This document shows, in pieces, positions 1 through 64,000 of a stretch of DNA of 64,000 nucleotides (positions are counted from its first letter, which is position 1; every line of letters begins with the position of its first letter). The position numbers were made by a program, and so were the translations under genes. Where the stretch lies: assembly GCA_035934015.1 (NCBI GenBank), contig DASYYH010000023.1:1-64000 (forward strand). Direction: 5' to 3'. Origin of the DNA: Candidatus Acidiferrales bacterium. Its GTDB lineage: Bacteria; Acidobacteriota; Terriglobia; Acidiferrales; UBA7541. The notes under the pieces are model-generated. The model saw only the letters and a program-made list of their open reading frames with translations, was not told the origin of the DNA and did no database searches.

Positions 1-477
1 GGGATTGTGCGCGATGTAGAGGCGGATCGCGTCGAGTTCATCGCCAGAGCGGATGATGTGTTCATAGTAGTTGCGTTGCCAGAGGGAGCCGGTGCGGTGG
101 AGAGCGCGATTGACTGCAGCGGTGGAGAGGGATTTGAAGGCGCGAAGGACCAGTCCGAGCGTCGGAGTAGGTTTCGTAGGGGCGCTGCTTGCTGCGCCCG
201 CGGCCGCAAGCGGCCGTAAGAACACGATACCGTGCGCATGGTTAGGCATCACAACGAATGCGTCGAGCTCGACGGTTGGAAACTGGAGAGGAAGCTCGCG
301 CCATACAGACCACACAGCATCGCCGGCGCGATTACATTTCATCTCGTAATCGATGACACGGCCAAAAATGCAAGCGCGATTTGGCACACAGAGGGTGAAG
401 AAGTAGCCGCCGGATTGGGAGTAGTCGTAGCGGTGGAGACGAATCGAGCGGCGGGAAGAAGCCGAATGGGCGGGCAC
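1..477 (-). CDS. REP-associated tyrosine transposase (RAYT), 3' end beyond window
   Basis: Reading the complement from 477 to the left edge gives an IS200-like Y1 transposase of the RAYT group, single-strand nucleases that act on REP hairpins. Visible in order are RRSIRLHRYDYSQSGGYFF near the N-terminus, MPNHAHGIVFL at about residues 77-87 with the His-x-His metal pair, and SLWQRNYYEHIIRS around residue 137 with the candidate nucleophilic Tyr. IRLYIAHNP then runs into the window edge. The frame is open at position 1, so the stop lies outside. GTG at 477 is the most likely start; no ATG precedes the conserved region in this frame. A REP-like hairpin (175-200) lies inside the gene and encodes an Ala/Ser/Pro-rich linker. 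The family is clear; whether the gene is active is unknown. Confidence 0.85.
   Translation of the reverse strand, partial: MPAHSASSRRSIRLHRYDYSQSGGYFFTLCVPNRACIFGRVIDYEMKCNRAGDAVWSVWRELPLQFPTVELDAFVVMPNHAHGIVFLRPLAAAGAASSAPTKPTPTLGLVLRAFKSLSTAAVNRALHRTGSLWQRNYYEHIIRSGDELDAIRLYIAHNP
175..200 (-). repeat. REP-like hairpin, copy 1 (inside RAYT gene)
   Basis: On the complement this reads gggcgcagcaagcagcgccc followed by ctacga. GGGCGC and GCGCCC pair around an AGCAAGCA loop. The same 26-base unit recurs at 552-577 and 2247-2272 in the opposite orientation. Here it is translated as a GAASSAPT-type linker between the HxH motif and the Tyr region of the transposase. Confidence 0.75.
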
Positions 478-531
478 GCGGCGATTATATATTAAGTGGT
501 TAGAGTGGCAGGCCGGTTATAAAAGTCAAAA

Positions 532-577
532 CGCGACGCGGGGCGTCGCGCGGGCGCAGCAAGCAGCGCCCCTACGA
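532..577 (+). repeat. Palindrome plus REP-like hairpin, copy 2
   Basis: Two adjacent hairpins lie between the transposase and the nuclease gene. At 532-550 CGCGACGC and GCGTCGCG pair around GGG. At 552-577 is the 26-base REP-like unit with the GGGCGC/GCGCCC stem and a ctacga tail. The pair sits just beyond the 3' end of the nuclease gene (stop at 595-597) and could also act as a transcription barrier, although no T-run follows. Confidence 0.7.
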
Positions 578-594
578 GAGCCGAACGTGCGATT

Positions 595-1011
595 CTAGAG
601 GTTGCCTTGGTTGGCACGAGCGACGAAGCCTTCGAGCGTTAGAATGTGAACGTCGCTTGCGTGTTTGAGGTGACTGTTGAGACCGCCGCTCGTGTAGAAG
701 TTGCGCAGCGTCCAGCCTTCGCCGCCGAGCACAAGATAAGCCTTTGAGTATGTTCCGGCGCGAACTGCTTCCGAAAGACAGATCACTTCGAACGGTACTT
801 TTTGTTCTGCGGTGCCGCCGACCTGCTGCCACTTAAGCGAGACCAGTGTTTTCGTGCCGGCCTTTTCAGCTACTGCATCGACCATGTGCCTACCCCCACC
901 GATCCGCGGCCCGATATGCACCTGCTCTTTGTATTCGTAGCCCCCGCGACGGAGTGCGGGAAGGATCATTGCTTCGAGTACGCCGCCGGTACGCGTGTCG
1001 CGCGGCGTCAT
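595..1011 (-). CDS. Small PD-(D/E)XK-like restriction endonuclease
   Basis: The predicted product is 138 residues. It is called a restriction nuclease from its sequence pattern and its place directly after a DNA methyltransferase. The core runs from GGVLEAMILPAL (E13, the usual helix acid) through HMVDAVAE (D45) to LVSLKWQ (K60). The canonical acid before X-K is Ser58 here; E69 in GTAEQK could substitute. The ATG at 1011 was chosen because the methyltransferase reading frame, if restored, stops at 1015-1013 (TAA-A-ATG). The frame is open further upstream to a TTG at 1182, so a longer N-terminus is possible. Target sequence unknown. Confidence 0.65.
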   Translation of the reverse strand: MTPRDTRTGGVLEAMILPALRRGGYEYKEQVHIGPRIGGGRHMVDAVAEKAGTKTLVSLKWQQVGGTAEQKVPFEVICLSEAVRAGTYSKAYLVLGGEGWTLRNFYTSGGLNSHLKHASDVHILTLEGFVARANQGNL

Positions 1012-1185
1012 TTTAGGATCCGCTGCCTGCGGAGGCTGTTTTAGAGCGCGGAGGATCGGAAGCTCTGCGTGACCGTCCGTCATCAACGCGCGAAGAGGGC
1101 GGATGCTCGCCGTGAGTATGCCCATCAGAAATCGGCGGCGAGAGGGGCTTGCTGGTTGCGAACTGGATTCTCTTAATCGCAATTT

Positions 1186-2025
1186 CTATCCATGAGCGTT
1201 CGCTTTCGATTCCGACAAACTTTTGCCCCCCCCCCGCAACGCGCATGCCAAAGCGGAGGTGCCGGAGCCGAGGAAAGGGTCGAGGACGAGGTCGCCTTCG
1301 CTGGAGGAGGCGAGAAGGATGCGCTCGATGAGAGCGAGAGGCTTTTGCGCGGGATGCTTGCCGAATTTTTTCTCCCAGGGCTCGGGAGGAGGAATGGTCC
1401 AGACGGATTTCATTTGTTTGCCGCCGGCGATTTGGCACATGAGTTTGTAATTGAATTTGTGGCGGGACTTTTTGTCGCGCGCAGCCCAGATGATGGTTTC
1501 GGTGGCGTGGGTGAAATAGCGGCAGGAGAGATTGGGCGGCGGATTGGGCTTGACCCAGGAGATGTCGTTGAGGAGTTTGAAGCCGAGTTGCTGCATGGCG
1601 AAGCCGACGGAATGAATGACGTGAGATGTGCCGGAGACCCAGATGGAGGCGTCGGGCTTGAGGACGCGCTGGCAGGCGGCGAGCCAGGCACGATTGAATT
1701 CGTGATTTTCTTCGGCGCCGCGGGAACGGTCCCAATCGCCTTTGTTGACGCTGACCATGCGTCCGGCGTGGCAGGTGATGCCGCCATTGGAGAGGAAGTA
1801 AGGCGGGTCGGCGAAGATGAGGTCGATGCACCCGGCGGGGAGGGCGGCGAGGATGTCGAGGCAGTCGCCATGGAAGATTTTGATGTGATGGCGCGAGTCG
1901 TGGAAGGCGGGAGGGGGAAGCTGCGGCAAAGACCCACCCTTCGCGACTTCTTCACCTTGGGCTGCTTGCCGCAGCCCGGACGCGAAGGATGGGGCACCCG
2001 GAAATGAAGTGGAGGCACGGGACAT
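1186..2025 (-). CDS. DpnA-like DNA adenine methyltransferase, C-terminus lost by frameshift
   Basis: This is a beta-class amino-methyltransferase, with the catalytic motif (FADPPYFLSNGG) before the SAM-binding motif (LDPFLGSGTSAL). The segments SVNKGDWDRS, NDISWVKPNPPPNLSC and RYFTHATETIIWA resemble M.DpnA-type GATC enzymes, but specificity cannot be read safely. After ALRGGG the frame ends with an unrelated tail at 1186. One base more (or two fewer) in the G10 run at 1226-1235 would continue as QKFVGIESERSWIEIAIKRI, the normal end of the fold, to a stop at 1013. As written the protein lacks the acidic residue after motif I and is probably inactive. ATG 2025 is preferred over TTG 2043. Confidence 0.8.
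   Translation of the reverse strand: MSRASTSFPGAPSFASGLRQAAQGEEVAKGGSLPQLPPPAFHDSRHHIKIFHGDCLDILAALPAGCIDLIFADPPYFLSNGGITCHAGRMVSVNKGDWDRSRGAEENHEFNRAWLAACQRVLKPDASIWVSGTSHVIHSVGFAMQQLGFKLLNDISWVKPNPPPNLSCRYFTHATETIIWAARDKKSRHKFNYKLMCQIAGGKQMKSVWTIPPPEPWEKKFGKHPAQKPLALIERILLASSSEGDLVLDPFLGSGTSALACALRGGGKSLSESKANAHG
1226..1235. other. Run of ten C (G10 on coding strand) at the frameshift point
   Basis: Ten consecutive C on the plus strand, read as G10 in the methyltransferase gene, lie exactly where the conserved protein leaves its frame. Eleven or eight G would join the upstream and downstream halves. The tract could be a phase-variation switch, a fixed mutation or a sequencing error. Confidence 0.9.
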
Positions 2026-2425
2026 TTTTTCTGGAGTGCTCAAGGATCCGGATCATTGATCAAAACGGATTGTTGATCAAGTGGTATCGAAAGGCAGTGG
2101 CGAGTGACTAGTGGCGAGTGGCTAGAAAAGGCGAAAGCGAAAAGCAGGTCGTTCGACTGCGCGAAAAACGCTCCGCCCGCCGCGGCAGGCAAGCTCAGGA
2201 TGACAAACAAAAAGCGCGACGCGTCGCCCGGCATGGGGGCAGGCGCGGGCGCAGCAAGCAGCGCCCCTACGAACGATAGAACCATGCCCCGTAACGGCCG
2301 AGCGATGAAGCTGTGTGTGGCGCGGCAAGGGGAAAAGCAGATTCCTCGGACGTTCCGGCGACATTTTGACATTGGCCGCTTGCCGCGGTCCAGCCGCCGG
2401 AACGGCTCGGAATGACAGATTAAAA
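2026..2425. other. Intergenic region with REP-like and palindromic repeats
   Basis: No credible gene is seen. The stretch carries the third REP-like unit (2247-2272) and a GC palindrome at about 2215-2230 (gcgacgcgtcgc). It also has two phrases ending in 'aggatgaca' or 'ggaatgaca' (2170-2205 and 2385-2416), which look like dispersed non-coding repeats. TTG-rich sequence at 2055-2080 may include the methyltransferase promoter, but no convincing -35/-10 pair was found. Confidence 0.6.
2247..2272 (+). repeat. REP-like hairpin, copy 3
   Basis: This is the same 26-base unit as at 552-577, in the same orientation: GGGCGC stem, AGCAAGCA loop, GCGCCC stem and ctacga tail. With copy 2 it brackets the restriction-modification pair as a direct repeat. 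Confidence 0.8.
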
Positions 2426-3979
2426 CTATTGCTGGGGCTGCTGGCCGAGGTTGCCGAAGGGCCAGATGCCGAAGAGCTTGAGAAAGACGTCGTCGTGCTT
2501 GTCGATGAGCATCTGCGCGGTTTTCTCCTGCGGCCAGGGCGAAGCGAGACGCTCGGGACGGTCGGCGATCCAGAAAGCGACAAGCGCTTGCACGGCGGCG
2601 TCGCGATCGAGGACGGCTTCGTCCACTTTGTCGAATGTGTCGACGGCGGAATGATGCGTGTAGCGATAGTCGGGCGAATCCTGATCGAGATTGATGCCGG
2701 GCAGGCCGGCGAGAATGAACGGGCCAGCGTCGGTGCCGAATTCCGTGTTGTCGTTGGCGGTGATGGTGCCGAAAGCATTGAGCGAGGCGGCGAAGGCTTG
2801 CGCGGCGGGCAGCATGTCGGTGCGGCCGCCCATGTTGAGAGCGACGACGGGGCCCTGGCCGTTATCGAGAATGACGGCGGCGACGTGATTTTGCATGTCG
2901 TCTTTGTGCGTTTTCGTGTAGGCGAGGGAGCCGAGCAGGCCTTCTTCTTCGCCGGTGAAAAGGACAAAGCGAATCGTGCGCAGCGGCTTGATGCCGGAGC
3001 GAACGATGGCTTCGGCGGCGCCGAGCGTGGTGGCGACGCCTACGCCGTCATCCGTCGAGCCTTCGGAAAGATCCCAGGAATCGAGATGGCCGCCGACGAC
3101 GATGACTTGCTCGGGATGCTCGGTGCCGGGAATTTCGCCAACGACGTTGGCGGTGTCCACCGGACCATCGGTGACTTTGTTTTGCACGTCGATGTGAATG
3201 CGGACGGCCTTGCCGTGGTCGAGGAGGCGTTCGATGATTTCTTGATCTTCGGCGGCAATGCTGACGACGGGAATGTCGTAAAAGACGTTGAAGCCGAGCG
3301 CGCCGGTGTGCGTGAGATGCATGCCCTGGGATTTTGCGCCGCCCTGGCCGCCGATGACGGCGACGGCGCCGACTTCGTGAGCTTTCTTGAGCATGTCGCC
3401 GAATTTGGCGAACGCGGCCATGCCGTTCGCGGGACGGACGCCCTTCTGCACAGCGATGAGAACTTTGCCGCGCCAGTTGCCGGAATTTTGCGCGATCTCG
3501 TCCTCGAGATCGTAGACGTTGACCGGCACGACATCGGCATCGACGCCGCCCGCGGGCGTGGAGCCGACCCAGCCCATCGAGTCAACCATGAGAGGATGCG
3601 GCGCGGGAGAAATCATTTTCGCGGAGGCGGAGACACGCGTCCAGCCGCGGAAAATCTGCCAGGGCTCGGCGTGAACATTTTGCAGGCCGATTTTTTTCAT
3701 GGTGTCGAGGCCCCATTGAATCGCGGCGTTGCACTGCGGCGAGCCGGTGACGCGCGCGCCGACGTCGTCGCTCAAATCTTCGAGCTCGGAGTAGGCGTGG
3801 ATGTTCATCATGGCTTCGCCGGCGATGGCGGAGAGCGCGGGAAGCGTGCCGCCGTCTGGATCGGGAGGCGCAGCGGAGTAGGCAGAGTTGGTGAGCGCGG
3901 CGAAACCAATGGCGACAGCAAAAATCGCAGCGAAAACAAAAACGAAAAGAGCGGAAGATTTCGAATTCTTTTTGAACAT
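2426..3979 (-). CDS. Secreted M28-family zinc metallopeptidase (carboxypeptidase Q-like)
   Basis: The predicted product is 517 residues. A hydrophobic N-terminal segment (about 10-30) ending near SAYSAA suggests a signal peptide, so it probably acts in the periplasm or outside. The catalytic domain has the M28 order: VVGGHLDSWD (H298, D300), GSTDDGVG (D310/D311), FTGEEEG (E344 catalytic, E345 ligand) and YTHHSAVDTFDKV (H442 or H443). A protease-associated-type insert lies around residues 140-270. Members are co-catalytic dizinc amino- or carboxypeptidases; the substrate is unknown. The gene stands alone and is divergent from the HtrA gene. Confidence 0.9.
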   Translation of the reverse strand: MFKKNSKSSALFVFVFAAIFAVAIGFAALTNSAYSAAPPDPDGGTLPALSAIAGEAMMNIHAYSELEDLSDDVGARVTGSPQCNAAIQWGLDTMKKIGLQNVHAEPWQIFRGWTRVSASAKMISPAPHPLMVDSMGWVGSTPAGGVDADVVPVNVYDLEDEIAQNSGNWRGKVLIAVQKGVRPANGMAAFAKFGDMLKKAHEVGAVAVIGGQGGAKSQGMHLTHTGALGFNVFYDIPVVSIAAEDQEIIERLLDHGKAVRIHIDVQNKVTDGPVDTANVVGEIPGTEHPEQVIVVGGHLDSWDLSEGSTDDGVGVATTLGAAEAIVRSGIKPLRTIRFVLFTGEEEGLLGSLAYTKTHKDDMQNHVAAVILDNGQGPVVALNMGGRTDMLPAAQAFAASLNAFGTITANDNTEFGTDAGPFILAGLPGINLDQDSPDYRYTHHSAVDTFDKVDEAVLDRDAAVQALVAFWIADRPERLASPWPQEKTAQMLIDKHDDVFLKLFGIWPFGNLGQQPQQ

Positions 3980-4448
3980 CTCTCTGCGCCTCCAGGGAAA
4001 AAAGCTCGCGAACGAGCGGCGAGTATTGTGTCAAATGGGAGAGCGCGAAGCAAGCCGAGGAAAAGCGGGCGCCGGGTCAGTTTACATTTTGATTTCTTGT
4101 GCACGGTCAAAAAATTCGAAGTGGCCTAACGCTGAAAAAGCGAGGGTAAACGAAAACAAGAGGATTGGCATCTATATGAAGTGGTGCGCAAGAAGGCGTA
4201 AGGTCTGGCGGCCGGCTGGGAAAGAAGGAGAAAGCCAGCGGGGCGGTCCTGTGCCCGATTTATACATCTCCGACGTACCCATGATTCAGGAATGCGATAA
4301 AATAGGCGCAGAGCCGGTCTGGCGGCCAAGTTTCGCCCGCCGGATGGGGACGGAACCGAACCTTCTTGCGGAGACTTTTTTCCTTGTAGAACGTCAATTA
4401 TAGAGCTGGGCCGTTGGCCCGCGAGAAATGATAAGGGAGGTACGGAAA
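3980..4448. other. Divergent intergenic region between M28 peptidase and HtrA genes
   Basis: This must hold the promoters of both divergent genes. It contains a short element with inverted ends at 4074-4126. The only other clear signal is the AAGGGAGGT ribosome-binding site just before 4449. The minus-strand open frame across 4126-4542 shows no recognisable protein. Confidence 0.5.
4074..4126. repeat. MITE-like short element with imperfect inverted ends (copy A)
   Basis: The left end GGGTCAGTTTACATTTTGA faces a right end that reads GGCCACTTCGAATTTTTTGA on the complement. The ends resemble those of the element at 17871-17965 and the single end at 6126. It is about 53 bp, non-coding and upstream of the M28 gene. 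Confidence 0.45.
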
Positions 4449-6035
4449 ATGAGCAGTGGCGTGGTTCAAGTGAAGCGAGGAGCGGCAGTAACGATTTTAA
4501 TCGCCGCGCTAATCGCGGGAGCGTTTTTGGGTACGTGGGCAATTCGCTGGGCGAGCCATGAAGTGCTGGGAGCGCCGAATGTGCCGGTGAAGATGGCGGG
4601 AAATCTGAATCCGGTGCTGCTGGGAGGATTCTCGAACGGATTTGCGTCCGTGGTGCGGCCAGCGCTGCCGGCGGTGGTGAATATTTCGACGACGCGAGTC
4701 ATCCGGACGCAACAGAATGCGCCGGGATTTTTCGGCGATCCGTTTTTCCAACAGTTCTTTGGAAGGCAGTTTGGGCCAAGCGTGCCGCAGACGGAGAAGG
4801 AGCATAGCCTGGGCTCGGGCGTGATCATCAATCCGGACGGCTACATCCTGACGAACAATCACGTGGTGGCGCACGGCAGCGACATCGAGGTTGTTTGGAA
4901 CAATAAAGAGTACAAAGGAAAAGTAGTCGGCACGGATCCGCAGACGGATATCGCGGTGGTGAAGATCGACGCGACGGGACTGCCGACGCTGACGTTTGGA
5001 GATTCCGCGAAGCTGCAAGTGGGCGATGTGGTGTTCGCCATCGGCGATCCCTTCGGAATCGGAGAAACGGCCACGATGGGAATTGTGAGCGCCATGGGGC
5101 GCAGCAACTTGAATATCGAAGGAAGCCAACAGCGGGGAGGCCGGCAATCGTATGAGGATTTCATTCAGACCGACGCGGCGATCAATCCGGGAAATTCGGG
5201 CGGAGCGCTGATTGATCTCCACGGGAATTTGATTGGCATCAATACGGCGATCCTTTCGAGCGGGGCGGGTCCGGATGGCGAAGGCGGAAATGAAGGAATC
5301 GGTTTTGCGATACCGATCAATCTGGCGCGCAACATCATGCAGCAGATTATCGAGCATGGAAAAGTGGAGCGCGGGCACATCGGGCTTGTGATTACGAACC
5401 TGACGCCGGACTTGGCCAAGGCATTCGGCTATACGGCGGGCGGGACGGGCGCTCTGGTCAACCAAGTGACGGCGGGCGGTCCGGCGGAAAGGGCTGGAAT
5501 TAAGCGCGGAGACATCATCCTGGCGCTGAACGGCGAGCCGATTACCGGCTTTGGCGACCTTACAGCGCAAATCGTGAATTCGGCTCCAGGAACGGTGATG
5601 CATTTGAAGGTCTTCCGCGACGGGAAGACGTTTGATGTTCCGGTGACGCTGGCATCCGGCGCGCCGGAACAGGCCGATAATTTAGTCGGCGGAGGCGGAG
5701 AATCGGCGCAGCCAGCCGAGCCTTCGGAAAATCCGGGCAAAGCGCTGGAAGGCGTGAAGGTCGAAGCGCTCGCTCCGGACATTGCGCAGCAATTGAATCT
5801 GCCCTTGTCCACCAAAGGAGTCGTGGTGGATTCGGTGGAGCAGTCGAGCGATGCAGCCGAAGGAGGATTGCAGCGCGGCGACGTGATTCTGGAAGTGAAT
5901 CACAAGCCAGTGACAACTGTTCAAGAATTCCGTTCGGCGCTGGCTGGAACGGACAATCAACCGGTGCTTCTGCTGGTGATACCGGCCGGACAACCGAATA
6001 CAACCGTGTACTTGCTCATCCAGTCCGGATCGTGA
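4449..6035 (+). CDS. htrA: HtrA/DegP-family periplasmic serine protease with two PDZ domains
   Basis: The 528-residue protein has an N-terminal membrane anchor (about 11-33). Its trypsin-like domain carries LTNNHVVAHG (H138), PQTDIAVVKI (D168) and INPGNSGGALID (S250), a complete catalytic triad. Two PDZ domains follow: one around 310-405 with GALVNQVTAGGPAERAGI, and one around 440-525 with GVVVDSVEQSSDAAEGG. Family members degrade or refold damaged envelope proteins. The start is ATG 4449, because AAGGGAGGT stands 7 bases before it; the earlier in-frame ATG 4428 overlaps that site. A GNRA-loop hairpin follows at 6061-6084. Confidence 0.95.
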   Translation: MSSGVVQVKRGAAVTILIAALIAGAFLGTWAIRWASHEVLGAPNVPVKMAGNLNPVLLGGFSNGFASVVRPALPAVVNISTTRVIRTQQNAPGFFGDPFFQQFFGRQFGPSVPQTEKEHSLGSGVIINPDGYILTNNHVVAHGSDIEVVWNNKEYKGKVVGTDPQTDIAVVKIDATGLPTLTFGDSAKLQVGDVVFAIGDPFGIGETATMGIVSAMGRSNLNIEGSQQRGGRQSYEDFIQTDAAINPGNSGGALIDLHGNLIGINTAILSSGAGPDGEGGNEGIGFAIPINLARNIMQQIIEHGKVERGHIGLVITNLTPDLAKAFGYTAGGTGALVNQVTAGGPAERAGIKRGDIILALNGEPITGFGDLTAQIVNSAPGTVMHLKVFRDGKTFDVPVTLASGAPEQADNLVGGGGESAQPAEPSENPGKALEGVKVEALAPDIAQQLNLPLSTKGVVVDSVEQSSDAAEGGLQRGDVILEVNHKPVTTVQEFRSALAGTDNQPVLLLVIPAGQPNTTVYLLIQSGS

Positions 6036-6060
6036 GGTTCTGAAATCCGGCAAAGATGCG

Positions 6061-6084
6061 GTGCGGGGACGAAAGTTCCCGCAC
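6061..6084 (+). terminator. Hairpin after htrA, GNRA tetraloop
   Basis: GTGCGGGGAC and GTTCCCGCAC form a 10-bp stem (one G-U pair) closed by GAAA, 25 bases after the htrA stop. A T-run is missing, so an RNA-stabilising hairpin is as likely as an intrinsic terminator. Confidence 0.5.
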
Positions 6085-6125
6085 CGGCTTCCGTTTCCAT
6101 CGAAACGGAAAATCGGGAGTAATGG

Positions 6126-6170
6126 GGCCAGTTTGAATTTTGACTTTTTGCATCACGATCCCCCAGGCTC
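6126..6170. repeat. MITE-like terminal sequence (copy B, one end recognised)
   Basis: GGCCAGTTTGAATTTTGAC is followed by catcacgatcccccaggctc. Both phrases recur in the element at 17871-17965 (GTCCGTTTGGATTTTGAC, tcacgatcc, cccccaggctc). No matching right end was found, so this is a solo end or a rearranged copy. Confidence 0.4.
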
Positions 6171-6611
6171 CCCTATCGCTTTGCGACGCGTGAAAAATGC
6201 ACGGCGACGGTAGAAAATTCTCCTCAGGCGGCTTGCCGAATCCACTGCCCAGCAGCAAACGCCATGCGCGAACTGAAAATCGCCCCGGACTCTGCGTCTT
6301 CAGGCGCTGAATGAAAAAGAGATACGATGGCGCAGCAAGATGAGAGAAAAGAAATAAAAATCCGATGAAATGTTGGATAGGATCGTGCATGGGAAATCAT
6401 CGGAAAAGACTGGGCAGAGCGCAACTGATCGTGCGATTCCGGGTTTGATCGAGCACGGTCGAAAAATCAGCAGAGGTCCAGCGAGATGCGGAAATACGCC
6501 AGGAATTGCTTCGGTTGCTGGATAGAGCAACCAGATTTCTCACTGGTACGATCGTACTATTCACCCAGCCACTAGGACTAGTACTACAATCGTCTCACGC
6601 GGATACGTGCG

Positions 6612-7676
6612 ATGCGTTTCAAAAGGGGAAGAATGCCGTCGTCGAACGATAACGGATTTTATGGAGATGCAACCGGGTTCACGCTGCTCTCGAGCGGGAA
6701 GCCGCGATGGCGTTCGTTTGGCGCTGGGTTTGGCATTGAATTTTTCGTACTGGCGTGCGCGCTTTGGCTGCCGCTGCTTTTCCCGAAGCAGATGGAGACG
6801 GCAACGCAATACATGGTGATGCACATTTCCGTTCCGCGGCTGGAACCGTGGAAGCCGCAGCCGAAAGTGCAACCAAGACGAATCATGCCGCGAAAGCCGG
6901 AGATCGAAAAGCCAGCCGTGGTTCCTCCCCCGCCGAAACCAAAAATGATCGAGCCAGTGTTCAAGGCGCCGGTGATCCTGCATAACGTGGTGAGGCACAA
7001 TCCGACGCAAGCGCCGAAAGTGAATGAGTTCGCGCGCGCGGTGCCGGATGTTCCGACGACGTCGCTGGGAAGCTCCGCGCTGCCGGATTTGAAGAAACCG
7101 AGAGCACCGGTGCAGACGGGAGGATTCGGCGATCCCGATGGATTGAAAGCGACGGACAAAGTGACGCACCCGGTGAACATCAGCCAGGCCGGCGGATTTG
7201 ACATGCCGGACGGGCCCGGAAAGGGAAATGGACGAGGCGGAGCGAAGGGCGTGCAGGGAGTGGTGGAGAGCGCGGGCTTCGGCAACGATTCGGCGATTGC
7301 GGGCGGAAGGCGGCACGGAGGCGTTGTTCAAGAGGGAGGATTTGCGGACGACAGCGTTACGACGAGCGGACCGCACGTGCGCAAGGCAGCCAACACTGTA
7401 GCCAATGAAACACCTGTGGTGGTGCTCTACAAGCCCGATCCGCAGTACACTGCAGAGGGGAAGCAGGACAAGATTCAAGGCGATGTGGTGCTCGAAGTGA
7501 TCTTTCGCGCTACGGGACAGGTGGACATCGTGCGCGTGGTGCAGGGCCTGGGACACGGACTGGATCAGAACGCGGAAGCAGCGGCGCGGCAAATCAAATT
7601 CAAGCCGGCGGAGCAGGATGGACGGCCGGTGGACTTTCCGGCAAACGTGCGAATTCAGTTTGAACTCGCCTATTGA
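6612..7676 (+). CDS. TonB-like energy-transducer protein
   Basis: The 354-residue protein has a cytoplasmic N-terminus and one membrane helix (about 37-58, FFVLACALWLPLLFP). A Pro/Lys-rich periplasmic stretch (80-125, with PPPPKPK) and Gly-rich linkers follow. The TonB C-terminal domain is at about 262-354 (YKPDPQYTAEGKQDKIQG, then GHGLDQNAEAAARQIKFKPA). TonB proteins pass proton-motive-force energy to outer-membrane receptors. ExbB/ExbD are not adjacent. An internal Gly-rich module recurs three times (QTGGFGDPDG, QAGGFDMPDG, QEGGFADDS). The next gene starts 31 bases downstream and may be co-transcribed. Confidence 0.85.
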   Translation: MRFKRGRMPSSNDNGFYGDATGFTLLSSGKPRWRSFGAGFGIEFFVLACALWLPLLFPKQMETATQYMVMHISVPRLEPWKPQPKVQPRRIMPRKPEIEKPAVVPPPPKPKMIEPVFKAPVILHNVVRHNPTQAPKVNEFARAVPDVPTTSLGSSALPDLKKPRAPVQTGGFGDPDGLKATDKVTHPVNISQAGGFDMPDGPGKGNGRGGAKGVQGVVESAGFGNDSAIAGGRRHGGVVQEGGFADDSVTTSGPHVRKAANTVANETPVVVLYKPDPQYTAEGKQDKIQGDVVLEVIFRATGQVDIVRVVQGLGHGLDQNAEAAARQIKFKPAEQDGRPVDFPANVRIQFELAY

Positions 7677-7707
7677 AATTGGATTGAGGAATTAAGGGGG
7701 AGAAGTC

Positions 7708-9489
7708 ATGGGGACGGGATTGCGTTGCATTTTTGCAGCGGCTCTCGGTCTGGCGCTGGCGGGTGGCGCGAGCGCGCAGACTCAAGCACAGGGACAAACT
7801 CAAGCACAAACACAATCTCAAACGCAAGCGCAGCCGCAGCCGACGCAGACGCCGCAGCAGCCCGCAGCAACGCCGAGCCAGCCAACCACAGTTGAGCAAG
7901 TCGTTGACCGGATTATCGCGCGCGAACATCAGGAAGTAGCCACGCTGAGGCGGTATAGCCCGATCGTTGAAACCTATATTCAAGATATGCGGTACGACTC
8001 GCAACTGGGCGAGGTGCCGCAGACGGATCACTATTATCTGGGCGTGGCGGACCTGAGCCGCGGAGTTGTGGACCGTTCGATGCTCGCGAACGACAAGAAG
8101 GGGTGGAAAAGCAAGCTGAACCCGATCAAAGACATCACCGGGATGCTCGGGGATTCTTACGTGCCGGCGGGATTTTTGCAGATGATTTTTGTCGATCCCA
8201 TTTATTTTGACCGGCAGCACTACCGCTTCGATTATGTGCGGCGGGAATTTCTGGGAGCGGTGCGGTGCCTGGTGTTCGATGCGACGCCGCTGCCGAAGTC
8301 TGGCAAGGGAAGATTCCAGGGACGGATCTGGGTGGAAGAAGAAGGCTACGCGATCGTACGGTTCAATGGCGTGTTCACGCCGGTTTCGACGACCACGAGC
8401 TGGAACCTGCACTTCGACAGCTGGCGCGCGAACGTCGCGCCGGGATTGTGGATTCCGACGTACATCTACAGCGCGGAATCGGATTTGAATGATTTTCCGC
8501 TGGGGCATGTGCGCTACCGGTCGCAGACGCGGCTGTGGGGCTACAACCTGAAGCTCGCGGCGCATGAAGAAGAATTCAGCTCGCTGACAATCGAGACGGC
8601 GAAGCCGATTCAGGATCAGGCGGACGCTTCGAAAGATGTTTCGCCGGTGATGGCGGAGCGGGACTGGCAGCGCGAAGGCGAAGACAATGTTCTCGACCGG
8701 CTGCAGCGCAACGGATTGCTGGCGCCACCGGGGCCGGTGGACAAGCTGCTGGATCAGGTGGAGAACAATCTCGAAGTGCCGAACAATCTGGACATCGAGC
8801 CGGAAGTTCGCTGCCGCGTGCTGCTGACGACGACGCTCGAAGCGTTCACGGTGGGACACACGATTATTTTGACGCGCGGGCTGCTCGACGTGCTGCCGGA
8901 TGAGCCGAGCCTGGCGGCGGTTCTGGCGCATCAACTGGGACGAATCATCACCGGGCAGGAGCTGCCGGATGCGTATTCGTTCAACGATATGACCATGGTT
9001 ACGACGGAAAATACGCTGAAGCGCATGTCGTTCCGCACTTCGGAGCAGGAAGAAGAAGTGGCGGCGAAGAAAGCGCTGGAGCTGCTGAAAAATTCGATTT
9101 ACAAAAATCAACTGGGCACGGCAGGATTGTTTTTGAAGCAGGTGGCGGCAGAACAGAAGGAACTGCCAAGCCTGATCAGCGCGAATCTGGGAAATCACGT
9201 GTATATGGCCGACCAATTGATGCTGGCCGCGCCGCAATTGCAGGCGACGAAGGTGGATCAGATCGCCGCGCTGCCGCTGGGCTCGCGCATCGTGCTGGAT
9301 TCGTGGGACGATTCAGTCGCGCTGGCGAAGTCGAAGCCGGTGCAACTGCTTTCGGCGCGCGAAAAGATGCCGCTGGAAGTGACGCCGTTCATGCCGTATT
9401 TGACGCGCTTCGATTCGTCAAACGGGGTTGGTGCGGATCCGACGAAGGGCGACGTGGCGAAACAACAGCCGCAGAAGCAACAACACTAA
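7708..9489 (+). CDS. Exported M48-like protein with degenerate zinc motif
   Basis: The 593-residue protein has a signal peptide (about 1-23, ending ASA-Q) and then a Gln-rich low-complexity stretch (24-60). The centre resembles an acidobacterial outer-membrane lipoprotein-sorting-like domain (GRIWVEEEGYAIVRF). The C-terminal half looks like an M48 peptidase: TLEAFTVGHTIILTRGLLDV and DEPSLAAVLAHQLGRIITGQ. The expected HExxH is HQLGR here, so both the catalytic Glu and the second His are missing and peptidase activity is unlikely. It follows the TonB-like gene by 31 bases and is closed by a clear terminator at 9540-9580. Confidence 0.7.
   Translation: MGTGLRCIFAAALGLALAGGASAQTQAQGQTQAQTQSQTQAQPQPTQTPQQPAATPSQPTTVEQVVDRIIAREHQEVATLRRYSPIVETYIQDMRYDSQLGEVPQTDHYYLGVADLSRGVVDRSMLANDKKGWKSKLNPIKDITGMLGDSYVPAGFLQMIFVDPIYFDRQHYRFDYVRREFLGAVRCLVFDATPLPKSGKGRFQGRIWVEEEGYAIVRFNGVFTPVSTTTSWNLHFDSWRANVAPGLWIPTYIYSAESDLNDFPLGHVRYRSQTRLWGYNLKLAAHEEEFSSLTIETAKPIQDQADASKDVSPVMAERDWQREGEDNVLDRLQRNGLLAPPGPVDKLLDQVENNLEVPNNLDIEPEVRCRVLLTTTLEAFTVGHTIILTRGLLDVLPDEPSLAAVLAHQLGRIITGQELPDAYSFNDMTMVTTENTLKRMSFRTSEQEEEVAAKKALELLKNSIYKNQLGTAGLFLKQVAAEQKELPSLISANLGNHVYMADQLMLAAPQLQATKVDQIAALPLGSRIVLDSWDDSVALAKSKPVQLLSAREKMPLEVTPFMPYLTRFDSSNGVGADPTKGDVAKQQPQKQQH
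7777..7860 (+). repeat. CAA/CAG-rich repeat encoding a Gln-rich linker
   Basis: Degenerate units of cagactcaagca type encode alternating Gln-Thr-Gln-Ala after the signal peptide. This is coding low complexity, not a CRISPR array: there are no spacers. Confidence 0.7.
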
Positions 9490-9539
9490 AATCCGTCGCG
9501 GCGAGCGATCGGTCGGCGCGAAGCTGATTTTTATACAAG

Positions 9540-9580
9540 GCCCGGCAGGGAGGTGGTCCCCCGCCGGGCTTTTTGTTTTT
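9540..9580 (+). terminator. Intrinsic terminator after the M48-like gene
   Basis: GCCCGGC (9540-9546) pairs with GCCGGGC (9563-9569), followed at once by TTTTTGTTTTT. Inner bases extend the stem. It lies 50 bases after the stop. Confidence 0.85.
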
Positions 9581-9689
9581 GTGGCCGCGACTGCAATGCT
9601 TTCCTGAAACGCGTGACGCGCGGCGCAGAGGCGTCGCGCGAAGGCGCTGCTTTGAAACCCAGCCCGGATGAGAGAAACTTCCCTCCAGC

Positions 9690-12224
9690 ATGGCACGGCA
9701 ATCGCTTGCTGAATTCGTGAATGAGTACGCGCGGCGCGGGGAGGAAATCGCCGTGGCGCACCGACGCGGATACCGCATGGAGCGATGGACCTACGCGGAA
9801 ATTGCGGATGCAGTGCGCGAATTTGCAAACACGCTCGCAGCGCGAGGGATTGCGAAAGGCGACCGCGTTCTGCTGTGGGGCGACAACTGCGCGGAGTGGG
9901 TGGCGGCGTTTTTCGGCTGCGTACTACGCGGCGCTGTGGTGGTGCCGATCGACCGTGCAGGCACGCCGGACTTTGCCACGCGCGTGGCCAAGGCGGCGCA
10001 GGCGAAGATCGTGGTGCAGTCGAGCGGGCTCCCAGAGTTGGATGCGCAAATTCCGGCGATGAATCTGGAAGAAGCGGCGGCGCGTCGGACAAACGGAGAA
10101 CGCGCGAAGGAAATTGCACCACCGGCGCTTGGACGAAACGATCCCGTTGAGATGGTGTTCACTTCGGGGACGACGGCGGAGCCGCGCGGCGTGGTGCTGA
10201 CGCACGGAAATATTCTGGCGAACATCGAACCGCTCGAACCGCAAATCCAGCCGTATTTGCGCTACGAACAATTTTTTCATCCCATTCGATTTCTGAATCT
10301 CCTGCCGCTGAGCCACGTCTTCGGGCAACTGATGGGCATGTTCATTCCGCCTCTGCTCGGCGGAACGGTGATTTTTCTGGATACGCTTGCGCCAGCGGAA
10401 GTGGCGCGAACCATCCGGCGAGAGCGCGTGACGGTGCTGGTCTCCGTGCCGCGATTGATCGAGTCGCTCGAAGGGCAGACGGAACGAGAAATCGAAGCGG
10501 CCGGGGGCGGCGCGGAATTTCGCGCGAAATTCGAGACGGCGAAGGACGAGCGCATCTGGAAACGCTTATGGCGATTCCGGCGGATCCACAGGCAATTCGG
10601 ATGGAAGTTCTGGGCGTTCATTTCCGGCGGCGCGGCGCTGCCGGAATCGGTGGAGACGTTCTGGCAGCGCCTGGGCTACGCGGTGATTCAAGGCTACGGA
10701 CTGACGGAAACGGCGGCGCTCGTGAGCGTGAACCATCCGTTCCGCACGGGAAAGCGGTCGATCGGGAAAGTGATGCCGGGAGTGGAGATGAAGCTCAGCG
10801 CGGAAGGAGAAATTCTCGTTCGCGGAGAAAACGTGGCATCCCGCTACTGGCAAGGACAGAGACTCGAACCGATCGCCGGGGAAGGCGGGTGGTTTCGCAC
10901 CGGGGATTTGGGAGAAGTCGACGCGGAGGGGAATCTTTTTTTCAAGGGGCGGCGGAAGAACGTGATCGTCACGCCAGCGGGAATGAATGTTTACCCCGAG
11001 GATCTGGAAGCGGAATTGAAAAAGCAGAGGGGAGTGCGAGATTGCGTGGTGGTGGGAATTGCGCGCGACGGAAACGAGGAGCCGTGCGCGGCGCTGTTGC
11101 TGGAGGATTCGAGAGCCGGCGCAGAAGCGATTGTCGCGCGAGCCAATGAGAATTTGGCGGAGTATCAGCGCATACGGCAATGGATCGTCTGGAACGGGCC
11201 TGATTTTCCGCGCACGGCGACGCAGAAGCCGGTGCTGCCGCGAATTCGCGAGGCGATTGCGGCGAAATTCGGAGGAAAACCAGCGGGCGAAGGGACGGCG
11301 GCAAAGCCGGGAACGCTTGGCGAATTCATTTCGCGCGTGACGCGGCGCGGGGCGGAGAGTGTCTCTCCCGATGCAAATCTGGAGCACGATCTGCGACTGA
11401 GTTCGCTCGACCGCGTGGAGCTGATGAGCGCGCTCGAAGAAAAATATCAGGTGGATTTGAGCGAGACGAAATTTGCAGAAGCGAAGACGGTCGGAGAATT
11501 GGAACAACTGCTGCGCGAGCCGCCGGCGCGTCCGCAGACGCATCGCTTTCCGCGATGGGCGCAGCGCTGGCCGGTGACATGGATTCGGATTTTCATTTAT
11601 TACCTGCTGGTGTGGCCGGCGACGTGGCTGCTGGCGCGGCCGAGGATTCGCGGGCGCGAGCATTTGCGCGGAATTCACGGGCCGGTGTTCGTGGTGGCGA
11701 ATCATGTGACGTACGTGGATATTGGATGCGTGCTGGCGGCGCTTCCAGCGAAATTCCGCCACCGGCTGGCGACGGCAATGGAAGCGGAGCGGCTCTACGG
11801 CATGCGCTATCCGGCGGGAATGCACTGGTTTCTAAGGATTATCAATCGCATGGACTATTGGCTGGTGACTGCGCTGTTCAACGTTTTCCCGCTGCCGAAA
11901 CTTTCCGGGTTTCGCGACAGCTTCGAATTTGCAGGCGAACTGGCGGACAAAGGATGGAGCGTGCTGGTGTTTCCGGAAGGCGAGCGGACGAAGATGGGTG
12001 CGCTGGGGAAGTTTCGCGGAGGAGTCGGGCTGCTGGCAACGAAGCTGCGTTTGCCGGTCGTGCCGGTGCGGATCGATGGCCTATTCGAGTTGAAACAAGC
12101 GGGCAAGCACATGGCGCGAGCGGGGGACGTGCGCGTGACGATTGGCGCGCCGGTTTCCTTCGCGGCGGGGACGGATGCGGACAGCATCGCACGAGAGCTG
12201 GAACGCCGCGTAGCGGAATTATGA
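9690..12224 (+). CDS. Acyl-CoA/acyl-ACP synthetase - acyl carrier - acyltransferase fusion
   Basis: The 844-residue protein contains three enzymatic parts. Residues 1-530 are an AMP-forming ligase: FTSGTTAEPRG (157-167), GYGLTETAAL, WFRTGDLGEVD, and FFKGRRKNVIVTPAGMNVYP with the late conserved Lys/Gly. Residues 545-620 resemble an acyl carrier domain, LRLSSLDRVELMSALEEKY, with Ser572 placed for phosphopantetheine. Residues 645-840 are a PlsC-type acyltransferase: NHVTYVD (HX4D, H672/D677) and FPEGERTKMG (about 760). It would activate a fatty acid, hold it as a thioester and esterify it to a glycerolipid or lysolipid, like a soluble analogue of Aas; the acceptor is unknown. The gene stands alone after a terminator. 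Confidence 0.9.
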   Translation: MARQSLAEFVNEYARRGEEIAVAHRRGYRMERWTYAEIADAVREFANTLAARGIAKGDRVLLWGDNCAEWVAAFFGCVLRGAVVVPIDRAGTPDFATRVAKAAQAKIVVQSSGLPELDAQIPAMNLEEAAARRTNGERAKEIAPPALGRNDPVEMVFTSGTTAEPRGVVLTHGNILANIEPLEPQIQPYLRYEQFFHPIRFLNLLPLSHVFGQLMGMFIPPLLGGTVIFLDTLAPAEVARTIRRERVTVLVSVPRLIESLEGQTEREIEAAGGGAEFRAKFETAKDERIWKRLWRFRRIHRQFGWKFWAFISGGAALPESVETFWQRLGYAVIQGYGLTETAALVSVNHPFRTGKRSIGKVMPGVEMKLSAEGEILVRGENVASRYWQGQRLEPIAGEGGWFRTGDLGEVDAEGNLFFKGRRKNVIVTPAGMNVYPEDLEAELKKQRGVRDCVVVGIARDGNEEPCAALLLEDSRAGAEAIVARANENLAEYQRIRQWIVWNGPDFPRTATQKPVLPRIREAIAAKFGGKPAGEGTAAKPGTLGEFISRVTRRGAESVSPDANLEHDLRLSSLDRVELMSALEEKYQVDLSETKFAEAKTVGELEQLLREPPARPQTHRFPRWAQRWPVTWIRIFIYYLLVWPATWLLARPRIRGREHLRGIHGPVFVVANHVTYVDIGCVLAALPAKFRHRLATAMEAERLYGMRYPAGMHWFLRIINRMDYWLVTALFNVFPLPKLSGFRDSFEFAGELADKGWSVLVFPEGERTKMGALGKFRGGVGLLATKLRLPVVPVRIDGLFELKQAGKHMARAGDVRVTIGAPVSFAAGTDADSIARELERRVAEL

Positions 12225-12244
12225 GGCGCGGGCCCAACTTGCGC

Positions 12245-12273
12245 TTGACGACCCCGGGCGCGAGGGTTAGGCT
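12245..12273 (+). promoter_or_regulatory. Candidate sigma70-type promoter
   Basis: TTGACG (12245-12250) and TAGGCT (12268-12273) are separated by 17 bases. They sit 35 bases before the ATG of the SnoaL-like gene. The -10 matches the consensus only at its outer positions. Confidence 0.4.
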
Positions 12274-12307
12274 TTCGGGCGACAGAAAGCTCAAGAGGTA
12301 ATTCCCT

Positions 12308-12820
12308 ATGACTCGTGCGTCAATGCTGTTTGCCGCCTTTGCCCTCGTGATTCCCATGCTGGCGACTTCTATTGTTGCAGCGCCGGATGAAACAGAGAAC
12401 GTGCGAAACGTTGTCGCCGCCTTCGCAACGACCTGGAACCGGCACGACATGGAGGCGTTCGGCAAGCTCTTCACACCGGACGCCGAGTTCGTCAACGTCG
12501 CAGGGACTCGATGGGTGGGGCGAAGAGAGATTCAGGCTCAACACGCATATTCGCACGGTACAATCCCTCAAAGTGCTCAGCCTAAGGAGAACCTCAGGTA
12601 TTATGGGATCTTCAAGCACAGCACGATGACCTTCACTCATATTGACGTTCGCTTTTTGCGAAAAGACGTGGCGCTCGCTCACGTGGACTGGGAATTAAGC
12701 GGGGACACAAGAACGCAAGGCCTGCGGCGCGGCGTGTTCACGTTCGTGCTTACGCAGCAGAACGGAGGCTGGTTGATCGCCGCCGCTCAGAACACGGAAA
12801 TCAACCGGACGGTGAAATAA
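12308..12820 (+). CDS. Secreted SnoaL-like/SgcJ-type (DUF4440) protein
   Basis: The 170-residue protein has a signal peptide (about 1-24, ending VAA). One cystatin-like alpha+beta domain follows: ENVRNVVAAFATTWNRHDMEAFGKLFTPDAEFVN, WVGRREIQAQHA, and a final strand with FVLTQQNGGWLIAAAQNTE. The fold occurs in SnoaL cyclases, ketosteroid isomerase and many proteins of unknown role, so no reaction is assigned. AGAGGT precedes the ATG. A second secreted protein of the same fold is at 34262. Confidence 0.8.
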   Translation: MTRASMLFAAFALVIPMLATSIVAAPDETENVRNVVAAFATTWNRHDMEAFGKLFTPDAEFVNVAGTRWVGRREIQAQHAYSHGTIPQSAQPKENLRYYGIFKHSTMTFTHIDVRFLRKDVALAHVDWELSGDTRTQGLRRGVFTFVLTQQNGGWLIAAAQNTEINRTVK

Positions 12821-12902
12821 GCTCCGAACTTTCCGACGGGTCACGTGATCCCCGCAACTGCCTGAATAGGCATTCCTGATTTCATCGCGCAAACGCGGAT
12901 AA

Positions 12903-12920
12903 TCGGAGCACCTGCTCCGA
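12903..12920. terminator. Hairpin between convergent genes
   Basis: TCGGAGC and GCTCCGA form a perfect 7-bp stem around ACCT, between the stops of the SnoaL-like gene and the RDD gene. There is no T-run, so termination is uncertain. Confidence 0.35.
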
Positions 12921-13035
12921 CGTGGTAACAGTACATGCGCGGGCTTCGCTCTCGCGTCCTCGCGGCTTTTCAGTCAAGACGGGCAGAGACACGCATGCGA
13001 ATGAACACGCGCTCAAGGAGAAAACAGCCTTATTT

Positions 13036-13863
13036 CTATTGCTCGCCGGAGTCGGCGTCGGAAGAATCGGCGGCGTGGGTGATGTAGGTGTGGGACATAC
13101 GGTCGTGCCACGTGAGTTTGTCTTCATCCCAAAGAGACCAGAGAAAGCCGAGCAGAACTGTGCCGGCAGAGAGCACATAGCCGAAGCAGCGCCAGAGGAG
13201 CTGGCGCGTTTCGGGGAACGTGCCGTCGATGGCGACGGCGGAAAGATTGCGGATCTGCATGCCGGGAGTGGCGGCGGAAAACAAAGTGAAAAGCGTGAAA
13301 TAAAGCGCGTAAATGAGAAAGAAAATGGCGCCGTAAACGCCGAGCTGCGGGCGCGTGAAGCCGAGCTGGCCTCCGAGCGAGCGGAAAAGGGCGAGAAAAC
13401 CGACGAAGACGGCGGCGACGATGGCGGCATCGATTATTCCAGCGAGGCGGCGCGTGGACAATTCGGCGACGGGAAGAGACGTCTTCGCCGGATGGAGGCG
13501 GAAATTTTCGACGACGGAGAAATCAAGCTCCGGTTGAGAGACGTGAATTTCGACGCGCTCCGTTGGACGAATGCGCGCGATGGTGCGCGGAGCGACGGCC
13601 GTGGTGATGACTTCCGGCAGGCGGCTATGAAAGGGCAAGGCAGGCTGGGGCTGCGCGGAATCCTCGCCGGAAAGAACGTGCCCGCGGCGCGAACGGTAAA
13701 CTTCGAGACGGCGGGCAACCTCGCGGCGCCATTCTGGTTCTTCGGAGATGGCGGCCTGGCGGGAAGGCGAGGGCTGGGGGGACGCGGCGGGAGCCTCGCA
13801 GAACGGGCACACGTCTACGTCTTGATTAGTGACCGCGCCACACTGAGAACAAACGTGAATCAC
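13036..13863 (-). CDS. Zinc-ribbon RDD-family membrane protein
   Basis: The N-terminal zinc ribbon has two Cys pairs (CSQCG and CPFC). A low-complexity linker follows, and then an RDD domain with RRLAGIIDAAIVAAVF, LGVYGAIFFLIYALYF, ATPGMQIRNLSAVAIDG and about three membrane helices. RDD proteins are integral membrane proteins, some linked to ion exchange; function here is unknown. GTG 13863 was chosen because the ribbon begins four codons later. The frame is open to a GTG at 13998, but that extension is Arg/Pro-rich. Divergent from lptD. Confidence 0.75.
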   Translation of the reverse strand: MIHVCSQCGAVTNQDVDVCPFCEAPAASPQPSPSRQAAISEEPEWRREVARRLEVYRSRRGHVLSGEDSAQPQPALPFHSRLPEVITTAVAPRTIARIRPTERVEIHVSQPELDFSVVENFRLHPAKTSLPVAELSTRRLAGIIDAAIVAAVFVGFLALFRSLGGQLGFTRPQLGVYGAIFFLIYALYFTLFTLFSAATPGMQIRNLSAVAIDGTFPETRQLLWRCFGYVLSAGTVLLGFLWSLWDEDKLTWHDRMSHTYITHAADSSDADSGEQ

Positions 13864-14081
13864 CGGCTCGTTTTGCGCTGCGGACCGGACTGGCGGACGG
13901 GAAAATCTTAGCAGAATGCGCAGGAGGGGCGAAGGAAAATGGCGCGGGAAGCGCGGCGATGTCGCGAATGAGATAACCGCCCGAAAGGACGGCGCCACGG
14001 GAGAAAAGGCGCGAGGCCCGGGAACAAAATCGTCTTTTCTCTCAAGAGGGGCGTGTTAGGCTCTCCAGTTCTTTCACGAAT

Positions 14082-16412
14082 ATGCGTGCACGGAAGGAAA
14101 ACAAATTCTTGCGGCGCAAGCGGGCCGCGAATCTTGCGGCGCTCCTGCTGCTCGCGATGGCCCTGCCGAAAGCCGCGCCGGCGCAAGGTCAGGCGGTGAT
14201 CCCGCGAAGCCAGGCGGGGGGGAAAGGCATCGGCGAGCTAAGGCTCGAAGCGGACACCCAGAAGCAGTCGGGGAAGATTTTTAGCGCGGACGGGCACGTG
14301 GACATCGTGTACCAAAACACGAGGCTGCGCGCGGACCACGTGGATTACAACGAAGAGACGAAGACAGCAACCGCGCGCGGACACGTGCAACTGGACTACG
14401 AGACGCAGCAGCTGGAAGCGGATTCAGGGACGTACAACTTCGCGACGGAACGCGGGACGTTTCGCAACGTGCGCGGGACGGTACGATCCTTCCATGTTGA
14501 AAACCCCAACGTGCTGGTGAGCCAGAATCCGCTGACGTTCAGCGCCGCAGAGGTGCAGCGCATTGACGAAGAAACCTACGAAGTGAAGCGCGCGTGGGTG
14601 ACGGTCTGCCGGCCGGACCGACCGGTGTGGAAATTTTATGCGCCGCGGGCGGTGATTCATCTCCAGAAATCAGTGGAGCTGCGCAATGCGACGTTTCGCT
14701 TACTGTACGTGCCGATCATTTATTTGCCGTACGCGTCCTTGCCGGCGGGAACAAAGCTGCGGCAATCGGGATTTCTGATTCCCGATGCGACGAAATCGAC
14801 GACGAGAGGATATTTGCTGGGCGATTCGTTTTATTGGGCGCCAACGGACTGGATGGACGCGACTGTGGGCGCGGAATACCTGAGCCTGCGCGGGTCGAGC
14901 CAAACAGGCGAGATTCGCATGAAACCGTGGCAGAACGTGACGCTGAATGCCAGTTATTACGGCGTGATTGACCGGGGCTTGCCGGAGGCGGGCGGGATTC
15001 TGATGAAGCAGGGCGGGCATGAAGGCAAACTTTTTCTGGACGCGAGGCTGCCGGACGGATGGCGAGCCGTGGCGAATATCGATCAGTTGTCGTCGCTGAC
15101 GTTCCGGCTGGCCTTCGCGCAAACGTTTGCGCAAGCGGTGAATTCCGAAGTGCAAAACACGGCGTTTCTGACCAAGGATACCAACGGATACAGCCTGAGC
15201 CTGGCATCCACGAGCTACAAAAATTATCTGAGCGCATCGCCGGATGCATCGATCGACATACGAAATGCACCGGAGCTTCGCGCGAGTTCCGTGGATCGCG
15301 CGCCATGGCGAAATCTGCCGATCTATTTCGGCTTCGACGCGTTCGCGGACGCGGTGCACCGCGAAACGAACGTGGCGCCGGAGTTCGCGACGCCGTCGTT
15401 CGTGTCGCGGATGGAGTTCGCACCGAACGTGACGCTGCCGCTGCATTTGGGGCCGTGGCTGGACATCACGCCGACATTTACGCTGCGAGAGACGCGATAC
15501 GGAGGGCAACTGGTGAACGGCATTTTTGCAAGCTCGCCATTCGTGCGCAGCACGCAGGAATTCACGCTGGATGTGCGGCCGCCGTCGCTGGACCGCGTGT
15601 GGAGCGACGGTGAAGAGAAGTGGAAGCACACCATCGAGCCGTCGATTGAATATCACTACGTGAACGGCGTGTCGGATTTTTCGCACTATCTGCTTTTTGA
15701 CGAGGACGACACACTGACGGACACGAACGACGTGCAGTATGGCGTGACGCAGCGGCTGTTTCGCAAGGACGGCGACAACGGCGGCGAGGAGCTGATCAGC
15801 TGGGACGTGCAGCAGAAATATTTTTTCGATCCGACGTTCGGCGGCGCGCTTGTGCCGGGCCAGAGGAATGTGTTTCAGGCGCTGGATTCGCTGACGCCAT
15901 TTGCGTTTGCCGACAGCCTGCACCGGTTTTCGCCGATCATCAGCGACCTGAACGTCGAGCCGGGCGGGAAATTCGACACGGAATTTCGCGTGGACTACGA
16001 CCCGGTGCGCGGGCAGACGACGGCGATCGGCACGCTGGTGAAAGTGCGGCCGTACAAGCAGTCGTTTCTGACGCTGGCGGATTTTTCGGCGGTGAATATT
16101 CCGGCGACTTCGCCGGCAAATCCGGGAGTCATCGAGCCGCGCTCGAACCAGATCCGCGCGATGGCGGGATATGGGGATTTGACGTCAAAGGGATGGAGCG
16201 GGCTTTTCGGATTCAGCTATGACATCAGCGAGTCAGTCTTTCAGAACCAGGTGATTCAGATGACCTACAACGGGTCCTGCTGCGGAATCGGATTCATGTA
16301 CCGCAGGCTTTCGCTGGGCACGGTGCGAAATGAAAATCAGTTTGGCGTGGTGTTTCACATTGCGAATCTGGGATCGTTTGGCAATGTGCGGCGGCAGGAG
16401 AGCATTTTCTAG
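14082..16412 (+). CDS. lptD: LPS-assembly outer-membrane protein LptD
   Basis: The 776-residue length is close to the E. coli protein (784). A signal peptide (about 1-35) is followed by an OstA/LptA-type beta-jellyroll (55-160: IFSADGHVDIVYQNTRLRADHVDYNEE is split between strands). The rest is a barrel with the hallmark FRLLYVPIIYLPY and LRQSGFLIPD. LptD with LptE inserts LPS into the outer leaflet. Three cysteines are present: C176 (VTVCRPDRP) and the vicinal pair C733-C734 (NGSCCGIGF), matching E. coli C173, C724 and C725. No counterpart of the N-terminal C31 is present, so only one inter-domain disulfide is possible. The amidase gene follows by 27 bases. Confidence 0.93.
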   Translation: MRARKENKFLRRKRAANLAALLLLAMALPKAAPAQGQAVIPRSQAGGKGIGELRLEADTQKQSGKIFSADGHVDIVYQNTRLRADHVDYNEETKTATARGHVQLDYETQQLEADSGTYNFATERGTFRNVRGTVRSFHVENPNVLVSQNPLTFSAAEVQRIDEETYEVKRAWVTVCRPDRPVWKFYAPRAVIHLQKSVELRNATFRLLYVPIIYLPYASLPAGTKLRQSGFLIPDATKSTTRGYLLGDSFYWAPTDWMDATVGAEYLSLRGSSQTGEIRMKPWQNVTLNASYYGVIDRGLPEAGGILMKQGGHEGKLFLDARLPDGWRAVANIDQLSSLTFRLAFAQTFAQAVNSEVQNTAFLTKDTNGYSLSLASTSYKNYLSASPDASIDIRNAPELRASSVDRAPWRNLPIYFGFDAFADAVHRETNVAPEFATPSFVSRMEFAPNVTLPLHLGPWLDITPTFTLRETRYGGQLVNGIFASSPFVRSTQEFTLDVRPPSLDRVWSDGEEKWKHTIEPSIEYHYVNGVSDFSHYLLFDEDDTLTDTNDVQYGVTQRLFRKDGDNGGEELISWDVQQKYFFDPTFGGALVPGQRNVFQALDSLTPFAFADSLHRFSPIISDLNVEPGGKFDTEFRVDYDPVRGQTTAIGTLVKVRPYKQSFLTLADFSAVNIPATSPANPGVIEPRSNQIRAMAGYGDLTSKGWSGLFGFSYDISESVFQNQVIQMTYNGSCCGIGFMYRRLSLGTVRNENQFGVVFHIANLGSFGNVRRQESIF

Positions 16413-16439
16413 GGTGACGGAGCACCCAGCGCGAAAGGC

Positions 16440-17843
16440 ATGAAAGACGAGCTGAGCTATCTGACTATCAGCGAAGCGGCGGCGCTGCTGCGGCGAAAGA
16501 AACTTTCGCCCGTGGAGCTGACCGAAGCGGCGCTTGAGCGAATTGCGGCGCTGAATCCGCGGCTGAATGCATTCATCACGGTGACGGCGGAGCGCGCACG
16601 GAAGGAAGCGCGAGCGGCGGAGCGGGAGATCGCGCGAGGCAGGCATCGCGGGCCGCTGCACGGCATCCCCATCACGCTCAAGGACAATATCTGGACGGCG
16701 GGCGTGCGGACGACCGCTGGATCGAAAATCCTGCAAGATTTCGTGCCACGCGTGGACGCAGAGGTCGCGAAGAAGTTCACGCAAGCGGGCGGCGTGCTGC
16801 TGGGGAAAACGAACCTGCACGAATTTGCCTATGGAATTACGACCGAGAATCCGCACTACGGGCCGGCGCGGAATCCGTGGAATACGAACTGCATTCCGGG
16901 AGGATCGACGGGCGGCTCCGCCGCAGCGCTGGCGGCGGGAATCGGATTCGCGGCTATCGGGACGGATACGGGCGGGTCCATTCGCATTCCTTCGGCGCTG
17001 TGCGGAATTGTGGGGCTGAAGCCGACCTTTGGGCGCGTGAGCTGCGAGGGAATCGTGCCGCTGGCGCCGACGCTCGATCACGCCGGGCCGATTGCGCGAA
17101 CCGTGGCGGATGTGGCGATCATGCTCGACATTATCGGAAGATGCGACGAAGCCCCGGGAGCGTTTTATCGCGCGGCGCGGGGCGGATGGAAAAAGCGAGG
17201 ACGATTGCGCCTGGGATGGCCGCGCGAATATTTTTTTGAGCGCGCGGATGCGGAGATCACAAAAGCGATTGAAGAAGCGATGAAAGTTTTCAAGGAGCTC
17301 GGCGCGCGAATCGAAGAGGTTTCGGTGCCGCACGCGAAGGAATCCGGTGAACCGAGCACGCAAATCGCGCTGGCGGAGGCGCTGGAATATCACGAAAGCC
17401 AGGGCTATTTTCCGGCGCACGCGACGGAGTATGGCGAGGATGTGCGGAAACGGTTGGAAATGGGCAGCGCCGTGCGGGCGGTGGATTACTTGATGGGACA
17501 GCAGGCGCGGGAAAAATTGCGCGAGGATTTTCGCGCCGCGTTCGAGCGCGTGGATGCCATCGTGGCACCGGCGACGCCGATTGCCGCGCCGCGCATCGGC
17601 GAAGAAAGCGTCAAAGTCAACGGCGAATCGCAGTCGGTTCGCGGGTTGCTGGTCGGCGTGAGCCGTCCGGCGAATTTCACGGGCTTTCCGGCGATTTCCG
17701 TGCCGTGCGGATTCACGCGCAGCGGATTACCCATCGGCATGTCGCTGCACGGGCCGGAGTGGGGCGAAGCGAAGTTATTGAGCATTGCCGCCGCTTACGA
17801 GCGGGCGACGGAGTGGCACAATCGGCATCCGGAATTCAAGTGA
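16440..17843 (+). CDS. Amidase-signature family hydrolase (GatA-like)
   Basis: The 467-residue protein has the complete Ser-cisSer-Lys triad: Lys in GIPITLKDNIWTAG, cis-Ser in PGGSTGGSAAALAAG and nucleophilic Ser in GTDTGGSIRIPSALCG. Members hydrolyse amides or, as GatA, supply ammonia for Glu-tRNA(Gln) amidation. No gatB or gatC is in the window, so GatA cannot be claimed. No signal peptide is seen. It lies 27 bases after lptD and may be read through from it. A hairpin with a T-run follows at 17897-17934. Confidence 0.88.
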   Translation: MKDELSYLTISEAAALLRRKKLSPVELTEAALERIAALNPRLNAFITVTAERARKEARAAEREIARGRHRGPLHGIPITLKDNIWTAGVRTTAGSKILQDFVPRVDAEVAKKFTQAGGVLLGKTNLHEFAYGITTENPHYGPARNPWNTNCIPGGSTGGSAAALAAGIGFAAIGTDTGGSIRIPSALCGIVGLKPTFGRVSCEGIVPLAPTLDHAGPIARTVADVAIMLDIIGRCDEAPGAFYRAARGGWKKRGRLRLGWPREYFFERADAEITKAIEEAMKVFKELGARIEEVSVPHAKESGEPSTQIALAEALEYHESQGYFPAHATEYGEDVRKRLEMGSAVRAVDYLMGQQAREKLREDFRAAFERVDAIVAPATPIAAPRIGEESVKVNGESQSVRGLLVGVSRPANFTGFPAISVPCGFTRSGLPIGMSLHGPEWGEAKLLSIAAAYERATEWHNRHPEFK

Positions 17844-17870
17844 GACGATGGAATTCCATGTCTGGTAGTT

Positions 17871-17965
17871 GTCCGTTTGGATTTTGACTCCCATCCCCCA
17901 GGCTCGACTAGCCGTCTACCTGGGAGACTTTTTTGTGTCACGATCCAGAAAATTCAAAGTGACCC
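17871..17965. repeat. MITE-like element with inverted ends (copy C)
   Basis: The left end GTCCGTTTGGATTTTGAC faces a right end that reads GGGTCACTTTGAATTTTC on the complement. The 95-bp element is non-coding and contains the hairpin/T-run at 17897-17934. Sequence phrases are shared with 4074-4126 and 6126-6170. The parent transposase is not in the window. Confidence 0.5.
17897..17934 (+). terminator. Terminator-like hairpin inside MITE copy C
   Basis: CCCAGG (17897-17902) pairs with CCTGGG (17919-17924), followed after AGAC by six T. A competing inner stem (GGCT/AGCC) is possible. It lies downstream of the amidase gene and may end that transcript. Confidence 0.55.
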
Positions 17966-18088
17966 GCCATTGCCTTTCTCCGGCACGTGCGGATTCAGGG
18001 GTGGTATGCGAAAATTGATTAGGCGCTGAGCGGACGGAATCGGAGCGAGGCACATCCAATGGCGCAACGGAAAGCGTAGGTAAAGAAG

Positions 18089-18952
18089 ATGAAAGTCGGC
18101 GTATTTGCGGCGCTCGTGGCGGGAATCATTTCATTCCTGTCGCCGTGCGTCTTGCCGCTGGTGCCGGGGTACGTTTCGATGCTTTCCGGCGTGGGCGTAG
18201 ACCAACTGCAGCAGGGCAAAAATTCGCGCGGCGCGACGCTCGCGGCGGCGATTGCGTTCGTCATCGGATTTTCGCTGGTGTTCATCGGTTTTGGCGCTTC
18301 GGCGAGCGCGGTGGGAACATTTCTGCAAGAACATAGGACGGAACTCACGCCGCTGGCTGGAGCGCTGATTCTGCTCTTTGGCCTGCACTTGATTGGCTGG
18401 CTCGGGAAGCTTTCGATTCGCGCGGGACTGGTGATCGGCGTGGTTATTGTCGCGGCGGGAATCGCGATGGCGCTCTGGATGAACACGAATTCGAGCGATT
18501 TCCGGCCGGTGCATCTTTTCGCGCTGTCGCTGATTTTTCTGCTGGGGCCAGCGATGACGCGCTGGCTCAACCGCGACGTGCATTTTCGCAATATGGGCGG
18601 GCAGCCGGGCGCGGTGAGCGGATTCCTGATGGGCTTCGCGTTCGCGTTTGGATGGACGCCGTGCATCGGGCCGATTCTGGCGACGGTGCTGACGCTGGCA
18701 GCGACGCAGGGCACGGTGATGCGCGGCGTATTTTTGCTGACGGCATATTCGGCGGGACTGGCGATTCCCTTTTTGCTGACGGCGATCGGGATCGGACAAT
18801 TCCTGAAATTCTATCAGCGCTTCCGACGGCATATTCATTGGGTGGAAGTGTTCAGCGGCGTGCTGCTGCTTGCGGTGGGCGCACTGATTTTTGTGAACCG
18901 GCTGACATGGCTTTCGGGTAAACTGAGCTTTCTGAACCGTTTTTCGAGATAA
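18089..18952 (+). CDS. ccdA: CcdA-type cytochrome c biogenesis / thiol-reductant membrane protein
   Basis: The 287-residue integral membrane protein has six or more helices. The two conserved membrane cysteines are in FLSPCVLPLVPGY and GWTPCIGPIL. CcdA, the equivalent of the DsbD beta domain, carries electrons from cytoplasmic thioredoxin across the membrane. Here the likely acceptors are the TlpA-like lipoprotein 13 bases downstream and the DsbD alpha-like protein at 19941. The MITE with a hairpin separates it from the amidase gene. Confidence 0.92.
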   Translation: MKVGVFAALVAGIISFLSPCVLPLVPGYVSMLSGVGVDQLQQGKNSRGATLAAAIAFVIGFSLVFIGFGASASAVGTFLQEHRTELTPLAGALILLFGLHLIGWLGKLSIRAGLVIGVVIVAAGIAMALWMNTNSSDFRPVHLFALSLIFLLGPAMTRWLNRDVHFRNMGGQPGAVSGFLMGFAFAFGWTPCIGPILATVLTLAATQGTVMRGVFLLTAYSAGLAIPFLLTAIGIGQFLKFYQRFRRHIHWVEVFSGVLLLAVGALIFVNRLTWLSGKLSFLNRFSR

Positions 18953-18965
18953 AGGGAGCATGGCA

Positions 18966-19547
18966 ATGAATCGCATGACAGGAATATTGGCGGCGGGAAT
19001 GCTGGCGGTGATGTCGCTGGGATTTGCAGGATGCGGAGGAGCGGCGCCGGCGAACGCGGGAAATGCGGCGAGCGCAAAGGCCAGCCCCAATGCGAACAAA
19101 CCGAACGAGCCGGACGTCACATTCCAGAAGCTGGATGGCGCGGAATTGCCGCTAGCGAGCCTGAAAGGCAAAGTCGTGCTGGTGAATTTCTGGGCGACAT
19201 GGTGTGCAGCTTGTCAGGATGAGATTCCGTGGATGATCGGCTTCCAGCAGAAATATGCAGACCAGGGATTTACGATTCTTGGCGTGGCGATGGACGACGA
19301 TGGGAAGAAAGTCGTCGACCCGTTCGTGGAGAAGACGCAATTTGACGTCGACGGGCAGAAGATGGCGATGAGCTATCCGATCATCATCGGGAATTACGAT
19401 CTGGCGGAGAAATTCGGCGGGTTGATCGGATTGCCGACGACGATCGTGATTTCGCGCGACGGGAAAGTGGTGAAACGGATCATCGGATTGGTGGACCGCG
19501 GCGAATTGCAAGGGATTATTGAAGACCAACTGAAGCTGCATTCGTAA
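18966..19547 (+). CDS. TlpA/ResA-like thioredoxin-fold lipoprotein
   Basis: The 193-residue protein has a lipobox (LGFAGC), which predicts a lipid-anchored periplasmic protein. An Ala/Asn-rich linker precedes the thioredoxin fold with FWATWCAACQDE (the CxxC redox pair) and the cis-Pro region GLIGLPTTIVISRDG. TlpA/ResA proteins reduce disulfides such as those of apocytochrome c. ATG 18966 is preferred over ATG 18960 because AAGGGAG is then 7 bases upstream. Confidence 0.9.
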   Translation: MNRMTGILAAGMLAVMSLGFAGCGGAAPANAGNAASAKASPNANKPNEPDVTFQKLDGAELPLASLKGKVVLVNFWATWCAACQDEIPWMIGFQQKYADQGFTILGVAMDDDGKKVVDPFVEKTQFDVDGQKMAMSYPIIIGNYDLAEKFGGLIGLPTTIVISRDGKVVKRIIGLVDRGELQGIIEDQLKLHS

Positions 19548-19608
19548 GAATTTTTTTGCCATCTTTCACTGGGCCGGGTGAAGATTTCCGCGAGACTTTC
19601 GAACATTT

Positions 19609-19938
19609 ATGGACGAGCGCGAGTTCCAGAAAAAATGCGAAGATGTGTTCGAGAGCCTGGCGGACCGACTCGCGGAGCTCGGCGACGAGCACGATTTTGA
19701 AGTCGAAGGCGGCAGCGGGAAAATCGAGGTTCAGTTCAGCGATGCGGATGAAACGCGCTTCGTCATCAGCCCGAATTCGCCGGTGCGGCAGATCTGGATT
19801 TCGGCGCTGACGACGAGTTTCAAGCTGGGATGGTCGGATGAGAAGGGCGCGTTTGTGCTGGACAAAACCGGCGAAACGCTGGATCAGGTAATGAGCCGGA
19901 TTTTGAGCCAGCAACTGGGCGCGGCGGTGATGGTATAG
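19609..19938 (+). CDS. cyaY: Frataxin homologue CyaY
   Basis: The 109 residues match the usual CyaY length. An acidic first helix (MDEREFQKKCEDVFESLADRL is split here as two segments, residues 1-10 and 11-21) precedes strands with IEVQFSD, RFVISPNSPVRQIWISA and the closing GETLDQVMSRILSQQLG. CyaY binds iron and tunes Fe-S cluster assembly by IscS; it acts in the cytoplasm. No isc or suf genes are near. It sits between two exported thiol-redox genes, 61 bases after tlpA and 2 bases before the DsbD alpha gene. Confidence 0.88.
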   Translation: MDEREFQKKCEDVFESLADRLAELGDEHDFEVEGGSGKIEVQFSDADETRFVISPNSPVRQIWISALTTSFKLGWSDEKGAFVLDKTGETLDQVMSRILSQQLGAAVMV

Positions 19939-19940
19939 CG

Positions 19941-20531
19941 ATGCGAAGAATTTGCGGCAACGCGATGCGCGGAGTTGCGGGACTTGCAGCCGTGGCGTGT
20001 TTGCTCGCGCTCGGAGGCGTTCACGCGGCGCGTGCGCAAAATCTGCCTGCACCTGCTTCCGTGGCGAAGGCGCAAACATATGTTTCGCTGGAGCCGGTGC
20101 CGCGCGGGAGCACATTCGAGATAGCAGCGGTCGTGCATGTCCTGCCGGGATTTCACATGAATTCGCACAAGCCTTCGGAGGATTATCTGATTCCGACATT
20201 GCTGACGGCGAAGCCACACGCGGGCATCAAGGAAATCGAGACGATTTATCCGCCAGGAATCGACAAGAAGCTCTCGTTTTCGGACAAGCCGCTTTCGGTT
20301 TATACCGGCACATTCACGATTCGTGCGAAATTTTCCGTTGCGGCCAATGCGGCGCTGGGCGCGACGAGCTTGCCATTCACGCTGCAGTATCAGGCTTGCA
20401 ATGAAGATTCGTGCCTGCCGCCGGTGCGAATTCCAGTGATGGCGAAAATTGATGTGGCTCCGGCAGGGACGAAGGCGCGGCAGATGTCGCCGCAGATTTT
20501 CAGCAGCAAGCCAGCCGGCGGCACGAAGTAG
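19941..20531 (+). CDS. DsbD N-terminal (alpha) domain protein
   Basis: The 196-residue exported protein has a signal peptide (about 1-33, ending ARA-Q). The immunoglobulin-like DsbD alpha domain is recognised by VLPGFHMNSHKPSEDYLIP, GTFTIRAKFSV and LQYQACNEDSCLPP with the CX4C redox pair. In one-piece DsbD this domain is fused to a CcdA-like membrane part and a thioredoxin; here those are separate genes in the same cluster. ATG follows the cyaY stop by 2 bases, so coupling is likely. Confidence 0.87.
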   Translation: MRRICGNAMRGVAGLAAVACLLALGGVHAARAQNLPAPASVAKAQTYVSLEPVPRGSTFEIAAVVHVLPGFHMNSHKPSEDYLIPTLLTAKPHAGIKEIETIYPPGIDKKLSFSDKPLSVYTGTFTIRAKFSVAANAALGATSLPFTLQYQACNEDSCLPPVRIPVMAKIDVAPAGTKARQMSPQIFSSKPAGGTK

Positions 20532-20553
20532 TTTTTTCCGCACTCGAAAAAAC
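20531..20553. terminator. A/T-stem hairpin between convergent genes
   Basis: GTTTTTTC (20531-20538) and GAAAAAAC (20546-20553) are perfect complements around 7 bases, giving T-runs on one strand and A-runs on the other. It lies between the stops of the DsbD alpha gene and gltX and could terminate both. Confidence 0.5.
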
Positions 20554-20577
20554 CAATAAGACTGAGCGAAATGCGCG

Positions 20578-22041
20578 CTAAAGCGCGGTGACGTCCGGAA
20601 GAGCGCGGCGGAGGCGCGAGACGACGCGGCCTTTGCCGAGGACGACCATGGTCTCGAAGAGCGGCGGCGCGACGGCGCGGCCCACGATGGCGACACGCGT
20701 GGCGTTGATGAGCAAACCGGCCTTGACGCCTTCGGCTTCGGCGAGCGCGCGGAGAGCGTGGTCGCAGGCATCGTGATTCCAATCGGTGAGGGCCTCGAGC
20801 GCGGCGGCTAACTTCTCGAGCAAATCCGGAAGTTTCGGATCTTTCCAGAATTTTGCGCGCGCTTCGGCGTCGTAATCAAAATCGTCGGAGAAAAATGCGC
20901 GAGCCCATGTGGCGAAATCGGGAAGCAGGCGCGTGCGCGGACGGAGCAAATCGACGGTGTGCGCGAACCAGTCGCGCTCGGCGGCGTCCCAGGCATCGCG
21001 CCAAAGGCCGGTGCGCTGCAATTCGGATTTCACGTAAGGCAGGAGCTCGTCGATGGGAAGTTTCTGAAGATACTGTGCGTTGAACCATTCGAGCTTGGGG
21101 CGATCGAAAATCGCGTTGGTGCGGCTGATGCCGGAAAGCGAAAATCGCGAGATGAGTTCGGACGTACGCAGGAATTCCTCGTCGGAGCCGGTGGACCAGC
21201 CGAGCAGCGCAAGAAAATTGCGGAAGGCTTCGGGCAAAAATCCCTCTTCGGAATAGGAGCCGACGCTCGTGGCGCCGTGGCGCTTGGAGAGGCGCGTGCG
21301 GTCGGCGCCAAGAATCAGCGGCACGTGCGCGAAAATCGGCGCCGGTGCGCCGAGCGCGGCGTAGAGCAGAGCCTGCTTCGGCGTGTTCGAGAGATGATCG
21401 GCGCCGCGAATGATGTGCGTGATGCGCATGTCGATGTCGTCGACGACAGCGCCGAGTTGATACGTCGGCACGCCGGAAGAACGCAGGAGAACGAAGTCCT
21501 CGATTTCGGCGTTCTGCACTTCGCGCGGACCAAAGACCGCGTCTTCGAAGCGCGTCACGCCGGAGCGCGGCGTGGCGAAACGAATGGCGCGCGGCAAGCC
21601 CTGACGCTCTTTTTCCTGGCGCTCGGCGGGCGTCATGTCGCGGCAAGGACACGGCGGCGTGCGCGCGGCTTTTTCCGCGCCTTCTTCGCCTTCGACGACG
21701 GCGTCTGCGCCTGCGTACTGGATGGCCTTGCAATAGCACGCGAAGGCGGCGCCGCTGGCGAGCAGGCGTTCCGCTGCGGCGCGATAGAGATCCATACGCT
21801 GCGACTGGAAGTAAGGACCTTCGTCCCACTGGACGCCGAGCCAGCGCAGGCCTTCGAGAATTCCCTCGACGAGCTCGGGCTTGTTGCGCTCGACGTCCGT
21901 GTCTTCGACGCGCAGAATGAACGTGCCGCCTTCATGGCGCGCGAAAAGCCAATTGAAAAGCGCCGTGCGCGCGCCGCCGACGTGAAGATAGCCCGTGGGC
22001 GACGGAGCGAAGCGAACGCGCGGTTTGGAGCCGGAGGCCAT
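20578..22041 (-). CDS. gltX: Glutamyl-tRNA synthetase
   Basis: The 487-residue class I aminoacyl-tRNA synthetase has RFAPSPTGYLHVGGARTALF (the HIGH equivalent), RVEDTD, and the KMSKS equivalent RLSKRHGATSV. An anticodon-binding helical C-terminus follows. It charges tRNA(Glu) with glutamate in the cytoplasm. ATG 22041 is chosen because AAAGGAA lies about 10 bases upstream and the protein then begins just before the Rossmann fold; TTG 22101 and ATG 22080 are less likely. Convergent with the redox operon. Confidence 0.96.
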   Translation of the reverse strand: MASGSKPRVRFAPSPTGYLHVGGARTALFNWLFARHEGGTFILRVEDTDVERNKPELVEGILEGLRWLGVQWDEGPYFQSQRMDLYRAAAERLLASGAAFACYCKAIQYAGADAVVEGEEGAEKAARTPPCPCRDMTPAERQEKERQGLPRAIRFATPRSGVTRFEDAVFGPREVQNAEIEDFVLLRSSGVPTYQLGAVVDDIDMRITHIIRGADHLSNTPKQALLYAALGAPAPIFAHVPLILGADRTRLSKRHGATSVGSYSEEGFLPEAFRNFLALLGWSTGSDEEFLRTSELISRFSLSGISRTNAIFDRPKLEWFNAQYLQKLPIDELLPYVKSELQRTGLWRDAWDAAERDWFAHTVDLLRPRTRLLPDFATWARAFFSDDFDYDAEARAKFWKDPKLPDLLEKLAAALEALTDWNHDACDHALRALAEAEGVKAGLLINATRVAIVGRAVAPPLFETMVVLGKGRVVSRLRRALPDVTAL

Positions 22042-22142
22042 GCGCAGAGCAGTTCCTTTCGCAATCTGAAAAACGTCCATCTTAGCGGAAGGAGGAGACA
22101 AAATCGAGTGGGGGGCGCGAAGTGGAATTGAGTTGCGGCGCG

Positions 22143-24881
22143 CTATTCGTAACGAAGGGCGACCATAGGATCGACTTTCATGGCGCGGCGGGCGGGGATG
22201 TAGCAGGCGGCGAGCGTCACAACGAGAAGCAGAACCGCGGCACCTGCGAAGGAATGGAAATCCGTCACCGAAATTCCGTAAACCAAACTCGCCAGACCTT
22301 TCGCGAGACCATAGGCAAGGATGATGCCGCCCGCGACACCCAAACTCACAAGCAGCATGCCCTCTCGCAGCACCAACCGCATCACATCCCCGCGCTGCGC
22401 GCCGAGAGCCATGCGTATTCCAATTTCGTGCGTTCTCTGCGACGTGTAATAGGAAATGAGTCCGTAAACGCCTACGAGAGCCAGCAGCAGCGCGAGGCCC
22501 GAAAATGCGGTCAACAGCTGCGTCGTGAACCTGGGCGTTGCGCTCACTTCGGAGACCAGTTCCTCACCGGTCTGCACCTGGCCGACAAACATGTGCCCTG
22601 GGACCATCTGCAACGCAGCTTCGCGCATCGCCGCCGCTATTCCTTTTGGATTCGCTGCGGTGCGCACGAGTGCAGTCGCAACCATCAAAGGAGCTTGCGA
22701 AAAACTGACATACACGGTCGGCTCCGGCGTGTCGCCAGTCGCGAATCGTTTTGGCTCACGAACGATCCCTACAATGGTGTATGAAATGTCTTTGTCGGTA
22801 TATCGGAATCTCGGCTTCCCCTTCAACCCGAGAGGGTCGCGATTCGGCCAGTACGCTTCCGCCATCGCTTCGTTGATGACCGCCACCGGCAACGTCCCGT
22901 TTCGATCCGAATCTGCCAGCCACCGCCCGCGCAGCAGCCTCATATCCATCATGTCGAAGTATGCCGGCGAGACACTGTGCATCGCGGCCGATTGAAACTC
23001 TTCGGCGATACGTCCGCCGCCACTATCGGCCTTAAACTCATCTAAAGTGTGCGCGTGAGGCACCACCGGCAACCAGTCGGTCAAGGCGACTGCTTCCACA
23101 CCGGGCATTGCCGCGAGGCGGTCCTCGAACTGCTCGAAACGAGTCGGTATCGTCGTCTCATCGTTGTCTGGCAGAGACATCCCGTAGGCGTTGTCGATGG
23201 CAACATCCATCGAAAGCAACCGCTCGGGTTGAAACTGGCTGTTCACGGCGAGCAACTTCTGCATGCTGCGCAACATCAATAGCGCGCTAGTTAGCAAGAC
23301 AAGAGCCAACGAGACTTCGACAACCAGCAGCGCGCTCCCCGGCCTGCGCAAGACAGAGCGCGCCGGCGAGGATTTACGCACGCTTCCTGATTTCATCGTT
23401 TCATTCAGATTCGGCCGCGCCAAACGCAGGCTCGGCAGCACGCTGAATACTCCCGCGGCAATTACCGAGAGCAATGCTGCGAAAATCAGCATTCGCGTAT
23501 CCAGCGCCACGGAATCCAGGCGCGGAATGTAAATCGACTGCGGCAGCAGCGCGACGAAAGCGCGCAAACTTGCGTAAGCCAGGAATATGCCCAAAGCGCC
23601 GCCCGTTAGCGCCAGCAGCATCCCTTCGGTCAGCATTTGTCCGATCAACGTCCACCGGCCCGCACCCAGCGTGGCGCGAATTGCCATTTCTCTTTCACGC
23701 GACACCGCGCGGACCAGCAAGAGGTTGCCCACATTCGCGCAGCCGATGAGCAGAATGAACGCGAATGCCGCCAGTAAAACCCACAACGTCGCGCGCACGT
23801 TTTGAATAAGGTCCGAATTCAGCGGGACGACGCTGACATACTCGTCCTTGTAATATTTCGGATACTGCGCGCGAATACGGTCCGCAATGGTGTTGATCTC
23901 TGCCTGCGCTTGAGCCAAGCTCACGCCCGGTTTCAGACGGCCCACAACCCTTAGAACGTTCCCAAACTCAAATCGACTTGCAGTAAATGTCAAATTCACC
24001 CAAACGTCTGGTTTGGCCGCATCCAGCGGATAGGGAAAATCAAAACCTTTCGGCATCACTCCGACGATTGTGTATTGGTAGCGCAAACCAATATCGTTCA
24101 TGGTGAGAGTCTTACCGATGATGTCAGGATCTGCGCCGTAATGCTGCTTCCAGAATGAGTAGCTCAGAATCGCCACATGCGCGAATTGCCACTGGTCGTC
24201 CTTTACCACTCGCACAGCCTCGCTCGCCGTGAATGTGCGTCCGAGGAGTGGCGTCACTTTCAATACGGAGGAAAATTGAGGCGACATTGCGGAGACTGCC
24301 AGACGCTCCTCGGTTCCCCACAATCTGTCAGCAAAAAGCTCATCTCGCGAAGCAGCCATGGCACCGAACGCGGCCATGTCTTCAAAGCTCTTCGCCTGAC
24401 TTTCGAAAATTGGAAACGATCCCTGGATCACCGGAAGGTGTCTTTGCCCCGCTTTGCGGTTCGAATCCCACAGCATCACCAATCGCGACGAGTCCGCGTA
24501 CGGCAACGGGCGTAAGACCAATCCGTAAAGCGCGCTGAACATCGCGGTGTTGGCGCCGATGCCGAGGGCGAGAGTGAGGACGGCGACGGCGGTGAAGCCA
24601 GGAGATTTTCGCAGCATGCGCAGGGCGAAGCGAATGTCCTGCCAGAGCGTTTCAAGAAATGGCAGGCCGCGGCGGTCGCGGTAGGCTTCTTTCGCTTGTT
24701 CCATGCCGCCGGAGGCGATGAGGGCCTGGCGGCGAGCTTCGGTAGGCGTCATGCCGCGGCGGATGTTTTCATCAATGTGCATCTGGAGATGGCTTTCGAG
24801 CTCGTCGGCTAACTCGCGGTCGCGCGTTCGGCGACGAAATAAGCCTGTCAAACGCAACAAGAAGGCGCGAAGGTGTCTCAA
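22143..24881 (-). CDS. ADOP-type orphan MacB/FtsX permease (paralogue 1)
   Basis: The 912-residue protein begins with the ADOP N-terminal region (RDRELADELESHLQMHIDEN, GMTPTEARRQALIASGG). Two MacB periplasmic-core/FtsX halves follow: the first helix at TAVAVLTLALGIGANTAMFS, a membrane block around 370-480, and a C-terminal block with SQRTHEIGIRMALGAQRGDV and PARRAMKVDPMVALRYE. ADOP proteins are permease-only relatives of MacB, expanded in Acidobacteria; the cargo is unknown. No ATPase gene is adjacent. TTG 24881 has AAGGAG 8 bases upstream. Near-identical first 110 residues to the gene at 25059. Confidence 0.92.
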   Translation of the reverse strand: MRHLRAFLLRLTGLFRRRTRDRELADELESHLQMHIDENIRRGMTPTEARRQALIASGGMEQAKEAYRDRRGLPFLETLWQDIRFALRMLRKSPGFTAVAVLTLALGIGANTAMFSALYGLVLRPLPYADSSRLVMLWDSNRKAGQRHLPVIQGSFPIFESQAKSFEDMAAFGAMAASRDELFADRLWGTEERLAVSAMSPQFSSVLKVTPLLGRTFTASEAVRVVKDDQWQFAHVAILSYSFWKQHYGADPDIIGKTLTMNDIGLRYQYTIVGVMPKGFDFPYPLDAAKPDVWVNLTFTASRFEFGNVLRVVGRLKPGVSLAQAQAEINTIADRIRAQYPKYYKDEYVSVVPLNSDLIQNVRATLWVLLAAFAFILLIGCANVGNLLLVRAVSREREMAIRATLGAGRWTLIGQMLTEGMLLALTGGALGIFLAYASLRAFVALLPQSIYIPRLDSVALDTRMLIFAALLSVIAAGVFSVLPSLRLARPNLNETMKSGSVRKSSPARSVLRRPGSALLVVEVSLALVLLTSALLMLRSMQKLLAVNSQFQPERLLSMDVAIDNAYGMSLPDNDETTIPTRFEQFEDRLAAMPGVEAVALTDWLPVVPHAHTLDEFKADSGGGRIAEEFQSAAMHSVSPAYFDMMDMRLLRGRWLADSDRNGTLPVAVINEAMAEAYWPNRDPLGLKGKPRFRYTDKDISYTIVGIVREPKRFATGDTPEPTVYVSFSQAPLMVATALVRTAANPKGIAAAMREAALQMVPGHMFVGQVQTGEELVSEVSATPRFTTQLLTAFSGLALLLALVGVYGLISYYTSQRTHEIGIRMALGAQRGDVMRLVLREGMLLVSLGVAGGIILAYGLAKGLASLVYGISVTDFHSFAGAAVLLLVVTLAACYIPARRAMKVDPMVALRYE

Positions 24882-24914
24882 GGGGCGTCTCCTTTGACGA
24901 AGATGCGAAGAGAA

Positions 24915-24975
24915 TCACTCATAACCATAACGTAAGGCGACCTAGCCTGCGGCGGGCAAGCATAGGATTGACCCG
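24915..24975 (-). pseudogene. Relic of a third ADOP gene's 3' end
   Basis: Between the two ADOP genes the complement reads CGG GTC AAT CCT ATG, then 19 foreign bases (24942-24960), then GTC GCC TTA CGT TAT GGT TAT GAG TGA. Without the insertion this is RVNPMVALRYGYE-stop, the ADOP C-terminal signature (VDPMVALRYE in both neighbours). The insertion, ctagcctgcggcgggcaag, is an imperfect palindrome similar to sequence near 2172-2190. Confidence 0.6.
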
Positions 24976-25058
24976 CCTTCGCCAAATGTGGCTGCGGCCC
25001 TTCCTGCGTCATGGCAAGCGAGCAGGCGCTCATGGTACAGCGAGTTTGTTTGTGTGAC

Positions 25059-27746
25059 TTATTCATAGCGGAGAGCAACCATTGGGTCCACTTTCATGGC
25101 GCGGCGAGCGGGAATGTAGCATGCGGCGAGGGCGACGAGCGTGAGCACGATCGAGACGCCGAGGAATGTGACGGGATCGGTGGCGCTAACCCCGTAGAGA
25201 ATTTTTGACATCAGACGAGTCAATCCCGCCGAAAGCGCAAGGCCAGCCACCAAACCGTTTAGCGCGAGGCGCGCGGCCTGACCCAGGACCATCTTCATCA
25301 CATCCGTCCGTTGCGCGCCGAGCGCGATGCGCAGGCCGATTTCATGCGTCCGCTTGCCGACAACGTAGGAAATCACGCCGTAGATTCCTATGCTGGCGAG
25401 AATCAGCGCGAGCGTGGCGAAGACAGCCAGCAGAGCCATCGCGAAGCGCTGTGAGGCAAGTGAATGCGCGACGACGCTGTCCATGGTTTGTGCGTGAAAC
25501 ATGACCGCTTTGCTGTTGAATCCACGGACGGCGTCGCGAATCGCACCGGCGGTTGCATCCGGCGAACCCTGCGTGCGAACCACATAGCCAGTGAGGCTCA
25601 CCCAAGACTGAATTAAATTGTCGGGAAGCTGCGGAGCGGAAGCATAGAGCTCCACCCGCGTAAGCGAACGAGCATTTTCATCCAGACCGAATTGCTTAAC
25701 GTGACCGACTATGCCGACGACTTGAAGCTGTGTGTAGACGGCGTCGAAATTAAGTCGCTTGCCAATGGGATCCTGATTGCCGAAGTATTTGCGAGCGAAA
25801 TCTTCGTCGATGACGCAGACCCCTTGGGAATTGGCGTCATCCTGCGCCGTGAGGAAGCGTCCGCGTAGCAGTGGAATCTTCATCACCTTCAGGTAATCGG
25901 GGCCCACGAGATACCACAGGGAGAGGGGCATGATGTTACTGTTCGCCGGCTTCGGTTGTCCGTCGAGCCAAAAGTTCAGATCATACCGGTCGCCCATGGG
26001 GAATGCGGCGTTCATCAGCGAAACGGACTGAACGCCGGGAGCAGCGGCGATTTTGTCAGAGAGCTGGCGAAAGCTGGCACGAATCTGCGCCGGACTGCTG
26101 GTGGCAGTGGTAGGCGGAAACCCGACGTTGAAGCTGAGCACGTTGTGCGGATCGAAGCCCGGATTGACGCTCCAGAGGCCGACGAGAGTGCGAATCGTGA
26201 GTCCTGCGCCAACAAGCAGGACAACAGTAAGTGCCATTTCGACCACGATAAAGACACCCTGAGTGCGATAACGTACGCCACTTTCACCGCGGCCCCCCTC
26301 TTTGAGAGTTTCGTGCAAATCGGGTCGCGAAATTTTGAGAGCAGGGGCGAGGCCAAAGAGAACTCCAGCGAGAAGGGAGACGATCAAGGTGAAGAGAGGG
26401 ACGTGCGGGTCCAAGCGCACGTCGCTGGCGCGCGGCAAAGCGCTGGGAAGCATCGACAGCGCCGCGCGCGTTCCCCACGAAGCCAGCAGCAAACCGAGCG
26501 CGCCGCCAGTCACCGCCAGCAGAACACTCTCCGTCAACAATTGGCGGATGACGCGGCCCTGCCTGGCACCGAGCGCGGCGCGAATGGCGAATTCGCGGAC
26601 ACGTCCGGTAGAGCGCGCGAGCAGCAAGTTGGCAACGTTGACGCAGGCAATCAGCAGCACGAAGCCGACTGCGGCGAGCAGCACCAGAAGGAACGGCCGG
26701 ATATCTCGCACCATGACTTCCTTGAGCGGCGTAACGCGGATGTCCTGGTCTTTGTCTGTATCGGGATAGGCGACCGCAAGACTGTGCGCCATGGCATCCA
26801 TGTCTCCGCGAGCCTGAGCCAGCGAGACGCCCGCCTTCAGCCGCCCAATGGCAAAAGTTCCCGGATGAAATTTGCGATCCGTCATCCACGGGTTCTTGTC
26901 GGCGCCGATGGGGACGAAGACGTCGCTCACTCGGTAAGAAATGTTCTCGCAGCAGAAATAGAAATTCTCCGGAAGCACGCCGACAACGGTGTAGTCCGTG
27001 CCGTCAAAGTTGATGGCTTTGCCGAGGATGTCCGGCGAGCCGCCGAATTTCGTTTTCCAGAAGCCACCGCTGAGAATCACGGCGGGAGGGCCGTTCAATT
27101 GATCTTCCGCAGGCGAAAAATTCCGGCCGAGAACTGGAGTGACGCCGAGAGTAGGGAAAAAGGCGGAAGAAACTTCCGTAACGGAGACGCGCTCGGGTTC
27201 GCCCTGGCCGAGGAGATTAAAACTGACCTCTGATTCGTAAGCTGCGAGCGAAGAGAAAGAATGATTGTCGCGCACTAGGTCGAGATAGTCCGGATACGAG
27301 ACCCAGGTTTCTGGAATCGCGGAACTCGTATTGCTTACGAGGACGACTTGCTCCGGATGCGGATACGGCAGGGGATTGAGCAAAACTCCGTTGACTACGG
27401 AGAAAAGCGCGGTGTTGGCGCCGATGCCGAGGGCGAGAGTGAGGACGGCGACGGCGGTAAAACCGGAGGATTTGCGCAGCATGCGCAGAGCGAAGCGAAC
27501 GTCCTGCCAGAGTGTTTCGAGAAACGGCAGGCTGCGGCGATCGCGATAGAGTTCCTTGGCCTGTTCCATGCCGCCGGAGGCGATGAGCGCCTGGCGGCGA
27601 GCTTCGACGGGAGCGAGGCCGCGGCGAATGTTTTCGTCGACGTGCATCTGGAGATGACTTTCGAGCTCGTCGGCCAATTCGCGGTCGCGCGCGGAACCGT
27701 AGAACAGACCACAGAAACGCGAAAAAAAAGCGCGAATGGATTTCAT
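25059..27746 (-). CDS. ADOP-type orphan MacB/FtsX permease (paralogue 2)
   Basis: The 895-residue protein has the same architecture as the gene at 22143: RDRELADELESHLQMHVDEN, LPFLETLWQDVRFALRMLRK, FTAVAVLTLALGIGANTALF, a central membrane block (ANLLLARSTGRVREFAIRAA), and a C-terminal repeat (GKRTHEIGLRIALGAQRTDV) ending KVDPMVALRYE. The core domains differ more than the ends, so it is an older duplicate. ATG 27746 has GGAGG 8 bases upstream; upstream frames are rejected. padR is 121 bases upstream on the same strand, the usual ADOP arrangement. Confidence 0.92.
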   Translation of the reverse strand: MKSIRAFFSRFCGLFYGSARDRELADELESHLQMHVDENIRRGLAPVEARRQALIASGGMEQAKELYRDRRSLPFLETLWQDVRFALRMLRKSSGFTAVAVLTLALGIGANTALFSVVNGVLLNPLPYPHPEQVVLVSNTSSAIPETWVSYPDYLDLVRDNHSFSSLAAYESEVSFNLLGQGEPERVSVTEVSSAFFPTLGVTPVLGRNFSPAEDQLNGPPAVILSGGFWKTKFGGSPDILGKAINFDGTDYTVVGVLPENFYFCCENISYRVSDVFVPIGADKNPWMTDRKFHPGTFAIGRLKAGVSLAQARGDMDAMAHSLAVAYPDTDKDQDIRVTPLKEVMVRDIRPFLLVLLAAVGFVLLIACVNVANLLLARSTGRVREFAIRAALGARQGRVIRQLLTESVLLAVTGGALGLLLASWGTRAALSMLPSALPRASDVRLDPHVPLFTLIVSLLAGVLFGLAPALKISRPDLHETLKEGGRGESGVRYRTQGVFIVVEMALTVVLLVGAGLTIRTLVGLWSVNPGFDPHNVLSFNVGFPPTTATSSPAQIRASFRQLSDKIAAAPGVQSVSLMNAAFPMGDRYDLNFWLDGQPKPANSNIMPLSLWYLVGPDYLKVMKIPLLRGRFLTAQDDANSQGVCVIDEDFARKYFGNQDPIGKRLNFDAVYTQLQVVGIVGHVKQFGLDENARSLTRVELYASAPQLPDNLIQSWVSLTGYVVRTQGSPDATAGAIRDAVRGFNSKAVMFHAQTMDSVVAHSLASQRFAMALLAVFATLALILASIGIYGVISYVVGKRTHEIGLRIALGAQRTDVMKMVLGQAARLALNGLVAGLALSAGLTRLMSKILYGVSATDPVTFLGVSIVLTLVALAACYIPARRAMKVDPMVALRYE

Positions 27747-27867
27747 GGCACGATCCTCCGGCGGAGACCAAGAAATTGACTCCATCGCGCAAAAGGCGCG
27801 CGCGAATAGGAAGAGCAATGATTCTGCAACCGGCTTCCTGGCGGTGCAGGGCAGGCGCGGAGGGATT

Positions 27868-28215
27868 TCACGAGCGTTCTCCTTCAGGCGATAAGAAGCG
27901 CGCCACGATGGCGGTGGTTTGCTCCCATTCGCGCGCGGCGAGCTCGACGCGCTTTTTGCCGGCGCGTGTCAGCCGGTAAAATTTCGCGCGGCGATTGTTG
28001 TCGGAAACACCCCATTCGGAGGCGATGTAGCCTTCCTGCTCGAGTTTGAGGAGCGCGGGATAAAGCGTGCCGTAATTGACGGAGAGGAGATTGCCGCTGG
28101 TCTGCTCGATGCGGCGGGCGATGCCGTAGCCGTGGAGAGGGCCGAGGACTTCGAGCGTCTTGAGAGCCATCAGCGCCAGGGTTCCTTGCCAGACGTCGGT
28201 CTTGTCGTTGGTCAT
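27868..28215 (-). CDS. PadR-family transcriptional regulator
   Basis: The 115-residue protein has a winged-helix DNA-binding domain: WQGTLALMALKTLEVLGPLHGYGIA, then SVNYGTLYPALLKLEQEGYI, with a short C-terminal dimer helix. PadR proteins usually repress neighbouring transporter genes, so the ADOP genes downstream are likely targets. ATG 28215 is preferred over TTG 28224 because AGGAG is 12 bases before it. A dyad at 28256-28270 is a candidate autoregulatory operator. Confidence 0.92.
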   Translation of the reverse strand: MTNDKTDVWQGTLALMALKTLEVLGPLHGYGIARRIEQTSGNLLSVNYGTLYPALLKLEQEGYIASEWGVSDNNRRAKFYRLTRAGKKRVELAAREWEQTTAIVARFLSPEGERS

Positions 28216-28535
28216 AAAATTCAAACGCTCCTATTGGAAAGCCAGAGGGAGGATGCCATACTTTCTATGGGGAAGCAATAGGAAAAATTGGCCTCGCGCG
28301 GGTGGCGGAAACCTTGCTTCTTTGGGGGCGCGAGTACGACGGTACCGTTGCGGAGGCGCGGCGCGGCTTCTATAGTTTCCATTGGATGCGGCATTCCCAG
28401 TGGTGTGCCCGGGGAACGCTCAGGCAGGTCGGGAAAGGTGTGCGGAACGCAAGCTGGGAGTTGCGTTTCGGCGGCTCGCGCTGAATTGCGTTTTTCCGGG
28501 CGTGTGGTCCGCCGGTGTGCTAAGGGAGCTATGAA
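28216..28535. other. Divergent intergenic region between padR and the c-di-GMP gene
   Basis: It holds the promoters of both genes. The candidate PadR operator is at 28256-28270. AAGGGAG at 28522-28528 is the ribosome-binding site for the TTG start at 28536. Plus-strand open frames at 28288-28542 have no family features. Confidence 0.5.
28256..28270. promoter_or_regulatory. Candidate PadR operator (inverted repeat)
   Basis: CCATA-CTTTC-TATGG is a perfect dyad 41 bases upstream of padR. A second pair, CTATTG (28231-28236) and CAATAG (28276-28281), encloses it. The position fits PadR autoregulation; binding is inferred. Confidence 0.4.
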
Positions 28536-31500
28536 TTGCTGAGTTCGACCGGAATCATGGGAGCGGTATTGCTGGCTGGAACGGTTCTTCTCGCCGCTTT
28601 CTTTACGTATGTCTACGTGCTGAAGCGGCAAGGCTATCTCCTGGTCTGGGCCGCGGCCTGGCTGCTTATTGGATTGACGTCGCTGACGCGAATGCTCGCC
28701 GGATGGCCATCGCTGTCGGCGTGGGCTTCTTCGTTCGAAGCCTGGCTGATGACGATTGCCGCGCTCCTGTTCTTGCTATCTGCGCGAATCTACGCGCGGG
28801 CGACGCTCCGGCTTCCGATTGCGCTGGGAATCGCGGTGCTAAGCGCGTTCTGGGCTGTGGCAGACGTAAGAAGCTGGGTCACTGTGTCGCCGTATCTGGG
28901 AGTGGCGCTCCTGCTGCTGGTTGTCGCGCGCGTATTCTGGATGGAAGGAAAGAAGCGCGATTCTCCTTCGGATTTTCTGCTGGCAAGCTCGTTTGCGGTT
29001 TGGGGCTTGCTGACCATCGGGATGCTTTTCCAAAATCGGGGCGCGTGGTTCGAGAATGTCGATCTACGCCTGCCGCTGCTCGTGCCGGAATTTTTCTGCG
29101 GCGTGCTGATGGTGATGGCGGTCTATGAGGAAGAGCGTCACCGCGTGGAACGGAACATGCTGGCGCTCTCAAATCTCAATCTGGCGACTTCGAGTTTTGT
29201 CGGCGCGGAGATTCAAAAAATGCTGGCGCAGGCGCTGGATCGCGTGCTTAACGTGGCGCGAATTCCCAGCGGCGCGCTTTGCCTGCACTACGGAGATGCG
29301 CAAGGCCCAATTTCCGTGGTTACCACGGGCCTGACCGACGCATTCAGCGCCAAAGTGCTGGAAGAAAATCTCCAAGATCCCATCGTGAAGCTCGTAGCGC
29401 GTCTCGGCGGGCTGGTCGTGTTGCGCGACCTATCGCGAGATGGAGACTGGGAGGCGCTGGAGCGCGAGCCTTCGTTCCGGCGAATCCGCGAGCTCTTGCT
29501 GGCACAGAATCTGCGCACGGTCGTGGGAATCAGCCTGCAGGCCAAGGAGCGCATACTCGGCGTGCTGCTGCTGGGGACGCCGGACAACCGCCAGTTTACG
29601 CCTTCGGAATTACGGCTGCTGCTGGCCCTGGGCTATCAGATCGGAATGGCCGTGGAGAACAGCTACCTGATCCAGCAGACATCGCGGCGCAGCGAGGAGC
29701 TGCATATCCTGAACGACATCGGCCAGGCGATGAGTTCGACGCTCGACAGCGATGCGCTGCTCGAGACGATCTACAGCGAGATGCGCCGGCTGTTTGACGT
29801 TAGCAGCTTTTATATCGCACTCAACGACACGCGGCGAGGCCAGATCCGCTATGAGCTGGAGGTGGAAGAGAACGTTCGGCAGGAGAAACATTCGCGCCCG
29901 GCCACGAACCGCCTGACGGAGTACATTATTCGCGAACGGCAGCCGCTGCTGATTCGCGAAAATTTCACGGCCGAAGTTCACAGGCTCGGCGCGACCCCCG
30001 GGCGCATCGCGGGCAGTTTCTGCGGGGTTCCGATCATTCTTTATGACTGCGCCATAGGCGTGATGGCCATTCACAGCAAGCAGGAGCGGATGTTTGACGA
30101 AAGCCATATGGAGTTGATGCGTCTGCTGGCCAGCCAGGCCGGTGTGGCCATAGAGAACGCGCGCCTCTTCGCCGAAGAGCAGAAGAAGTCGCGCCACTTG
30201 ACTCTGCTGAACAAAATCTCGGGACACGCCATCATGACGCTGAATCCCGAGGAAATGCTTACGAAGGTTGCCGAAGAACTGGAGCACGAGTTCACCTACG
30301 ACCATCTCGGCATCGCCACGATGGATTACTCCGCCAAAGAATTGCTGATTCAGGCCGAGGCAGGCAAGCGGCGGGACGCCGTCGGACGGCGAATCGCGCT
30401 GGGCGAAGGCTTGATCGGGATCGTTGCGCGAAACGGGCAAACGACGATGGTGCGGGAGGTCGGTCCTACGACACCGCAGCCGTTGCTGCCCGCGTCTGTA
30501 TCCGCGATCGCCCTGCCGATCAATTGCGCCGATAATTTGCTGGGCGTGCTTTACGCGGAGTCCTCCGAACCTTCGGACTTTCGCGACGAGGAAATTCAAT
30601 TGCTGCGAACGCTCGCCGACCTTTTCGCGGGCGCGCTGCAGAACGCCGTTACGTTCCAAAAAGCACAAGAGCAGGCCATCACGGACGGCCTGACGGGCGT
30701 CAAGACGCACCGTTTCCTGATGGAAGCTCTGTCAGCGGAATGGAAGCGCTCGACGCGCGCGAGCCGCCCGTTTGCTCTTGTGTTGATGGACCTCGACCGG
30801 TTCAAATTCGTCAACGATTTTTACGGGCACCTGGAAGGCGACGTGGTCTTGCAGCGCGTCGGCTTGATTCTCGAACAGAACTGCCGCCGCTCAGACGTCG
30901 TGGCGCGCTACGGCGGCGACGAATTCGTGATTCTGATGCCGGAGACCAATATCGAGCAGGCGCGGCAAATCGCCGGGAAGCTGCGGAGCTGGGTGGCTTC
31001 CGATCCACTGCTTCGCGACAAGAACATCACAGCGAGCTTCGGCATCGCCTGCTTCCCAACGCACGGCTCAACGCCGCAGGAACTGATTCAGGTGGCCGAT
31101 GCATCGATGTATTTGTCGAAACACCAGGGCGGCAATGCCGTGTTTACCGCGGAAACACGCGCGCCGGGCGCTTCAAAGAAATGGAAGCGCGACGTCTTGG
31201 AGGCGTACCTGGGTGTAATGCTCCATCGCCAATTTTCCACTGGCCCGGAAGCATTCGACGAAATCTACCGGCGCATCGAGCAATTTTCACAGTCGCTTAA
31301 TGAACAAAATCGCGCCGGGTCTTTTGAAAGGCTTCCGACGGCAATCGTCGAGATGATGACTTCGCTCGCTAACGCCGTAGATGCCAAGGACCAATACACG
31401 CACGGGCACTCGAAGAAGGTTTCGACCTATGCGGCGATGATTGCGCAGGCCGCGGGATTGAAGCCCATCGAAGTCGAAGAAGTTCGCCTTGCGGGATTGT

Positions 31501-31949
31501 TGCACGATGTCGGGAAAGTAGGCATTCCCGAAGATATCTTGAATAAAGCGGGACCACTGGACGCCGACGAGTGGGAGACGATGAAGTCACACACGATTCT
31601 CGGCTGGAAGATTCTGGACCCGCTCGTGGAACTGAGCAACGTGCGCGAAATGGTGAAGCATCACCACGAGTTTTTTGATGGTTCGGGCTATCCCGACCAA
31701 CTGGATCGCGAGCGCATCCCGCTGGGCGCGAGAATCATCGGCGTCGCTGACGCGTACGACACAATCACTTCGCCGCGCGTCTATAAGAAAGCGCGCGCAG
31801 CCGAACCGGCACTGGCGGAGATCCAGCGCTGCGCCGGAGCGCAGTTTGACCCCGAGCTTGTCGAATTGTTCGTCGCGGCAATCCGCAAGCGGCCTCAGCC
31901 CGTTCTGGAATCGGTCCCGCCCGACGGCGTAGCCGACGATTCTCTCTAA
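28536..31949 (+). CDS. Membrane GAF-GGDEF-HD-GYP cyclic-di-GMP protein
   Basis: The 1137-residue protein has an N-terminal membrane sensor of six to seven helices (about 5-200). Two or three GAF-type domains follow (about 215-380, 395-555, 565-720). The GGDEF domain has RYGGDEFVIL (about 790) and an RRSD inhibitory I-site five residues before it. The HD-GYP domain has LLHDVGKVGIP (about 988) and HHHEFFDGSGYP (about 1041). It therefore carries motifs for both making and degrading cyclic-di-GMP. The start is TTG 28536, with GGGAG 7 bases upstream; ATG 28557 is an alternative. Confidence 0.92.
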   Translation: MLSSTGIMGAVLLAGTVLLAAFFTYVYVLKRQGYLLVWAAAWLLIGLTSLTRMLAGWPSLSAWASSFEAWLMTIAALLFLLSARIYARATLRLPIALGIAVLSAFWAVADVRSWVTVSPYLGVALLLLVVARVFWMEGKKRDSPSDFLLASSFAVWGLLTIGMLFQNRGAWFENVDLRLPLLVPEFFCGVLMVMAVYEEERHRVERNMLALSNLNLATSSFVGAEIQKMLAQALDRVLNVARIPSGALCLHYGDAQGPISVVTTGLTDAFSAKVLEENLQDPIVKLVARLGGLVVLRDLSRDGDWEALEREPSFRRIRELLLAQNLRTVVGISLQAKERILGVLLLGTPDNRQFTPSELRLLLALGYQIGMAVENSYLIQQTSRRSEELHILNDIGQAMSSTLDSDALLETIYSEMRRLFDVSSFYIALNDTRRGQIRYELEVEENVRQEKHSRPATNRLTEYIIRERQPLLIRENFTAEVHRLGATPGRIAGSFCGVPIILYDCAIGVMAIHSKQERMFDESHMELMRLLASQAGVAIENARLFAEEQKKSRHLTLLNKISGHAIMTLNPEEMLTKVAEELEHEFTYDHLGIATMDYSAKELLIQAEAGKRRDAVGRRIALGEGLIGIVARNGQTTMVREVGPTTPQPLLPASVSAIALPINCADNLLGVLYAESSEPSDFRDEEIQLLRTLADLFAGALQNAVTFQKAQEQAITDGLTGVKTHRFLMEALSAEWKRSTRASRPFALVLMDLDRFKFVNDFYGHLEGDVVLQRVGLILEQNCRRSDVVARYGGDEFVILMPETNIEQARQIAGKLRSWVASDPLLRDKNITASFGIACFPTHGSTPQELIQVADASMYLSKHQGGNAVFTAETRAPGASKKWKRDVLEAYLGVMLHRQFSTGPEAFDEIYRRIEQFSQSLNEQNRAGSFERLPTAIVEMMTSLANAVDAKDQYTHGHSKKVSTYAAMIAQAAGLKPIEVEEVRLAGLLHDVGKVGIPEDILNKAGPLDADEWETMKSHTILGWKILDPLVELSNVREMVKHHHEFFDGSGYPDQLDRERIPLGARIIGVADAYDTITSPRVYKKARAAEPALAEIQRCAGAQFDPELVELFVAAIRKRPQPVLESVPPDGVADDSL

Positions 31950-32006
31950 TCTCGCGAGACTTGATTCCTGCCTCGATCTTCCGCATGCTTCTTGCAGGAG
32001 GATGGT

Positions 32007-32426
32007 ATGGCTGTCCAGACGGCAACTGTAAAATGGGTGGAAAAGGAACAATTTCTGGCAACGCTGCCTTCCGGCCACGTGGTGCCGGTTGATTCGGATC
32101 GCGAGCACAACTCCGCGCCGGGACCGATGGAGCTGATGCTTGCGTCATTGGGATCGTGTTCGGCGACGGACATTGTTCTGATTCTGGCAAAGAAGCGGCA
32201 GAAGCTCGAATCGCTTGAAATTATAATTCAGGGGGAACGTGCGGCGGATCCGCCGACGGTTTGGAAGAAACTGGAATTGATCTACCGCCTGCGCGGAAAA
32301 CTCGAAGAAAAGGCCGTGAAGGATGCCATCCATTTGAGCCTCGAAAAATATTGCGGGGCGGCGGCAACGCTGCGCAAGACCGCGGATTTGACTTTTCGCT
32401 ACGAAATCCTGCCGGGAGAGAAATAA
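32007..32426 (+). CDS. OsmC-family peroxide-reducing protein
   Basis: The 139-residue protein has both conserved cysteines, in SLGSCSATDIVLILAKKR and EKYCGAAATL. OsmC/Ohr/YhfA proteins reduce organic hydroperoxides or bind thiol groups; the exact subgroup is uncertain (it looks closer to YhfA). GGAGG lies before ATG 32007. It follows the cyclic-di-GMP gene by 57 bases. Confidence 0.88.
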   Translation: MAVQTATVKWVEKEQFLATLPSGHVVPVDSDREHNSAPGPMELMLASLGSCSATDIVLILAKKRQKLESLEIIIQGERAADPPTVWKKLELIYRLRGKLEEKAVKDAIHLSLEKYCGAAATLRKTADLTFRYEILPGEK

Positions 32427-32458
32427 ACCGAGCGACTTGAGGTGAGCGAGTCTTTTTC

Positions 32459-32488
32459 TTGGAAGTCCTCGCGAGGATTGCGTACAAT
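32459..32488 (+). promoter_or_regulatory. Candidate sigma70-type promoter of fabH
   Basis: TTGGAA (32459-32464) and TACAAT (32483-32488) are separated by 18 bases. The start codon is 31 bases after the -10. Confidence 0.5.
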
Positions 32489-32518
32489 CGCGGACTGCGC
32501 TGACGCAGGGGGAATCTT

Positions 32519-33517
32519 ATGGGCAAACGGATCGCGGCGAAAATCATGGGAGTGACGGGTTACCTGCCGCCGCGCGTAATGACAAATTTCGATCTCGAAA
32601 AGATCGTGGACACATCGGACGAATGGATTCGCACGCGCACAGGCATCCGCGAGCGGCACTACGTGGATCCCGGAATGGCCGCGTCGCACATGGCCACGGC
32701 CGCAGCGATGGAGTTGCTGAAAACCAAGAACGTAAATGCCGAAGAAATCGAGATGATCATCGTGGCTTCGGTGACACCGGACATGATGTTTCCGGCGACG
32801 GCCTGTCTGGTGCAAGATCGCATCGGCGCAAAAAACGCCTGGGGTTTCGATCTTTCTGGCGCGTGTTCAGGATTTGTGTATGCGCTGACGGTGGGCAGCC
32901 AGTTTGTCGCCGCGGGCACACACCGCAAGGTGCTCGTGATTGGATCGGATGTGATGACCTCGATCCTCGATTTCAAGGATCGCGCGACGTGCGTTCTTTT
33001 CGGAGACGGCGCCGGTGCAGTGCTGGTGGAGCGTGCGGAGTCCGACAAAGAAGGAATTATCGATTTTATGAACGACATCGATGGTTCCGGCGGCTGCAAT
33101 TTGTACATGCCCGCGGGCGGATCGCTGCATCCCCCGTCGGCAGAGACGGTCGAAAAGCGCATGCACTATGTGCATCAGGAAGGGCAGCAAGTCTTTAAAT
33201 ACGCAGTGAAACGTATGTGCGACGTCAGCGCCACGCTGCTCGAACGCAATGGGTTCACGAACCGCGACTTGGCCTTGCTCGTGCCGCATCAGGCGAACAT
33301 GCGCATCATTCGCGCGACGCAGGAGCGGCTGGAGCTTGATGACTCGAAAGTGATGATCAATATCGACCGCTACGGAAACACGACAGCGGCCACGATTCCG
33401 CTGGGCTTGCGCGACGCAGTGAACGAAAAAAGGCTCAAAAAGGGTGATCTCGTTCTGGTCGTTTCCGTCGGCGCGGGCTACACCACAGGCGGCATCCTCA
33501 TGCGCTGGGCATATTGA
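32519..33517 (+). CDS. fabH: 3-oxoacyl-ACP synthase III (FabH)
   Basis: The 332-residue thiolase-fold enzyme has the Cys-His-Asn triad: [12 protein letters not shown] (about Cys119), [11 protein letters not shown] (His) and [12 protein letters not shown] (Asn). [13 protein letters not shown] and a C-terminal [13 protein letters not shown] are also typical. FabH condenses acetyl-CoA (or a branched acyl-CoA) with malonyl-ACP to start fatty-acid synthesis. No other fab gene is adjacent. GGGGGAA precedes the ATG, and a promoter-like pair is at 32459-32488. Confidence 0.95.
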
Positions 33518-33603
33518 ATCTGAAGATCTTCGTTGCCACGCGAGATGGCACCGTTAGTCCCCACGATAGACGTAAAATATTGATAATAATAATGGTTATG
33601 GTG

Positions 33604-34011
33604 TTAGTAAGAACGCAGTTCCGCGAGGTAGGCTTGGTTCGACCGCAGGCGGGCATCTATGGAAACAGCCACATAGCGCGTGCAGGCGGCCATTTCGCGC
33701 TGTGTCCAGCCGCTTCCGCTAGACAGGAAGGCCCCGGATAGCATGGACGCGAGGCGTACGGCGGCGTAATAGGCGCGAACAGGCCACAGGCTGAGGCTGT
33801 CGGAGGGATCCATCCCCGGGCACATGTGACTGATGGCCGCAATGACAGAGAAGTCATTTTGATTCAGTGCTTTAGGGAACGCCGCTCCGGCGAGCTGCAG
33901 GCGCTCGGAAACCGGCTGGGCTGCGACGCGAACCATGTTGGCGCGCCAGAAGAAAACGACGAACTGGGCCATCATGGCCGCGGATATCACGAGGATGAGG
34001 GCTGCTACCAT
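33604..34011 (-). CDS. Small membrane-anchored protein, unknown
   Basis: The 135-residue product has one N-terminal helix (MVAALILVISAAMMAQFVVF), then a soluble part with Arg/Ala-rich helices and the phrase MCPGMDPSDSLSLWPVRAYY. No family is recognised. The frame is open upstream to 34431, but that extension is antisense to the next gene and lacks protein-like character, so ATG 34011 was chosen. Convergent with fabH. Confidence 0.5.
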   Translation of the reverse strand: MVAALILVISAAMMAQFVVFFWRANMVRVAAQPVSERLQLAGAAFPKALNQNDFSVIAAISHMCPGMDPSDSLSLWPVRAYYAAVRLASMLSGAFLSSGSGWTQREMAACTRYVAVSIDARLRSNQAYLAELRSY

Positions 34012-34261
34012 AGTTTCGTGTACCAGTTTGATTGTGGCGAAATGCTTCGCCGAGGCCAATGGAACGACGGTACTCTCGAAATAGAACCTTTGCCTCTGAG
34101 CAAAGCGGTTCTTCGCTCTTTTTAAGGTCCCCGTTTGCACGTGCTTCCAGTGTCCCGAACTTGCTGTGGAATGCGGCGCCGATTTGAGATAGAAAATGGA
34201 CGCGTCTGCGAGGGCGAAAGCACGGCTGAGAACCCACGCAAAATGTGCAGGGAGGAACAAG

Positions 34262-34753
34262 ATGCGGGTATGGACGAAGCTGGCTGTCGGTTTGGGTATT
34301 CTCGCGACGACTCTGGGAGCCGCATCGGTTCCGGCCTTCGCGCAGTCGGCCCCGCCAGAGGCATACGCCATAAAAGACGTGCTTGAGAAGCAAGTTGCGG
34401 CGTGGAACCGCGGCGACATCCGGGGATTCATGGGTGGCTACCGGAAATCCGAGCGGACGGAGTTCGTCAGTGCCTCGGGAATTTTCCCGGGCTGGCAAGC
34501 GGTGCTCGACCGATATTTGCATTCGTATCCGGATCGCGCTGCCATGGGGCGCCTCACATTTTCCGGAATTGAAGTTCACGTTCTTTGTCCGGATGCGGCT
34601 TACGTCGTGGGGAAGTTCCGGCTCGACCGGCAGAGCGACACGCCCGAAGGCGTATTCACGCTGATTTTCCGCAAATTTCCGGAAGGGTGGCGAATCGTGA
34701 ATGACCATACCACGGCGTACCCTCCGCGAGCGGGCATGCGAAAGCCCTCTTGA
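34262..34753 (+). CDS. Secreted SnoaL-like (DUF4440) protein
   Basis: The 163-residue protein has a signal peptide (about 1-27, ending AFA-Q). One cystatin-like domain follows: AIKDVLEKQVAAWNRGDIRG, GWQAVLDRYLHSYPD, GRLTFSGIEVHVL, and FTLIFRKFPEGWRIVNDHT. No catalytic role can be assigned. GGGAGG lies 7 bases before ATG 34262; the earlier in-frame ATG 34196 lacks one. Confidence 0.8.
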   Translation: MRVWTKLAVGLGILATTLGAASVPAFAQSAPPEAYAIKDVLEKQVAAWNRGDIRGFMGGYRKSERTEFVSASGIFPGWQAVLDRYLHSYPDRAAMGRLTFSGIEVHVLCPDAAYVVGKFRLDRQSDTPEGVFTLIFRKFPEGWRIVNDHTTAYPPRAGMRKPS

Positions 34754-34820
34754 CGCGCAGGGTTAGCTGGTCGCGGCGCTTCCTCTGCCCTCTTCATTCG
34801 GCGATAATAGTTCGCTTGGC

Positions 34821-36653
34821 ATGAGCCGAAGACTTTCCATACTGATTCTTCTCGCGCTTTCCATCGGCATTTACGTAGGAACGTGTGCATGGCCTCCGCT
34901 GCTCGACAGCTCGGACGCGGGCCACGCCGTAGCCGCCCGCGAAATGCTGCAGAACCATAACTGGGTGATCCTGCACATCGACGGCATCCGTTATCTGGAA
35001 AAACCACCGCTGCAATTCTGGCTCGTCGCGGCGAGCTATGCGGTTTTTGGCATCGACACGTTCGCCACGCGATTTCCTCTGGCGCTGGCCGTCGTTGGGC
35101 TGACGCTGATGGTTTACTTCTTCGCGCGAAGATGGTTCGGAGCGCGCGCAGGATTCTATGCTGGTCTCGTGATGTGCACGTCGCCGGGCGTTTTCTTGTT
35201 CACGCGGATCATGATCCCGGAGGCGATTTACGCGTTTTTTTTTACGGCAACGTTCTATCTGTTTCTGCGCGCTTGGCAGGGAACGATTTCGCGGCGAAAA
35301 GGCTACTGGTGGGCGGCCACGCTGATTGCGCTTTCGGTTCTGACGCGCTCGTTGATCGGATTTGTCTTCCCGGTCGGCATTATTTTTTGCTTTCTGCTGG
35401 CGACGGGCCGCCTGAAAGAATGGCGAAAGCTGCCGCTAATTTCGAGCGCCATCGTTTTTCTCATTGTCGCCTTACCGTGGCACATTGCGGCAATCTTCAG
35501 CGGGCGCGGCGTTTTCGGCGGCTTTTTCTGGTTCTATTTCATCAATGAGCAGATCTTTCGGGCGCTGGGCTGGCGTTATCCGGTGGATTACGAAGCAGTG
35601 CCGCTGTGGCTCTGGCTTGGCGAGCTTATCGTATGGTTCTTCCCATGGATCGCGTTCTTGCCGTCGGGCATTCGCGCGATACCGCATCCGCGGGAATGGC
35701 GCAAGCAATTGGATGAGCGCTCGCAAGCATTGGTGCTCCTGTGCGTCTGGACACTCTTTATTTTGCTTTTCTTTTCGTGGACCAAGAGCCGCATGGAGTA
35801 TTACAGCTTCAGCGCATGGCCGGCGGTCGCCATGTTGCTCGGCGTGGGGCTAGAACGCGCGGAGGCTGCAGCGGCGCGCTGGCTGCCGCGCGTGCAAGGA
35901 GCGCTGGCGTGCATGGGCGTGCTGATTGCGGGACTGCTCGGCGCGATGCTCTGGCTTTCACGAGGGATTGCGTCCACGGGTGATATTTCTTCGCTGATGG
36001 CGCTTCATCCGACAGGCTTTTATCGCGTGGCTATGTCGGACTTCATGGACTTGACGCCGCAATCGTTTGCGGATTTGCGGCATCAGGCGATCACGGCACT
36101 GACCGTGATTCTTGTTGGTTTTGTGGGCGCGTGGATTTTGCGCCGGCGGGGGCGAAACCTGGCCGCGGACATCACGCTCGCGTGCATGATGGGCACATTT
36201 TTCTTTTGTGCGAACTGGGCGCTTGGCGTTTTCACGCCGCGGCTTTCCTCGGAGCCGCTCGCGAAAATCATCATGAAATATTACCGCCCGGGCGACAAGA
36301 TCGCGTTCTATGGCGAATACGATGCCGCCAGTAGCGTGGGCTTTTACACCGGGCAGCAAATCCTCCTTTTCAATGGACGATACAACGGCCTGGAATTCGG
36401 TTCCTATTATCCGGACGCGCCGCATATTTTTCTGGATGATCACACGTTCTGGCCCGTGTGGCGCGGGGGCGAGCGAGTTTTCTTAGTCGTCCCGCCAGAG
36501 GAGAAGCAGGCAGCTCTGGTGAGAATGCCGCCAGAGGATACATTCCTTATGGCGCAAATGGGCGACAAAGAAGTATACGTGAATCACCGATTGACGCCGG
36601 ATGAGCCGAGCCTGGCACAACTGAAGCAACAAGCGGAATCAGGAAAGAATTGA
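34821..36653 (+). CDS. GT39/ArnT-like membrane glycosyltransferase
   Basis: The 610-residue protein has about 11-12 membrane helices. The first loop carries LLDSSDAGHAVAAREML, in the place of the catalytic Asp/Glu loop of ArnT/PMT enzymes, followed by YLEKPPLQFWL. Such enzymes move a sugar from a polyprenyl-phosphate donor to lipid A, protein or glycan on the outer face of the membrane. The soluble C-terminus is about 120 residues. It lies 63 bases upstream of the UXS-like gene and probably belongs to the polysaccharide region. Confidence 0.85.
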   Translation: MSRRLSILILLALSIGIYVGTCAWPPLLDSSDAGHAVAAREMLQNHNWVILHIDGIRYLEKPPLQFWLVAASYAVFGIDTFATRFPLALAVVGLTLMVYFFARRWFGARAGFYAGLVMCTSPGVFLFTRIMIPEAIYAFFFTATFYLFLRAWQGTISRRKGYWWAATLIALSVLTRSLIGFVFPVGIIFCFLLATGRLKEWRKLPLISSAIVFLIVALPWHIAAIFSGRGVFGGFFWFYFINEQIFRALGWRYPVDYEAVPLWLWLGELIVWFFPWIAFLPSGIRAIPHPREWRKQLDERSQALVLLCVWTLFILLFFSWTKSRMEYYSFSAWPAVAMLLGVGLERAEAAAARWLPRVQGALACMGVLIAGLLGAMLWLSRGIASTGDISSLMALHPTGFYRVAMSDFMDLTPQSFADLRHQAITALTVILVGFVGAWILRRRGRNLAADITLACMMGTFFFCANWALGVFTPRLSSEPLAKIIMKYYRPGDKIAFYGEYDAASSVGFYTGQQILLFNGRYNGLEFGSYYPDAPHIFLDDHTFWPVWRGGERVFLVVPPEEKQAALVRMPPEDTFLMAQMGDKEVYVNHRLTPDEPSLAQLKQQAESGKN

Positions 36654-36716
36654 GCGCAGAGCGATTATGATGAGGACCGGTCTGCGGCGAGACCGAAGTG
36701 GCTTGTGCTGATTTAA

Positions 36717-37697
36717 ATGGAGAATCGATTGCGAGCAGTGATTACCGGAGGGGCAGGATTTCTGGGTTCGCATCTGTGCGACCAGATGATCGAGCGCGGA
36801 TGGGAGGTCGCATGCTTCGACAATCTCATTACCGGCGCCGAGGCAAATGTCCAGCACCTGATGAACAATCCGCGGTTTCGCTTCGTGCGCCAGGACGTAT
36901 CGCAATCCATCGACATTTCCGGGCCAATTGACGCCGTGCTGCACTTCGCCTCGCCCGCAAGCCCCGACGATTATTTGAAGTATCCGATTGAGACGATGAA
37001 AGTCGGTTCGCTGGGCACGCTGAATGCACTGGAAATGGCGCGCGCGAAAAGGTGCCGCTTCCTCGTGGCTTCGACTTCGGAGTGTTACGGCGATCCGGAA
37101 GTTAGCCCTCAGGTGGAAACCTACTGGGGCCACGTGAACTCGATTGGCCCCCGGAGCGTTTACGATGAGGCCAAGCGATTTTCCGAAGCGCTGACGATGG
37201 CGTATCACCGCACGCATGGTGTTGATACGCGCATCGTGCGAATTTTCAACACGTACGGCCCGCGCATGCGGCTGAATGACGGCCGCGCACTGCCGAATTT
37301 TCTTTACCAGGCGCTTTCCGGCCAGTCCATCACGGTTTATGGCGACGGCAAGCAGACGCGCAGCTTCTGCTACGTTTCGGATTTGATCGAAGGCATCTTG
37401 CGATTGCTCGACTCCCAGGAACACCTGCCGGTGAACATCGGAAATCCGCAGGAAATCACGATTCTGGAATTTGCCGAGCGCGTTCGCGAACTCACTGGCA
37501 ACCACGTTTCCATTGCTTTCCGCCCGCTGCCACAGGATGACCCGAAGCGCCGGTGCCCCGACATCACCAAGGCGCGGAAGCTCCTGCATTGGGAGCCAAA
37601 AGTAGGCCTGGAAGAGGGGTTGAAGCTGACGCTGGCGTACTTCGAAAAAAAAATGGCGGAAGAGCAGGCGAAATCAGGAAGCCAGCGAGGAAACTGA
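36717..37697 (+). CDS. UDP-glucuronate decarboxylase-like NAD-sugar epimerase (UXS)
   Basis: The 326-residue extended SDR has NAD-binding [12 protein letters not shown], the active-site YDEAK with upstream STSECYG, and the UXS-type [21 protein letters not shown] converts UDP-glucuronate to UDP-xylose. The enzyme making UDP-glucuronate is encoded convergently next door (ugd), which supports the call. dTDP-glucose 4,6-dehydratase-like activity is the main alternative. The 3' end overlaps ugd by 24 bases on the opposite strand. Confidence 0.87.
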
Positions 37698-39062
37698 TTT
37701 TTCCACGGGAAGCTCCGGCTTGCCGATGGCACGATATTCGAAGCCGAGTGCCTGCATCGTTTCCGACGAAAGCAAATTCCTCCCATCGAGCACCAAGGGG
37801 CGCGCCATACTGCCGTGGATGCGCTTCCAGTCCAGCGCGCGGAACTCCTCCCACTCAGTGACGATCAGCAAAGCATCCGCGCCCTGCGCTGCTTCATAGG
37901 CGTTCGCAACGCAATTCAACTCGGGAAAAACGCCGGCGATCTTTTCCATGGCCTGGGGGTCATATGCGGCGAGGAGCACTCCTTCCGGCAGGAGACGCTT
38001 GATCAATTCGAGGGAGGGCGCGAAGCGGATATCGTCGGTGTTGGCTTTAAAGGCTAAACCGAGCACGCCGATTTTCTTGCCCTTGAGCACCCAGAGCGAC
38101 TGGCGCAATTTTTCGATGAAAAGGTCGATGCGCCGGTGATTGATTTTTTCTGTTTCGCGAAGCAGAGCGAAATCGACACCATTGCGTTCGGCAAGGCGCA
38201 CGAAGGCTTGCAAATCCTTCGGGAGACAAAAGCCGCCGAATCCCAATCCGGGCCGGAAAAATTGCGGACCGATGCGCGGGTCGAGTCCAACGCCATGCAT
38301 GACTTCTTCGATATTCGCGCCAAGTTTTTCGGCAAGGTCGGCGACCATGTTGGCGTAGGAAACTTTGATGGCCAAGAATGAGTTCGAAGCGTGTTTGATG
38401 AGTTCGGCGCTGTTGATTGTTGTGACCACCCACTCCGGCGCGCGCACCGCTGGACAGGCGCCATCGTGGACGGGACAGCGGAATTTCTGTTCGAGGACCG
38501 GCTGGTAAATCTCACGCAGCTTTTTTTCCGCAATTTCATCGTCCACACCGACGACGATGCGGTCGGGATGCAGAAAATCACCGACAGCCGTGCCCTCCCG
38601 TAGAAACTCTGGATTCGACGCCACGCGGAAACGAACCGTCTTGCCGCGGCCATAGATTTCCAGCACTTTTTTCAATTGCTGCCCCGTTTGCGCGGGGACT
38701 GTGCTTTTTTCCACGATCAGCTTGTCGGTTTTCGCCTCGGACGCGATCATCTTCGCCACGTGATCGATGCCACTCAGATCGGCGTCGCCATTCGGCAGTG
38801 GAGGGGTTCCGACGCAGATGAAAACCACATCTCCTTCGGCGACGGCATTCGCAGGATCGGCGGAAAAAGAGAGCCGGCCTTCCCTGTGGTTCCGGTCCAC
38901 CACTGCATCCAGGCCCGGCTCAAAAATCGGAAGGCCACCTGCCTCGAGCGTCTTGATTTTGGAGGCATCGTTATCCGTGCAAAGGACGTGATGGCCAAGT
39001 TCGGCGAAGCACGCGCCGGTGACAAGCCCTACATATCCCGCGCCAATGACCGAAATCCGCAC
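37674..39062 (-). CDS. ugd: UDP-glucose 6-dehydrogenase
   Basis: The 462-residue protein has the Rossmann start [43 protein letters not shown], the catalytic Cys in [11 protein letters not shown], and [17 protein letters not shown] in the C-terminal domain follow. It oxidises UDP-glucose twice to UDP-glucuronate with NAD+. It supplies the UXS-like enzyme and uronic acids for the polysaccharide cluster. Confidence 0.95.
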
Positions 39063-39257
39063 GAAAGTCTCCTGGTCGTGATAGTGCCGAATACGTAATT
39101 CGGAACTGACTCATTTTCTTATGAATCCGCCCGCCGCGCCAATAGAAAAAATCCCCGCGCTCATCCATCTGGCACAGGCAAGAATTCGATAGTACAATCC
39201 GCGGGATTCCGGGCTCAGTGAATTCAAGGAATTCGCGCGGGAACGCCAGGGTACTTC

Positions 39258-40109
39258 ATGGATATCTTCGATGTCCTGTGGGTGGGGCTGGGAATCGCGG
39301 TAATCGTAGGATTCGTGTTTTATGTTCTTGCGCTCTATTGGGAGCGTTTGCTGAAACAGCACTCCCAGGCCATTCGCACTCTCTCCGAGCGCGTCGAAAT
39401 CCTCGAGGAAATGGAAGACCCACGTTTCCGGCGCAAGGTGGGAGACTCCGCTCCATCGCCACTCGAGCGGGTTTACATCTTCAGCTTCCGGCTCGCTGAG
39501 CGATTCTGGCCCGAAACGGTGGGTGCCAGTCCGGAGCAACTCCGATATATTCGCGAGAACGGAAATTTTCTCAGCTCAGTGAAGATTCAACGCTGGCGCA
39601 GCCACATTGCCGTGACTCTCACCGAGCTTTTGCCCCAGAGCCAGTCGGCGCGATGGCAGACGCGCGTTGTGGATATTTATCCCACAAAAAACTCCGCCAG
39701 TTCGACCGTGCTCTGGGAACTGCATCTTGAGCCCGCGCTGAACTCGCACTGGTCTGAATTGCCACCGACGCTGGAATTGCGCTACGAAAACGAGTCGCTC
39801 GTGCTTCGTGCACGGCATTGCGAGCCGGGCGTTCGCGTCGAAGGGAACGTGCTGACGCCCACGGCGGAAAAGATGATCTTCCGGGTTTCGCTCGATCCCG
39901 ATGCGCTTGGCGAATATCGCGTTTCCGAGGACGCTGGCGAACGCCCCGCAGGCGAGGATGATGGTGCGGATTCGCGGCTGGCATTTTATCGTTTTCAGGA
40001 CGAGCGTATGGGCGTCGATTGGCAGCTCTGCGTGCGCGATCTGGACCGCAAGGCGGTCTGGGAGCGTTGGAACATCGTCGAGCCGTGGCAGACACGCCGC
40101 GTCTCCTAG
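39258..40109 (+). CDS. Membrane-anchored protein of unknown function
   Basis: The 283-residue protein has one N-terminal helix (about 5-27, DVLWVGLGIAVIVGFVFYVL). A short coiled-coil-like stretch (AIRTLSERVEILEEME) leads into a beta-rich soluble part with ELHLEPALNSHWSELPPTLELR and a Trp-rich C-terminus (MGVDWQLCVRDLDRKAVW). No family is recognised. It is divergent from ugd; a TACAAT box lies at 39193-39198. Confidence 0.7.
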   Translation: MDIFDVLWVGLGIAVIVGFVFYVLALYWERLLKQHSQAIRTLSERVEILEEMEDPRFRRKVGDSAPSPLERVYIFSFRLAERFWPETVGASPEQLRYIRENGNFLSSVKIQRWRSHIAVTLTELLPQSQSARWQTRVVDIYPTKNSASSTVLWELHLEPALNSHWSELPPTLELRYENESLVLRARHCEPGVRVEGNVLTPTAEKMIFRVSLDPDALGEYRVSEDAGERPAGEDDGADSRLAFYRFQDERMGVDWQLCVRDLDRKAVWERWNIVEPWQTRRVS

Positions 40110-40152
40110 CCCGCGTCGCACGACGGCAAAATATGCAAAATTCCCAGATGCG

Positions 40153-41862
40153 CTAGGACTTTCTGAGCAAAAAACTGCCGATAACGAGTGCGTCCGTGCC
40201 GGAGCAGAAATAACTTCGCACCGCGTGGCGCGGAGAAAGAACCAGCGGTTCGCTGAAGAGATTGAACGAGGTATTCAGCAGGACCGGGGCCGGCGCTTCA
40301 GCGCCGAATCCTTTGAGCAGTCCCCAAAACAAAGGATTCGCTTCGCGCGTGACGACGTGCAGGCGGACCAGGTTTCCAGGCAGGGCGCAATCTCCAAACA
40401 ATCCGCGATGTTCCGAACGCAAGCGGCCCATCGCTGCCATAAATCGCGCCGCTCCGGAGAATTCGAAATATTTTTCAGCGTCTTCCTCCGGTACGGACAG
40501 CGCGAATGGGCGAAACGGTTCGCGGTGCTTGACGTAATCGTTCAAGTTTTCTTTCGCGTAGGGTGCCCAGGGCGAAGCGAGCAGGCTGCGGTTTCCGAGC
40601 GCGCGCGGGCCAAATTCAGCGGCGCCTTGAAACCACGCCACAATCTTTCCGGCCAGGAGGAGCCGCACCGTTTCCGCGATACGCTGCGCATTGGAGGAAA
40701 GCCAGCCGTAATTCGCCTTGCAATTGTCCAGCACCTGTTTGATTTCCTCATTTGAATACGAAGGGCCGAGATAGAGATGAGGCAACGTATCCGGCCTGTT
40801 TTTGGCCTCGCCTTCGATTTCGCTGCGCGCGAGCCAGGCTGCGCCAAGTGCTGTTCCTTCGTTTCCCGCCGCGGGCTGGACGAAAACATTTTCATATCCA
40901 GCGTTTCCTTCGAGTGCGGAAACCAGAAGCGGATTCAAGAATAATCCGCCCGCGAGGCACAGATTGCCGATGGCGTAGCGCTTGCGAAGCGATTCCGCCA
41001 GATCCGTTGCAACGACTTCGCAGGCCTTTTGCAAGCTGCTTGCCAGAGCCGCCCGAGCGCGTTCGTCGGTTTGTGCCTGATTTTCCGGTGCGACCCCGAC
41101 TTGCTTGTAAAATTTGGGAGAAAAGGCCAGACGGCCTGGGAATCCCCGCTGAAAATAGGAAGAATCCAGCTTTGGAAAAGCGCTGGAGGAACTTCGCAGC
41201 ATGCGTAGAAAAACATCCACAAAAGCTGGTTCAGCGGTCAGGCTGAGCCACTGCGTCTTGTGCTCATGCTCGTGCGGGCGATACCCGAGCAACTCGGTCA
41301 CTTGCGAATATATCCAGCCAAGAGAGTGCGGAAACGGAATCGTACGCTCGATGCGGACTCGCCCAGCTTCGCCAATCGCAATGCTGCCGCAGGCACCGTC
41401 GCCCTGTTCGTCGAGCGTGAGGATCAGCGCGCGATCGAATGGCGAAGCGAAAAACGCGCTTGCAGCATGGCAAAAATGATGATCGAAAGCCAAAACACGA
41501 ACTCGCGCTTCGCCAGAAAGCAAGGAAAGAATGCGCAGATTGTTCAGTTCGCTCGAAAGCTCGCCGAAAATCTTGCCTTGGTAATAGGCGCTCGCGACCG
41601 GAGCCACTGGCAGGTAGCGCGCTCGAAACGCCGCGCGCCGCGCCCAGGAAGTCCATGGGCGGCTGGCAACGCCGACCGCACCGATTTCGCGCCAAGCGAC
41701 GCCAGTGCGTTCGAGGCAAAACTGAATGGCGGCTCGCGGAATTCCTGCCGCTGTTCGCGCGCGTAGCAGTTTGGACTCTTCGATGGCTGCGGAAAAGCCG
41801 CCGTCGCCAAGTAATGCGGCGGATGAGTCGTGAGTCAGCGCGGAGAGCCCAAGAAAATACAT
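40153..41862 (-). CDS. NodU/CmcH-family carbamoyltransferase (1)
   Basis: The 569-residue protein has an N-terminal TsaD-like domain: LGLSALTHDSSAALL, FDHHFCHAASAFFASPFD, LTLDEQGDGA. The C-terminal domain has FGPRALGNRSLLASPW and KHREPFRPFALSV. These enzymes transfer carbamoyl from carbamoyl phosphate, through carbamoyl-AMP, to a hydroxyl of a sugar or antibiotic. Here the target is probably a sugar of the polysaccharide or its precursor. ATG 41862 is chosen over TTG 41895, which overlaps the upstream oxidoreductase gene. It is the last gene of the minus-strand cluster. Confidence 0.9.
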   Translation of the reverse strand: MYFLGLSALTHDSSAALLGDGGFSAAIEESKLLRARTAAGIPRAAIQFCLERTGVAWREIGAVGVASRPWTSWARRAAFRARYLPVAPVASAYYQGKIFGELSSELNNLRILSLLSGEARVRVLAFDHHFCHAASAFFASPFDRALILTLDEQGDGACGSIAIGEAGRVRIERTIPFPHSLGWIYSQVTELLGYRPHEHEHKTQWLSLTAEPAFVDVFLRMLRSSSSAFPKLDSSYFQRGFPGRLAFSPKFYKQVGVAPENQAQTDERARAALASSLQKACEVVATDLAESLRKRYAIGNLCLAGGLFLNPLLVSALEGNAGYENVFVQPAAGNEGTALGAAWLARSEIEGEAKNRPDTLPHLYLGPSYSNEEIKQVLDNCKANYGWLSSNAQRIAETVRLLLAGKIVAWFQGAAEFGPRALGNRSLLASPWAPYAKENLNDYVKHREPFRPFALSVPEEDAEKYFEFSGAARFMAAMGRLRSEHRGLFGDCALPGNLVRLHVVTREANPLFWGLLKGFGAEAPAPVLLNTSFNLFSEPLVLSPRHAVRSYFCSGTDALVIGSFLLRKS

Positions 41863-41872
41863 GCGCGAGGGC

Positions 41873-43084
41873 CTAAAAGTCCGCGCGATTCGCAAATCGC
41901 CCGCTCGTCAGCAGGCCGCGAAGACCCATGAGAATCAACCGAGGCTGGCTGATGCAAACGCGCCAGAGGACCTTGAGCGCTTCGTCGCGCGAATAGCGGC
42001 TGAGCGAACGTTTGGCCGGCGCATTCAGCGAATCGACCAGACGGCTGTAGTCATCCTGCGTAAAGCGATGCATCGCACGCCGAATCAGGAGATGCAGATC
42101 AAGTTCGCGGCGCAATTGCCGGAGCTCCGCGCTCGAACCGCCGCCCAGGATGGCTTCCGCGGCGCCTGCCGCTCCGCGCAGCCCCGTGACAATTCCCCCC
42201 ACCGTACTTACTTTCACCTGTGCCGCCGCATCTCCGACAAGAAAAACGCTTCCGCCGCCCAGGTTTTTTCGCATGGGCACCCAGTTGCGGTAGACCGGGA
42301 TTCGTGCGCCTTGAAAACTGACGGCATCGAGTTTTCGCTTCAGCAGAAACGCCTCAAGATGCCTGCGTGCTTCGGAGCCAACCTCGCCGATCAATCCGAG
42401 CGCGCCGCGCTCGGCAGATTCCGGTATCAACCAGTAAAAATAGGGCGTATCGTCGGGGACGAACCAGACGCGCACAGTGTCCGGCGTCATATCTTTCGGC
42501 AAAGGCACAATCGCCTGAACCAGCGGAACCGTCTCCAGTCTCGGCCAGCCCGCGGACTGCGCCACGCGGCTCGCCGCTCCATCTCCGCCGACGACGACAC
42601 GCGCCGAAAGGTTCTCCGTGGTTTCTTCTCCTGGCTGCTGCATCTCAAGCGTGATGCCATTTGCATCCGGCGTAAGGCCGCGAAATTTTCGCGCGAAATG
42701 GATCTTCGCGCCCGCGCGTTCCGCCCATTCGGCAAGCGAACGAATCAATTTTGCGCGCTCGATAATCAGATCAGGCGCATCCAGATGGATCGTCGCCGCG
42801 CGGCCGTCGGTGAAAAGCTCGAATTTGCGAATCTCGTTGACGATGCTGGCCGATCCCGCCTCTTGCAGCAGATCCTTCATGCGACTGGTGACGATCAGCG
42901 TGCGCGCTTCGGGGTCGAGCGTCTCGTTTTGCTCGAACACGCGCACGGACACGCCTTCACGCGCCAGCAAAAATGCCGTGAAAAATCCCGCCGCCGACCC
43001 GCCGACGACAGCGACATCGGGATCTGCGGAAATATTTTCGCGGTGATTCTTCTGCGAGTCTTTGGGCGCTCGTGCAGTCATCAT
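41873..43084 (-). CDS. FAD-dependent oxidoreductase (geranylgeranyl-reductase/halogenase-like)
   Basis: The 403-residue flavoprotein has the dinucleotide motif VAVVGGSAAGFFTAFLLA (GxGxxG-like), the mid motif VVVGGDGAASRVA and the late FAD motif GSVFLVGDAAAQVKVSTVGG. The pattern resembles lipid (geranylgeranyl) reductases and related monooxygenases; the substrate is unknown. It lies 10 bases upstream of carbamoyltransferase 1. It might reduce the polyprenyl carrier or oxidise a sugar or lipid, but nothing in the sequence decides this. Confidence 0.82.
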   Translation of the reverse strand: MMTARAPKDSQKNHRENISADPDVAVVGGSAAGFFTAFLLAREGVSVRVFEQNETLDPEARTLIVTSRMKDLLQEAGSASIVNEIRKFELFTDGRAATIHLDAPDLIIERAKLIRSLAEWAERAGAKIHFARKFRGLTPDANGITLEMQQPGEETTENLSARVVVGGDGAASRVAQSAGWPRLETVPLVQAIVPLPKDMTPDTVRVWFVPDDTPYFYWLIPESAERGALGLIGEVGSEARRHLEAFLLKRKLDAVSFQGARIPVYRNWVPMRKNLGGGSVFLVGDAAAQVKVSTVGGIVTGLRGAAGAAEAILGGGSSAELRQLRRELDLHLLIRRAMHRFTQDDYSRLVDSLNAPAKRSLSRYSRDEALKVLWRVCISQPRLILMGLRGLLTSGRFANRADF

Positions 43085-43236
43085 CTTTCGCTGGGGTTTC
43101 CGTCTTTCGATCGTATCCTACTCGTGTTGGGGACCTGCCGCCAAACTACCAAGGACACAGAACGGAGCCGCCAGTATAGCGCAGCATAGCCCGCGCAGAA
43201 AACAACACAGGAGAGACAGACTAGAGTCGGGAACGG

Positions 43237-44298
43237 CTAGAGAGCAACGGGCAGGCCCCCAGGCCTTTCCTGTCGTTCGTAGGGAGAGCGCTCGAGCGCA
43301 GCTATGGCAATCCCGCCAAGCAGGATGACCGCCACGCATAGTCCATAAGCAACAACCGGAGGGAAATATGAGATCAGAAACGCCAAAACGCCGAAGATTC
43401 CGGCCAGCGCATACATCACAAGCACAGCGCGCTTGTGGCCGAATCCGAGGTTGGAAATTCGGTGCGCCGTATGATCTTTGCCGGGCGAAGTGAATGGCAA
43501 TAGGCCGCGACGCAAGCGCGAGATGGTGATCAGCGTCGTATCAAAGATGGGTACGCCGAGGATCAAGACCGGCAGGAGCCATTGAGTGGGGAAATGCTCA
43601 CCGGCGGGCCGCACCTTCAAGCCGAGCGCAGCGGTGAGGAATCCCAGCATCATCGCGCCGCCATCGCCCATAAAAATTTTTGCCGGGGCAAAATTCCAGC
43701 GCAAAAAGCCCAGCGCAGCGCCGAGGGTCGCCGCCGCGAGCGTGCACACGAGGATTTGCCCGTTGATCCACGCCGCAATCATGAAGAACGTCGCCGCAAT
43801 CGCGGCAATCCCGGCACACAGGCCGTCCATGTGATCAAGAATGCTGAACGCCGCGGTGATTCCCACGACCCAAAATAACGTGAGCGCCATATCCAGCAGG
43901 CGTCCTACTAAACCGGGGATGAATATAGAAAAAATCTGAGCGTGAATTCCCGTGGCAAGCAGAATGCATCCGGCCAGCGGCATGCTGACGAAAAGCTTGA
44001 TTTGATGATGCAGCTTGCCCGAATCGTCAAGAATGCCCGTCCCGGCCAGGAGAGTTGCGCCGGCGAGGATGGCAAGAATTTCTCCATGCCAGTTGTTTTG
44101 CATGGTGCCAACGACGGCAAGCAGAAATCCGGCGTAGATAGCGGCGCTCCCCAGCAGGGGCACGGGCTTGATATGGATTTTCCGAGTATCCGGCTTGTCG
44201 ACCATGCCCACGCGCAGGGCAAAAGCTCGCACCGGCATCGTGAGGATCAACGAGCCGAAGAGCGCAATCGCAAAAGCGAACCAAATGTGCCAAATCAT
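43237..44298 (-). CDS. wecA: WecA/TagO-type polyprenyl-phosphate sugar-1-phosphate transferase
   Basis: The 353-residue protein has about ten helices. PDTRKIHIKPVPLLG, the DD pair in GILDDSGK, SILDHMDGLCAG, FMGDGGAMMLG and HRISNLGFGHKRAVL are the MraY/WecA-family cytoplasmic motifs. It moves HexNAc-1-phosphate from a UDP-sugar to undecaprenyl phosphate, the first step of O-antigen or capsule synthesis. Which sugar is used cannot be told. Only 4 bases separate it from the upstream transferase gene. Confidence 0.9.
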   Translation of the reverse strand: MIWHIWFAFAIALFGSLILTMPVRAFALRVGMVDKPDTRKIHIKPVPLLGSAAIYAGFLLAVVGTMQNNWHGEILAILAGATLLAGTGILDDSGKLHHQIKLFVSMPLAGCILLATGIHAQIFSIFIPGLVGRLLDMALTLFWVVGITAAFSILDHMDGLCAGIAAIAATFFMIAAWINGQILVCTLAAATLGAALGFLRWNFAPAKIFMGDGGAMMLGFLTAALGLKVRPAGEHFPTQWLLPVLILGVPIFDTTLITISRLRRGLLPFTSPGKDHTAHRISNLGFGHKRAVLVMYALAGIFGVLAFLISYFPPVVAYGLCVAVILLGGIAIAALERSPYERQERPGGLPVAL

Positions 44299-44302
44299 TC
44301 CG

Positions 44303-45532
44303 TTATTCCGAAAGACTCATCGCACCACGCACCTCTGCGTGAATTGCTTCTTCTACGACGCCGGTGAATTTTTCCAGTTCGTTTTCTCGCGCATACTTCT
44401 CCGCTGCCACGCGCGCTCGCCGACCCATATCCGCCAGCCGCTGCGGATCGCTTTTCAAGGAATGAATCGCGGCAACCACCTGTGCGGGATCGTCGGGATC
44501 GGCCACAACGCCGCAACCGGAGGTGCGTACGATGCGCGCCGCATCCGTTTCCTCCGGAGCGACGACCAAAACAGGCCGGCCTGCCGCTAGAATCGAATAG
44601 AGTTTGCTGGGAACCACAACGCCGTCCAGTCCGCGCCGAATCGTGACGACATGGACGTCGCCCGCGGCCATGACGCAAGGGATTTCCGTCACCGGCCGGA
44701 ATGGCAGGAATTTGACGATCTCGCATGAACGACTGGATTCTTCCAGGCGCGCGCGATTCGCTCCATCGCCGACGAAAACCAGGCGGATGCCATTTCGCGG
44801 CAGCATGCGCGCAGCTTCGATCAGCGTGTTCCACGCGCCGTAGAAGCCCAAATTTCCTGCGTGCAGCACCACAAACTCAGCCGAGCCACGTATCTCACGG
44901 ATGGCTGGGTCGTCCGGCTGCGCGGGCACAAAGGAAGTCGAAGTGCCATCGCGAACAACAACAACGCGCTGCGGGTCGACACCCTTCGCCACGATACGGT
45001 CGCGCATGTCGTCCCCGAGCACAATGACGTGCTCTGCCGAGCGCAGGGCCCAACGATGCATGCGTTCCCACATGCCGACCCACGTTCGCCGGCGAACGAT
45101 CTCGCCGCCGACTGCCATATCCGGATAGAGGTCGCGGATGTTGTAGACAAAGGGAATGTCCTTCAGCCGGGCGATTGCCGCGCCGACAATCCCGGCAAAC
45201 GGCGGGTCGGTCATTGCCAAAACCAAATCCGCCTTGATGGCCAGCGCGCGCGGAAAAGCCAGCAAAACGTAAGAGAGATAATTGGCCACGCGCCGCCGCA
45301 TGCTCTGACGCGGAAAGGCCGACGAGCCCACCCGCTCGACGACGACATTCTTGCCAATTGCGTCGCGCCTCAGGAGCGCATACGGGTAGTATTCCGTTGG
45401 ATCATAGGACGGCCGGCCAGCGAGGACGGTCACCTCGTGGTGCGCGGACAATGCCTCGACGACAGTGGCGGCCATTTTGGCTGTCGCCGAAGTGTCAGGC
45501 GGAAAATATTCGTTCAGCAATAATATGTGCAC
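44303..45532 (-). CDS. GT4-type glycosyltransferase (WbuB-like)
   Basis: The 409-residue GT-B enzyme begins MHILLLNEYFPPDTSATAK. HAGNLGFYGAWNTLIEAA opens the C-terminal half, and VPSKLYSILAAGRPVLV carries the donor-binding region. WbuB-like enzymes add an N-acetyl-hexosamine (for example L-FucNAc) to a lipid-linked acceptor. The GTG start at 45532 is supported by the immediate MHILLLNEYFPP motif. Likely coupled to the WecA gene. Confidence 0.88.
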   Translation of the reverse strand: MHILLLNEYFPPDTSATAKMAATVVEALSAHHEVTVLAGRPSYDPTEYYPYALLRRDAIGKNVVVERVGSSAFPRQSMRRRVANYLSYVLLAFPRALAIKADLVLAMTDPPFAGIVGAAIARLKDIPFVYNIRDLYPDMAVGGEIVRRRTWVGMWERMHRWALRSAEHVIVLGDDMRDRIVAKGVDPQRVVVVRDGTSTSFVPAQPDDPAIREIRGSAEFVVLHAGNLGFYGAWNTLIEAARMLPRNGIRLVFVGDGANRARLEESSRSCEIVKFLPFRPVTEIPCVMAAGDVHVVTIRRGLDGVVVPSKLYSILAAGRPVLVVAPEETDAARIVRTSGCGVVADPDDPAQVVAAIHSLKSDPQRLADMGRRARVAAEKYARENELEKFTGVVEEAIHAEVRGAMSLSE

Positions 45533-45606
45533 AGCGAGTTCCCAAGTGACTCACGGCGCGTGCTGCTTGCGTGACCCTGGAGAGCGAGAGAGCTCTCCAG
45601 TTTTTC

Positions 45607-47400
45607 TCACGACCTATTATTCAACACAGCTGCGGGCGTTTCGTCGCTCGAATTTTCGAGCGGTTTCTTCTCGAGCAAGAGATTTCCCAACACCAATACA
45701 TCCATTCTTGTGCGTTCAAAACAGGCTAGGGCTTCTGAGGGCTGGCAAACAATCGGTTCGTTATCGTTGAAAGATGTATTTAGCAGGACTGGGACCCCTG
45801 TAATGTTACCAAATGTCCGGATCAGACGCCAGTACAAGGGATGCGCATTCCGGCTCACAGTTTGCAATCGCGCCGTCCCGTCCACGTGTGTCGGCGCAGG
45901 GATCACTGCGCGTTTGGTCTGCCGCACCGGATATGCGAAGGTCATGAACGGCGAAGGATGCGTGCGCTCGAAATATTCGCCCGTGGATTCCTCGAGGATC
46001 GAAGGCGCAAATGGCCGGAAAGCTTCGCGGTGCTTGATCCGGCGATTCAGAGTCTCTTTCATCTGCGCGCGGCGCGGATCGGCCAGAATGCTGCGATTGC
46101 CCAGCGCGCGCGGGCCCCACTCTGCACGGCCCTGAAACCACCCGACCACTTTCCCCTGTGCAATGTGATGCGCCGTCGCTTGCACCAATGATTCTTCATC
46201 GAGTTCGCTGATTTCCGTGTCCCCGGAACCCGAATGCCAGTTGCAAACGGCCCGCCGGATTTGCTCTGTCTCAAATCCTGGACCCCAAAATGCATGTTCC
46301 ATCGCGAAGCCGCGCGGCTTTCCGAGAATCTGACAATTCACCGCAAAGGCCGCGCCTATGGAAAGCCCGCCATCGCCCGCGGCCGGCTGCACGTAAATCT
46401 GCTCAAAGGGCGTCCGTTCCAGAATTTTCCCGTTGGCGACGCAATTGAATGCGACTCCGCCCGCAAGGCAAAGCGCTTTGGTCTTGGTTTGCTTGTGCAG
46501 CGCGTTGAGGTTCGCCAGCAGAACGTCTTCGAGGTGCGTTTGCATGCTGGCCGCGAAATCCTTATGGTGTTGTTCGAGCGGCTGCTCCGGCCTCCTCGCG
46601 AGACCGAGACGTTCCTCAAGCAACGGCGAGAAAAGCCTTCCGATGACCGGCGTCTCGTCTGCTTTCTTCCAGGTCATTTCCGGGCCGGATTTGTGATGCG
46701 TGAAATAACGGAGGTTGAGGCGGAAACCGATCGGTTCTTCCGTATGAACGATCTGCCGGAGTTCATCGAGATACGCCGGCGCGCCGTACGCGGCGAGGCC
46801 CATCACTTTGTACTCGTCGCCGAATTTCAAAAATCCCAGGTACTGCGTCATCGCCGTATAAAACATGCCCAGCGAATGCGGAAACGCAATGGAGCCAGCA
46901 ATGCGAATTTGCGACCCTTCACCGACGCCCCACATCGTGCTGGCGAAATCGCCCAGACCGTCGGCGGAAAGCACGGCGGCGTGGTCAAACGGCGAGACGA
47001 AAAATGTGCTGGCGAGATGCGCTTGGTGATGCTCGATGCGATGGAATTGCGCGCGAATGGTCTGCGGATCGATTTCAAACGCGGCGGCAAGTTCGTCCTT
47101 GATTCCGTGGAAGCGCCGGAACACTTTCGCGCGTTCGAGCGCAAATTGCGGCATGCGCATGGCGAAGCGCAGCTTTGTCCCCATGCGCGCCCAGGGATTG
47201 CGGGGGATGGCGATGTGATCGACGTCGAAAAATTTCGCGCCGGCAGCGTCAAGGCAATATTGAATGGCCTTGACCGGCAGCCCGGCGGCGTACTTCACGC
47301 GATTCAGCCGTTCTTCTTCCACCGCGGCAATCAACTGGCCATCCACGACGATGGCCGCTGACGCGTTGGCGTGGTACGCGTTGATTCCGAGAATGATCAT
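45607..47400 (-). CDS. NodU/CmcH-family carbamoyltransferase (2)
   Basis: The 597-residue protein has MIILGINAYHANASAAIV, the metal-site HHQAHLASTFFVSPFD, and LSADGLGDFAS. EWGPRALGNRSILADPR and KHREAFRPFAPSIL lie in the C-terminal domain. Same reaction type as the gene at 40153, but the two differ along their length, so they probably act on different positions or sugars. ATG 47400 is preferred over GTG 47412. It follows the asparagine synthase-like gene by 42 bases. Confidence 0.91.
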   Translation of the reverse strand: MIILGINAYHANASAAIVVDGQLIAAVEEERLNRVKYAAGLPVKAIQYCLDAAGAKFFDVDHIAIPRNPWARMGTKLRFAMRMPQFALERAKVFRRFHGIKDELAAAFEIDPQTIRAQFHRIEHHQAHLASTFFVSPFDHAAVLSADGLGDFASTMWGVGEGSQIRIAGSIAFPHSLGMFYTAMTQYLGFLKFGDEYKVMGLAAYGAPAYLDELRQIVHTEEPIGFRLNLRYFTHHKSGPEMTWKKADETPVIGRLFSPLLEERLGLARRPEQPLEQHHKDFAASMQTHLEDVLLANLNALHKQTKTKALCLAGGVAFNCVANGKILERTPFEQIYVQPAAGDGGLSIGAAFAVNCQILGKPRGFAMEHAFWGPGFETEQIRRAVCNWHSGSGDTEISELDEESLVQATAHHIAQGKVVGWFQGRAEWGPRALGNRSILADPRRAQMKETLNRRIKHREAFRPFAPSILEESTGEYFERTHPSPFMTFAYPVRQTKRAVIPAPTHVDGTARLQTVSRNAHPLYWRLIRTFGNITGVPVLLNTSFNDNEPIVCQPSEALACFERTRMDVLVLGNLLLEKKPLENSSDETPAAVLNNRS

Positions 47401-47442
47401 CCGCCGACCCACATGCCTTTTTTGAGAGCTATTCCACCTTAA

Positions 47443-49413
47443 TTAGAATACCGCAGTTGCCGATTTGGTTTCTCGTCGCGCACTCGGACCGCCATCAGCG
47501 CTCAAGTTCCTGCGCACCCATTCATTCAGCACGAACAAGCTCCATGGCCGTGACCAGCTTGTCCTGCCAGCCAAAAAATCCTGCCAGACATTTCTGACGG
47601 CGGCAGCATTTACGACCGCCGCGAGTTTCGCATCGCAATCCGAAAGTCCTGTCGCGACACGCTGCCGCAATTCGCCTCGCAGCCATCCTTCCCATGGCAA
47701 AGTAAATGTCTTCTTCGGCTGCTCGATGATTTCACGAGGAAGCAAATCACCCAGCGCTTCCGCGAGCAGCACCTTGCGCATTCCCTTCATTTGTTTCGTG
47801 GCGCCCGGAAGCGCAAGCACGAGCTCGACGAGCCGCGTATCCAGAAATGGCACGCGAACTTCCAGCGAATGGCGCATGCTCATGGTATCGGTATCGCGCA
47901 GAAGCATGTTGACAAGATACGAGCGAGTTTCCAGCCAGGAAACGGCGTTGAATGCGTCCAGTTTCCCCGCTTCTCGCGCCGCATTCGATAGCCAATCCAT
48001 CCAGGGTGCTGCGTCCGCGCCATCGTCGTTTTTCGGCAGGAGCTCCGCGAGAGCGTCTGACGAAAAAAGAGTTCGCGTGAAAAAATACGGATGCGGGAAT
48101 CCCTGCGGACTCGTGAATGCCGCCGTCATCTTGCGGATCACGTCCGGACGGCGGCTCCGTGCGGCCCATGCGTTCAGCGGAGCAGCTCCGCCGCGCCGAA
48201 TGGCAGCCGGAATCCACCGCGAAGACGCGATCAGTCGCGCAATCTGTGCCGTCGAACGAAATGTCGAATACCCGCCGAAAAGTTCATCGCTGCCAAGGCC
48301 CGAAAGCGCGACTTTCAATCCGGCTTGGCGCGCAGCCCAGGAAACAAAGAACGTATTCACACCGTCGGCGCTCGGCTGGTCGAAGGCCATCACTGCTTCG
48401 TCGAGCCGTGACTTCATTTCCTCGCCGCTCAAGATGAACTCCGCGTGCTCCGTTCCCAGTTGTTCTGCCGAGTGCCGCGCGATCTGACCTTCGTTGAAAT
48501 CCTGCTCAGGAAAAACGACAGTGAACGTCTTGATGCCCGGATGCTGTCGGCTCGCAACTGCGGCGATCGCCGTCGAATCCATGCCGCTGCTCAAGAAAAC
48601 GCCCACAGGAACATCGGCAATCAGATGGCGGCGAACAGCATCTTCGAAACAGGTCCTTACGCATGCGGCTGGCGATTCAGCATGCGCTCTCTCTTTCGAT
48701 TCCTGCGGAATATCCGCGAGGCTCCAATAACAATTTGGCCGGAAAGAATTCGCCGGCGAATCGCAGGAGACGTAGCCTCGGTAGCCCGGCGGCAGCGAGT
48801 CGACGCCTTCGAGCAACGTCATCGGCTCGCCGATAGATCCGAAAAGCAGATAGCTCGAAACTGCGGCGGGCGACAATTGCCGTGGAACGCAATCGCCCGC
48901 AAGCAGCGCGCGAACTTCAGAAGCAAAATAGAAATTGCCGCCGGCACTCGCGTAATAGAGGGGCTTAATGCCCAGGCGATCGCGCGCGAGGAAAATGCGC
49001 CTCGGCCGTCCCGCCTTTCCGTCCAGCATTTCAAGAATTGCGAACGCAAACATCCCGCGCAGTTCGCGCACGCAGTCCTCTCCCCAGGTTTCATAAGCGT
49101 GGATGATGACTTCCGTGTCGGATTGCGTCCGGAAAATGTGTCCCTTGGATTCGAGCGACGCGCGCAAGTCGCGATAGTTGTATATCTCGCCATTGAAAAC
49201 GACAGCGAGCGTTTCTGCCTCATTCCAGATCGGCTGATTGCCGCCGGGAAGATCGATAATACTGAGGCGCCGCATGCCGATGGCCGCGCGCGGAGCAACA
49301 AATACCCCTTCGCCATCCGGCCCGCGATGCGTCATCGCGTCCATCATGCGCTGAAGCCGCGGCGCTGAGTTTTTTTGGTTGTCCGAGCCGATGATCCCGC
49401 AGATTCCGCACAT
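47443..49413 (-). CDS. asnB: AsnB-type glutamine-dependent amidotransferase
   Basis: The 656-residue protein starts MCGICGIIG, so Cys2 is free to act as the glutaminase nucleophile. MTHRGPDGEG, VFNGEIYNY and the synthetase PP-loop FLSSGMDSTAIAA follow, then LSGLGSDELFGGY. The family makes asparagine from aspartate, or in surface-glycan loci amidates sugar acids. Its place among transferases and carbamoyltransferases, with ugd upstream, makes uronic-acid amidation plausible but unproven. Confidence 0.9.
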   Translation of the reverse strand: MCGICGIIGSDNQKNSAPRLQRMMDAMTHRGPDGEGVFVAPRAAIGMRRLSIIDLPGGNQPIWNEAETLAVVFNGEIYNYRDLRASLESKGHIFRTQSDTEVIIHAYETWGEDCVRELRGMFAFAILEMLDGKAGRPRRIFLARDRLGIKPLYYASAGGNFYFASEVRALLAGDCVPRQLSPAAVSSYLLFGSIGEPMTLLEGVDSLPPGYRGYVSCDSPANSFRPNCYWSLADIPQESKERAHAESPAACVRTCFEDAVRRHLIADVPVGVFLSSGMDSTAIAAVASRQHPGIKTFTVVFPEQDFNEGQIARHSAEQLGTEHAEFILSGEEMKSRLDEAVMAFDQPSADGVNTFFVSWAARQAGLKVALSGLGSDELFGGYSTFRSTAQIARLIASSRWIPAAIRRGGAAPLNAWAARSRRPDVIRKMTAAFTSPQGFPHPYFFTRTLFSSDALAELLPKNDDGADAAPWMDWLSNAAREAGKLDAFNAVSWLETRSYLVNMLLRDTDTMSMRHSLEVRVPFLDTRLVELVLALPGATKQMKGMRKVLLAEALGDLLPREIIEQPKKTFTLPWEGWLRGELRQRVATGLSDCDAKLAAVVNAAAVRNVWQDFLAGRTSWSRPWSLFVLNEWVRRNLSADGGPSARRETKSATAVF

Positions 49414-49566
49414 TTAATTCTCTAGCTCGCGCGTGGGCTTGCCGCTCAACATCGTACTGAACTCGATCGCAAAGTGTCACGAATCATTCTGGACGACATT
49501 TAACTTGAAAATGTTCGCTGCTTGATTCGCAACCGTCGTTTGAAAATCGTCGGCCGGACGAAACTT

Positions 49567-50772
49567 TCAAGCTGGCTTGGACTGCGATGCCGCTTCGCGA
49601 TAAAGCTCCTCCATTTGTGTTAGCGGTTCGTCCCAGGAAAGACCGCGAATCGCGCTGGGGCAAGCGTCGCGGAATTCTTGAGCAAGGCGATTGTCCTGAA
49701 GCAGCGCTTTTAGCGCGTCCGCAACCGCGCGCGTGTCGTGCGGAACAACCAGTCCAGTTTTCCCTTCGATCAGCGGCGCAATCCCACATTGGTTACTGAC
49801 AATTACTGGCGTGCCGCAGGCCATGGCTTCGGCCGCGGAGTTTCCGAAGTTCTCGTTTTGCGATGGCAGGGCGAATACATCCGCATCGCGATACGCGGCC
49901 CATTTCGCTTCATCATAGATTGGCCCAGTGAATAAAACGCTCTCGGAGATGCCCAGCGCTGCCGCGCGTGATCGCAAATTTGTAATGTAGCTGGCTTCTT
50001 CCGTCGGCCCGGCGAAGACCAGAACTGAATTCTTCGCGTCCGGCGCTTCGCGGAGCATGCGCGCAAATGCGTCGAGCAATAGATCGGGACTCTTCTTCGC
50101 AACGATACGGCCAAGAAACAGGACAATCTGCGTCTGCGGCTCGATTTTCCATTTCCGGCGAAAGCCCCCACGTTCGGGCAGTCGCTCGGGAACATCGATT
50201 CCGTTTCTCCGCACGACGACGCGCGCCGAATCGATTCCCCCCGCGACGAGTTCCCGCTTTTCCTGCTCCGCTGTCGCGATCATACGGTATGCGCCCTGCA
50301 GAAGCCGCCTTCCAAAGACCGCATGGTAAATTTTTTTCAGCAGCAGGTTGCGAACAATCGGCCGGAACATGCCCATCGGTTCGACGAGATATGGAACGCG
50401 ATGCCCCCGGCATTCATACGCGACCGCCGGACCCAGGAAATCGTAAAGGCCGTAGATATGGACACAATCGAAATTCGGGATCAGTTGCGCTGCGCATCTC
50501 ATAAGGCCCGGATTAAAAGTTTCGGCACGATAATGCCCGAACGTGCGAAGAAAGATCGCATCCACGCCGCCTTCCTGCATCTGCCAACCCCAGCGGCCTT
50601 CCTCGGCATGCAAATTGGGAACCATCGAAGGTTGAAAGCCGTGATCCGCTGTCAGCACCGTAACAGAATGTCCGCGCGCCGCCAGCCCAAGCGCAATCGC
50701 GCGGACTTTGACAACAGGCCCGCCCTTCTCCTGAAAGGGATAATAGGACTGCACGATTTTCAAAATGCGCAT
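49567..50772 (-). CDS. GT4-type glycosyltransferase
   Basis: The 401-residue GT-B enzyme has MRILKIVQSYYPFQEKGGP at the start (Gly-rich acceptor loop). VLFLGRIVAKKSPDLLLDAF and LPSQNENFGNSAAEAMACG (the EX7E region) are in the C-terminal domain. The donor sugar is unknown. ATG 50772 gives the canonical start; an in-frame ATG at 50874 overlaps the previous gene by 14 bases and would add 34 disordered residues. Confidence 0.88.
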   Translation of the reverse strand: MRILKIVQSYYPFQEKGGPVVKVRAIALGLAARGHSVTVLTADHGFQPSMVPNLHAEEGRWGWQMQEGGVDAIFLRTFGHYRAETFNPGLMRCAAQLIPNFDCVHIYGLYDFLGPAVAYECRGHRVPYLVEPMGMFRPIVRNLLLKKIYHAVFGRRLLQGAYRMIATAEQEKRELVAGGIDSARVVVRRNGIDVPERLPERGGFRRKWKIEPQTQIVLFLGRIVAKKSPDLLLDAFARMLREAPDAKNSVLVFAGPTEEASYITNLRSRAAALGISESVLFTGPIYDEAKWAAYRDADVFALPSQNENFGNSAAEAMACGTPVIVSNQCGIAPLIEGKTGLVVPHDTRAVADALKALLQDNRLAQEFRDACPSAIRGLSWDEPLTQMEELYREAASQSKPA

Positions 50773-50860
50773 GTGCTTTGAGGTTGAGCCGGACGGCATG
50801 GGAGTACCCGGAAATTCAGTGGTTCCCTCCGAGGGCAGTCTTTCCGATTTTACGCCGACG

Positions 50861-51973
50861 TTATGTCCGCTCATCCACGCCTAATAGTTTTTCCCATTCG
50901 CGCCGAAATTGATTGAAGCCATAACGGCTGCGGACGATTTCTCCCGCGCGTCTTCCCAATTTCTGTCTCAAGTCGTTATTTGAAAGAAGCGTGCGCAGGG
51001 CGCCGCTCACCGACGCCGGATTCCTTGGATCTGCCAGGATGCCCGTCTCCCCGTCGTCGATGATATCCGGAATGCCGCCGAAAGGAGTACCGATGAGTGG
51101 CTTCTCGAACGCCATGGCTTCTAGAAAAACCAGCCCAAACCCTTCACCCATGCTTGGCAAGGCAAATATTTCGGCGTGCACGTAGCAAGCGGCGAGTTCC
51201 CTTCGCGAAAGATTTGTCAGGAAGCGAATCTTATGTGCCGCAGTGGACTCCTGCGCGAGGTTCCACAATCGCGCGAGATCATCTCCTTGTCCAACGAGCA
51301 CCAGATGTACACCCGGGAATTCCTTCGATAGTTCTCCGAATACCTGGATAAGAAGGTCCGCGCCCTTGTAGCGCTCGTTCGCAGCCCAGCGGCCAACGGA
51401 AAGGACGACTCTTCCGCTGGGAAATTCTTGCGGAAGCACGAGTCCCGCTGGCGAGCGCGCCAATTCGGCCATTTCCTGATCCAAGGGCCACGGCACGCGT
51501 CTGATTTTTGTTTCCACAATTTTTTGCGCCGCGCTCAACCTCCTTGCTGTATCGCTGCTCGGAGCTACAATGATATCCGCGCGCCGCAACGACACGCGGC
51601 AAATGTGCGGAAGGGGCGTCCACACTTCGATCCCATGCGTCCCGACGATCACTCGCGCGTGGCGCGCGAAAAACCGCATCGTGGCGGCCATAGGAGCGAG
51701 ATTGGGGTGCGCCGCAAAGATAATTTTTGGACATGCGCGCGCGGCGCGCAATGCGGCGAGGACAAACCGCAATTTCTGACGATCGAACCCGCGAAAGCGG
51801 AATCGCTGTTCGCCCGTACCGGTTTCGTGTTCGCCCTTGCTGTCGTTGAGGCTGAAAAACTCGTAGTGCCACCCTTGCGAATCGGCGATCGTAGCGAATG
51901 CTGCGGCCGTTTGCCGCCCGGCCGTCTCAATTCCGCCAACCGAAAGGAACGCGGGAAACATCGCGACAATCAT
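50861..51973 (-). CDS. GT4-type glycosyltransferase
   Basis: The 370-residue GT-B enzyme begins MIVAMFPAFLSVGGIETAGR. VVLSVGRWAANERYKGADLL opens the nucleotide-sugar domain, and LPSMGEGFGLVFLEAMAF is the EX7E region. GGAGG lies about 10 bases before ATG 51973. Retaining mechanism by family; linkage unknown. Confidence 0.88.
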   Translation of the reverse strand: MIVAMFPAFLSVGGIETAGRQTAAAFATIADSQGWHYEFFSLNDSKGEHETGTGEQRFRFRGFDRQKLRFVLAALRAARACPKIIFAAHPNLAPMAATMRFFARHARVIVGTHGIEVWTPLPHICRVSLRRADIIVAPSSDTARRLSAAQKIVETKIRRVPWPLDQEMAELARSPAGLVLPQEFPSGRVVLSVGRWAANERYKGADLLIQVFGELSKEFPGVHLVLVGQGDDLARLWNLAQESTAAHKIRFLTNLSRRELAACYVHAEIFALPSMGEGFGLVFLEAMAFEKPLIGTPFGGIPDIIDDGETGILADPRNPASVSGALRTLLSNNDLRQKLGRRAGEIVRSRYGFNQFRREWEKLLGVDERT

Positions 51974-52023
51974 GAGCGATTGGCCTCCAGACTTTCTTTG
52001 TCGCGTTTTGTTCGGAGAGTGAT

Positions 52024-53235
52024 TCAGGCACCCGCACGCTGCACACCACCTGAAGTCAACTTCTTCCGCAAGACCTCGCAAAGGACCTCGTCAAACTCTC
52101 GCGCGCTGCGTTCCCACGTGAATCGCCGCGCAGTCTCCGCTGCTTTTTCGCCAAGCCCCTGGCGCAAGCTCGTGTCCTCGTAGAGCGAGCGAATTTTCGC
52201 TGCCAAATCCTCTGCATTCACGGCATCTTGCATAATCAATCCATCTTGCCCGTTCGTGATGATTTCCGAAACGCCGCATTTCGCTGTAACAATCACGGGC
52301 AATCCGCACGCCATGGCTTCCGCGGGGGGCAAAGGCAACGCGTCCTCCTTCGAGGGCCCCGTGTAAACATCCGCTGCCGCGTAATAGAATTCCACATCTT
52401 TCCTGGGCGGCCCCAAATCGACTCGTTTCATGAGCGATTTTTCCTGAATGGCTTTGATATACGGTGTGCGGTCATCTGTTCCCACAACCAGCAAGTGCAG
52501 CGGCAATTCTTTGAGCCGGTCCATCGCGTCGAGCAAAGTTGACAGTCCTTTATTCAACCAGTCGTTGCCGATCAGCAGGAGCGCGAATTCGTTCGCCTTT
52601 ACATGCAATTCCTCACGTGCTGCCGTGCGCAATTCGAGGCGTCGCACGGGATTGAAAACGCCGTGATCTAATCCAAAATACACAACCGGAGACGGATCCG
52701 CGCGCCCGTAGAATTCCTGCAGCCCATCGGAAATCCTTTGCGCGATGACAAGCAGCGCGACATCCGGTTTCCGATATAAATGGCGCTCAAGTTTTGCGAT
52801 GAGATGGTAATAAATCTTCCGGTGGAGGAGTCGCGGCCAATCGGACAGCGGGTGATCACGAAGGCGCATGGACGCGGTGTTCTTGCGCAGCAGTTCGGCA
52901 AACATGATGTGAACGGATATGACATCCGCGTTCAGGCAGTTGACACCCGGGCTGTAGGTCAGGTCGTATCGCAATCCCCGAACTGCGCGATCCCAGGCAC
53001 GCCAAAGGTGATTGGCTGCAAACCACCATACGTAACCTAGCAGATGAGGGCCAGGAAGTTTCGGTATGCGATGCCATTGGATTCGAGACAAGTCCAGGTC
53101 TTCCACACCCTGACTGTAAACATGCACTTCAAAATGCTCCGGAATTCCGTTCAGCCATTCGACGACTGATCGTTCTGTGCCGTGGCGTTTGTCCAGAAAG
53201 GGAGAAATCACGGCCAAACGATATTTTTGCTTCAT
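52024..53235 (-). CDS. GT4-type glycosyltransferase
   Basis: The 403-residue GT-B enzyme has LAVISPFLDKRHGTERSVVE at the N-terminus. LLLIGNDWLNKGLSTLLDAM and GPSKEDALPLPPAEAMACG are in the C-terminal half. The start overlaps the stop of the O-antigen ligase gene (ATGA, 53232-53235), so translation is probably coupled. Acceptor unknown. Confidence 0.87.
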   Translation of the reverse strand: MKQKYRLAVISPFLDKRHGTERSVVEWLNGIPEHFEVHVYSQGVEDLDLSRIQWHRIPKLPGPHLLGYVWWFAANHLWRAWDRAVRGLRYDLTYSPGVNCLNADVISVHIMFAELLRKNTASMRLRDHPLSDWPRLLHRKIYYHLIAKLERHLYRKPDVALLVIAQRISDGLQEFYGRADPSPVVYFGLDHGVFNPVRRLELRTAAREELHVKANEFALLLIGNDWLNKGLSTLLDAMDRLKELPLHLLVVGTDDRTPYIKAIQEKSLMKRVDLGPPRKDVEFYYAAADVYTGPSKEDALPLPPAEAMACGLPVIVTAKCGVSEIITNGQDGLIMQDAVNAEDLAAKIRSLYEDTSLRQGLGEKAAETARRFTWERSAREFDEVLCEVLRKKLTSGGVQRAGA

Positions 53236-54857
53236 CGATCAACCGGCAGAGCGCGGAGTCCATCAGTGGAATTGTTCGGCAGCGCTTGATTTGCGGTGAT
53301 TTCTGGAAGACGGAACAAGACGCCCACGAGAATCCATAGAAACGCGTTGTTGACAAAATTTTGATAGATGTCGAGGCCAAGGAACGCGAGCGGATAGAGC
53401 AGCACAAACGCATACCAGAAGATCGCCATCGCAACAGGAAAGAGGCGTGTCTGTCGCAGCGATCCAACGATTTTCCAACAGGCCCATACCAGAGAAGCCG
53501 TCCACAGAATCCAAAGAATGGGCGCGAGGATTCCCATTTCAACGATGAGTTGACCGTAACCTTCTTCAACTCCAATATCAGGCGGTGGGCCAGTCAGCTT
53601 GCTCACATATTGAACGCCGAGAGATGCCGTCCCCGTACCGTTTCCCACGATCCAGTGCGGCCTCGAAAATGCGTCCATTAAATTCAACAGCGGGTAATTC
53701 CAGGCGCGGTAGCTCAGTTCATAGGCCGAACTGTTGGGCAGAAGCGTCTCTGAATAGAAATCAAATCGCGAGGCGGCCGCGGAAGGAAAAAACGCGACAA
53801 AGATCGCCAGTCCAACCGCCGCGATACCGATGCTTCGGCGGATGGACTTCATCAACCGCCGGCCCGGCGTGCTTTGCACCGGCACGCCCCAGAGGTATGC
53901 TGCCGCCATCACCAGCATGCTGATCAAAAAATACATCAGTGCGGTGCGGGAGCCACTCAGCAAAACGGCGATCGCAATCAGAGCGATTCCGGCGAGAATG
54001 AATTTCCGTTTTCGCAGCTTCGAGAGAACAAAGTACCCCGCCGCACCCAGACCGACGATGGTCGCGAGCACAAGATAGAAAGCGAAGCGTCCCGAGCTCA
54101 CAAACACCGACGACGGCAGAAGAAACATTTGGTTGGTCAACGGCACAGTTTTCTCGAGTGAACCCAGTTCGCGGATATCTGGGGCCAATGTTGCCGGGCT
54201 CAAAAAAGTCGGACCAATAACCCCCTGAACGATCCCCAGGGTGGAAATGACGCCGGCGAGCGCCATGAAAGCAATCAAAAATCGCCACAAATCGCGGTCA
54301 TCGCGAATGAGCGCATACCCGACGAACATCAGCGGCGCGTAATAAAAGTAGAGTTTCATGCCGAGCAAGCCGTAAAGAATGCTCGGCGAATATGGATTGA
54401 ATACCTGCAGCGCCGCGAGCCAGAAAAACAAGCTGAAGGTCAGCAGGAAAGGCGGGCGAAACGCCTTGGCTTTCCCGCGTCGAATTGCAAGCAGCAAGGA
54501 AATGTAGGTTAGTCCGACAAGCGCGTCCTTGGCGAAATAGATCGCCATATTATTGCCGAGATATTTGCGAATGAGATCTTCAAACAGCAGCCAGACAACG
54601 AACAGGTAAAATCCCGCGCGCCAGCTTTTAATAATGGTGAATCCGATGCCACATAGCACGAATGCCATGGCCGCAAAGACGACCATGTTGGTTTCGCCTG
54701 CGGAGATCCATCCGGCAACTTTCCATGCCGCCGCGATTACAAAGAGGAAAAAAACCAGGGAGATAAATGTCTGTGAACGAAGGAACGGAATGCTGCCGTC
54801 GTGCGGGCGAATCACCCTCTCGCGAAAAGCTTCTAGTTTTGCGACCCATGCGCCCAT
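53232..54857 (-). CDS. O-antigen ligase family membrane protein
   Basis: The 541-residue protein has about 12 helices and a large periplasmic loop before the last helices. The Wzy/WaaL core is around residues 255-400: LSGSRTALMYFLISML and a loop with HWIVGNGTGTASLGVQY, then EEGYGQLIVEMGILAPILWI. Such proteins ligate lipid-linked O-antigen to lipid A-core (WaaL) or polymerise repeat units (Wzy); the family does not separate the two. With an ABC exporter present, WaaL-type ligation is favoured. Confidence 0.83.
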   Translation of the reverse strand: MGAWVAKLEAFRERVIRPHDGSIPFLRSQTFISLVFFLFVIAAAWKVAGWISAGETNMVVFAAMAFVLCGIGFTIIKSWRAGFYLFVVWLLFEDLIRKYLGNNMAIYFAKDALVGLTYISLLLAIRRGKAKAFRPPFLLTFSLFFWLAALQVFNPYSPSILYGLLGMKLYFYYAPLMFVGYALIRDDRDLWRFLIAFMALAGVISTLGIVQGVIGPTFLSPATLAPDIRELGSLEKTVPLTNQMFLLPSSVFVSSGRFAFYLVLATIVGLGAAGYFVLSKLRKRKFILAGIALIAIAVLLSGSRTALMYFLISMLVMAAAYLWGVPVQSTPGRRLMKSIRRSIGIAAVGLAIFVAFFPSAAASRFDFYSETLLPNSSAYELSYRAWNYPLLNLMDAFSRPHWIVGNGTGTASLGVQYVSKLTGPPPDIGVEEGYGQLIVEMGILAPILWILWTASLVWACWKIVGSLRQTRLFPVAMAIFWYAFVLLYPLAFLGLDIYQNFVNNAFLWILVGVLFRLPEITANQALPNNSTDGLRALPVDR

Positions 54858-54983
54858 ATTCGCCTTGACGGATTCCGAATGCGCGCCACTAGCTTCCGAC
54901 GTTCAGACCGGGCTGCGAAAGATAATATGCCGTTATCCCGCTCTTCGCCATGTCCCACTCACATTCGCACCAATCGAGAGCGC

Positions 54984-56195
54984 TCACTTGGCGGCGCGCG
55001 GCGCGCGAAGACGTTTCGCACGTTCGACCGCGCTAATAAATGCTTCAATGTATGCGTTGGGTCCCCAGGTTCCCATTCGTTTTCTGGCGGCTTCGCCGAG
55101 TTTGCATAGAAGTTCAGGCGAACCAAGTGTCTTCGTCAGCAAAGCAGCGAGCGCGTCGATGTCCCCACAGAGAAATACAAATCCGGTTTCTCCTTCGCGC
55201 ACCAGATCATATTTTGCGCCGACTCGGTCACTGACGATTACTCCGCGCCCACAGAGCATCGCTTCGTTCACCACCAGGCCGAAGGGCTCGTATTCCGATG
55301 GCAGGACGAGCAGATTGCACGCGGTGTAAATGCCCGGCAGAGCTCCTTGGTTCGCAAAGCCGAGAAATCGCGTGCGGTCATCAACACCGAGTGCCCGGGC
55401 TTCGTCTTCGAGTTCCCTGCGTATGGAACCTTCACCTGCATAGACAAGATACGCGCCCGGAACATTCGCTTTGGCAAACGCCCGAAGCAAATCTTGCGGC
55501 CGTTTCCATGGCTGCAATTTCGCGCAGAAAAGGACAACGGGAGCGTCTTCGGGAATGTTCCATGCGCGGCGAATCGCGGAACGGTCGACTTTCTTCGCCT
55601 CAGCGATCCATCGCTCGTTGTCCACAACATAGGGAAGCATCGCGATGCGCTCATCCGGCAAGCCGAGGGAGTGCATCAAAGCCACAGTGCCGCTCGATGG
55701 CGCAATCGCCAGATCGGCCATTCCGAATAATCTGGGCCAAAACATTTTTTTGATAAATTGCTTCCAGTTTCGACCGTCTCGCGAATTCAGATTGTGCGAA
55801 TCGGTGCCGAACATCAGAACCGAGCCGGAAAATTTAGCGGCCAGTGCCGCAATCCAGAACGTCACGGGCTTGTATCCGGTAAAAATCGCCGCGGCATCGA
55901 ACTTTCCTTTGCGAATTAATTTCCACACGCTGGGATTCATTAGTCCGAGGAAGGATTGTTCGCTGCGCGAAAATGCGTGATTCGGAAGTTGCACCCAACG
56001 ATATCCTTCGAGCAATGGAATATCCCATGCGACTTCGATCCCGAAGTCGGGATCAAGCGCGCGCTCCGCGCCTTGTAGGCTGCAATAGGCCACGGTGACA
56101 TCGAGTGACGGATGCTGCGCCATCCTGCGGAAAACGGGCGAAGCGTATTGCACCGGATGCGCGCAGAGCAGAAGTATGCGAAGCCGTTCAGCCAT
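54984..56195 (-). CDS. GT4-type glycosyltransferase
   Basis: The 403-residue GT-B enzyme begins MAERLRILLLCAHPVQYASP. PVVLFCAKLQPWKRPQDLLR opens the nucleotide-sugar domain, and LPSEYEPFGLVVNEAMLCG is the EX7E region. The start at 56195 overlaps the upstream gene stop by 8 bases, consistent with coupling; ATG 56210 is also in frame. The first domain is similar in style to fucosyl/rhamnosyl transferases, but the sugar cannot be assigned. Confidence 0.88.
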   Translation of the reverse strand: MAERLRILLLCAHPVQYASPVFRRMAQHPSLDVTVAYCSLQGAERALDPDFGIEVAWDIPLLEGYRWVQLPNHAFSRSEQSFLGLMNPSVWKLIRKGKFDAAAIFTGYKPVTFWIAALAAKFSGSVLMFGTDSHNLNSRDGRNWKQFIKKMFWPRLFGMADLAIAPSSGTVALMHSLGLPDERIAMLPYVVDNERWIAEAKKVDRSAIRRAWNIPEDAPVVLFCAKLQPWKRPQDLLRAFAKANVPGAYLVYAGEGSIRRELEDEARALGVDDRTRFLGFANQGALPGIYTACNLLVLPSEYEPFGLVVNEAMLCGRGVIVSDRVGAKYDLVREGETGFVFLCGDIDALAALLTKTLGSPELLCKLGEAARKRMGTWGPNAYIEAFISAVERAKRLRAPRAAK

Positions 56196-57291
56196 TCCGC
56201 AAAGTCCCAATGAATTTTTCTGCGATCACATCCCAGGAAAAATATTTCTTTTGTGCCGCGATATTCCGCTCGCGAAGTTCTCGCCGCACACTCTCATCGC
56301 TTAGGACACGTTGCAATGCATCGCTCAGCGCCTGCATATCGCCCAACGGTACCAATAAAACCCCCGCCGCGCTCACGGGAAAGCATTTTTGCGGATCGCC
56401 ATAGCCGACAAGAGGAACGCCGCTGGCAATCGCGGCCATCACCACGCCGCGTTGCGGAGAGATTTCGCCGCGCACATAGAGCAGAACATCCAATTCCGAG
56501 AGAATTTGCGCCGCCTTTTCTCCGGGGAGCACGTCCAGAACTGAAAGATCCAAATCGCAATCATCGAGCCCGCGGTGCAGAAGTGGGCTGGCCGCAACTG
56601 CGCCTCTGCCAAAAACAACCAGGCGCAAAGGATGTATCGTCTCGCAGGCGCGGCGAACGATCGCCGCAATTTGTTCTGCTTCTCGAACTCCTGCCGCCCC
56701 TTCGGTCACGCAGAAAACGCCCATCGCTAGCGTGTTGCCGTCGCTCGCGCTCTTTTGCTTTGCGTTGGAGATCTCTGGAATGTTGCTTCCGATCGGCACA
56801 AAGCTCGATTTTTTATCTTCGTTTGCAAGCCAGTGGATATTTTCCGTGGGAACGGTGAAAATGGCGCTGTCGGCGAGACGATATAGCCGGCGAATGATCC
56901 AGTTCTGCATTCCGTGGCGCAATCCGCGGAGAACTCCACCGAATCCTGCGGCGTGGTCGTGAAATCCCTCCGATTCGTGAAAAACCACTGCAAGTTTCGC
57001 GCCGTGTCTTTTCAGGACTTTCGCCAGAGTCAAGACGCGAAACGGAATTCCGCGGCGCGACCAGGAAAGCGAAGTGTATTGGAGCAAAACCCAACTGTCG
57101 CGCCATGCTTGACTTCCTTTGAAGAGCTTGTGCAACGCGTCCCGCCAGCCAATATTTTCCCATGCGACGCGAACAAGCGAGAGATTCGTCCCGCGGCGCA
57201 CGAGAGCGGTTCCCAGAAACCGGCAATAATCTTCGACGCCATCAGTCGGCGCGTCCTTCTTTCCCAAGAGAGCAATCCAATTTTGATTCAT
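56188..57291 (-). CDS. GT1/GT4-like glycosyltransferase
   Basis: The 367-residue protein has GT-B features but weaker motifs: LLGKKDAPTDGVEDYCRF, FHESEGFHDHAAG, FGRGAVAASPLLHRG, and RGEISPQRGVVMAAIASGVP in the EX7E position (Glu-Ile-Ser-Pro start). The start overlaps the stop of the previous gene (ATGA). Donor and acceptor are unknown. Confidence 0.72.
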   Translation of the reverse strand: MNQNWIALLGKKDAPTDGVEDYCRFLGTALVRRGTNLSLVRVAWENIGWRDALHKLFKGSQAWRDSWVLLQYTSLSWSRRGIPFRVLTLAKVLKRHGAKLAVVFHESEGFHDHAAGFGGVLRGLRHGMQNWIIRRLYRLADSAIFTVPTENIHWLANEDKKSSFVPIGSNIPEISNAKQKSASDGNTLAMGVFCVTEGAAGVREAEQIAAIVRRACETIHPLRLVVFGRGAVAASPLLHRGLDDCDLDLSVLDVLPGEKAAQILSELDVLLYVRGEISPQRGVVMAAIASGVPLVGYGDPQKCFPVSAAGVLLVPLGDMQALSDALQRVLSDESVRRELRERNIAAQKKYFSWDVIAEKFIGTLRNG

Positions 57292-58367
57292 GCCAATGCG
57301 CGGAGGCAATCGGCCAGCGCGGACGAAAGGCTTTCGATTGAATGTTCCTGTGCAATGCGGATCCTTTTTCCCCGTCGAGGGCTATCCACAGGTTCGTCGA
57401 GCGCTGATTGTATCGCGTGCGCGAGTTGATCCACGTCGTCGCCGAAATAAATCGCGTCGGAGAACTCGCGTAAGTTCACGATGGAAGTCGACACGACTGG
57501 CAGTCCAGCCGAAAAATAATCGAACAGCTTCAGCGGCACGCAGTGGAAATTTTTCTCACTGAAACAGTCATATGGCATGAAGCCAACATCGGAATCTGCT
57601 AGCAGATTTTGCAAATGTTCTGGTGAACGCCAGGCAATCGCGTGAACATTGGGAAGTGGGAGGCATTTCGCTTCTCCAAAATGGACGAGATGCCAGTCGG
57701 GGCGAGTCTTCAGCAAACCCTCAAGCACGCCGAGGTTCAAACGGTTCGTTACGGGCCCAAGATAGCAGAGGCGAGGTCTTTGGATCGCGAGGAATTCGGC
57801 ATCCGGCTTGTTTTTACCGCATGGGTTGCGGCTGCAGGACATTCGCGTGACCTGGGGAATCAAGGCAATCTTAAGGCCGTACGTGGCGCGCAGTTCATGG
57901 AAGACACTCTTGGGAATTGCCAGGGTTAGGCTGGACATTTCGATATGTACTTCCTGGCCCGGCTCGGGATAATCCATGCAGAGATGAACGAGGGGCAGCC
58001 CCCTGCGCTTGAGCTCACGGCACAGCGGTATGAAAAACTCGCCGTGGGGGTAAACAACCAGTGGTTTTTCCAGCCCTAGGGAGACAGCGCTTTTCAGAAT
58101 CTGATTTGCCACCATCCTTGCCTGCAACTGCGGAAATCCGAGGGCAATGCGGTTGAGCCGATGACCGAGAAATTGTGGCTGCAGGCGATATAGGCGGCTT
58201 TCGATTTCTTCCAGATTCCGGCCGTTCGCGCGAAAGCGAGAGACCGGATTTTCACAATAAAGGACCTTGGATCCCAAGCCGACGAATCCGAGTGCGACCC
58301 GCTCAGGGACATTGAAGGTTTCCCAGTTCCAGCCAGACAGGACAATTGCATCACGCAAGTGGCACAT
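57288..58367 (-). CDS. GT1-like glycosyltransferase
   Basis: The 359-residue GT-B-like protein begins MCHLRDAIVLSGWNWETFNV. YLGPVTNRLNLGVLEGLL opens the second domain, and PYDCFSEKNFHCVPLKLFDY with FSAGLPVVST forms the donor-binding region. This subtype occurs in capsule and O-antigen loci. Function beyond glycosyl transfer is not readable. Confidence 0.78.
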   Translation of the reverse strand: MCHLRDAIVLSGWNWETFNVPERVALGFVGLGSKVLYCENPVSRFRANGRNLEEIESRLYRLQPQFLGHRLNRIALGFPQLQARMVANQILKSAVSLGLEKPLVVYPHGEFFIPLCRELKRRGLPLVHLCMDYPEPGQEVHIEMSSLTLAIPKSVFHELRATYGLKIALIPQVTRMSCSRNPCGKNKPDAEFLAIQRPRLCYLGPVTNRLNLGVLEGLLKTRPDWHLVHFGEAKCLPLPNVHAIAWRSPEHLQNLLADSDVGFMPYDCFSEKNFHCVPLKLFDYFSAGLPVVSTSIVNLREFSDAIYFGDDVDQLAHAIQSALDEPVDSPRRGKRIRIAQEHSIESLSSALADCLRALA

Positions 58368-58456
58368 TCCTTGGACAGATACGAGGATACAAGAATTCGG
58401 AAGGTGCTGCGACGATGCAACGGGCCCGGATAGGACAGTCCGAAATCACGTGTTGC

Positions 58457-59551
58457 TCATATTCTGATGCGCCGACGAGCGGTCTTGTCGACAGTCGACT
58501 CACTAGGGCGAGTCACTTCAGGCTGCGTCAAGTACGCCCCACCGATATGCTCTCGCACCGAGCGCAAGCCGTGGGCCGCATACCAGCGGCGAAGTCGATA
58601 GAAACTTTTCGGCGGAACCAAGAGCGCAAGGAGCAATACAAAGGTTTTGAACGCTTTGTAGCCAAGATCTGGGTTTCTGTACGCCAGTCTGAAGGAATCT
58701 AGCTCTGTGTGGAAAGCTTCGAGCCTGCTTCCCCCTTCGAGCAATAGATGAAGCTGATTTGCTTCCAATCGGTCGGCAGCGAGAAACGCCGAGACGCATT
58801 CCTCAGATATCCCAAACCCCGATAATCGTGACGGCAAGTGTTGCAGCAAACCGCGCAATAGTTTGTATTTTGTCCAAAGGGTTTCTTGATTTGGTGAGGA
58901 GGAAGCATAGAGATTACCCGAATGGAGGCGGTAAGAACACAGAGGCTGGGCTAAAAGTTGTGCACCAGATATAGCGATCGCCTGTGTGAAAACGAAGTTG
59001 TCAAAGAATGGTAATTCCGCCGGGACCGGCAAAGTCTGATCGAGAACTGCACGCCGTATCGCGAACCTGCTCGTTCCCAAGAAGACGCGCAAAGGGGCCG
59101 ATGACCTCGCCTGAGATATGTCCTCCAGGCTCAAACAATTTCGCGTCGGAATCATCGTGGCACAAACCGCGCCACTCTCGTCCACTTCGTGATAGGCGTG
59201 GCCGACGGCGGCGATTTGAGGATGAGCATCGAATGCCGCCACAACTTTGTTGAGCTTGTCAGAAGCCCACCAGTCGTCTCCGTCGAGGAAAGCGACGAAT
59301 TCGCCGCGGGCTTCGGCGACGCCAGCGTTAAACGCAGAGACCTGACCACCGTTGGCTTTGCGAATGTACCGAATCCTCGGCAGGAATTCTCGGACAATCT
59401 CCGAGGTCGCGTCTGTGGAACCGTCGTCGACGACGATGATTTCCATTTGGTTCGCGGGGAAATCCTGATCGATGACGCTCTGGAGGGCTTGCGCAATGTA
59501 ACGATCATGATTGTAGGTATTAACGAGGACGGAGACAGTAGGCGAACTCAC
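58457..59551 (-). CDS. GT2-family glycosyltransferase
   Basis: The 364-residue GT-A enzyme has VSVLVNTYNHDRYIAQALQS, EIIVVDDGSTDATSEI, KANGGQVSAFNAGVAEARGE and the DXD-type FLDGDDWW. It is an inverting transferase. GTG 59551 was chosen because it follows the previous stop (59555-59553) by one base and begins just before the catalytic fold; the upstream frame to 59674 is antisense-like overlap. The C-terminal 100 residues are helical. Confidence 0.88.
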   Translation of the reverse strand: MSSPTVSVLVNTYNHDRYIAQALQSVIDQDFPANQMEIIVVDDGSTDATSEIVREFLPRIRYIRKANGGQVSAFNAGVAEARGEFVAFLDGDDWWASDKLNKVVAAFDAHPQIAAVGHAYHEVDESGAVCATMIPTRNCLSLEDISQARSSAPLRVFLGTSRFAIRRAVLDQTLPVPAELPFFDNFVFTQAIAISGAQLLAQPLCSYRLHSGNLYASSSPNQETLWTKYKLLRGLLQHLPSRLSGFGISEECVSAFLAADRLEANQLHLLLEGGSRLEAFHTELDSFRLAYRNPDLGYKAFKTFVLLLALLVPPKSFYRLRRWYAAHGLRSVREHIGGAYLTQPEVTRPSESTVDKTARRRIRI

Positions 59552-59552
59552 G

Positions 59553-60386
59553 TCAGTCTTGCACCGAACGTTTAGATATCGCGCAATAAGGTTTTTTCCC
59601 CGCGCGCGAGTGCACTTCCTTCCCGACGATCCGGTAAAGTCTTGTTCTAACAAAGTTCCGGATGCAAGCCACAAGAAGTTGGGAGGCTGCCCTTACTCCC
59701 CAGAATGATGGTTCGAGAGGTATGAGAGCTTCGAGATAGTTTCTAGGGTGAACTAAACGGAGTTGATTGGTATTGGTTCGCTCAGACTCACTCTTCAAGA
59801 GTGCATTTTTCTCCAGAAGCTCTGCGCGCACAAAGAGCAACGTGTTCTGAGCATACCACCATTCCACCGCGTCATTTTCCCACACTCGCTTTCGGATGCA
59901 GTCTACGGCTAAATAATTATGTCGCCGGAATAGTGCAACCCACTTGTCGGGCCATTGCTCATTGACATGGTGACTTCCCCCTTGAAATGGGATAGCCGCC
60001 GAAAACAAGACGGCCGGAGCGAGGCGAGTAAGAGACTCTACAAAGGTGGCCGCGGAATCAGCAGGGAGGTGCTCGCCAACTTCGAGTGATACGGCTAAGT
60101 CGAAGGTGCGCCCGAGCGTGAAGGGTTTTGTGAGGTCGAAGGCTTGGAAGAATTCCCGCGGAATTTGCAAGAGATCTGACGCGACATACTCGCCGTCAAT
60201 CCCCAGGACGTCCGTTACGCCCAGCCCCCTCAATACGGCAAGCCAACTGCCGTCGCCGCAGCCGACGTCAACAACGCTGCGGACTGGCAGGAACTCCACC
60301 ACGATAGGTACAATGACTTCGGCGGATCGCCTCGATCCATCTCTTAACGCTTCGTAAAAGCAGTGCGTGTAATGTTCGCTGGACAT
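59553..60386 (-). CDS. SAM-dependent methyltransferase
   Basis: The 277-residue class I methyltransferase has SVVDVGCGDGSWLAVLRGLG (motif I), GIDGEYV (motif II acid), and FDLAVSLEVGEHLPADSA (post-motif). The C-terminal part is positively charged. The target is unknown; a sugar hydroxyl or the chain end is likely from context. ATG 60386 is chosen (GGAG 5 bases upstream); ATG 60455 overlaps the preceding gene. Confidence 0.85.
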   Translation of the reverse strand: MSSEHYTHCFYEALRDGSRRSAEVIVPIVVEFLPVRSVVDVGCGDGSWLAVLRGLGVTDVLGIDGEYVASDLLQIPREFFQAFDLTKPFTLGRTFDLAVSLEVGEHLPADSAATFVESLTRLAPAVLFSAAIPFQGGSHHVNEQWPDKWVALFRRHNYLAVDCIRKRVWENDAVEWWYAQNTLLFVRAELLEKNALLKSESERTNTNQLRLVHPRNYLEALIPLEPSFWGVRAASQLLVACIRNFVRTRLYRIVGKEVHSRAGKKPYCAISKRSVQD

Positions 60387-60406
60387 ACATCTCCGCAGGA
60401 CTTCAA

Positions 60407-61078
60407 TTAAGCGATGATAAAGCAGACTCCTTGGCGAGACTGCCTGATCCTCCATTTTCTCATTACAGCGAATTCATTAATTGCCAGCGTGCAACCCTCC
60501 CAGGTGTGGTAATCGTCGACAATAAGCATCCCTCCCGAGGCGACATGAGGGGCGAGGTTGTCCAGAATGCATTTCGTCGATTCATACCAGTCCGCATCCA
60601 GCCGCAGCAGAGCAATTGGTTCCAAGAGATTTACCTTTGGCAGTGTCTCGTTGAACCAACCTTTGATGATCTGATAATTCCTGGCTGCAGACATCGACAT
60701 CACCGACGTCACCTCTTCTTCAGAGGCGGCGCAGTTGTTGAAGTAAATGGGGCTGGTTTTGTTTGATTGCCATGCTAGCGCAGCCGCACCGTCAATTTCC
60801 CTCGCGGGCGGAAGGCCTTGGAAACTATCGAAAAGAAGATAGCGGCGGTCGGCCCCCAGCACGTCCGCCATCCCAGCCATCATACCGCCGCGCCAGGTAC
60901 CGCACTCGACTACGCTTCCGGAAATCTCTCCTATACGAGAAGCGAGACACAAGTTGTCGACATAAATATCAGCTGGAACCATCGTGAAATTCTTGTATTT
61001 TTGATAGATCTTGCGAAACCTCCGGTCATCGATGGTGAATCTAACGTAATTCGGAAGCCTCCTGGTGAGCCTTAACAC
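60407..61078 (-). CDS. TylF/MycF-like O-methyltransferase
   Basis: The 223-residue protein has VVECGTWRGGMMAGMADVL (SAM motif I), LLFDSFQGLP, LLRLDADWYESTKCILDNL and GGMLIVDDYHTW. The Asp-rich metal site is that of macrocin-type sugar O-methyltransferases. It probably methylates a sugar hydroxyl of the polysaccharide. The GTG start overlaps the wzt stop by 7 bases. Confidence 0.85.
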   Translation of the reverse strand: MLRLTRRLPNYVRFTIDDRRFRKIYQKYKNFTMVPADIYVDNLCLASRIGEISGSVVECGTWRGGMMAGMADVLGADRRYLLFDSFQGLPPAREIDGAAALAWQSNKTSPIYFNNCAASEEEVTSVMSMSAARNYQIIKGWFNETLPKVNLLEPIALLRLDADWYESTKCILDNLAPHVASGGMLIVDDYHTWEGCTLAINEFAVMRKWRIRQSRQGVCFIIA

Positions 61079-62343
61079 GTTTTACGATCCGACCCGCATG
61101 GTTGAAGGATGGACATACTTTCTTCGAAACGGCACAGATACGTCCCAGGAAACGCAATCGGCCCCTTGTTATCATTGACGCCTGCGACGACCTCGAGCGT
61201 TGCGGCGCGTTCTATATGGTCCGTCTCTTCGATACGGTCTCTGCCAAGCCACAGACCCATCAGGTAGGTACCCGAGCGTAGCAGAAGCTGTTGAATGCGA
61301 AAGCAAACGCGAGCGATTTCCCCGGCGTTCAGCTGGAGAAATTCGCCTTTCTGACAGGTATTCACATCGATGAGGCGATAACCACCCGCATCATAGACAA
61401 TCACAGCGACAATTGATGCGGGTAAGTCTTGGCGAGCCTCGATTGTCAATTCGATCTCGAGGTCACAGCCCGTGCAAGTGGAATCGAGAAGTGAACCGTC
61501 CGCGCGCATGGGCCGAAGCGCGATGGAAGTGAAGATTGCCTTGCCCGTTCCCGTTCGGTGTGTTTTCCGAAGATCAGAATCACAACCGACCGCTTCCATC
61601 GCCTGTGTATGGTACGCAGCGGCGACCTTCGACGTCTCGCCCGCGATGGCAATGCGGCCCTTATCAAGTAGAATGCACCGTGAACACAGCATATTCACGG
61701 CCCCCATATTGTGCGATACAAACAAAATTGTCCTACCGCCGCGTGAAACCTCTTCCATTTTGCCGAGGCATTTTTTTTGAAACGTTATATCGCCGACGGC
61801 GAGGACTTCGTCGACGAGGAGAATTTCGGGCTCGAGATGCGCAGCGACGGCGAAGGCGAGGCGCATCTGCATGCCGCTGCTGTAATGCTTGAGAGGCGTG
61901 TCGATGAAGCGCTCGACTTCGGCGAAGGCGACGATTTCTTCGAATTTGCGCTCGATTTCCACTTTGCTCATACCGAGGATGGCGCCGCTCAGGAAAACAT
62001 TTTCGCGGCCGGTGAGCTCGGGATGAAAGCCGGTGCCGACTTCGAGCAGGCTGCCGATGCGGCCGTGGAGCGTGGCGCGGCCGGCAGTGGGACGCGTGAT
62101 GCGCGCGAGGAGTTTCAGGAGCGTGGATTTTCCAGCGCCGTTGCGGCCGATGAGGCCGACGACTTCGCCGTGCCGAACTTCGAAGGAAACGTCGCGGACG
62201 GCCCAGATGTGGTCCTGCGGCGTGCGCTTGCCGTTAAGGCGAAATGCGTTGGTGAGCACGTCGCGCAGGGCGAGGTAACGCTGGCGCTCGCCGACGCGGT
62301 AGCGTTTGCCGATCGATTCGACGCGGATGGCGGCGTTACTCAT
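61072..62343 (-). CDS. wzt: ABC transporter ATPase for polysaccharide export (Wzt)
   Basis: The 423-residue protein has Walker A GLIGRNGAGKSTLLK, signature HYSSGMQMRLAFAV, Walker B EILLVDEVLAVGD and FVSHNMGAV. About 170 further C-terminal residues (from about 255) match the Wzt carbohydrate-binding domain, which recognises the capped end of the O-chain in E. coli O8/O9a. ATG 62343 is preferred; the earlier GTG 62364 overlaps wzm. Confidence 0.93.
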   Translation of the reverse strand: MSNAAIRVESIGKRYRVGERQRYLALRDVLTNAFRLNGKRTPQDHIWAVRDVSFEVRHGEVVGLIGRNGAGKSTLLKLLARITRPTAGRATLHGRIGSLLEVGTGFHPELTGRENVFLSGAILGMSKVEIERKFEEIVAFAEVERFIDTPLKHYSSGMQMRLAFAVAAHLEPEILLVDEVLAVGDITFQKKCLGKMEEVSRGGRTILFVSHNMGAVNMLCSRCILLDKGRIAIAGETSKVAAAYHTQAMEAVGCDSDLRKTHRTGTGKAIFTSIALRPMRADGSLLDSTCTGCDLEIELTIEARQDLPASIVAVIVYDAGGYRLIDVNTCQKGEFLQLNAGEIARVCFRIQQLLLRSGTYLMGLWLGRDRIEETDHIERAATLEVVAGVNDNKGPIAFPGTYLCRFEESMSILQPCGSDRKTC

Positions 62344-62360
62344 CGTTTGCGCGCGATGCC

Positions 62361-63215
62361 TCACACAACATCAGCGATAGTGCCTTCCATTTTCTGAAAA
62401 TAGAAAAGCCCGGTTGCCAGGACAGCGAGCATGATGACGACCGAGATGATCAGCAAACGGCCCGGAGGGTCGCCGTGGCCGGTCAGCGACCAGCGAAAGC
62501 CTTCGAGTACTCCCGCCATGGGATTCAATCCGTACAGCCAGCGCCATTTCGCCGGAACGATGGAGCTCGCATACGCGACGGGCGAGGCGAAAAGCCAAAG
62601 CTGAATGAGAAACGGGACGACATAGCGCACGTCGCGATACATGGCGTTCATTGCTGAAAGCCAGAGGCCCGCGCCGACAGCCATTAGGACGACAAGAAAA
62701 AGAAAAACGGGAAACCACAGCAACGGCAGGCCGGGACGAATGCGGTAGTAGGCGAGCAACGGAACTAGGAGCAAACAGCCGATGGCGAAATCGAGCAGGC
62801 CGGAAAGCACGACGGAAAGCGGCAACGCCAGGCGCGGAAAGTAAACCTTCGTGATCATGGACTGGTTGAGGACCATGGCGTTCGTGGCGTTCGAGAGACT
62901 GTTGGCGAAATACATCCAAGGGAGGAGCGCGGCGTAATAAAAAACGAGAATCGGAAGGCCTTCGGTGGGCATGTGGGCGAGTTTGCCGAAGAACAGCGCG
63001 AAGACGATCATGGCGAGCACGGGCTGCAAAATCGCCCAGGCTGCGCCGATGGCCGTCTGTTTGTAGCGGATTTTGATTTCGCGCCAGATGAAAAAGTAGA
63101 CCAATTCGCGGAACTGCCAGAGTTCACGGAAATCCACTTCCCACCAGCCGTGCGGCGGAGCGATGTGCAGAACAGGAGGTTCGGCGGCGATGACGTTGGT
63201 ATGCGCGGCGGTCAT
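62361..63215 (-). CDS. wzm: ABC transporter permease for polysaccharide export (Wzm)
   Basis: The 284-residue ABC-2 permease has six helices and the intracellular coupling start FRELVYFFIWREIKIRYKQT. LLPWMYFANSLSNATNAMV and YGLNPMAGVLEGFRWSL also fit the family. It forms the channel for lipid-linked polysaccharide with Wzt. The upstream gene overlaps its start by 4 bases (ATGA, 63212-63215). Confidence 0.93.
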   Translation of the reverse strand: MTAAHTNVIAAEPPVLHIAPPHGWWEVDFRELWQFRELVYFFIWREIKIRYKQTAIGAAWAILQPVLAMIVFALFFGKLAHMPTEGLPILVFYYAALLPWMYFANSLSNATNAMVLNQSMITKVYFPRLALPLSVVLSGLLDFAIGCLLLVPLLAYYRIRPGLPLLWFPVFLFLVVLMAVGAGLWLSAMNAMYRDVRYVVPFLIQLWLFASPVAYASSIVPAKWRWLYGLNPMAGVLEGFRWSLTGHGDPPGRLLIISVVIMLAVLATGLFYFQKMEGTIADVV

Positions 63216-64000
63216 GGCCTGTCTTTTTTCGGCGCGGGATTTGTGGACGGAGCTTCAGTGGGAGATTCGCCGAGCTGACGCAAATCTTTTTTCTCGATCT
63301 CCTGCATCAGAGCGTGGCGGTGCGTGAAGTAGCGCTCAAGCGAGCGCGAGAGATCTTCCGGTACGGCGTGAAATTGATTGGACGCCATCGCGCTCCAGGA
63401 GATTGGGCCACGGTCGGGGATCAAATGCATGCCCCATTGGAACAGAAGTCCGAGATTCCAGGCAATCAATAATGCCACGAGCGCAGCGGCGCTGGAAATA
63501 GCGGCGCGACCGTTGTTCAAAACCTTTTCCCACGCCGAAAGAAGTGCAGCGAGACCGAGGACAAAAATTGGCGTGAGCGAAACAAAAAAGCGATTGCCGA
63601 AGGAGGAAATGCCGTCCCAGTCGGGATAGGTGGCGATCAGAAAATAAAAAGCGAGCGAGGAGAGAAGCAGCGCCGCGCCAAGCTGGTGATCGCGCCGCAG
63701 CAAGAAAAATATGCCGATGGAGGCGAGCAGGAGGATCGGCGTCCAACTGAAAATGCCGTGATCGGAGGAGAACAAGACCTGCCCGAAAAGCGGATGGGCG
63801 AGGCTCCAAACGTGCACTTCGGTGTAACCCATGTCGAAAGGGCTGCCATAGATGATCCATCGCGTGATGAGTGTAGGGAGAAACGCAATGAGCAGCGCGA
63901 CGCTGAAAACGAAGCCTCGCGAGATAAGCGATGCCAGGTTCGCCAGGCGCTCGGGAGAATTTTTAGGCAGTATGCTTGCTGCAGTTCCCGCCATTTCCGC
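63212..64000 (-). CDS. Membrane glycosyltransferase-like protein, 5' end beyond window
   Basis: The visible C-terminal part (about 260 residues) has six or seven helices: PTLITRWIIYGSPFDMGYTE, SSDHGIFSWTPILLLASIG, then WDGISSFGNRFFVSLTPIFV and a charged tail. This is the second half of GT39/ArnT-like proteins of about 500-600 residues. ATG 63994 is in frame, but the motifs begin too deep in the fold, so the true start lies past the right edge. It overlaps wzm by 4 bases. Confidence 0.75.
   Translation of the reverse strand, partial: AEMAGTAASILPKNSPERLANLASLISRGFVFSVALLIAFLPTLITRWIIYGSPFDMGYTEVHVWSLAHPLFGQVLFSSDHGIFSWTPILLLASIGIFFLLRRDHQLGAALLLSSLAFYFLIATYPDWDGISSFGNRFFVSLTPIFVLGLAALLSAWEKVLNNGRAAISSAAALVALLIAWNLGLLFQWGMHLIPDRGPISWSAMASNQFHAVPEDLSRSLERYFTHRHALMQEIEKKDLRQLGESPTEAPSTNPAPKKDRP

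Follow-up and report, generated by a model that had tools for sequence, protein, structure and literature searches.

A canonical carbamoyltransferase and a paralogue with an altered iron-ligand position in an Acidiferrales surface-polysaccharide locus

The window analysed here (64,000 nucleotides of contig DASYYH010000023.1, Candidatus Acidiferrales bacterium) contains two class III carbamoyltransferase-like genes, CTA and CTB, that are located within a surface-polysaccharide locus. These were the only two PF02543 matches returned when the genome was searched by profile. Both open reading frames (ORFs) are intact and lie on the minus strand (CTB at 40153-41862, CTA at 45607-47400), and in both proteins the Carbam_trans_N and Carbam_trans_C domains score above the curated cut-offs. 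The two proteins are approximately 36% identical. The original prediction of two divergent carbamoyltransferase genes was confirmed on these grounds, and the polysaccharide setting that it proposed is borne out by neighbouring genes that include a WecA-like transferase, a glycosyltransferase and an exporter. The features of the locus are as follows.

37674..39062, minus strand: UDP-glucose 6-dehydrogenase-like protein; in several relatives, as here, it lies downstream of CTB
40153..41862, minus strand: CTB, from the Asn-type group of class III carbamoyltransferase-like proteins (PF02543 147 bits, PF16861 159 bits)
40861..40863, minus strand: Asn345 codon of CTB, aligned with the GdmN iron ligand Asp333 (alignments; PAAGNEG)
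41248..41253, minus strand: CTB Gln215-Trp216, replacing the family Met-Gly (alignment)
41410..41481, minus strand: stretch with CTB His139, His143 and Asp162, the retained iron-ligand positions (GdmN H133, H137 and D156)
41873..43084, minus strand: FAD-dependent protein of the geranylgeranyl-reductase superfamily, adjoining CTB upstream (PF01494 92 bits)
43237..44298, minus strand: WecA/MraY-like polyprenyl-phosphate sugar-phosphate transferase (PF00953 103 bits; TIGR02380 119 bits, under cut-off)
44303..45532, minus strand: glycosyltransferase, WcaI-like (Pfam; NF007640 162 bits, under cut-off)
45607..47400, minus strand: CTA, canonical class III carbamoyltransferase (PF02543 211 bits, PF16861 243 bits)
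46372..46374, minus strand: Asp347 codon of CTA, for the fourth iron ligand, which CTA keeps (alignment)
47443..49413, minus strand: AsnB-like glutamine amidotransferase (PF00733 286 bits; TIGR01536 above cut-off)
61072..63215, minus strand: ABC exporter genes of Wzt/Wzm type, belonging to this cluster (PF00005 and PF14524; PF01061)

The CTA frame is open from a GTG at 47412 with a probable ATG start at 47400, and the CTB frame is open from a TTG at 41895 with a probable ATG start at 41862 (MYFLGL), a start that is common to three relatives. In relatives the gene order CTA-GT4-(epimerase)-WecA-FAD-CTB recurs. The FAD-dependent protein scored 120 bits against TIGR02032, under the cut-off of 159; its structure model was mediocre (pLDDT 60, pTM 0.66) and gave weak fold matches (TM ~0.45), with the geranylgeranyl-reductase-like 3oz2 at the top and monooxygenases mixed in. 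Assignment of the cluster to the XrtA/PEP-CTERM exopolysaccharide loci was rejected, as the AsnB-like protein scored 467 bits against a TIGR03108 cut-off of 817 and the one TIGR02602 (exosortase) match in the genome is on another contig (C6).

Both proteins were compared to the solved homologues GdmN, TobZ and NovN (PF02543 and PF16861; PDB 7vyj, 3ven and 9s2t), with which they share the domain order, Kae1-like and then YrdC-like. The motifs KxR...SxN and HxxH...D are described as catalytic in the two domains (PMC9654439), and the iron ligands of GdmN are given as H133, H137, D156 and D333 (PMC9633730). CTA keeps all four ligand positions (H128, H132, D151 and D347 when aligned to GdmN) together with the YrdC-domain tetrad, and its C-terminal motif reads THVDGTAR, versus ALPGNLVR in CTB. 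In the column of the GdmN general base (H27), CTA has A15 with a His one place earlier (YHANAS), as do other CTA-type rows; this column is variable among them (H in 18/43; many CTA-type rows have a His one place earlier) and does not separate the two types cleanly.

In CTB, three of the ligand positions are retained, the general-base column holds a histidine (H22) and the tetrad is complete (K456, R458, S543 and N545). CTB differs from the solved enzymes in that D333 is replaced by Asn, Met-Gly by Gln-Trp and N313, the latter of the two Asn in GGxxxNxxxN, by Val, and the THxDxTxR histidine is lost. Glu163 directly follows the third ligand position, where the carbamoyltransferase family has Gly. 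The claim that metal-site and C-terminal motifs are intact in both proteins therefore holds for CTA (four ligands, THVDGTAR) and fails for CTB (N345, ALPGNLVR). GdmN Y82 is found in neither protein (Pro in CTA, Ala in CTB). Both end where the C-terminal dimerization domain of GdmN would begin, CTB 2 residues beyond its match to GdmN 568 and CTA 18 residues beyond its match to GdmN 570; family enzymes without this domain are described as usually having polar acceptors (PMC9633730). Against the NodU model NF041651 (equivalog cut-off 1000 bits), CTA matched over nearly the full length with 185 bits and CTB over the second half with 96 bits, both far under the cut-off, and neither was filed as NodU. 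Structure prediction of CTB, for which the window and three related loci served as the alignment, gave a mean pLDDT of 36.

The substitutions in CTB are shared by a group of related proteins. The D333 column holds Asn in 36 of the 37 CTB-type rows, versus Asp in 43/43 CTA-type rows and in all seven plasmid-borne proteins that make up the comparison outside Acidobacteriota (Asn 0/43 and 0/7). Column 209 of GdmN, Gly in the family, is Trp in 37/37 CTB-type rows, the equivalent of H495 is lost in all 36 that extend to it, and the Gly-to-Glu change after the third ligand is usual in the group. R418, K443, R445, S533 and N535 are kept in every CTB-type row that extends to them. Arg occupies the general-base column in 14/37 rows. 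In the 12 loci of genus g5 where the gene stands behind an mtaB-like gene, this column holds Arg and R449 is His, and the rows from G112 and G441 have also lost D156. A tree of 80 rows built by a quick method (unrooted, without bootstraps) places the CTB-type rows on one side of a branch with an SH-aLRT of 100; rows had been labelled CTA- or CTB-type by the better-matching window protein, and the clean split is thus partly built in. The CTB fragments of G023, a gene split over three frames, the 875-aa ORF of G016 (L070) and L113, a duplicate of L042, were left out of the alignment, and the tree additionally omits the 946-aa ORF of G433. The 442-aa row of G053 and the row of G003 were retained although they are at contig ends. 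L033, L034 and L035, which agree with the G001, G002 and G089 contigs in length and identity, are apparently those contigs and add no independent loci. Proteins of G369, G115, G189, G433 and G162 were rejected as CTB-type following a motif check, all having Asp. Counts of CTB-type genes outside the family are lower bounds (at most three candidates per genome were scored in the phylum search). A dN/dS of ~0.10 was obtained for CTB versus three congeners, a rough estimate since dS is near saturation. On this estimate and the open frame a pseudogene was rejected, and CTB-type rows look to be under purifying selection.

CTB is accessory, a CTB-type gene being present in 31 of 89 genomes of the family. 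CTA orthologues were found in 26/31 genomes with CTB and 39/58 without it (Fisher p 0.13; many genomes are incomplete), and an obligate CTA-CTB pairing was rejected on this basis. The FAD gene was likewise rejected as a dedicated partner of CTB: it occurs in 75/89 family genomes versus 31/89 for CTB (29/31 with CTB, 46/58 without; Fisher p 0.13). In 15 of the 31 CTB-bearing genomes no more than 150 bases separate the start of the CTB match from the FAD match, and in a sixteenth (G102) no more than ~3 kb. The block up to FAD is present without CTB in G006 and G015, and in G061 and G064 CTA and FAD are ~4 kb apart, also without CTB.

Elsewhere the surroundings differ. Twelve of the 31 CTB-bearing genomes instead carry the gene immediately behind an mtaB-like gene. 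All 12 belong to genus g5, in which 13 genomes have a CTB-type gene; in the thirteenth (G062) it follows GT2 and epimerase genes, with an mtaB-like gene ~8 kb off. In G034 it follows two aminoacyl-tRNA synthetase genes. An epimerase-like match lies nearby in 7 of the 12 mtaB-like loci of g5, which speaks against calling these a non-glycan context. The neighbours in G052 and G044 (metH-like, LuxR-type regulator, Cu-oxidase_4) look like a general housekeeping region. The mtaB link is a weak hint to tRNA modification because of such housekeeping-like surroundings and because all 12 loci come from one genus.

CTA very probably carbamoylates a sugar, and its best reading is that of an ordinary glycan O-carbamoyltransferase. 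The locus would make an exported polysaccharide. By family precedent, the YrdC-like domain of CTA would convert carbamoyl phosphate and ATP to carbamoyl-AMP and the Kae1-like iron site would use it to carbamoylate a sugar hydroxyl, either on the glycan or on its precursor. CTB would be an accessory paralogue of a separate group with a rewired Kae1-like transfer site, in which Asn takes the place of the Asp ligand, Gln-Trp that of Met-Gly, Val that of the second Asn in GGxxxNxxxN and, as a rule, Glu that of the Gly after the third ligand. The tetrad that forms carbamoyl-AMP is kept. CTB would most likely continue to form or bind this intermediate and pass the carbamoyl group to another acceptor via the changed metal site. 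We consider this combined reading, with CTA an ordinary O-carbamoyltransferase and CTB a rewired paralogue that probably continues to use carbamoyl-AMP, to be moderately probable. It is supported by the domains and the solved homologues, by the conserved CTB-type substitutions and the kept tetrad, by the grouping, the low dN/dS and the recurrent gene order, and by the ends of both proteins ahead of the dimerization domain. Points against it are that CTB is not significantly tied to CTA or FAD, and that Arg in the general-base column with R449 as His (the 12 g5 loci) and the loss of D156 (G112 and G441) would suit a loss of transfer activity in some members of the group. A likeness in the kind of reaction proposed for CTA, carbamoylation of a surface-glycan sugar, is WapO (PA5005), described as a putative carbamoyltransferase of Pseudomonas core LPS (PMC8005017), which would act on another glycan in another host.

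Several other readings were weighed. CTB could be an inactive or non-transferring protein with a regulatory or scaffolding role that binds carbamoyl phosphate or nucleotide, perhaps in a putative partnership with CTA. This would agree with the missing iron ligand and THxDxTxR histidine, with Arg in the general-base column of 14/37 rows and with the location of both genes in one recurrent block. A precedent exists in t6A synthesis, where TsaB is a Kae1-family paralogue of TsaD whose C-lobe is described as not supporting nucleotide and metal binding and which acts as its partner (PMC9654439). CTB, however, retains far more of the site; its occurrence is not significantly tied to CTA, and a strictly kept adenylation tetrad would be odd for a mere scaffold. 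We regard this possibility as somewhat unlikely. Asn can act as a metal ligand in other metalloenzymes, and this, together with the shared block, the three retained ligands and H22, favours the original prediction, in which two ordinary O-carbamoyltransferases each modify the same glycan, at two positions or on two of its sugars. The group-wide changes, Asp to Asn among them, are atypical of an ordinary member, and CTB-type genes also occur outside recognisable glycan loci, which leaves that reading unlikely. A role of both proteins in one glycan is nevertheless reasonable because they share one recurrent glycan gene block, even though CTB lacks the intact motifs from which this was argued. 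Given the altered site and the genes outside glycan loci, a second carbamoylation by CTB is possible as one hypothesis among several. The blocks without CTB in G006, G015, G061 and G064, and the positions after an mtaB-like gene in all 12 g5 loci compared and after aminoacyl-tRNA synthetase genes in G034, could point to a pathway unrelated to the glycan and a chance insertion after FAD. This is very improbable in view of the closeness of CTB to FAD in half of the CTB-bearing genomes and in the window, where 10 bases lie between the stop of FAD and the start of CTB.

A bolder extension of the rewired-paralogue reading, which we hold to be doubtful, is that CTB typifies a distinct, conserved kind of enzyme built on the carbamoyltransferase scaffold and so far met with in Acidobacteriota alone, with a rebuilt Kae1 metal site (Asn for Asp, Glu by the third ligand, Gln-Trp for Met-Gly). 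Carbamoyl-AMP from its intact YrdC domain would then serve a reaction or acceptor other than sugar O-carbamoylation, and the enzyme would have been recruited into glycan loci and, separately, beside the mtaB-like gene.

On Pfam scores, automatic annotation would call CTB a carbamoyltransferase, and it may act otherwise than this name implies. The group-wide change falls in an iron site common to Kae1, HypF and TobZ relatives and is a natural experiment on the aspartate ligand; if CTB is active, the metal-ligand set thought necessary in the family must be redrawn. The statement that carbamoylation of surface polysaccharides is little described is fair for exopolysaccharides within the literature covered, but in Pseudomonas the core LPS is documented to be carbamoylated, with WapO as the putative enzyme (PMC8005017). 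Within the portions of the open-licence PMC literature covered, no paper was on point for a carbamoylated exopolysaccharide or two carbamoyltransferases, for an Acidobacteria polysaccharide carbamoyltransferase, or for a pseudo-carbamoyltransferase or altered metal ligand. The number of "carbamoyltransferase" genes need not equal the number of carbamoyl groups on a glycan. Loci with several such genes are nothing unusual in this family; in G019, three carbamoyltransferases lie within ~41 kb.

The window comprises the initial 64 kb of a 337-kb contig within a 3.37-Mb genome, and the two class III carbamoyltransferase-family genes analyzed here (CTA and CTB) are located as follows:

40153-41895 (probable start ATG 41862), minus strand: CTB, with Carbam_trans_N and Carbam_trans_C domains (Pfam)
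45607-47412 (probable start ATG 47400), minus strand: CTA, with Carbam_trans_N and Carbam_trans_C domains (Pfam)

In a profile search of the whole genome, only these two proteins matched PF02543. They are approximately 36% identical to one another, and the nearest named relatives of CTB were found in MAGs of Acidobacteria and 'Candidatus Acidiferrales'. Neighboring genes encode an AsnB-like amidotransferase, a WcaI-like glycosyltransferase (GT4), a WecA-like transferase (WecA), a UDP-glucose dehydrogenase, further glycosyltransferases, a Wzt/Wzm-type exporter, and an FAD protein of the geranylgeranyl-reductase superfamily (FAD). These surroundings constitute a surface-polysaccharide locus; the original prediction of two divergent carbamoyltransferases in one such locus was upheld in part. 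The FAD gene (41873-43084) adjoins the WecA-like gene in the window and in relatives, and its product might reduce the polyprenyl carrier. A 283-aa ORF without a Pfam match (39258-40109, plus strand) is flanked by minus-strand genes, and ORFs 40-46% similar to it were observed near CTB in G002, G004, G089, and G092. An exosortase-family match over the cut-off was located on a separate contig of the same genome (C6:44276-44983, L114); the genome may therefore have a PEP-CTERM-type system separate from the polysaccharide locus.

Active-site residues were compared by alignment to GdmN, a solved O-carbamoyltransferase, for which PMC9633730 describes iron ligands H133, H137, D156, and D333, H27 as general base, and an oxyanion hole formed by main-chain amides at residues 157 and 158. 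All four ligand positions are present in CTA (H128, H132, D151, and D347), as is the C-terminal motif THVDGTAR; the general-base column holds A15, with a histidine one place before. CTA is an ordinary family member and very probably carbamoylates a sugar of the glycan made by this locus. CTB retains H139, H143, and D162, with H22 in the general-base column, but N345 replaces the ligand D333, E163 replaces the glycine following the third ligand, QW stands instead of MG, V325 instead of N313, and ALPGNLVR where CTA reads THVDGTAR. The expectation that both proteins keep their metal-site and C-terminal motifs was thus borne out for CTA and failed for CTB. The KxR...SxN tetrad, described as the adenylating tetrad of the YrdC domain (PMC9654439), is complete in CTB (K456, R458, S543, and N545).

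Residues were then compared across 37 CTB-type, 43 CTA-type, and 7 plasmid-borne proteins. The D333 column held Asn in 36/37 CTB-type rows (Ile in G089 being the one exception) and Asp in 43/43 CTA-type and 7/7 plasmid-borne rows. Position 209 was Trp in all 37 CTB-type rows versus 0/50 others, and the histidine at position 495 was absent from the 36 CTB-type rows reaching it and present in 50/50 others. Position 157 was Glu in 26/37 CTB-type rows, and the D156 column was also Asn in those of G441 and G112. The general-base column varied among CTB-type rows (20 H, 14 R, 2 G, 1 K) and among CTA-type rows as well. A quick tree that included GdmN was built from 80 rows; in it, CTB-type rows, assigned like CTA-type rows by best match before tree building, occupied one side of a branch (SH-aLRT 100). 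The altered positions are traits of a group and not of one genome; CTB is a conserved variant.

Between the window and three congeners, dN/dS was about 0.10 for CTB, 0.06-0.07 for CTA, and 0.07-0.15 for FAD, with dS near saturation. Because the adenylation site is intact and in view of this selection estimate, CTB appears to do something; because the transfer site is changed, its function need not be ordinary O-carbamoylation. From sequence, we favor the reading that CTB is enzymatically active, with its site rebuilt and an acceptor of its own, though with about as much doubt as confidence. A pseudoenzyme or partner protein, to be weighed against the intact tetrad, would be possible though rather unlikely. 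An ordinary second O-carbamoyltransferase, to be weighed against the changed transfer site, seems less probable again, and membership in an unrelated pathway very improbable.

Among 89 genomes of the family, many of them incomplete, CTB-type genes occurred in 31, CTA orthologues (E ≤ 1e-150) in 65, and FAD (E ≤ 1e-60) in 75. The locus core therefore looks like CTA to FAD, to which CTB is accessory. CTA was present in 26/31 genomes with CTB versus 39/58 without (Fisher p 0.13, many genomes being incomplete). CTB lay directly 3' of FAD in 15/31 genomes, and about 3 kb from a FAD fragment in G102. The block from CTA to CTB, with GT4, WecA, and FAD between, was found at 11 loci besides the window (G001, G002, G004, G012, G013, G016, G104, G089, G090, G092, and, more widely spaced, G019). 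An epimerase gene separates GT4 and WecA in 8 of the 11 (e.g., L033:4505-5515); none was seen there in G012, G090, and G092, nor in the window, where the two genes are 4 bases apart (44298-44303), and in the genome of the window the epimerase's best match, on contig C6, was only 36% identical.

Outside the block, 13 genomes of one genus (g5) have a CTB-type gene, and in 12 of them it comes immediately after an mtaB-like radical-SAM methylthiotransferase gene (identified by Pfam on two loci and by similarity in all 12). An epimerase-like match near 7 of these 12 makes a glycan link possible there. At these loci (L103:8856-11976 and eleven similar), the general-base column holds Arg, and R449 is replaced by His. 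The best-scoring mtaB-like locus of the window's genome (contig C6) had no carbamoyltransferase match. A survey of 396 genomes of the phylum yielded at least six residue-confirmed carriers besides the window's: G034 (downstream of two aminoacyl-tRNA synthetase genes), G441 (adjoining an epimerase), G112 and G361 (adjoining epimerase-like matches), G367 (adjoining a CTA-type gene), and G391. G031 was added through a relatives search, and CTB-type counts are at least the values given. In G014, a GDSL-lipase-like gene (just under the Pfam cut-off) separates CTB-type from CTA-type gene.

Carbamoylated surface glycans are already known: PMC8005017 describes a putative carbamoyltransferase, WapO (PA5005), held to act on heptose of Pseudomonas core LPS, and an O-carbamoyl carbon at 158.9 ppm by NMR in P. 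syringae pv. tomato. Several carbamoyltransferases in one locus are nothing special either: a single contig of G019 carries three of them in a span of about 41 kb, and two are encoded on a Leisingera plasmid. The new element here is the Asn-type group. On that plasmid (L175:1-4779, as annotated), the two carbamoyltransferase genes flank one for an SGNH hydrolase, an order also observed in G014 (L052:7519-12897) with its sub-cut-off hydrolase. A third carbamoyltransferase type, scoring 39-42% against CTA and with Asp at the fourth ligand (L044:11481-13151 and L045:6751-8427), was observed on CTA's contig in G007 and G019, and also in G008, G011, G012, G016, and G020.
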